Shown here: in pieces, positions 1-34,573 of the stretch
Position numbering within the stretch: the stretch's first letter is position 1
How the letters are laid out: the number at the start of each line of letters is the position of its first letter
Origin: Burkholderiaceae bacterium
Lineage (GTDB): Bacteria > Pseudomonadota > Gammaproteobacteria > Burkholderiales > Burkholderiaceae_C
DNA: 34,573 bases
Assembly: GCA_031276435.1 (NCBI GenBank)
Contig: JAISNB010000011.1
Coordinates: forward strand, 1 to 34,573
Reading direction: 5' to 3'
Position numbers and translations under genes: made by a program
Notes under the pieces: generated by a model
Databases searched by the model: none
What the model was told of the DNA's origin: nothing
Seen by the model: only the letters and a program-made list of their open reading frames with translations

Positions 1-181
1 CTTGCGCGCGCAGAAGAGCAAGGCAAGCGGTTGCGCAAATGGATGCGGCGGCGGGCATTTTTCTTGTTCAGGGCCTGTTTGCCAAAGGCTCGCGGGCCGA
101 CAGGCAGGGGGACTGGAGCGCAATCATGCGCGCGACCCAGCCAGACACCCGAAAACCGTTGCAGCAAGCCCCGCAGCCAGG

Positions 182-211
182 TTGACAATTGCAGGCGCCG
201 GTGGGCATGAT
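182..211 (+). promoter_or_regulatory. Possible sigma70 promoter for the methyltransferase gene
   Basis: TTGACA at 182-187, 18 bp spacer, weak -10 CATGAT at 206-211, about 58 nt before ATG 269. Confidence 0.35.
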
Positions 212-268
212 TGGGCAGGAGACATACACACGGGTTTGCTTGTCAAGCCCATAACAGGGAGTTTTCTT

Positions 269-1093
269 ATGCGAACCGAAGCGCCCAGACTATCGGCCAT
301 TCCCTCTACGTTGCGCATTCCGCTGACGGCGCGCGCCATGGGCGGCAGGCTGTTTCCGCGGTTGGCCGTTGACGATCGGTTTGCTGCCGATGCGCTGGCT
401 TATCTGGGAGACGACGGGCAGCAATGGCTGCGCGATTGGGCCAGTGTCTATGGTTCGCTGCGGCGCATTCATTATTTTCGCGATCAGGCGCGCGCTTTTC
501 TGGCTCGCGCCCCCGCCGCCTGCGTGGTCAGTCTGGGATGCGGGCTGAGCGACTATCTGCAATGGCTGGACAACGGCCAGATGCGCATGATCGATGCCGA
601 TTTGCCCGAGGTGATGGCGATCCGGCGCAAGATCATGCCGCCGCAAAACGCGCGCCACACACTGGCCGATCTGGACTTGAACGACGCGCACTGGTGGGAC
701 ACGCTGGGCCTGCCCGCCACGCGCGAGGCCGCGCCCGTGTGCCTGATGAGCGAAGGTGTTTTCATGTACTTGCAGCCCGCCGTGGTGCAAGCCGTGCTGG
801 GCACCATTGGCGAGCGCGCTCCGGTGGGGTCAGCGCTTATTGTGGACGCCATGTGCTGGCTGACGGTTGGCAATGCCAGGTACCACACTTCGGTCAGGCA
901 CACCGATGCCGAGTTTCACTGGGGACTGCGGCAACTGGCCGATCTCGTCGGCTGCCATCGGCGCTTTGTTTTGCGCGCCCGCCATTCGGTGATGGATGGC
1001 TACAGCCCGTTTTACGCCATGGCGTCTTCCGCATTCAGCCTTGCCGCGGGGATAGAGCCTTACGCCATTTACATGCTGGAAGTCAAGGCTTGA
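269..1093 (+). CDS. Class I SAM-dependent methyltransferase, leucine carboxyl methyltransferase (LCM/PPM, TcmP-like) type
   Basis: In-frame ATG at 269 inside ORF 2..1093; glycine-rich SAM motif VVSLGCGLSDYLQWL followed by IDADLPEVMAIRRKI, typical of the LCM family layout. Confidence 0.75.
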   Translation: MRTEAPRLSAIPSTLRIPLTARAMGGRLFPRLAVDDRFAADALAYLGDDGQQWLRDWASVYGSLRRIHYFRDQARAFLARAPAACVVSLGCGLSDYLQWLDNGQMRMIDADLPEVMAIRRKIMPPQNARHTLADLDLNDAHWWDTLGLPATREAAPVCLMSEGVFMYLQPAVVQAVLGTIGERAPVGSALIVDAMCWLTVGNARYHTSVRHTDAEFHWGLRQLADLVGCHRRFVLRARHSVMDGYSPFYAMASSAFSLAAGIEPYAIYMLEVKA

Positions 1094-1129
1094 TGGGGCG
1101 GCGGCGGCGCCTTCGCCAGCGTCGGCCAG

Positions 1130-1342
1130 TCAAGCAGCCGCTTTTTCGACGCCCACCTCGATCCACTGCCACTTCTTGAACTGCTGATCCTGTTCAATCA
1201 TCCGGAACGGCACCGGGTACAAGCGGCGCATCACGCCATCCTTGTTGATGCCCGCCACGCAGGATGTTTCGACATGCTTGGCGCTGGGCGAAGGATAGGT
1301 CTTCGCCAGAATCAGGATGCGTTCGCGTCGAACCAGCGCCAT
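1130..1342 (-). pseudogene. Small ORF (70 aa), probably the truncated N-terminus of a larger accessory protein (MALVRRERILILAKTYPSPSAKHVETSCVAGINKDGVMRRLYPVPFR...)
   Basis: Good SD (GGGAGAGG) before ATG; sequence ends abruptly in VEKAAA at the junction with the convergent methyltransferase gene. Truncation is inferred from my recollection that related proteins are longer. Confidence 0.45.
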
Positions 1343-1466
1343 TGCTTGCCTCTCCCGTAGTCTGATGCCACTGGCGTCCTTTCAGACGTCAATGGGTAAT
1401 GTTTCCAGTTGTTAAAACGATCAGCAGTCCGTGGTGTTCCCAATGGACTTGGCACACACGGTGCCG

Positions 1467-1576
1467 ATGCACTTCCCTGTCCGTCCAGACGCACTCGCGC
1501 GGCAGTCCGGCACGATGTAGAAGCACTCCCTGAAGGCCTACTCAATGCTGTATTTGTGGTTTTCAGTGCGGGCCAT
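1467..1576 (-). pseudogene. Decayed N-terminal fragment of a DUF262-type protein
   Basis: Reading from ATG 1576: MARTENHKYSIE-(TAG)-AFRECFYIVPDC, then after a -1 frame change RECVWTDREVH. Resembles the DUF262 N-terminal motif (xIPDYQRxYxW). Confidence 0.55.
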
Positions 1577-1617
1577 GCTGGTGTCGTTCCTGTTTCGTTC
1601 TGCGTCGGGCTGCAACC

Positions 1618-2940
1618 TCAGTTGAGATGCTCGTTGAAAACCGCGAACTGCGCGGGATTGAACGCCGGGTCAAGCTCCACCGCTCTGGCACGCAGGAGCC
1701 GGTGATCGTCACGGGCACGCCTACGCTCCCATGTCTCCCTGTTGCCTTGAATTCCCTCGATGAGATCGATGCAATCGTCGATGGCATACCGGCCAAGCGC
1801 AGGCCGGATCACCTCTGCAAACCGCTGATCGGCAGTGTCATAGTTTCTGCTGGCAACGTAGTATTTGTTCGCCAGCCGGATCACCGCCTTGTCCCATTCC
1901 GGCGAATCGGACAGTTCCCCAAGAGACTCCCATGTTTCCCAATCAATCTGTGGGTAGGTTGTGCCAGTGATCCATTCACCCAACAGTGCAGCATGTTTTT
2001 CGCGTGAGCCGGAAAGGAACCAAGCCAAGCAGTGGGCCGATGGCTCTTGCTCGGCAGTTTGTCGGATCGATACCGTGGCGTGATCGGCCAACAAGCCGTA
2101 GATATGCGCCGAGCGCGACAGGAAGCGAATCAGGCACACAATGGGCGAGCCGCCCGTGGCTATCGTGCTGAAGTAGTCCTTGTCGGCCTCGATCTGCGCT
2201 TGGAACTGCGCCGGGTTGCGGTCATACAGCAAGCTCAATGCGCTGTAGTTGATGGCGCGGTTCTTCTCGTTCCGCTCATCTGCCAGCCGGAACACGAATT
2301 TCCACAGGGCTTTGAAGACGGCTTTCTCAACCTCTGGATTGAAGCGCTTGAAATACTTGCTCTCCAAGTACTCTTTCAGTTTCTTGCGGTCAATCGTGCC
2401 GGATGCCTGCATCAGGATGTTGGACGCCTGCTCAAGGTCTTCGGTCAGATCGTCTGCGATCTTCCTGGACAAGATTGGAGCCTTTGTGAGCAGGCCGTCA
2501 AGCGCGTTGCGGATGAGGGCGCGAACCGTGTCACGGTTCGGGCGATGCAATTGGAAATTGGCATTGACCACCGGATGCGCCGCAAGATGGCGCTGCTGTT
2601 GCAGGTACAGCAGATTCCCCCGCTCGGTGGTGTCCAGCAACTGGGTCTGCTCTGCCACCAACTCAACCAGCTTCGATTCCCATTCCGACGACCGTTCATT
2701 GGCCTGTTGCTGTTTTTTAACCTTGTCCAGAATGGATTTGGCCTTGGCATCGCCATAGAGATCGACGAGATGCTGGAGCTTGAACAGCAGGTCGCAGACC
2801 ACGACCGACCACAGCATCACAACCGCAGACCGATAGTTGCCCACCACGTAGCAACTCAATACCTCGGAGAAGTATTCCTTGCTGCGCGCATCGAAGATTT
2901 GCGTTGCGCGTTGCTCGATGGAGTATTCGTCCAGCATCAT
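1618..2940 (-). CDS. HEPN-like domain protein, putative RNase/toxin or defence effector (440 aa)
   Basis: Intact ORF; N-terminal helical segment YFSEVLSCYVVGNYRSAVVMLWSVVVCDLLFKL and motif R117-H-L-A-A-H122 (codons at 2592-2575) match the HEPN RϕxxxH signature; base composition looks less GC-rich than the flanks. Confidence 0.6.
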   Translation of the reverse strand: MMLDEYSIEQRATQIFDARSKEYFSEVLSCYVVGNYRSAVVMLWSVVVCDLLFKLQHLVDLYGDAKAKSILDKVKKQQQANERSSEWESKLVELVAEQTQLLDTTERGNLLYLQQQRHLAAHPVVNANFQLHRPNRDTVRALIRNALDGLLTKAPILSRKIADDLTEDLEQASNILMQASGTIDRKKLKEYLESKYFKRFNPEVEKAVFKALWKFVFRLADERNEKNRAINYSALSLLYDRNPAQFQAQIEADKDYFSTIATGGSPIVCLIRFLSRSAHIYGLLADHATVSIRQTAEQEPSAHCLAWFLSGSREKHAALLGEWITGTTYPQIDWETWESLGELSDSPEWDKAVIRLANKYYVASRNYDTADQRFAEVIRPALGRYAIDDCIDLIEGIQGNRETWERRRARDDHRLLRARAVELDPAFNPAQFAVFNEHLN

Positions 2941-2990
2941 GCCTCCCGACCGATGATTTCAACGTAACCAATCAGTTCTGTCACCGCCAT
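2937..2990 (-). CDS. Micro-ORF MAVTELIGYVEIIGREA (17 aa), overlapping the HEPN start as ATGA
   Basis: ATG at 2990 preceded by AAAGGAG with 5-nt spacing; stop TGA (2939-2937) overlaps the HEPN ATG at 2940. Confidence 0.4.
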   Translation of the reverse strand: MAVTELIGYVEIIGREA

Positions 2991-3048
2991 CGCTGCTCCT
3001 TTGTACTTCATCTGCATTTGCCCGCTTGCCCCGTTTTGCCAGCCGCCC

Positions 3049-4868
<1,820 letters not shown>

Positions 4869-4872
<4 letters not shown>

Positions 4873-5888
4873 GGGTGTGTGCCGCGCCCGGGCGCGGAAA
4901 GCGGGGAAATGAAAGGAGATGGCGTCGGCGGCGTCACGGCAGGCGACGCAACCGAAAGGGTTTGCTCGATTTCCAGGGGCGAGAGCAGCCGGTCGGCAAT
5001 CAGCTCGCCTGCCTGGATGTGCGCCACGCCCAGCAGGGCGTGCGGGCGTTCGCCGAAGACGGCCACGCGCTGCGCGTCGGCCCAGGAGCCGCGGCGGCGC
5101 ATGCCGGCCAGAAAGCGCCCGGCTTCTTCGCCAGCCAGCGTGACGTGGCTGTGATCGGGCAGCAGGCATTCAATGGGCAGCAGCCGTTGCAGCCGCCCGG
5201 CTTCGGTCAGCGTTTGCAAGGCTTCGAGGGTGATGCATTGCGCTTCTGAAAACGGCCCGCTTGCCAGCCGCCGCAGCCGCGCAAGGTGGCCGCCGGTGCC
5301 CAGGGCGCGAGCAATGTCTTCGCCCAGCGTGCGGATGTAAACGCCCTTGCTGCAACGCACATGCAGATCGATTGTGTCGGGGCCGCCTGACCCCGGGGTC
5401 AGGCGCAGTTCATGGATTTCAACGCCACGCGGCGCGCGCTCGATGCTTTGGCCCGCGCGCGCGTATTCGTACAGCGCCTTGCCGTCTTTCTTGAGCGCGC
5501 TGTGCATGGGTGGCACTTGTTCAATGCGGCCCAGAAACTGCTGGCGCACGCGCTCCAGTTGCGCGGCGTTCAGCTCTGGCACTGCCGGGCGCGCCAGCAC
5601 TTGGCCTTCGGCATCGCCCGTGCTGGTGACCACGCCCAGTTGCACGGTGGCGGCATAGGTCTTGTCGGCGTCCAGATGCCCCTGGCTGAATTTGGTGGCC
5701 GCGCCAAAACACAGGGGCAGCACGCCGCTGGCCAGCGGATCGAGCGTGCCGGTGTGGCCCGCCTTTTCAGCGCGCAGCAGCCATTTGGCTTTTTGCAAAG
5801 CCTGGTTGCTCGATAGGCCAAGGGGCTTGTCCAGCAGCAGCACCCCGTGCACGGGGCGCCGCTGCACCCGCGCATGAGGAGCAGCCAT
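4869..5888 (-). CDS. truB: tRNA pseudouridine(55) synthase TruB
   Basis: GVLLLDKPLGLSSNQALQKAKWLLRAEKAGHTGTLDPLASGVLPLCFG; stop overlaps typA start (ATGA). Confidence 0.97.
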
Positions 5889-5893
5889 CAGCG

Positions 5894-6271
5894 TCAGTCC
5901 CCGTCTTTGGAGCGCGAGGCCACGGCCTTGGCGATCAGCGCGTTCATGTCGGCGGCGCGCTCGGTGGTGCGGTCGAACACGAAGTGCAGTGTGGGCACGG
6001 TGTGGATGTGCAAACGTTTGAACAGGCCGTTGCGCAAAAAACCCGCCGCGGCGTTGAGCGCCTCGGTGGTCTCCTGGGCATCGCCCGCAAGCAGGCTGAA
6101 GAACACCTTGGCGTGCGCGTAGTCGGGCGTGACTTCCACGGCGTTGAGCGTGACCATGCCCACGCGCGGGTCCTTGACCTCGCGCGCGATCAGCTCGGCC
6201 AGATCGCGCTGGATCTGGTCGGCCACGCGGTAGCCGCGGTTTGGGCTGGACGATGGTTTGCGGGCTGCCAT
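5894..6271 (-). CDS. rbfA: 30S ribosome-binding factor RbfA
   Basis: [50 protein letters not shown]; located between infB and truB. Confidence 0.96.
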
Positions 6272-6342
6272 GAGAGTTGCCGATGGTGGCGCTGCTGCTG
6301 GTGGTGCGCGCCCCGCATGCATTGCGGGCGCGCGCGCCGTCG

Positions 6343-9330
6343 TCAGAGCGTGCGGGCGATTTCCTTGATTTCAAAGAGTTCGAGCTGGTCGCCTTCCCGG
6401 ATGTCGTTGTAGCCCTTGAGCTTGATGCCGCACTCGAAGCCTTCCTTGACTTCGCGCACATCGTCTTTCATGCGCTTGAGCGACTCAAGCTCGCCGGTGT
6501 AGATCACCACGTTGTCGCGCAGCAGGCGGAAGTGCGCGTCGCGCCGCACCAGGCCATGCGTGACCATGCAGCCGGCAACAACGCCAATCTTGGAAGCGGT
6601 GAACACGGTGCGGATTTCCGCCGTGCCGATGACTTCCTCGCGCTGCTCGGGCGAGAGCATGCCCGCCATGGCGGCCTTGAGGTCGTCCACCGCGTCGTAA
6701 ATGATGTTGTAGTAGCGAATCTCGATGCCGTTGGCTTCGGCCAGCTTGCGCGCGCCCGCCTCGGCGCGCGTGTTGAAGCCAATAATCAGCGCCTTGGAAG
6801 CGACGGCCAGATTGACATCGCTCTCGCTGATGCCGCCCACAGCCGCGTACACCACTTGCACCTTGACCTCGCTGGTCGAGAGCTTTTGCAGCGATCCGGT
6901 CAGCGCCTCTTGCGAGCCTTGCACGTCGGCCTTGACGATGATGGGCAGCGTCTTGACCTCGCCCGCCGTCATGTCGGAGAACATGTTCTCCAGCTTGGCC
7001 GCCTGCTGCTTGGCCAGCTTGGTGTTGCGGAACTTGCCCGCGCGGTAGGTGGCGATTTCGCGGGCGCGGCGCTCGTCGCTGAGCACCATGAATTCGTCGC
7101 CCGCCTGCGGCACCTCGCTCAAACCCTGGATTTCAACCGGGATGGACGGGCCAGCCAGCGCCACCTGTTTGCCGTTTTCGTCGAGCATGGCGCGCACGCG
7201 GCCAAAGGTTTGCCCGGCCAGCACCACGTCGCCCGTCTTGAGCGTGCCCGACTGCACCAGCACGGTGGTCACTGGGCCGCGCCCCTTGTCGAGCCGCGCT
7301 TCAATGATCAGGCCCTTGGCCGCGGCCTGCACCGGCGCTTTCAGCTCCAGCACCTCGGCTTGCAGCAGCACTTTTTCAAGCAGTTCGTCAATGCCCTGCC
7401 CGGTCTTGGCGGAAACGGGCACAAAGAGCGCTTCGCCGCCGAATTCCTCAGGCACGACCTCTTCGGCCACAAGCTCGTTGCGCACGCGGTCGATGTTGGC
7501 GTCGGGCTTGTCGATCTTGTTGATGGCCACCACGATGGGCACGCCAGCGGCCTTGGCGTGTTTGATGGCTTCCCGGGTCTGGGGCATCACGCCGTCGTCG
7601 GCGGCCACCACCAGAATCACGATGTCGGTGGCCTGCGCGCCGCGCGCGCGCATGGCGGTAAAGGCCTCGTGGCCCGGCGTGTCCAGGAAAGACACCACGC
7701 CGCGCGGCGTTTCCACGTGGTAGGCGCCAATGTGCTGCGTGATGCCGCCCGCCTCGCCCGCGGCCACTTTGGCGCGGCGGATGTAGTCCAGCAGCGAGGT
7801 CTTGCCGTGGTCGACATGGCCCATCACGGTGACCACCGGCGCGCGCGGCAGCAATTCAGCCGATTGCGCCTGCACCTCTTCCTCGGTAAAGGCTTCGGGA
7901 TCGTCCAGCGTGGCAACCACGGCCTTGTGGCCCAGCTCTTCGACCACGATCATGGCGGTGTCCTGATCGAGCGGCTGGTTGATGGTGACCATTTGCCCGA
8001 ACTTCATCAACTGCTTGATGACTTCAGAGGCCTTGATCGCCATCTTGTGCGCCAACTCGGCCACGGTGATGGTCTCTGGCACGTGCACTTCGATGACGCG
8101 GTGTTCAACCGGCGCCGCCGCTGGTGCTGGCGCTGGCGCGGCATCGCGCGCGCCCCGGCGGTTGCGCTGCCCGCCGCCGCGCCAGTTGTTGCGGCCCGCG
8201 CCGCCGCCGTCGCTGCGGTTGGGCAGGCTTTTTTTCTGGGCCGGATCGCCCGCCCAACTGGAAGACAGCTTGGCCGATTTGACCTCTTTGGCCGCGCCCG
8301 CCGCTGCGCTGGCGGCTGGTTTGCGCGCCGCTGGCGCTCCGCCCTTGGCGTCCTTGCCCGCCGCTGCGCCCTTGGCCGCGCCCGACGGCCTTTTGGCTAC
8401 GAGCACCTTGCGCGGCTTGCTGAGCATGTCGCGGATGGCCTCGGCCTCGGCCAGCGCCTTGCGGCGGCGCTCTTCCATTTCGCTGGATCGCTCGGCCTCG
8501 TCGCTGGCGGCAGGGGCGGTGGTGGTGGCAGCAGCGGCTGGCTCTGCCACCTTGCTGGCCCTGGGTTTGGCGCTGGTGGCCGCTGCGGCGGCAGCGGTTT
8601 GCCCGGCTGGCGCTGTTGGCTCGGGCTTTGCTGGCCTGGGGCGCGCGTCTTTGTCTTTGTCTTTGGATGCCGCCGCCTGCTTTTTCGCCGTGGCTTTGGC
8701 GGCGGAAGCGGCTGCGGTGGCCGTGGCTGCGGCTGGTTCAGCCGCAGTCACTTGCGGCACTTCGGCGGCAGCAGGCGGCCTGGACTTGCCGGATTTGGAC
8801 TTTGGCTTGGCCTCGCTCTCGCCCCCGGTTTTTTGCGCGGCCTTGTTTTTCCGGTCTTCTTCCTGACGGCGAATCAGTTCGGCCTGGCGACGCGCTTCTT
8901 CCTCGCGGCGCGCGCGCTCGGCCTCGTCGATGACAACTGGCTGCTGCTGCTGCGCGGCTGGCGCGGCAGCGGCTGGCGGCTGCGCCTGGGCAGATGGCTC
9001 GGGCGCGGCGGTGGTGGCAGCGGCTTCGCCATCGCGTTTGACGAAGGTGCGCTTTTTGCGCACTTCCACCTGAATGGTGCGCGCCTTGCCGGTGGCGTCG
9101 GCCTGCTTGATTTCGCTGGTGGACTTGCGCATCAGCGTGATCTTCTTGCGCGCGCTTTCTTGCGCGCCGTGGCTGGACTTGAGGTGGCTGAGCAATTGCT
9201 GTTTGTCGGCTTCTGTCAGTGCGTCGCTGGCGGCCTTTTTCTTGACGCCAGCGGCCTGCAACTGCTCCAGCAGCACATTCGTGGGTTTGTTGAGTTCATT
9301 GGCGAACTCTGCGACAGTGGTATTTGACAT
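6343..9330 (-). CDS. infB: Translation initiation factor IF-2
   Basis: [62 protein letters not shown]-terminal IF2 domain [14 protein letters not shown]. Confidence 0.98.
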
Positions 9331-9354
9331 ATCTTGTGCGAGTCTCCATGACCA

Positions 9355-10842
9355 TTACTCGGAATCATCGGTGAACCAGTGTTCACGCGCCTTGAGGATG
9401 AGCGCGCTGGCCTCTTCCTGTGCCTGGCCCGTGATCTCGGTCAGTTCATCAACCGCCAGATCGGCCAGGTCATCGCGGGTTTTCACGCCAGCATCGGCCA
9501 GTTTTTCTATCAGTTCCGTGGTCAGTCCCTCAAGGCTGACCAGATCCTGCGAGACGGCACTGACTTTTTCCTCGCGCGCGATTTCCATGGTCAGCAATGC
9601 GTCCTTGGCGCGGGCGCGCAACTCGTTGACGGTTTCCTCGTCGAAGCCCTCGATGTCGAGCATCTCGTGCAAGGGCACGTAGGCCACTTCTTCAAGGTTG
9701 GTGAAGCCTTCGTTGATGAGGATGTCGGCAATCTCCTGATCCACATCGAGTTTTTCCATGAACAACTGGCGCACCGAGGTGGTTTCCTGCTCCTGTTTCT
9801 GGGCCGACTCCTCGGCGTCCATGATGTTGATCTTCCAGCCGGTCAGATCAGAGGCCAGGCGCACGTTCTGCCCGCCACGGCCAATGGCGATGGCCAGGTT
9901 TTCCTCGTCCACCACCACGTCCATGACGTGTTTTTCCTCGTCCACCACAATGGATTGCACATTCGCCGGGGCCAGCGCGCCAATGACAAACTGCGCCGGG
10001 TCTTCCGACCACAGCACGATGTCCACGCGCTCGCCAGCCAGTTCGTTGGTCACGGCGTTGACGCGCGTGCCGCGCACGCCCACACAGGTGCCGATGGGGT
10101 CGACCCGCTTGTCGTGCGAGACCACCGCGATCTTGGCGCGCGACCCGGGATCGCGCGCGCAGGATTTGATCTCCAGCAGCCCCTGCTCGATCTCTGGCAC
10201 CTCCTGGCGGAACAGCTCCACCATGAACTCGGGCGCCGAGCGCGACAGCAAAATGGGCGCGCCGCGCAAGGTCAGATCCACTTCCATGATCATGGCGCGC
10301 ACGCGGTCACCGCTGCGCAGGTTTTCCTTGGGAATCATCTCGCTGCGCTTGAGCCGGCCTTCCACGCGGCCCGCCTCCACAATGACGTCGCCCTTGTCCA
10401 TGCGCTTGACCGTGCCGCTGAAAATCTTCTCGCCCCGGCTCATGAAGTCGTTGAGCAGCATCTCGCGCTCGGCGTCGCGGATTTTTTGCAGGATCACCTG
10501 CTTGGCCGCCATCGCGCCAATGCGCCCGATGGGCACCGACTCCACCGGCTCCTCGATGTATTCATCCACCTCGATGTCGGGAATTTGCTCGCGCGCCTCG
10601 AACAGCAGGATCTCCTGATCGGGCAATTGCAGCCCCGCCTCGTCAGGCACCACGCGCCAGCGGCGAAACGTTTCGTACTCGCCCGTATCGCGGTCGACGG
10701 CCATGCGGATGTCCACATCGCCCGCGTACAGCTTCTTGGTCGCCTGCGCCAAAGCCGCTTCCACAGCGCCAATCACCACATCGCGCTCGACATTCTTGTC
10801 GCGCGAGATGGCGTCCACCAGCATCAACAATTCTCGATTCAT
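9355..10842 (-). CDS. nusA: Transcription termination/antitermination protein NusA
   Basis: [32 protein letters not shown]1/KH domains including [17 protein letters not shown]. Confidence 0.97.
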
Positions 10843-10894
10843 CTTTTTTACCACTTCCGTGTATCTCTTGCGCCCTGTCCTCCGGGCGCGGCTT

Positions 10895-11563
10895 TCAGCC
10901 CTTTTGCAAAGTCGCCGCGTCGCGGCGGCCCTTGAAATTCACAACAGGCGCCAGCCGCGCCTCTTTCAACTCGTCCAACTCAAAATCCATGGCGTACTCG
11001 GGCGGCGGCGCGCGCCTGGCGCTCACCCGCTGCCCCGGCTTGACCCTGGGCGCGTCCTGCCAGACGATGCGCCAGCGGCTTGGCTGCTCGCTGCGGCGCA
11101 GCACGCCCCGGAATTTCTTGCGATTGGCCGCCACCTGCTGCTGCGGCGCGCCCGCCGCCACAGCCTGCGCGCTGGCGCCGCTGCCAACAGGGTCCTTGAG
11201 CGTGATGTCAATCACCTCGCCCAGAAAGCGTTCAAAATCCAGCGCGTGCCGCAAAGGCCGGTCAATGCCGGGCGAAGAAACCTCAAGCCGCCGGTAATCG
11301 ACGTTTTGCACTTCCAGCACGTACTGAAGCTGGCGCGTCACGCGCTCGCAATCGTCCACCGTGATGGCCATCGCCTCGGATTGCGGCGCGGCGGCGGCGG
11401 CGTCAGCGTCAGCCGCATCGGACGCGGGCGACCAGGGCCAGTCCACCGTCACGCGCAGCAGACCGCCAGCGGATCGTTCAACATCCACCAGATCGAGGCC
11501 GAGACCGCGCACGGTATCGCCAATCACCTGTTGCAAACTTGTTGCGCCAGCCAATGTCGCCAC
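10895..11563 (-). CDS. rimP: Ribosome maturation factor RimP (GTG start)
   Basis: [44 protein letters not shown]; immediately upstream of nusA; start codon reads GTG at 11563-11561. Confidence 0.93.
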
Positions 11564-11590
11564 ATTCCCTCAGAAGTCAGCCCAAAACCC

Positions 11591-11623
11591 AAAAAAAATG
11601 GGCGGTTGGATACCCGCCCATTT
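11591..11623 (-). terminator. Intrinsic terminator-like hairpin in the rimP-nusA-infB leader
   Basis: Minus strand AAATGGGCGG-GTATCCAA-CCGCCCATTT followed by TTTTT (10-bp perfect stem, 8-nt loop, T-run of 8 including stem bases), 28 nt before the rimP start. Confidence 0.75.
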
Positions 11624-11639
11624 GGTCGTGAACCGTGCG

Positions 11640-11668
11640 ATTTTAGCACGCCAGCATGTCCTTGTCAC
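11640..11668 (-). promoter_or_regulatory. sigma70 promoter for the rimP operon
   Basis: Minus strand GTGACA (11668-11663), 17 bp spacer, TAAAAT (11645-11640). Confidence 0.6.
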
Positions 11669-11670
11669 CC

Positions 11671-11697
11671 GCTTTGCGGCGCGCGTTGCCGCAAAGC
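11671..11697. repeat. Perfect 10-bp inverted repeat in the rimP/trhP divergent intergenic region
   Basis: GCTTTGCGGC-GCGCGTT-GCCGCAAAGC. Confidence 0.8.
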
Positions 11698-11736
11698 CGC
11701 CGCAATAGCCAGCCGCCGTTTGGGACAATTGGCCGC

Positions 11737-13182
11737 ATGAGTTTCAAAGCCCCTGAATTGCTGCTGCCCGCAGGCAGCCTGGAGAAAATGCGCGCGGCTT
11801 TTGATTTTGGCGCCGACGCGGTTTACGCCGGGCAGCCGCGCTACAGCCTGCGCGCGCGCAACAACGAATTCCGCCTGGAGCAGATTGCCGCTGGCATTGC
11901 CGAGGCGCACGCGCGCGGCAAGCGGTTTTTTGTGACCAGCAACCTGATTGCCCACAACGACAAGGTGCGCACCTGTCTGCGCGATCTGGCGCCTGTGGTG
12001 GCGCTGGGGCCTGACGCGCTCATCATGGCCGATGCAGGACTGATCATGCAGGTGCGCGAGCAATGGCCGCATGTGCCGGTGCACCTATCGGTGCAGGCCA
12101 ACACCACCAACTGGGCTGCGGTCAAGTTCTGGCAGCGCGCGGGGCTGAGCCGCATCATTCTCTCGCGCGAGCTGAGCCTGGCCGAAGTGGCGCAAATCCG
12201 CCAGGAATGCCCGGACATCGAGTTGGAAGTGTTTGTGCACGGCGCGCTGTGCATCGCCTATTCGGGCCGCTGCCTGCTCAGCGGCTACTTCAACCGGCGC
12301 GATTCCAACCAGGGCACTTGCACCAACGCCTGCCGCTGGAATTACAAGACGCAATGCGCCAGCGCAGACCCCAACACCGGCGATGCCCTGGCCCGATTCG
12401 CCGCCGCTCAAGATGCCGCTTGCGCCGCCGGGCCGGGCGAGGGCGCGCGGCAAAATCCGGCGGCCTGCGGCGACGGCCAGCGCCACCGGGCCGCTGATGC
12501 GGTGTACCTGATCGAGGAAGAAGGCCGTCCGGGCCAGTGGATGCCCATCATGGAAGACGAGCACGGCACCTACATCATGAACAGCCGCGATTTGCGCGCC
12601 GTGGAACTGGTGGAAAAACTGGTGCACATTGGCGTGGATTCGCTCAAGATCGAAGGGCGCACCAAAAGCCTGTACTACGTGGCGCGTACCGCGCAAACGT
12701 ACCGCCGCGCCATCGACGACGCCGTGGCGGGGCGGCCATTTGACCCCGCGCTCATCACCGAACTGGAAGGGCTGGCCAATCGCGGCTATACATCGGGCTT
12801 TCTGGAACGCCGTCCGGCGCAGGATTACCAGAACTACGAAACCGGCCACTCCGTGGCGCAGCGCAGCCAGTTTGTGGGCCAGGTGCGCGCCGTGCAAGAG
12901 GGCGGCTGGGCTGAAGTGGAAACCAAAAACCGCTTTGCCGTGGGCGATACGCTGGAAATCATTCACCCCGGCGGCAACCGCACCATCACGCTGGGGGCCA
13001 TGAAAGACGCTGCCGGTCAGGCCATTGAGGTGGCCCTGGGCAACCCCATGCGCGTGTGGATTGCGCTGGGTGGCGGCCCTGCCGATGGCGCGCTGATTGC
13101 GCGGCTGCTGCCGCCACCTGCGCGGCCAGCACAAGACAAGGCCGATTCGCATCCGCCGTTGCCGCGCCCGCAAGGCGTTTGA
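11737..13182 (+). CDS. trhP: tRNA 5-hydroxyuridine modification protein TrhP (YegQ, peptidase U32 family)
   Basis: MSFKAPELLLPAGSLEKMRAAFDFGADAVYAGQPRYSLRARNNEF; GRCLLSGYFNRRDSNQGTCTNACRW; EDEHGTYIMNSRDLRAV. Confidence 0.93.
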   Translation: MSFKAPELLLPAGSLEKMRAAFDFGADAVYAGQPRYSLRARNNEFRLEQIAAGIAEAHARGKRFFVTSNLIAHNDKVRTCLRDLAPVVALGPDALIMADAGLIMQVREQWPHVPVHLSVQANTTNWAAVKFWQRAGLSRIILSRELSLAEVAQIRQECPDIELEVFVHGALCIAYSGRCLLSGYFNRRDSNQGTCTNACRWNYKTQCASADPNTGDALARFAAAQDAACAAGPGEGARQNPAACGDGQRHRAADAVYLIEEEGRPGQWMPIMEDEHGTYIMNSRDLRAVELVEKLVHIGVDSLKIEGRTKSLYYVARTAQTYRRAIDDAVAGRPFDPALITELEGLANRGYTSGFLERRPAQDYQNYETGHSVAQRSQFVGQVRAVQEGGWAEVETKNRFAVGDTLEIIHPGGNRTITLGAMKDAAGQAIEVALGNPMRVWIALGGGPADGALIARLLPPPARPAQDKADSHPPLPRPQGV

Positions 13183-13202
13183 CCGCGCAGCGCGGCAAAA
13201 GC

Positions 13203-13237
13203 AAAAAAGCGCGCCACCCTACCATAAAGGCACGCGC
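13203..13237 (-). terminator. Probable intrinsic terminator downstream of the DUF2059 gene
   Basis: Minus strand GCGCGTGCC...GGTGGCGCGC followed by TTTTTT; 23 nt after the DUF2059 stop. Confidence 0.5.
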
Positions 13238-13259
13238 GTTCTGGGACGTTACGCGGCGG

Positions 13260-13784
13260 TCACTCGTTTTTGCCCAGGTTTTTGCGCAGGCTTTCGCGCA
13301 TCGCCGCCTGCATCTGCTGGATGAGGCTTGGTATGCGTTGCTGCGTCACATCCACGCTTTTTGCCATCAACGCGGGCATTTTGCTGGTCGTGGACTGGCC
13401 GACCGGGCTTTCGTAGAAGGCGATCAAGCCGTCCACCTCTTCTTGCGTGAGCACCTCGCGGTAGACCTTGAAAAGGTCTGGCTTGAGCGCGTCCCACGAA
13501 AACTCTTTCTGGACGATCTCGCTGTATTGTTTGAGGAAGTCATTGGTAACGGCATCGATTTGGGATTTTTTATCCTCGCTCAAGTTCGCTTCTTCCAGCA
13601 TCTGCGCCATCATGTTTTTCAGCATGGGTTCAATTTGCACAATCATGTCCTTCATCAGCTTTTCGGTCTGGGTAACGGCCAGCAGGCGCTCCAGCGATGC
13701 GTCGCTGGGCGGTGCGGCATGGGCCATCATGGGACAGGCGATCAGGCCGAGCAGCAGCAGGCAGGTAGAGGCAATCTTCTTCAT
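13260..13784 (-). CDS. DUF2059-family secreted protein
   Basis: Signal peptide MKKIASTCLLLLGLIACPMMAHA; VYREVLTQEEVDGLIAFYESPVGQSTTSKMPALM typical of DUF2059. Confidence 0.85.
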   Translation of the reverse strand: MKKIASTCLLLLGLIACPMMAHAAPPSDASLERLLAVTQTEKLMKDMIVQIEPMLKNMMAQMLEEANLSEDKKSQIDAVTNDFLKQYSEIVQKEFSWDALKPDLFKVYREVLTQEEVDGLIAFYESPVGQSTTSKMPALMAKSVDVTQQRIPSLIQQMQAAMRESLRKNLGKNE

Positions 13785-14023
13785 GCAAATTCTCCGTGTG
13801 TTGGGTTGGATGGTTGGGGCGCTTTCAGCACGCATGCCGCAACGCCTTGCGGCAGTGTAACCGCGCCCGTTCGGGCGGCAGCCTGCCAGGCCAGCCGGGC
13901 ATGTGCATATTTCCATTTTGTCGAAGCGCGGACGCGCAACCGGCCTATCATTGGCCGCACTGCCAGACGGGCGCTGTGTCGACACGGGGCGCTGTCTGCA
14001 TCATCAACACACAGGAGAAATGC

Positions 14024-14830
14024 ATGAAACTGTCCAGGAAATTTGTCCAAGCGACCCTGATGGCGCTGGCCCTGTCGGGCGCCAGCGGCACGTGGGCGCA
14101 AAACTTGAGCGTGCTGAAGGTGGCGGCCACGGCTGTGCCGCACGCGGAAATCCTCAATTTCGTCAAACCCAAGCTCAAGGCCGAAGGCGTTGATTTGCAG
14201 GTGGTGGAGTTTTCCGACTACGTGCAGCCCAACCTGGCGGTGGCCGACAAGCAGCTTGATGCCAACTTCTTCCAGCACAAGCCGTATCTGGACAGCTTCG
14301 TCAAGGAGCGCAAGGTCGATCTGGTGCTGGTGCCCAATGGCGGCATTCACATCGAACCTTTTGGCGCTTATTCCAAAAAGATCAAGCGGCTGGACGATCT
14401 GAAATCCGGCTCGCGCGTGGCCATTCCCAACGATCCCACCAACGGTGGCCGCGCCTTGTTGCTGCTGCAGGCGCACGGCGCGATCAAGCTGAAGAAAGAC
14501 GCAGGCCTGGAAGCGACGGTCAAGGACATTGTGGAAAACCCCAAGAAGCTCAAGTTTTCCGAGCTGGAAGCGCCGCAATTGCCGCGCGCTCTGGACGATG
14601 TGGATGTGGCGCTGATCAACACCAATTACGCCCTGCAAGCTGGCCTGAACCCCACCAAGGACGCGCTGGTGATCGAAGGCAAGGATTCGCCCTACGTGAA
14701 TGTGCTGGCGGCGCGCTCGGACAACGCGGCTTCCGATGCCGTGACCAAGCTGGCCCAGGCACTGCGCACGCCCGAGGTCAAGGACTTCCTGTCGCAAAAG
14801 TACAAGGGGGCCGTCGTTCCGGCGTTTTGA
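14024..14830 (+). CDS. metQ: MetQ/NlpA-family ABC transporter substrate-binding protein
   Basis: LKVAATAVPHAEILNFVKPKLKAEGVDLQVVEFSDYVQPNLAVADKQLDANFFQHKPYLD; IPNDPTNGGRALLLLQAHG; good SD ACAGGAG before ATG 14024. Confidence 0.9.
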   Translation: MKLSRKFVQATLMALALSGASGTWAQNLSVLKVAATAVPHAEILNFVKPKLKAEGVDLQVVEFSDYVQPNLAVADKQLDANFFQHKPYLDSFVKERKVDLVLVPNGGIHIEPFGAYSKKIKRLDDLKSGSRVAIPNDPTNGGRALLLLQAHGAIKLKKDAGLEATVKDIVENPKKLKFSELEAPQLPRALDDVDVALINTNYALQAGLNPTKDALVIEGKDSPYVNVLAARSDNAASDAVTKLAQALRTPEVKDFLSQKYKGAVVPAF

Positions 14831-14902
14831 TGGCGCGGCGCGCCGCTCCGCGCGCAGCTTGCGCTTGTTGCAGGCCAGCGGCGGCGGCAGCGGACGCAAA
14901 AG

Positions 14903-14941
14903 AAAACGGACTACAGTTTTTGTGGCTGTAGTCCGTTTTTT
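14903..14941. terminator. Bidirectional intrinsic terminator between metQ (+) and tRNA-Pro (-)
   Basis: Perfect 14-bp stem AAAACGGACTACAG-TTTTTGTGG-CTGTAGTCCGTTTT; T-runs on both strands. Confidence 0.88.
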
Positions 14942-14943
14942 GT

Positions 14944-15020
14944 TGGTCGGCGTGGCGGGATTCGAACTCGCGACCCCTTGCACCCCATGCAAGTGCGCTA
15001 CCAGGCTGCGCTACACGCCG
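14944..15020 (-). tRNA. tRNA-Pro (anticodon GGG)
   Basis: Minus strand CGGCGTGTAGCGCAGCCTGGTAGCGCACTTGCATGGGGTGCAAGGGGTCGCGAGTTCGAATCCCGCCACGCCGACCA; complete cloverleaf, CCA encoded. Confidence 0.97.
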
Positions 15021-15032
15021 GAAAGCTGGCGA

Positions 15033-15515
15033 TTATAGCGCGCCACGGCCCCGGCTGGTCGTTACCTGAAAGCTGAGCAGCTCGCGGATTTCGCGCAATT
15101 CGCGCGCCAGGCTGTCCCATTTCAAAAGCCTGTTGCTGCCGCCTTGCGCGGCGGCAGTGGCGGCTTTGTTGGCATCGACTGCGGGTGGTTTTGCTGGCGC
15201 TGGCGGCGCGCCAGCCAGCGGCGCTTCTTGCGGTTGGTCAGCGTCTTTGTCTTGCTGCTGCGCCATCTCTTGCAATTGCTGGCGCGCGCCGCTGATGGTA
15301 AAGCCCTGGTCGTACAACAGTTCGCGGATGCGGCGGATCATCAAGACCTCGTGGTGCTGGTAATACCTGCGGTTGCCGCGGCGCTTCATGGGACGCAACT
15401 GGGTGAATTCTTGCTCCCAATAGCGCAGCACGTGCGGTTTGACGCCACACAACTCGCCCACCTCACCGATGGTGAAGTAGCGTTTGGCGGGTATGGCGGG
15501 CAAAGTGTTTCCCAT
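15033..15515 (-). CDS. MerR-family transcriptional regulator
   Basis: RYFTIGEVGELCGVKPHVLRYWEQEFTQLRPMKRRGNRRYYQHHEV; downstream of ihfA. Confidence 0.92.
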   Translation of the reverse strand: MGNTLPAIPAKRYFTIGEVGELCGVKPHVLRYWEQEFTQLRPMKRRGNRRYYQHHEVLMIRRIRELLYDQGFTISGARQQLQEMAQQQDKDADQPQEAPLAGAPPAPAKPPAVDANKAATAAAQGGSNRLLKWDSLARELREIRELLSFQVTTSRGRGAL

Positions 15516-15706
15516 GCAGATCAACGTCTTACGCGCGAAAGATGCTAGGTTACCGCAAGTTTTGGCGCCGCGCCACTGCATGGGCGCGCGCCGGTCGCTT
15601 CAGCGCAACCATCGCCGCTTCCGGGACTTGTTCGATGCTTTTTGCGCTTGTGACAAGGCGCGCTTTGCAGGCGCTGGCCGAGCGGGCGGGTGGGGCGGGC
15701 ATCCGA

Positions 15707-16030
15707 TCAGCGCGCGCTGCCCTGGATTTGGTCTTTGAGTTTCTGGCTGGCGTGGAAGGTGACCACGCGCCGCTCGGCAATGGGGATCATCTCGCCCGTG
15801 CGCGGGTTGCGCCCCGGGCGCAGCGCCTTGAGGCGAATCTGGAAGTTGCCAAATCCGGCGATCTTGACGTCTTCGCCCGCGATCAGGCGCTGGCTGATGA
15901 GGTCGAAGAACGCGTCAATCATGTCTTTGGATTCACGCTTGTTCAGCCCGATCTGCTCGAACAGCAGGTCGGCCAGTTGCGCCTTGGTCAAGGCGGGTGT
16001 TTCAAGGCTGTCAACGGATAGCTCGAACAT
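15707..16030 (-). CDS. ihfA: Integration host factor subunit alpha
   Basis: PALTKAQLADLLFEQIGLNKRESKDMIDAFFDLI; GFGNFQIRLKALRPGRNPRTGEMIPIAERRVVTFHAS. Confidence 0.95.
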   Translation of the reverse strand: MFELSVDSLETPALTKAQLADLLFEQIGLNKRESKDMIDAFFDLISQRLIAGEDVKIAGFGNFQIRLKALRPGRNPRTGEMIPIAERRVVTFHASQKLKDQIQGSAR

Positions 16031-16067
16031 TTTTCTGCTCCTTCCAGATGCGTGGCCGCGGCGCCGT

Positions 16068-18509
16068 TCAGGCCCGCAGGCGCGCGCCCAATTGTTGCTG
16101 CAATGCCTGCAAGACGGCCTGCACGGCGGCATCGACTTGCTCGTCGGTGAGGTTGCCGCCAGCGTACTGGAACACCAGGCGCACGGCCAGGCTTTTTTCG
16201 CCAGCGGCCATGCTGGCGGCGGCTTCGGCGCCGGGGCTGGGCCGCCACACGTCGAACAAGAGCGCTGCGCCGCGCAGCAGCAGCGCGGTTTCTGCGCTGT
16301 GGATGGCCTGCATCAGTTGCGCGTGCGTGATCTGCTCGCGCACCACCACGGCCAAATCGCGCTCCACCAACTGGTGGCGCGATACGGGTTGCGCCTGGGG
16401 CAGCGGGCGCGCCAGCACGGCATCAAGCGCCAGCTCGAACAGCAGCGGCGTTTGCGGCAGTTCCCACTTCTGGCGCCAGCGCGGGTGCAACTCGCCCACG
16501 TGGCCGATGACTGCGCCATCTGCCAGCACGCGCGCCGCGCGGCCCGGGTGCAGCGCCGGATGCTGGCACGGCTCAAAGGCAATCTGGCGCGCGGCCAGCA
16601 GGGTTTGCACATCGCCCTTGATGTCAAAAAAATCGGCGCTCGCTTGTTTGCCGGTCCAGAACTGGCGCGCGGGCGCTCCGTAGAGCGCACCAGCCACGTG
16701 CATGGGCTGGCGCACGCCGCGCACGCTGGCCTCATTTTCTGTGGCGCTGGCATCGCGCAGAAATACGCGCCCGATTTCAAACACGCGCACACGCTCGGCA
16801 CGGCGGTCCACGTTGTGTTTGACCACGTTGAGCAGCGAGGCCATGAGGCTGCTGCGCATGACGTTCATCTGGCTGGCAATGGGATTGAGCAGGCGGATGG
16901 GTTGCGCGTTGCCCGCCAGGTCGCGCTCCCAGTTTTCGTCCACGAAACTGAAGTTGATGGTTTCCAGATAGCCCAGATCGGCCAAGACGCGGCGCACGGC
17001 AAACGGGCTGCGCCGGGTTTCGGGGCACACCCGCGGCGCGATCGCAGCCAGCGGCGCCACGTCGGGCAGTTGCTGGTAGCCCGTCAGGCGCGCGATTTCT
17101 TCTATCAGGTCTTCCTCGATGCGCAAATCAAAGCGGTAGGACGGCGGCGTGACCGTGATGGCTGCGTCGCCTTTTTCTTGCTGCGCGAAGCCCAGGCGCT
17201 GGAACACCTGCGCACATTGCTGCTGGCTGACGGGCATGCCGATGACTTTGGCCGCGCGCGCCACGCGCAGCGTGATGGGCGCCGGTTGGGGCATGTTGGG
17301 TTGCGCGTCGTCCACGGGGCCGAAGCGGGTTTGCGCGGTGCCGCAGATTTGGGCAATGAGTTGCGAAATGCGCTCGATGTGCGCGACGGTCAGCGCGGGG
17401 TCTACGCCGCGCTCGAAGCGGTGCCCGGCGTCGGTGGCGAAGTTCAAGCGTCGCGAGCGTCCGGCCACGGCCTCGGGCCACCAGAAAGCGGCTTCGACGT
17501 AGACGTTTTGCGTGGCATCGGATACGGCAGTGGCGTCGCCGCCCATGATTCCGGCCAGCGATTCGACAGCCTGATCGTCGGCAATCACGCCCACGGTTTC
17601 GTCCAGCGTGACCGTGTTGCCGTTGAGCAGCTTGAGCTGCTCGCCCGCGCGCGCCCAGCGCACGGCAAGTGCGCCATGAATCTTGTCCAGATCGAAGATG
17701 TGCGTCGGGCGACCGTATTCGAACATCACGTAGTTGGAGATGTCCACCAGCGCGCCCACGCTGCGCTGGCCGCAGCGCGCCAGGCGCCGCGCCATCCACG
17801 CTGGCGTGGCGGCGCGGGTGTTGACGCCGCGCACCACGCGGCCAGAAAAGCGACCGCACAAATCAGGGGCCTGCACCTTGACGGGCAGCACTTCATCCGT
17901 GGTGGCGGGCACGGCGGCAATGGGCGGTGTGTTCAGGCTTGCGCCCGTGATGGCCGACAGCTCGCGCGCGACGCCATACACGCTGAGCACATGGCCCAGA
18001 TTGGGCGTGAGCTTGAGCGTAAACACCACGTCGTCCAGATCGAGCACCTGCCGGACATCAGCGCCCACGGGCGCGTCTGCTGGCAACTCCAGCAGGCCCG
18101 CGTGCTCGTCCGAGAGCCTGAGTTCGCGCGCCGAGCACAGCATGCCCTGGCTTTCCACGCCGCGCAGTTTGCCCAGCCTGATTTTGACCGGCTTGCCGTC
18201 GTCGCCCGGCGGCAGTTCAGCGCCCACCAGCGCGCACGGCACTTTGATGCCCGCGCGCGCGTTGGGCGCGCCGCACACCACGCCCAGCAGCGCGCCTTGC
18301 CCCACATCGACCTGGCACACGCGCAGGCGATCGGCGTTGGGGTGTTGCGCGGCCTCTTTGATTTCGCCCACCACGACATGCGCAAAAGCAGGCGCGACTG
18401 GGCGCAACGCTTCCACCTCGAAACCGGCCATGGTCAGGGCGTCGGCCAGTTCGGCGGTGTTCAGGGGCGGGTTGCAGAATTCGCGCAACCAGGATTCAGG
18501 AAATTGCAT
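16068..18509 (-). CDS. pheT: Phenylalanine--tRNA ligase beta subunit
   Basis: MQFPESWLREFCNPPLNTAELADALTMAGFEVEALRPV; C-terminal FDX-ACB-like domain; downstream of pheS. Confidence 0.97.
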   Translation of the reverse strand: MQFPESWLREFCNPPLNTAELADALTMAGFEVEALRPVAPAFAHVVVGEIKEAAQHPNADRLRVCQVDVGQGALLGVVCGAPNARAGIKVPCALVGAELPPGDDGKPVKIRLGKLRGVESQGMLCSARELRLSDEHAGLLELPADAPVGADVRQVLDLDDVVFTLKLTPNLGHVLSVYGVARELSAITGASLNTPPIAAVPATTDEVLPVKVQAPDLCGRFSGRVVRGVNTRAATPAWMARRLARCGQRSVGALVDISNYVMFEYGRPTHIFDLDKIHGALAVRWARAGEQLKLLNGNTVTLDETVGVIADDQAVESLAGIMGGDATAVSDATQNVYVEAAFWWPEAVAGRSRRLNFATDAGHRFERGVDPALTVAHIERISQLIAQICGTAQTRFGPVDDAQPNMPQPAPITLRVARAAKVIGMPVSQQQCAQVFQRLGFAQQEKGDAAITVTPPSYRFDLRIEEDLIEEIARLTGYQQLPDVAPLAAIAPRVCPETRRSPFAVRRVLADLGYLETINFSFVDENWERDLAGNAQPIRLLNPIASQMNVMRSSLMASLLNVVKHNVDRRAERVRVFEIGRVFLRDASATENEASVRGVRQPMHVAGALYGAPARQFWTGKQASADFFDIKGDVQTLLAARQIAFEPCQHPALHPGRAARVLADGAVIGHVGELHPRWRQKWELPQTPLLFELALDAVLARPLPQAQPVSRHQLVERDLAVVVREQITHAQLMQAIHSAETALLLRGAALLFDVWRPSPGAEAAASMAAGEKSLAVRLVFQYAGGNLTDEQVDAAVQAVLQALQQQLGARLRA

Positions 18510-18553
18510 AGTGACTCGGATTCATCCACTCTTGTGGCGGGCGCGCCGCCGCT

Positions 18554-19627
18554 TCAGGCAAACTGGCTGAGAAAACGCACGTCGCCTTCAAAAAACAGGC
18601 GCAAATCGCTGATGCCATAGCGCAGCATGGCCAGCCGGTCGATGCCCGAACCAAAGGCAAAGCCAATGAAACGCTCGGGATCCAGCCCCATGTTGCGCAC
18701 CACCTGCGGGTGCACCTGCCCGGAGCCTGACACCTCCAGCCACTTGCCCGCCAGCGGGCCACTTTGAAACTGGATGTCGATCTCCGCACTGGGTTCGGTA
18801 AACGGGAAATAACTGGGGCGAAAGCGCAAGATGAGGTCATCCGTCTCGAAAAACGCCTTGCAAAAACCAAGGTACGTGGCTTTCAAATCCTTGAAGCTCA
18901 CGTTTTCGCCAAGCCACAGTCCTTCGACCTGGTGGAACATGGGCGAGTGCGTGGCGTCGTTGTCAACGCGGTAGGTGCGCCCGGGCGCGATGACGCGGAT
19001 TTCGCTGACCTCGCCGCGCGCCAGCGCCGCCGCGTGTCGCCGGGCATGCGCCGTGGCGTAGCGAATTTGCATGGGACTGGTGTGCGTGCGCAGGCAGTAA
19101 GGCAGGCCGTTTTCGTCTTCCAGATCGACATAGAACGTATCCTGCATGGAGCGCGCCGGGTGGTTGGGCGGGTTGTTCAGCGCCGTGAAGTTGAACCAGT
19201 CGCTCTCGATTTCAGGGCCGTCGGCCACGTCAAAGCCCATGCTGGCAAAGACTTGCTCGACGCGCTCCCACGCCAGGGCAATGGGGTGCAGGCCACCGGC
19301 GTCGCGCTGGCGGCCCGGCAGCGTCACATCCAGCGCCTCGGCCCGCAACTGGCGCTCCAGATCGGCGTCCTGCAAAGCCTGGCGGCGCGCGGCCAGGGCG
19401 GCCTCGATCGCCTGCTTGGCCGTGTTGATGGCCGCGCCCCGGACTTTTTTTTCTTCGACCGGCAACTGCGCCAGGCCTTTCATCAAATCGGTCAACTGCC
19501 CGGACTTGCCCAGATAGCGCGCCTTGGCGTTTTCCAGATCGGCGGGCGTCGCGGCCCCGGCAAATTCAGATGCGGCGCGGGCCACCAGTTGATCGAGTTG
19601 ATCGGAAACCGAAGCTGAAGCATTCAT
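18554..19627 (-). CDS. pheS: Phenylalanine--tRNA ligase alpha subunit
   Basis: [74 protein letters not shown]. Confidence 0.97.
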
Positions 19628-19650
19628 TGCAAAAAACACCACCAGAAATC

Positions 19651-19692
19651 AAAAGAAAAAGGGATTGACGCCTTCGCGGCATCAACCCCCTT
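19651..19692 (-). terminator. Terminator/attenuator hairpin between rplT and pheS
   Basis: Minus strand AAGGGGGTTGATGCC-GCGAA-GGCGTCAATCCCTT followed by TTTCTTTT; stem closed by G-U wobbles on the minus-strand RNA; ends 24 nt before the pheS ATG. Confidence 0.65.
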
Positions 19693-19762
19693 GCGCAGCC
19701 CGCGCCTGTTGTCATCTGGAGAAACAGAGTGTCCGGCGCAGCGCGCGCGCAAGCGTGAAAAA

Positions 19763-20128
19763 TCAAGCGGCGGCGGTCAGTTTGGCCTTGGCTTGTTCCA
19801 CGATGCTGGCAAAGGCCGCCTTGTCGTGCACGGCAATGTCGGCCAGAACCTTGCGATCCAGCCCCACACCGGCCTTGGTCATCCCGTTGATGAACTGGCT
19901 GTAGGTGATGCCGCATTCACGCGCGGCGGCGTTGATGCGGGCAATCCACAGACGGCGGAATACGCGCTTTTTGGCGCGGCGGTCGCGGTAGGCATACTGG
20001 CCTGCCTTCATGACGGCTTGCTTGGCAACGCGATAGACGTTGCCGCGGCGGCCGCGGAAGCCTTTGGCCAGAGCCAGAACTTTTTTGTGACGAGCGCGGG
20101 CGGTAACGCCACGTTTGACGCGAGGCAT
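19763..20128 (-). CDS. rplT: 50S ribosomal protein L20
   Basis: [55 protein letters not shown]. Confidence 0.98.
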
Positions 20129-20155
20129 ATGGTTTTCTCCTTGTCCGTCAGTTGA

Positions 20156-20359
20156 TCAAAGACCCGCAAAGGGCAGCATCTGCGCTATGTGACCCAGATT
20201 GGTCTCATGCACATTGACCGCGCCCCGCAAGTGGCGTTTGTTCTTGGTGGTCTTCTTGGTCAGGATGTGACGCTTGAAGGCTTGACCGCGCTTGACGGTG
20301 CCACCGGGACGGACGCGAAAACGCTTTTTCGCGCTGCTCTTGGTTTTCATTTTGGGCAT
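20156..20359 (-). CDS. rpmI: 50S ribosomal protein L35
   Basis: [46 protein letters not shown]. Confidence 0.98.
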
Positions 20360-20397
20360 TCACATGCTCCTTGGTTTGCATTGTGCTCGTGAGGCGT

Positions 20398-20415
20398 CTG
20401 CAAACCGGTTTGCAG
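20398..20415. repeat. Perfect 18-bp palindrome in the infC-rpmI intergenic region
   Basis: CTGCAAACC|GGTTTGCAG. Confidence 0.85.
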
Positions 20416-20557
20416 CCTTGATGGCCCCGAGCCACTTTTGTGGGCAACCTTCCAGTTGCCCGGTTTGCCCGGCTGACCGCCCCGCAAGAAGAGGAGTCGT
20501 CAACCTGGCAAATTCTGGCCCGCTCCAAAAAGAGCGGGCGCGCGGCATATTCTTGCC

Positions 20558-21199
20558 TTAACTTTCAGCCGATTCCGCTGGCGTTGCCGCTGCCGCCAGG
20601 GGCGTTGCCGCAGCCTGCTTGCCGCCAGAGGCGGCGGCGCTACCGCCACCGCCTTTTTTGCGCGCGGGCGCCAGCATCATGATCATCTGCTTGCCTTCGA
20701 GCTTGGGAAACTGCTCGACCTGGATGATGTCGGCCAGGTCATCGCGGATGCGGCTGAGCAAATCAAGCCCCAACTCCTGGTGCGTGATCTCGCGACCGCG
20801 AAAACGCAGCGTGACCTTGACCTTGTCGCCATCGGCCAGGAAGCGGCGGATGTTGCGCATCTTGATCTGGTAGTCGCCCTCGTCCGTGCCGGGGCGGAAC
20901 TTGACTTCCTTGATCTCGATGACAACCTGCTTGGCCTTGGCCTCGGCGGCCTTCTTCTGCTCCTGATACTTGAACTTTCCATAGTCCATCAGGCGGCAGA
21001 CCGGCGGGCTGGCCATGGCGGCGATTTCCACCAGATCAATGTCCAGATCGCCCGCCATGCGCAGGGCTTCCTGGATGGCAACGATGCCCATCGGCTCGTT
21101 GTCCGGCCCGTTGAGGCGCACCTCTGGCGCGGTGATTTCACGGTTCAGGCGATGGGCGCGCTCTTCACGTTGGCGGCGGTCACGAAAATTGGTAGCGAT
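20558..21199 (-). CDS. infC: Translation initiation factor IF-3 (ATC start codon)
   Basis: Frame reads [52 protein letters not shown] at 21199-21197 preceded by AAAGGA SD; in-frame TGA two codons upstream excludes a further start. Confidence 0.92.
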
Positions 21200-21296
21200 G
21201 GCTCAAATCCTTTCATTCACAAAAAAACACTGCAAAAACAACGCCTTCTGCCCTGACCAAACCAGCGCAGGCAAAAAACCGGGTCCATGAAGGCCA

Positions 21297-23213
21297 TCAG
21301 GCTTTGGACACAATGTCCTGCCCCAGGCGCTCGGCAAACGCCTCAAGCGGCATGACGCCAAGATCCTGTCCGCCCCGCGCGCGCACGGCAACGGCACCAA
21401 CTTGCTTTTCCTTGTCGCCAGCGACAAGGATATAAGGCAGCTTTTGCAACGAATGCTCGCGTATTTTATACGTGATCTTCTCGTTTCGCAGGTCGGTTTC
21501 GGCCCTGAAGCCCCGCTGGCGCAGCATTTTGGCCACGCTTTGCGCATAGTCGGCCTGCGCGTCGGTGATTGTGGCGACCACCACCTGAACCGGCGCCAGC
21601 CAGACGGGCATGGCCCCCGCGTGCTGCTCGATCAGGATGCCGATGAAGCGCTCAAGACTGCCCACGATGGCCCGGTGCAGCATGACGGGGCGGTGGCGCG
21701 CACCATCTTCGCCCACATATTCGGCGTCCAGCCGCTCGGGCAAATTGGGGTCGACCTGGATCGTGCCGCATTGCCACTGGCGGCCCAGCGCGTCTTTGAG
21801 CGTGTATTCGATTTTGGGGCCGTAGAACGCGCCCTCGCCGGGCAAGTACTCGAACGCGCAACCCGACGCGCGCAACCCCGCGGCCAGCGCGGCTTCGGCT
21901 TTGTCCCAACTGGCGTCGGTGCCGATGCGTTTTTCGGGCCGCGTCGACAGCTTGTAGAGTATGTCGGTAAAGCCAAAGTCCTTGTAGACCTTTTGCAGCA
22001 AGGTCGTGAAGGCCGTGACTTCGGACTGGATCATCTCTTCGGTACAGAAGATGTGGCCGTCGTCCTGCGTGAAACCGCGCACCCGCATGATGCCGTGCAG
22101 CCCGCCCGATGGCTCGTTGCGGTGGCAGGCGCCAAATTCGCCGTAGCGCAGCGGCAGATCGCGATAGCTCCTGACACCCTGCTTGAAGATCAGGATGTGG
22201 CCCGGACAGTTCATGGGCTTGAGCGCGTAGTCGCGCTTTTCCGACTCGGTGGTGAACATGTTCTCGCGGTACTTGTCCCAGTGGCCGGTTTTTTCCCACA
22301 GGCTTTTGTCCAGAATCTGCGGGCCTCTGACCTCCAGATAACCGTTGTCGCGGTACACGCCGCGCATGTACTGCTCCACCTGCTGCCAGATGCACCAGCC
22401 CTTGGGGTGCCAGAACACGGTCCCGGGCGAATGCTCGTCAATGTGGAACAAATCCAGCTCGCGCCCCAGCTTGCGGTGATCGCGCTTTTCGGCCTCTTCC
22501 AGCATCGTCAGGTATTGCCTGAGATCGTCCTTGCTGGCCCAGGCCGTACCGTAGATGCGCTGGAGCATCTCGTTGCGGTGATCGCCCCGCCAGTAAGCGC
22601 CCGCCACCTTCATCAGCTTGAAGAACCTGAGCTTGCCCGTGCTGGGCACGTGCGGGCCGCGGCACAGGTCTTCAAACGCGCCCTCGCGGTACAGGGACAC
22701 ATCCTCATTGGTCGGAATGCTGGCGATGATCTCGGCCTTGTAGTGCTCGCCCAGTCCCTTGAAGTACGCCACCGCCTCGTCGCGCGGCAACACGCGGCGC
22801 ACCACCGGCTCGTCCCTGGCGGCCAACTCGGTCATCTTCTTCTCGATGGCGGCCAGATTTTCCGGCGTAAACGGGCGCTTGTAGCTGAAGTCATAGTAAA
22901 AGCCGTTTTCGATCACCGGCCCAATGGTGACCTGCGCATCCGGAAACAGCTCTTTGACCGCGTAGGCCAGCAAGTGCGCGGTGGAATGGCGGATCATCTC
23001 CAGCCCCTCGGCATCCCTGGCCGTCACAATGGCAAGGCTGGCGTCGTGATCGACGATAAAACCCGTGTCCACCAGCTTGCCGTCCACCTTGCCGCCCAGC
23101 GCCGCCTTGGCCAGGCCTGCGCCAATGCTGGCGGCCACTTCGGCCACCGAAACCGGGCCGGGAAACTGCCGCCTGGAGCCATCAGGCAGCGTGAGAGTGA
23201 TTGCGTTGCTCAT
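21297..23213 (-). CDS. thrS: Threonine--tRNA ligase
   Basis: [65 protein letters not shown]; class II motifs [26 protein letters not shown]-type ([19 protein letters not shown]). Confidence 0.97.
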
Positions 23214-23233
23214 TTTTGAAAACATCCTGCACG

Positions 23234-23265
23234 AAAAACAAAAAGCGCGGGATCCGCCGCGCTTT
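23234..23265 (-). terminator. Terminator-like hairpin in the thrS leader
   Basis: Minus strand AAAGCGCGG-CGGATC-CCGCGCTTT followed by TTGTTTTT; 20 nt before the thrS start. Confidence 0.65.
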
Positions 23266-23327
23266 CATGTGGGTTGCCTGACTGTGATTGTTCCTGACCG
23301 CTGCAATGCTTCTGCATGGCGCCCGCT

Positions 23328-23372
23328 GCAAAAGGCGCGCGGGCCGGCACCTTTTGCCAATCAGCAAAAAAA
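23328..23372 (-). promoter_or_regulatory. thrS leader segments able to form mutually exclusive hairpins
   Basis: Minus strand TTTTTTTGC (23372-23364), GCAAAAGG (23357-23350), CCTTTTGC (23335-23328); the middle segment can pair with either neighbour. Confidence 0.45.
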
Positions 23373-23571
23373 CGGTGGAGTCCAAGTTCGCGGTGTCATA
23401 ACCGGGGTGCCTTTCTCGCTCTTATCCAGAAACGGGTTCGCTTGGCGCGGCAGCCACTCACGGCAGCCGCATCCTTCACCCAAAAGCTCTAAGTCAAGCT
23501 GTTGATTTTACAGCGCCTCTGGCGCGATGCGGCGCGCGGCAGCGCACGGCGGGGCACGCAGCGCCCCTGGC

Positions 23572-24348
23572 TTATTTGCCGATCAGGTTGGTCAGCCGCT
23601 CGGCCTCAAAGGTTTCTTGCAGTGCGGCCTCGCCCGGTACGCAGCCCGGGGCCTTGGCTTGCGCGGAAAGCTGCTCGATAGCCAGCCACAGCAGTGCCAC
23701 CTGGTGCTCGTGGCTGGCGGCGTTGTCGATCAGCCCGCGCAGTGCAAGGCTCACCGGATCGTCGCTTTGTGTGACGCCGTAGGCCGAAAAGTCCATTTGT
23801 CCCGCCACTTCTTCGCGCTGCGTTTCGTCCTCGGCCTGAATGACGCGCGCCGGGTTGCCTATGGCGGTTGCGCCTGCTGGCACTGGCTTGGTGACCACCG
23901 CACCCGATCCGATTTTTGCGCCATCGCCCACCACAAAGCCGCCCAGCACCTGCGCGTTGGCGCCCACGATGACGCCTTTGCCAAGCGTGGGATGGCGCTT
24001 GGTGCCTTTGAGCAGCGATGTGCCACCCAGAGTCACGCCCTGATAGATGGTGCAGTCGTCGCCAATTTCAGCCGTTTCGCCAATGACCACGCCCATGCCG
24101 TGGTCGATGAATACGCGGCGGCCAATGACCGCGCCGGGGTGAATTTCGATGCCCGTGAGCCAGCGGCCCCAGTGCGATATCCAGCGCGCCAGCCAGGTCC
24201 AGCCCGCTTTCCACAGCGGGTGCGCAATGCGGTGCAGCGCCAGTGCGTGAAAGCCGGGATAGGAAAAGATGACATCCCAACGGCTGCGCGCGGCCGGGTC
24301 GCGCTCAAGAATGGACTGGATGTAGGAGTTGGTGCGACGAATCCACAT
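23572..24348 (-). CDS. cysE: Serine O-acetyltransferase
   Basis: [42 protein letters not shown]; hexapeptide repeats. Confidence 0.96.
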
Positions 24349-24358
24349 GGCCGAGAGT

Positions 24359-25252
24359 CTAGCGTTTCGGGCCGTCGCCCCGCGCCATCGCCGCGGTGGA
24401 TGCAGTTTCCAGCATGGTTTTTGCGATGCCGCGCAGGATGTGCACTTCTTCGCTCCGCAGATCGGCTCGGTTGAAAAGCCGCGCCAGCCGGGGCATCAGT
24501 TTTTTGGGCGCGGACGGATCCAGAAAACCAATGGCCGTGAGCGCCTGCTCCCAATGCGCCAGCATGCCTGCCAGTTGGGCGGCGTCGGCCAGCGCGGGCC
24601 GCCGCGCGGCGGCAGTCGCCAGGTTTTCAGTGGCTGGCGCGGCAAATCCGCCAAGCGCCATGCGCCATTCGTAGGCCAGAAGCTGCACCGCCGCCGCCAG
24701 GTTGAGCGAGCCAAAGTCAGGGTTGGCGGCAATGGACAGCGCCACGTGGCAACGATAGACGTCTTCGTTTTTCATGCCGAAGCGTTCGCAGCCAAACAGC
24801 AGTGCCACGCCTTGCGGGGCTGGCTCTGTTGCAGGGGTGGCCGATGCGCCATCTTGCGCGTTGTCGTCGTCGTCGGCAGCGGCGGCGTTCGCGCGCGGCG
24901 CGCGGCCCAGCAGCGCGTCAAAATGCGCGCGCGGATTGCGCGTGGGTGGGCCAAAGTCGCGCGGCGTCATGACCGTGGCGCACAGGTGCGTCATGCCATG
25001 CAGCGCGCCGTCCAGCGTGGCCACCACGCGGGCCTTTTGCAGCACATCGACAGCGCCACTGGCGCGCTGCACGGTCTCTGCGCGCGCCAGCACATTGCCC
25101 CAGCGCGGTGCAACCAGCACCAGATCGTCAAAGCCCATGACTTTCATCGCGCGCGCGGCAGCACCCACGTTGCCTGCGTGGCTGGGTTCGATCAAAATGA
25201 AGCGGGTGCGAACGGTGTCCTGGCGCATGGCTGTTATTGTCGCCGTCGTCAA
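24359..25252 (-). CDS. trmJ: tRNA (cytidine/uridine-2'-O-)-methyltransferase TrmJ (SPOUT)
   Basis: [79 protein letters not shown]. Confidence 0.93.
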
Positions 25253-25278
25253 ACAAAAATCGTGTCGTGGCCAGCCTT

Positions 25279-26883
25279 TTACAGCCCCAGTTCCTGGATT
25301 TTGCGCGTGATGGTGTTGCGGCCAATGCCGAGTTTTTGCGCCGCTTCGATGCGGCGGCCCCGGGTGTTGTGCAGCGCGGCCTGGATCAGGCTGGCTTCGG
25401 CCTTGCCGACCAGCGTGTCCCAGACCCTGGTTTCGCCAAGCGCCAGCAGGCGTGCGGCTTCGGCTTGCAACGCGCCTTCCCAGTTGGCGACCTCGGGGCC
25501 TTCGCTCACGCCCACTGTCGGGGCGCTGCCCGTGCCGGGTGTGGCTCCGATTGCGGTTGCCGTCGCCGCTGGCGGCAGCGCAACCGCTGGCGCGGTGGTA
25601 TCGGCGTGATCGGCCAGCGCGGGCGCAGCCGCGCGCGTGTCGGCAGCGGGCAATGACGCGGCGGCGATGGCGGCGGCAGGTGGCGGCGGCGCATCGGGTG
25701 CGACGGTGGTGGCGCTGCTGCCGGATGGGGCGTCCAGCACTTCGGGCGGCAGGTCTTTGACTTCCACGACTTGTGCGGGCGCCATGACGGTGAGCCAGTG
25801 GCAGATGTTTTCCAGTTGTCGCACGTTGCCGGGAAAGGCAAAGCGTTTGAGGCGCTGGAGCGCCGCTTCTGAGAGGCGCTTGGATTCGACGCCCAGTTGC
25901 CGGGCGCTTTGCTGCAAGAAATGGCGCGCGAGCTGGGGGATGTCGTCGCCGCGCTCGCGCAGGGGTGGCAGGCGCAGGCGGATGACGTTCAGGCGATGGA
26001 ACAGATCTTCGCGGAATACGCCTTCCTTGACGCGCTGTTCAAGGTTCTGGTGCGTGGCGGCGATGACGCGCACGTTGGCCTTGACGGCGCTGTGTCCGCC
26101 CACGCGGTAGAAGCTGCCGTCGGAGAGTACGCGCAGCAGGCGCGTTTGCAGATCGAAGGGCATGTCGCCGATTTCGTCCAGAAAGAGCGTGCCGCCGTTG
26201 GCTTGCTCAAAGCGGCCACAGCGCATGGTTTGCGCGCCGGTGAAGGCGCCGCGCTCGTGGCCGAACAGTTCGGATTCGAGCAGGTCTTTCGGGATGGCCG
26301 CCGTGTTGATGGCGACAAACGGTCCGCCCGCGCGGGGCGAGTGTTTGTGCAGCGCGCGCGCCACCAGTTCTTTGCCGCTGCCCGATTCGCCGGTGATGAG
26401 CACCGTGACGTTGCTTTGCGCAAGGCGGCCAATGGCGCGGAATACGTCTTGCATGGCGGGCGCCTGGCCGAGCATTTCGGGCGCGGCGGCGGTGCGCTCT
26501 TCGGCCACTTCTTCGCGCTGGCTTTCTTCTACGGCGCGGCGAATCAGCTCGACGGCCTTGGGCACGTCAAACGGTTTTGCCAGGTATTCAAAGGCCCCGC
26601 CCTGAAACGCGGAGACGGCGCTGTCCAGATCAGAAAACGCCGTCATGATGATGACGGGCAGGTTGGGCAGCCGCTGCTTGACTTTTGCCAGCAAGTCCAG
26701 TCCCGAGCCGCCGGGCATGCGGATGTCGCTGACCAGCACCTGTGGCACGGCGTTTTCGGCCAGTGCGGCCAGCACTTCGCGCGGGTTGCTGAAGCTGCGC
26801 GTGGGCAGGTCTTCGCGCGACATGGCTTTTTCCAGCACGAAGCGGATGGACTGATCATCGTCAACGATCCAGATGGGCTTCAT
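25279..26883 (-). CDS. ntrC: Nitrogen regulation response regulator NtrC (sigma54-dependent)
   Basis: Receiver IWIVDDDQSIRFVLEKAM; AAA+ GESGSGKELVARALH, FGHERGAFTGA; Fis-type HTH IEAAQKLGIGRNTITRKIQELGL. Confidence 0.95.
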   Translation of the reverse strand: MKPIWIVDDDQSIRFVLEKAMSREDLPTRSFSNPREVLAALAENAVPQVLVSDIRMPGGSGLDLLAKVKQRLPNLPVIIMTAFSDLDSAVSAFQGGAFEYLAKPFDVPKAVELIRRAVEESQREEVAEERTAAAPEMLGQAPAMQDVFRAIGRLAQSNVTVLITGESGSGKELVARALHKHSPRAGGPFVAINTAAIPKDLLESELFGHERGAFTGAQTMRCGRFEQANGGTLFLDEIGDMPFDLQTRLLRVLSDGSFYRVGGHSAVKANVRVIAATHQNLEQRVKEGVFREDLFHRLNVIRLRLPPLRERGDDIPQLARHFLQQSARQLGVESKRLSEAALQRLKRFAFPGNVRQLENICHWLTVMAPAQVVEVKDLPPEVLDAPSGSSATTVAPDAPPPPAAAIAAASLPAADTRAAAPALADHADTTAPAVALPPAATATAIGATPGTGSAPTVGVSEGPEVANWEGALQAEAARLLALGETRVWDTLVGKAEASLIQAALHNTRGRRIEAAQKLGIGRNTITRKIQELGL

Positions 26884-26934
26884 GCAAACGGACTCCTTGG
26901 GTTGTGCGTGTGTGCGAGGGACAGACAGGGGCTT

Positions 26935-28056
26935 TCAGGGCAGCGGAATCAGGATTTTGAAATCCGTGTGGCCTGGCTGGCTATCCAATTCGATCAGGCC
27001 GTGGTGCTGCTGCACGTAGGTTTGCGCCAGGGTCAGTCCAAGGCCGGTGCCGCCATCGCGGCAGGAGACCAGCGGGTTGAAGACGCGGTCCTTGATCGAT
27101 TCGGGCACGCCAGGCCCATTGTCGATGACATGCAATTCCAGTGCCAGCCGATAGCGTTGCCGGGCAAAGGTGATTTGGCGCGCCACGCGCGTGCGCAAGA
27201 TGATTCTGGCGTCGCCGCGCTCGCGCCGCATGACCAGCGCATGCGCGGCGTTGTGGGCAATGTTGAGCACAGCTTGGATCAGGCGCTCTTCGTCCCCCCT
27301 GAATTCGGGGATGGAGGTGTCATAGTCGCGCACCACTTCCAGCCCGTGCGCAAACTCCGCCAGAATGAGCGAGCGCACCCGCTCGCAGACGTGGTGGATG
27401 TTGACGTCGCCCACCACGGGCACGTAGCGGTGCGGCGCCAGCAGCCGGTCCACCAGCGCCTGCAAGCGGTCGGATTCGTGAATGATGACCTGGGTGTATT
27501 CGTGCAGCTCGGGGCTGTCGATTTCCATTTGCAAAAGCTGCGCCGCGCCGCGAATGCCGCCAAGCGGGTTCTTGATTTCGTGCGCGAGGTTGTGGAACAG
27601 CTCCTTGTTGGCCCTGGTTTGCGTGGCCAGCCGTTCTTCGCGTTCCTGGCGCGCCTGCTGCTCCAGCGGCAGCAGTTCCACAATCAGCTCGCCGGGCCGG
27701 TCGGTTTGCGTCACGATCACGTGCATGGACAGCGATTCGCCGCTGCTGGGGCGCCTCAGTTGCGCGTCAAAGCGCAAGGTGGCGAAGCGGTTTTCGCGCA
27801 CGCCATCGAGCGCGCCACGCAGCGTGGCGGCATCGGCAAACCAGTTGAGCAGCGAGGTGCCTTCGATGCTGCGCCACGACAGCCCTGTCGCGTCTTCCAG
27901 CGCGGCATTGGCAAACAGCACGATGCCCTGGTGATCCACCACGGCCAGCAGTGTGGCCAGCAAATCGAAGGCCTGAAAACGCGCCAGATGCGGGCGGCGG
28001 GGTGTCACCATGGGTGAGGGGTCGGTGGTTTTGCGCTGCGGCAGCGCATGCGACAC
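26935..28056 (-). CDS. ntrB: Nitrogen regulation sensor histidine kinase NtrB
   Basis: H-box NLAHEIKNPLGGIRGAAQLL; N-box NIAHNAAHAL; GGTGLGLTLAQTYV; adjacent to ntrC. Confidence 0.95.
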   Translation of the reverse strand: MSHALPQRKTTDPSPMVTPRRPHLARFQAFDLLATLLAVVDHQGIVLFANAALEDATGLSWRSIEGTSLLNWFADAATLRGALDGVRENRFATLRFDAQLRRPSSGESLSMHVIVTQTDRPGELIVELLPLEQQARQEREERLATQTRANKELFHNLAHEIKNPLGGIRGAAQLLQMEIDSPELHEYTQVIIHESDRLQALVDRLLAPHRYVPVVGDVNIHHVCERVRSLILAEFAHGLEVVRDYDTSIPEFRGDEERLIQAVLNIAHNAAHALVMRRERGDARIILRTRVARQITFARQRYRLALELHVIDNGPGVPESIKDRVFNPLVSCRDGGTGLGLTLAQTYVQQHHGLIELDSQPGHTDFKILIPLP

Positions 28057-28093
28057 CCGTGCCGCAGCCGGGGCGGCAGTGGCGGCGGCCTTG

Positions 28094-28579
28094 TCAGCGA
28101 TTGAAACGCTCCAGTTCGCGTTTGAGGCCCTCGATGTCGGCCGCGTTGCGGTCGATGTCGGCTTTCATGCCAGCTACGCGGTCGAGGTACCTCTGGTAGT
28201 TCTTGGTCTCAAGGGGCATTCTGTTGGGATTGCCATCCTGGTATTCGGCCAGCAACTCGCGCTGGCGCGCCTCGGCGCGGCGCAACTCCTGCTCCAAAAT
28301 GGCCTTGGCGTCGGCGTCGCGCGCGCGCTGCTCGGGCGAGCTGGCCTGCGGCGCGGTGACCACGCGGTTGGGGTTGACCGACGGCGGCAGGGTGCCGCGC
28401 ACCACCGTGACGTTGCCGCCTTCGACCCGTTTGCATCCGGCGCCCTTGGGCGGGCGGTTGGTGTATTCGTTGCCGCAGCGGTAGATGTCGTCTTGCGCGA
28501 ACGACGGAAAGGCAGCCAGCGCGCCAGCGGCGGCGGTGGCAAGGTAAATCAGCAAAGTGGCAGTGGGGCGCATATCCAT
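28094..28579 (-). CDS. DUF4124-like secreted protein
   Basis: Signal peptide MDMRPTATLLIYLATAAAGALAAFPSFAQ then DDIYRCGNEYTNRPPKGAGCKRVEGGN. Confidence 0.7.
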   Translation of the reverse strand: MDMRPTATLLIYLATAAAGALAAFPSFAQDDIYRCGNEYTNRPPKGAGCKRVEGGNVTVVRGTLPPSVNPNRVVTAPQASSPEQRARDADAKAILEQELRRAEARQRELLAEYQDGNPNRMPLETKNYQRYLDRVAGMKADIDRNAADIEGLKRELERFNR

Positions 28580-28720
28580 ATTCTCCCGGTACACCGATAC
28601 CTGTAACAACGCCTCAGGCGGGGCAGGCGTCCAAAGGAATCGGCAAGAAAAGCCTGCGCGTTCACAAAAATGGCGAACTTTTTTCGCAAGCCAGTCTGTA
28701 TTGTGACGCACCCGGGTTCA

Positions 28721-28759
28721 CAAGAAAAAGGAAAAAGGCGGCAGGTGCCGCCCTTTTCC
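28721..28759 (-). terminator. Intrinsic terminator downstream of glnA
   Basis: Minus strand GGAAAAGGGCGGCA-CC-TGCCGCCTTTTTCC followed by TTTTTC; one mismatch in the stem. Confidence 0.8.
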
Positions 28760-28810
28760 CGTGCGCAGTGTGAACGAATTACAACAGGCGGCCTGTGCTT
28801 TTGCGTCCGT

Positions 28811-30226
28811 TTACAGCGAGTAGTACATGTCGTATTCGACCGGGTTGACGTTGACGCGCACGCGGTTGACTTCGGCCTGCTTGAGTTCGATGTAGGCGTC
28901 GAGCATGGAGTCGGTGAACACGCCGCCCTTGGTCAGGAAGGCGCGGTCCTTGTCCAGCTCTTCGAGCGCCTGGTCGAGGCTGTGGCACACGGTGGGCACC
29001 AGTTTGTCCTCTTCGGGCGGCAGGTGGTACAAATCCTTGGTGGCGGCTTCGCCCGGATGGATTTTGTTTTCCACGCCGTCCAGACCGGCCATCAGCAGCG
29101 CCGAAAAGCACAGGTACGGGTTGGCCATGGGGTCGGGAAAGCGCGCTTCGATGCGGCGCGCCTTGTCGCCGGAGACGTGCGGGATGCGGATCGAGGCCGA
29201 GCGGTTGCGGCTGGAATAGGCCAGCTTCACCGGCGCTTCAAAGTGCGGCACCAGGCGCTTGTAGCTGTTGGTGCTCGGGTTGGTGATGGCGTTGAGCGCG
29301 CGCGCGTGCTTGATGATGCCGCCAATGTAGTGCAGCGCAAAGTCCGACAAGCCCGCGTAGCCCTTGCCAGCGAACAGGTTCTTGCCATCTTTCCACACGG
29401 ACTGGTGCACGTGCATGCCGCTGCCGTTGTCGCCGTGGTAGGGCTTGGGCATGAAGGTGGCGGTCTTGCCGTAGGAGTCGGCCACGTTCCAGACCACGTA
29501 TTTCAGGCGTTGCGTCCAGTCGGCGCGCTCGACCAGCGTGGAGAATTTGGTGCCGATTTCCATTTGTCCGGCGCCCGCCACTTCGTGGTGGAACACTTCC
29601 ACCGGGATGCCCATGGCTTCCAGGATGAGCACCATCTCGGCGCGCATGTCGTGCGTGCTGTCCACGGGCGGAACCGGAAAATAGCCGCCCTTGATGGCCG
29701 GGCGATGGCCGCGGTTGCCGCCTTCGAGCTTGGCGCCAGAACTCCAGGGCGCTTCGTATTCGTCGATCTGGAAAAAGCTGTGGCCCGGATCGGTGCTCCA
29801 GCGCACGCCGTCGAAAACGAAGAATTCAGGCTCGGGGCCAAAGTAGGCCGCATCGCCCAGGCCAGAGGCCTTCAGGTACGCCTCGGCGCGCTTGGACAGC
29901 GAGCGCGGATCGCGGTCGTAGGCTTTGCCGTCGCCCGGCTCCAGCACGTCGCAGGTCAGCACCAGCGTGGATTCTTCAAAAAAGGGATCGATGACAGCCG
30001 AGCCTGGCTCGGGCATGAGCAGCATGTCAGAGGCTTCAATGCCCTTCCAGCCAGCCACCGAGGAGCCGTCAAAGGCATGCCCGTCGCTGAATTTGTCTTC
30101 GTTGAAGGCAGAGATGGGCACCGTGACGTGCTGTTCTTTGCCCCGGGTGTCGGTGAAGCGGAAATCGACGAACTTGCATTCGTTTTCCTTCACCATCTTC
30201 ATGACGTCTGCGACGTTCTTGGCCAT
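28811..30226 (-). CDS. glnA: Type I glutamine synthetase
   Basis: [42 protein letters not shown]; adenylylation-site region [11 protein letters not shown]. Confidence 0.98.
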
Positions 30227-30275
30227 CAGGCTCTCCTAGTCAGTGGTTGGGTTGTGAAAAAAGTGCTGTCGGGCC

Positions 30276-30291
30276 AGCAGGTTCCATGCCA
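30276..30291 (-). promoter_or_regulatory. sigma54 promoter of glnA
   Basis: Minus strand TGGCATGGAACCTGCT, 10 of 12 defined positions of TGGCACGNNNNTTGCW, with GG and GC at exact -24/-12 spacing; about 50 nt upstream of the glnA ATG. Confidence 0.7.
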
Positions 30292-30488
30292 GCCAGGCGG
30301 GCCATGGATCGAAGCGCCGCGCGGGCGTTGGCCGCGCGCGCAAGGTGTATTGTCGCCGCTTTGCCCTGCCTGCCGGACGCGACAAGGCGGCGCGTGGATG
30401 CAAGCCCCGCGTCCGCAAACGCGGCAACGCATTGGCGGCGCGCCCAAGGGCTGCAAAGGCCGCCAGTGCGCAAAGCGGTGCGTAATAC

Positions 30489-30521
30489 GCACCAAATTGG
30501 TGTATTTTTATCATCGCACCA
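30489..30521. promoter_or_regulatory. NtrC-type enhancer sites upstream of glnA
   Basis: GCACCA-AAT-TGGTGT (30489-30503), close to the enteric NtrC site GCACCA-ACA-TGGTGC; a second half-site GCACCA at 30516-30521. Confidence 0.65.
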
Positions 30522-31416
30522 ATTCAGGGCCATATTTCAGATCAAATGCCGCCAGGCGCGCGCGCAGATCGGCATAGGCCGCGGCCACGGCTTGCACCGG
30601 CCCCTTGACGCCCAGGTCGATGTGCGGGCCGAATTCTGGATGATCCACGCTCGGCAGGCTGAACACCTTGATTTGCGGGTGCGCGGCTTCCAGCGCCTGC
30701 ATCACCGGGGTCAGTGTCGCCTCTGTCGCGCCCAGCAAGATGACGGATTTTTCTTGCCATGCACCGCGCTGGAACCAGGGGTGGTAGAAGGTGTCGAGCG
30801 CCCAGGCCATCATGGGCCAGGCCATGACCGGAAAGCCCGGCACAAAGAAAACGCAGCCGCCAGCGGCGGCGGCGCGCAGCGCCCCGGATGCTGCTGCCGC
30901 GGGCGCGTCGCCGTCTGGCCCCGGCGGCAGCGCGGCCTGGAGCGCAGCGCCAGAGGGCACGCAGTAAAAGCCGGGAATTTTGTTGAACGGGTTGGGAATG
31001 ATGCCCGCGCCTTGCGGCAGCAGGCCCATGTTCAGCCGGTGCACGTTGTCTGGCCGCGCGGCGTCGAAACGCTCGCCCCGCGCGCGCGCCATGTCCCGCA
31101 TGCGCTCTTCAATCAAAGCCCTGGCCTGCGGATGCAATTGCAGTGGCCGCCCCAGCGCGGCGGCGGCGCACTGGCGCGTGTGGTCATCGGGCGTGGCGCC
31201 AATGCCGCCGCTGCTGACCACGGCGGCGCCACTGGCGAACGCGCGCCGCAGCACTTGCGTGATGCGCGCCGGATCGTCGCCCACGTATTCGGCCCACGCC
31301 AGGCGCAAGCCGCGCTCGCCCAGCAGTTCGATCCATTTGGGCAAATGCTGGTCGCGCCGCCTGCCCGAGAGGACTTCGTCGCCGATCACAATCAATGCAA
31401 AGTCTGGGGGGGTCAT
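30511..31416 (-). CDS. Molybdopterin-binding (MoCF_biosynth) / CinA N-terminal-like protein
   Basis: FALIVIGDEVLSGRRRDQHLPKWIELLGERGLRLAWAEYVGDD; VVSSGGIGATPDDHTRQCAAAALGRPL. Confidence 0.88.
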   Translation of the reverse strand: MTPPDFALIVIGDEVLSGRRRDQHLPKWIELLGERGLRLAWAEYVGDDPARITQVLRRAFASGAAVVSSGGIGATPDDHTRQCAAAALGRPLQLHPQARALIEERMRDMARARGERFDAARPDNVHRLNMGLLPQGAGIIPNPFNKIPGFYCVPSGAALQAALPPGPDGDAPAAAASGALRAAAAGGCVFFVPGFPVMAWPMMAWALDTFYHPWFQRGAWQEKSVILLGATEATLTPVMQALEAAHPQIKVFSLPSVDHPEFGPHIDLGVKGPVQAVAAAYADLRARLAAFDLKYGPELVR

Positions 31417-31463
31417 GAACACACGCACGCGCTTTCAGGCAAAGGGATAAGCCGCGCGCACCG

Positions 31464-32060
31464 TCAATCCGTCAGCCGGATGAAACAGGCGCGGTAGTGC
31501 AGCAACTCGTCGATGGATTCGTGCACGTCAGCCAGTGCGGTGTGCGCCTGCTGCTTCTTGAAGGCTTCGACCACTTGCGGACGCCAGCGGCGCGCCAGCT
31601 CCTTGAGGCTGCTCACGTCGATGTTGCGGTAGTGGAAAAACCCTTCCAGGCGCGGCATGTAGCGGGCCAGGAAACGCCGGTCCTGCCCGATGGTGTTGCC
31701 GCACATGGGCGAGGCGCCCTTGCTCACGTAGCGCGCAATGAAATCGATGAGCTGCGCCTCGGCAGCGGCTTCGCCCAGGGTCGAGGCGCGCACCTTCTCG
31801 GTCAGGCCGCTGCGGCCATGCGTGCCCCGGTTCCAGGCGTCCATTGCGGCCAGTTGTTCGTCGCTTTGGTGCAGCACCAGCACCGGCCCTTCCACGCGCA
31901 CGGAAAGATCGGCACTGGTGACAACCACGGCAATTTCCATGAGCCGCTCGGTCTCGGGATCCAGGCCGGTCATCTCGCAGTCGAGCCAGACCAGATTCAA
32001 ATCGTTTTTCGTCAGTGTCGCCGCCGCCGCGCGCGGCGCATTTGCTGTGGGTTCGGTCAT
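31464..32060 (-). CDS. orn: Oligoribonuclease
   Basis: [74 protein letters not shown]. Confidence 0.97.
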
Positions 32061-32181
32061 GGCCGCCATTGTCGCCGACGCGCCCGCGCCGCGCGGCATA
32101 TGGCGCAAGTACACTTGGCACCCTTGGTTTTTGCGCGCTGCCGTCCAATTAGCGCTCGCCCGCATCAGGGGGAACCCACGC

Positions 32182-33483
32182 TTGACCGATTATTCATTGC
32201 TGCCCCCCGCCACGCTCACCAGTCTGGTTTTTGCCGTGGCGCTGCTGCTCAATGTGGCCACCAAATACTGGCTGGACGCGCGCCAGATTCGCGCCGTGGC
32301 CCGCCACCGCGCCGCCGTGCCCGCCGAGTTTGCCGCCACCATCACGCTGCAAGCGCACCAGCGCGCCGCCGATTACACCGTCGCCAAACTGCGCCTGGGC
32401 ATGCTTGATCTGGCGCTGTCGGTGGCCGTGCTGCTGGGCTGGACTTTGCTGGGGGGGCTGGACTGGCTCAACGCCCGGCTGCTCGACGCGTTCGGCCCCG
32501 GCCACGCCCTGGCACAACCGCTGGCGCTGCTGGTGGCCTTCGCGCTCATCAATGCACTGATCGATCTGCCGCTGACGCTCTACCAGACCTTTGTCATCGA
32601 AGAGGGCTTTGGCTTCAACAAAATGACGCTCAAACTCTGGCTGCTCGACTTGCTCAAATCCACGCTGCTGGGCGCGGCCATCGGCATCCCGCTGGCGCTG
32701 CTGGTGCTGTGGCTGATGCAAGTTACCGGCCCCTGGTGGTGGCTGTGGACATGGGCCGCGTGGATGGGTTTCAGCCTGCTGATGATGGTGATCTACCCCA
32801 TGTTCATCGCGCCCTTGTTCAACCGCTTCGAGCCGCTGGCCGACGAGGCGCTCAAAACCCGCGTCACCCGCCTCATGGCCCGCTGCGGCTTTGCCGCCAA
32901 GGGCTTGTTCGTCATGGACGGCAGCCGCCGCAGCGCGCACGCCAACGCCTACTTCACCGGCTTTGGCGCGGCCCGGCGCGTGGTGTTCTTCGACACGCTG
33001 CTCGCCCAGCTAACCCCCGCCGAAGTCGAGGCCGTGCTGGCGCACGAGCTGGGCCACTTCAGGCATCGCCACATCGCCAAGCGCATCGCCAGCCTCATGC
33101 TCATGAGCCTGGCTGGCCTGGCCCTGCTTGGCTGGCTCATGCAGCAAAGCTGGTTTTTCGCGGGCCTGGGCGTCACGCCCAACCTGCCGCCCCAATACGG
33201 CGGCATCGCGCCCAACCACGCGCTGGCGCTGATTTTGTTCATGCTGGTCGTGCCCGTATTCGGCTTTTTCATCTCGCCCTGGATGGCGCGGATTTCGCGC
33301 AAACACGAGTTCGAGGCCGACGCCTACGCCACCAGCCAGACCAGTGCGCAAGAGTTGGCCAGCGCACTCATCAAGCTGTATCAAGACAACGCCAGCACAC
33401 TCACGCCCGACGCGGCCTACGCGCGCTTTTACTACTCGCACCCGCCCGCCAGCCAGCGCATCGCGCGCATCCTGCAAACCTGA
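32182..33483 (+). CDS. M48-family (Ste24/CAAX-type) membrane metalloendopeptidase, probable TTG start
   Basis: HExxH in [52 protein letters not shown] before TTG 32182. Confidence 0.92.
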
Positions 33484-33502
33484 GAGAAAGCCACCGCACC
33501 GC

Positions 33503-34510
33503 GTGCGCAAAACCGCTGCCCGCCCCACCGCAAAAGCAGACACCGCCGCCGCCTTGCAAGAGGCGCTGGTGGTCGCCACCCATGGCAGGCATTGCCTGGT
33601 GGAAACCGCCTCTGGAGCGCGCCTGCTGTGCCACCCGCGCGGCAAAAAACTGAACGTGGTCGTGGGCGACCGCGTGCACTGGCAGCCCAGCGGCGACGAA
33701 GGCAGCATCATCCAGACCCTGCCGCGCCGCAACCTGCTGTACCGGCAGGACGCGCTGCGCACCAAAAGCTTTGCCGCCAATCTGGATCAGGCGCTGCTGC
33801 TGCTGGCCGCCGAGCCGGAATTTTCAGAGCGCCAGCTCGCGCGCGCGCTGATCGCCTGCGAAGTGGCGCGCATCACCGCGCTGATCGCCCTCAACAAAGC
33901 CGATCTGGCTGCCCCCTTTGCCCGCGCGTGGGCGCGCCTTGCGCCCTACCGCGCCATGGGCTACAGCGTATTGCCGCTGTGCATCCGCCCCCAAACCGCG
34001 GCCTGCGCCAGCGGTGCAACGGCCGCCGCCACAGCAGCAACAGACGGATTGGCCTTGCTGGAGCAGCAACTGGCCGGGCGCAGCACACTGGTACTCGGCC
34101 CCTCGGGCGCGGGCAAAAGCAGCCTCATCAACCGGCTCGTACCCGGCGCGGCGGCGCAAACAGGCACACTCAGCCAGGCGCTTGCCAGCGGCAAACACAC
34201 CACCACGCACACCCGCTGGTTCTGGCTGGACCAGGCGCGCGCCGCCGCGCTCATCGACTCGCCCGGCTTTCAGGAATTTGGCCTGCACCACATCGGGCGC
34301 GCGCAACTGGCTGGCTGCATGCCCGACATTGGCCCACACACAACCCAATGCCGCTTCTACAACTGCACGCACCTGCACGAACCGGGCTGCGGCGTGCGCG
34401 ACGCCGTGGTCGAAGACGCGGACTTTCAAACGCGACTGGCCGCTGGCGCAAACCCCATCAGCGCATCGCGCTACAAAATCTACAGCGAACTGTTTGCCCA
34501 GTTGCGCTAG
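33503..34510 (+). CDS. rsgA: Ribosome small subunit-dependent GTPase RsgA, probable GTG start
   Basis: Circularly permuted GTPase: NKADL then LVLGPSGAGKSSLINRL, DSPGFQEFGL; zinc motif CRFYNCTHLHEPGC. Confidence 0.95.
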   Translation: MRKTAARPTAKADTAAALQEALVVATHGRHCLVETASGARLLCHPRGKKLNVVVGDRVHWQPSGDEGSIIQTLPRRNLLYRQDALRTKSFAANLDQALLLLAAEPEFSERQLARALIACEVARITALIALNKADLAAPFARAWARLAPYRAMGYSVLPLCIRPQTAACASGATAAATAATDGLALLEQQLAGRSTLVLGPSGAGKSSLINRLVPGAAAQTGTLSQALASGKHTTTHTRWFWLDQARAAALIDSPGFQEFGLHHIGRAQLAGCMPDIGPHTTQCRFYNCTHLHEPGCGVRDAVVEDADFQTRLAAGANPISASRYKIYSELFAQLR

Positions 34511-34573
34511 CTGTCGCGCCGCACACAGGAGCGGCAGTGGATTGCCGCGCTGCCAGCGGTGCGCTCCCGCATC

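Follow-up and report, generated by a model that had tools for sequence, protein, structure and literature searches.

A candidate attenuator of the rimP-leader type, with NusA as its probable effector, before rimP-nusA-infB in a Burkholderiaceae bacterium and across Burkholderiales

The rimP leader and its promoter

The material is a 34,573-nt contig, JAISNB010000011.1, from assembly GCA_031276435.1 of a Burkholderiaceae bacterium; we refer to this whole stretch as the window and give positions in its coordinates. Six genes or frames follow one another on the same strand in the order rimP, nusA, infB, rbfA, a TruB-containing frame, and typA, and trhP is divergent from them because its ATG lies on the plus strand (Table 1). 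The original prediction described GTGACA and TAAAAT, spaced by 17 nt on the minus strand and followed by a perfect 10-bp hairpin with a T-run before rimP, and we find exactly this arrangement. In the promoter scan, the hexamer pair has 10 of 12 consensus matches and is the only promoter-like site between 10500 and 13000, where 0.2 are expected. The end of the -10 hexamer and the start of the hairpin are 16 nt apart, three T of the T8 run sit within the stem, and the distance from the T-run to the rimP GTG is 27 nt.

Table 1. Features of the rimP leader, its operon and the divergent neighbor in the window
Feature	Position	Strand	Basis or remark
-35-like hexamer GTGACA	11663..11668	-	sequence, promoter scan
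-10 hexamer TAAAAT	11640..11645	-	TG one base upstream, giving an extended -10 (TGcTAAAAT)
ACGACCAA box	11622..11629	-	predicted RNA start; family-conserved
Putative terminator hairpin AAATGGGCGG-GTATCCAA-CCGCCCATTT, 10 bp	11596..11623	-	arms AAATGGGCGG 11623-11614 and CCGCCCATTT 11605-11596, loop GTATCCAA; sequence, shuffles, folding, conservation
T8 run	11591..11598	-	predicted 3' end of an RNA of ~40-45 nt
GAGGG, plausible SD/ribosome-binding site of rimP	11567..11571	-	sequence
rimP, GTG start (11563-11561)	10895..11563	-	RimP models
nusA	9355..10854	-	TIGR01953, E 5.4e-119
infB	6343..9330	-	TIGR00487, E 1.5e-260
rbfA	5894..6322	-	PF02033, E 1.4e-31
trhP, ATG 11737	11737..13182	+	TrhP equivalog; divergent from rimP

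A low-stringency terminator scan found 3 candidates versus 2.4 expected and is not significant alone. With the criterion raised to a perfect stem of 9 bp or more and a T-rich tail, 5,000 dinucleotide-shuffled versions of the intergenic region and 20 shuffles of the whole window gave no instance, and the window itself holds only one other such structure, before thrS. Folding of the predicted 44-nt leader RNA gives -20.4 kcal/mol (z = -4.8), and the hairpin alone, followed by U8, gives -17.2 kcal/mol. No antiterminator or other structure excluding the hairpin was seen in the read-through fold, which keeps the hairpin and with which an outer pairing is compatible. Likewise, no sensor or aptamer domain was found upstream of the terminator, where ~10 nt lie between the predicted start and the stem, and no riboswitch, T-box, or ribosomal-protein leader in Rfam matches the site over its cut-off.

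Conservation, spacing and specificity of the hairpin

Conservation of the hairpin upstream of rimP across Burkholderiales had been named as a way of checking the original prediction. RimP was located in 285 of the 299 order genomes and 116 of the 121 family genomes, and we read the upstream DNA at 162 rimP loci from the family and the wider order. Of these 162 regions, 158 carry GGGC-N3..16-GC(C/T)C and a T-run after it, whereas shuffles give a mean of 2.95 and a maximum of 6, and the opposite strand gives 15. The four exceptions (L072, L110, L119, and L133), inspected by eye, still have a hairpin and a T-run, in which letters are changed or the T-run is broken. A run of 5 to 10 T is retained everywhere, with a median of 8 in the family. 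Within the family, 44 loci have C-G as the pair outside GGGC and 32 have T-A, both sides changing together; outside the family, TGGGC/GCCCA is near-invariant and variation affects the first pair inside it (T-A, G-C, A-T, and others). With its letters near-invariant across the order, the lower stem is fixed in sequence more than a plain terminator requires. By every sequence test used, the rimP leader hairpin is real, conserved, and under selection.

The family adds features of its own around the stem. ACGACCAA precedes it and is matched letter for letter at this site in 52 of 85 family loci; past the T-run, GGTCG is often found. The -10 hexamer starts 24 to 31 nt before GGGC in 79 of the 85 loci and exactly 25 nt before it in 40. 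In 83 of 85 loci a TANRAT box keeps almost the same distance from the hairpin; 83 boxes lie within the 10 nt between -30 and -20, versus 3 within the 90 nt between -160 and -70. Enrichment of the -10 box is also present in other families, where it is looser. A sub-variant of the hairpin carries ACCGGCCC in place of ACCGCCC in family loci such as L008, L033, L047, L127, and L148; it contains a G-G mismatch unless the stem slips, and GGGT...ACC occurs in both forms. Between this sub-variant and the standard form, two stem registers may be possible.

A genome has about one strict version of the motif, and most of these, as far as these searches indicate, lie in the rimP leader. GGGCGG-N3..9-CCGCCC-N-T6 has 54 matches in the 121 family genomes, 47 of which lie 19 to 179 nt before a RimP match, versus 1 match for the reversed control pattern. 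TGGGC-N3..12-GCCCA-T6 was found in 225 of 299 order genomes. In the part that was tallied, 73 of 89 matches, in 73 genomes, are in the rimP leader; the tally covers 75 genomes with both coordinates listed and began from genomes with a pattern match, and therefore measures specificity, not prevalence. The window's own genome has each strict pattern once, at the rimP leader site.

The neighbor upstream of rimP is not conserved in the same way. Among 82 loci, trhP lies within the fetched 1.5 kb only in the window itself, and other loci have divergent tRNA-Pro and tRNA-Arg genes upstream of rimP. The hairpin stays while the neighbor varies, which indicates that it travels with rimP and not with the neighbor. 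Because trhP is beside rimP in no other of these loci, its divergent placement seems to have arisen by a local rearrangement. At 11671-11697 on the minus strand, just upstream of the rimP -35 hexamer and in the 5' region of trhP, there is a perfect 10-bp inverted repeat, GCTTTGCGGC-AACGCGC-GCCGCAAAGC. We considered it as an operator and rejected it, as a perfect repeat of at least 8 bp is found there in 0 of 82 other family loci; it may have to do with the placement of trhP in this genome.

The published rimP-leader and the Rfam families of the region

The element corresponds in each feature tested to the rimP-leader named by Naville and Gautheret in 2010 (PMC2965389), and we assign it to that motif on its sequence features. 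In the available passages of that paper, rimP ranks first among attenuated genes, and the rimP-leader is the most ubiquitous predicted transcription attenuator, with a GGGc(...)gCCC stem and a proposed NusA feedback; the hosts named in these passages are Firmicutes and Gammaproteobacteria. As in that description, the window has a GGGc(...)gCCC terminator hairpin in the leader of rimP-nusA-infB, a T-stretch directly after the stem (T8 at 11598-11591), a terminator-to-gene distance (27 nt) within the 4 to 130 nt given for the motif, no visible antiterminator in the general form (the read-through fold keeps the hairpin), and no larger conserved element. In contrast to the motif as set out in those passages, the family has a longer stem (GGGCGG/CCGCCC), a nearly fixed promoter spacing, and the ACGACCAA box before the stem. 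Of the original proposal, a premature terminator that serves rimP has strong support from its conservation, its promoter-anchored spacing in the family, and its independence of the neighbor; the idea is not new, since the motif was named in 2010.

Precedents for autoregulation of the nusA operon in other bacteria, which the original prediction had also invoked, exist in E. coli and B. subtilis. NusA represses the operon in E. coli, as cited in PMC2965389 and PMC6511841. In B. subtilis, nusA is autoregulated by NusA-stimulated termination in the leader (Mondal 2016, as described in PMC12288461). The terminator has the same place in the nusA-operon leader there, where the NusA effect is demonstrated, whereas here it is predicted; moreover, the B. 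subtilis leader is 180 nt (as cited in PMC2965389) versus ~70 nt here. In S. agalactiae, the rimP-nusA-infB leader RNA ends 31 nt from its start as mapped by RNA-seq, short and long rimP-nusA RNAs have a common start, and NusA feedback was proposed (PMC4448216). Termination upstream of rimP-nusA-infB occurs just after the start in both cases, at a mapped 31 nt there versus a predicted ~40-45 nt here. In the main texts of the papers on B. cenocepacia start sites and B. thailandensis sRNAs, neither rimP nor nusA is named.

Two Rfam families concern this region. RF01770 (rimP, a 102-position model) describes the leader of the same operon; it matches the E. coli control genome only, with no match at its gathering cut-off of 47 bits in the window, the window's genome, or 20 relatives, a point that weighs against our assignment. 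The scan of the site gave no family over cut-off, and weak matches other than RF02420 were judged to be chance. RF02420 (Bp1_162; Bp1_Cand612_SIPHT, a Burkholderia sRNA) scores 20.4 bits in the window at 11591-11643 on the plus strand, below its cut-off of 50. It exceeds the cut-off in 3 of 299 genomes (G284, G254, and G119), all of another family, and in every case the match overlaps the rimP hairpin and runs on the opposite strand to rimP (L025 1164-1264, L029 1190-1286, and L117 315-411). The matches cover the homologous stretch from the -10 box to the T-run, which RF02420 models on the complementary strand and calls an sRNA gene: its A-run is the leader T-run, and its AUUAUAG is the leader CTATAAT. 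The simplest reading is that RF02420 describes the rimP promoter and leader read from the complementary strand, and the published sRNA may therefore be a strand misassignment. The Bp1 candidate was validated by RT-PCR on oligo(dT)-primed cDNA, a procedure that, as described, does not establish the strand (PMC3521395).

Attenuation of the operon and its possible effectors

Transcription generally starts 6 to 9 nt after the -10 box. RNA polymerase would accordingly begin ~10 nt before the hairpin, and a fraction of complexes would stop after ~40-45 nt while the rest would read through to produce the operon mRNA. Polymerase-bound NusA would favor hairpin folding and U-tract pausing; an excess of NusA would thereby lower expression of its own operon. 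The terminator is met before any rimP codon, in a leader too short for a ligand aptamer or leader peptide, and the candidates for an effector are therefore polymerase-bound factors or proteins that bind the hairpin. Among these NusA suggests itself, being encoded in the operon and supported by the literature. Our preferred reading, to which we give a probability of roughly 0.68, is that the element is a rimP-leader attenuating rimP-nusA-infB-rbfA with NusA as the most likely effector; termination in vivo, the read-through fraction, and the role of NusA are the inferred parts of it. Negative feedback by NusA on rimP-nusA-infB, as originally suggested, is plausible, fits both the precedents and the anatomy of the leader, and has prior art.

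The leader terminator could instead be constitutive, a fixed read-through fraction setting the level of the operon without dedicated NusA feedback. The strength of the window hairpin and its U8 fit this reading and mean that it might terminate without NusA, and no alternative structure excluding the hairpin was found; however, the near-invariance of the stem letters across the order exceeds what a plain terminator needs, and for E. coli and B. subtilis there are reports of NusA feedback on the operon; we consider a constitutive terminator unlikely. The same conserved letters suggest recognition, and the fixed GGGC/GCCC could serve another binding protein, such as RimP, a cold-shock protein, or a different RNA-binding protein that regulates termination in place of NusA. 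RimP feedback is mentioned as possible in PMC2965389, and PMC6511841 cites a proposal of Csp antitermination of the operon in E. coli. However, the E. coli data of PMC6511841 are inconsistent with Csp antitermination, and it is NusA that is directly precedented in B. subtilis; a non-NusA effector is thus, in our estimate, quite unlikely.

Two further readings involve an outer stem that read-through RNAs are predicted to form in the family. In one, the family leader is a start-site-anchored two-state element: terminated RNA would contain the inner stem only, and past the U-tract the conserved CGACC at the 5' end would pair with GGTCG, the resulting outer stem enclosing the U-tract and shielding the 5' end of the operon mRNA. 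In the other, the hairpin would not act as a terminator in practice but as a 5' mRNA-stabilizing structure, closed by the outer CGACC/GGTCG stem after read-through. At least 5 outer pairs are possible in 39 of 85 family loci, and two loci with ACGGCC/GGCCGT represent a compensated change. However, the pairing score of the outer stem is 6.31 versus 6.06 (maximum 6.41) when the 3' arms are dealt among genomes, a near equality that therefore speaks of conservation and not of demonstrated pairing. We consider the two-state element improbable. The purely stabilizing hairpin is further opposed by the absence of the outer stem in other families and by the 5 to 10 T kept everywhere, which stabilization does not need, and is very improbable. 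It is scarcely credible that the hairpin ends an upstream gene or belongs to an independent small-RNA gene that merely precedes rimP. RF02420 does annotate the homologous stretch as an sRNA, but on the strand opposite rimP; trhP is divergent, as the original prediction noted, and the hairpin persists as its neighbor changes.

With the preferred attenuator reading, Burkholderiales would join, with quantified conservation, the bacteria whose rimP-nusA-infB begins with a near-invariant terminator. In one family this terminator stands at a near-fixed promoter distance with almost no RNA before it, offering a natural and very short template on which to ask if NusA by itself can regulate its own operon. 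For annotation, the suggested consequence is that the Burkholderia "sRNA" family RF02420 is a misassigned strand of the rimP leader.

The window has a second strong putative terminator hairpin, AAAGCGCGG-CGGAT-CCGCGCTTT followed by TTGTTTTT, at 23240-23267 on the minus strand, directly before thrS and overlapped by a short frame. Similar GCGCGG hairpins precede thrS in most of the genus members read, and the structure may end an upstream gene or attenuate thrS.
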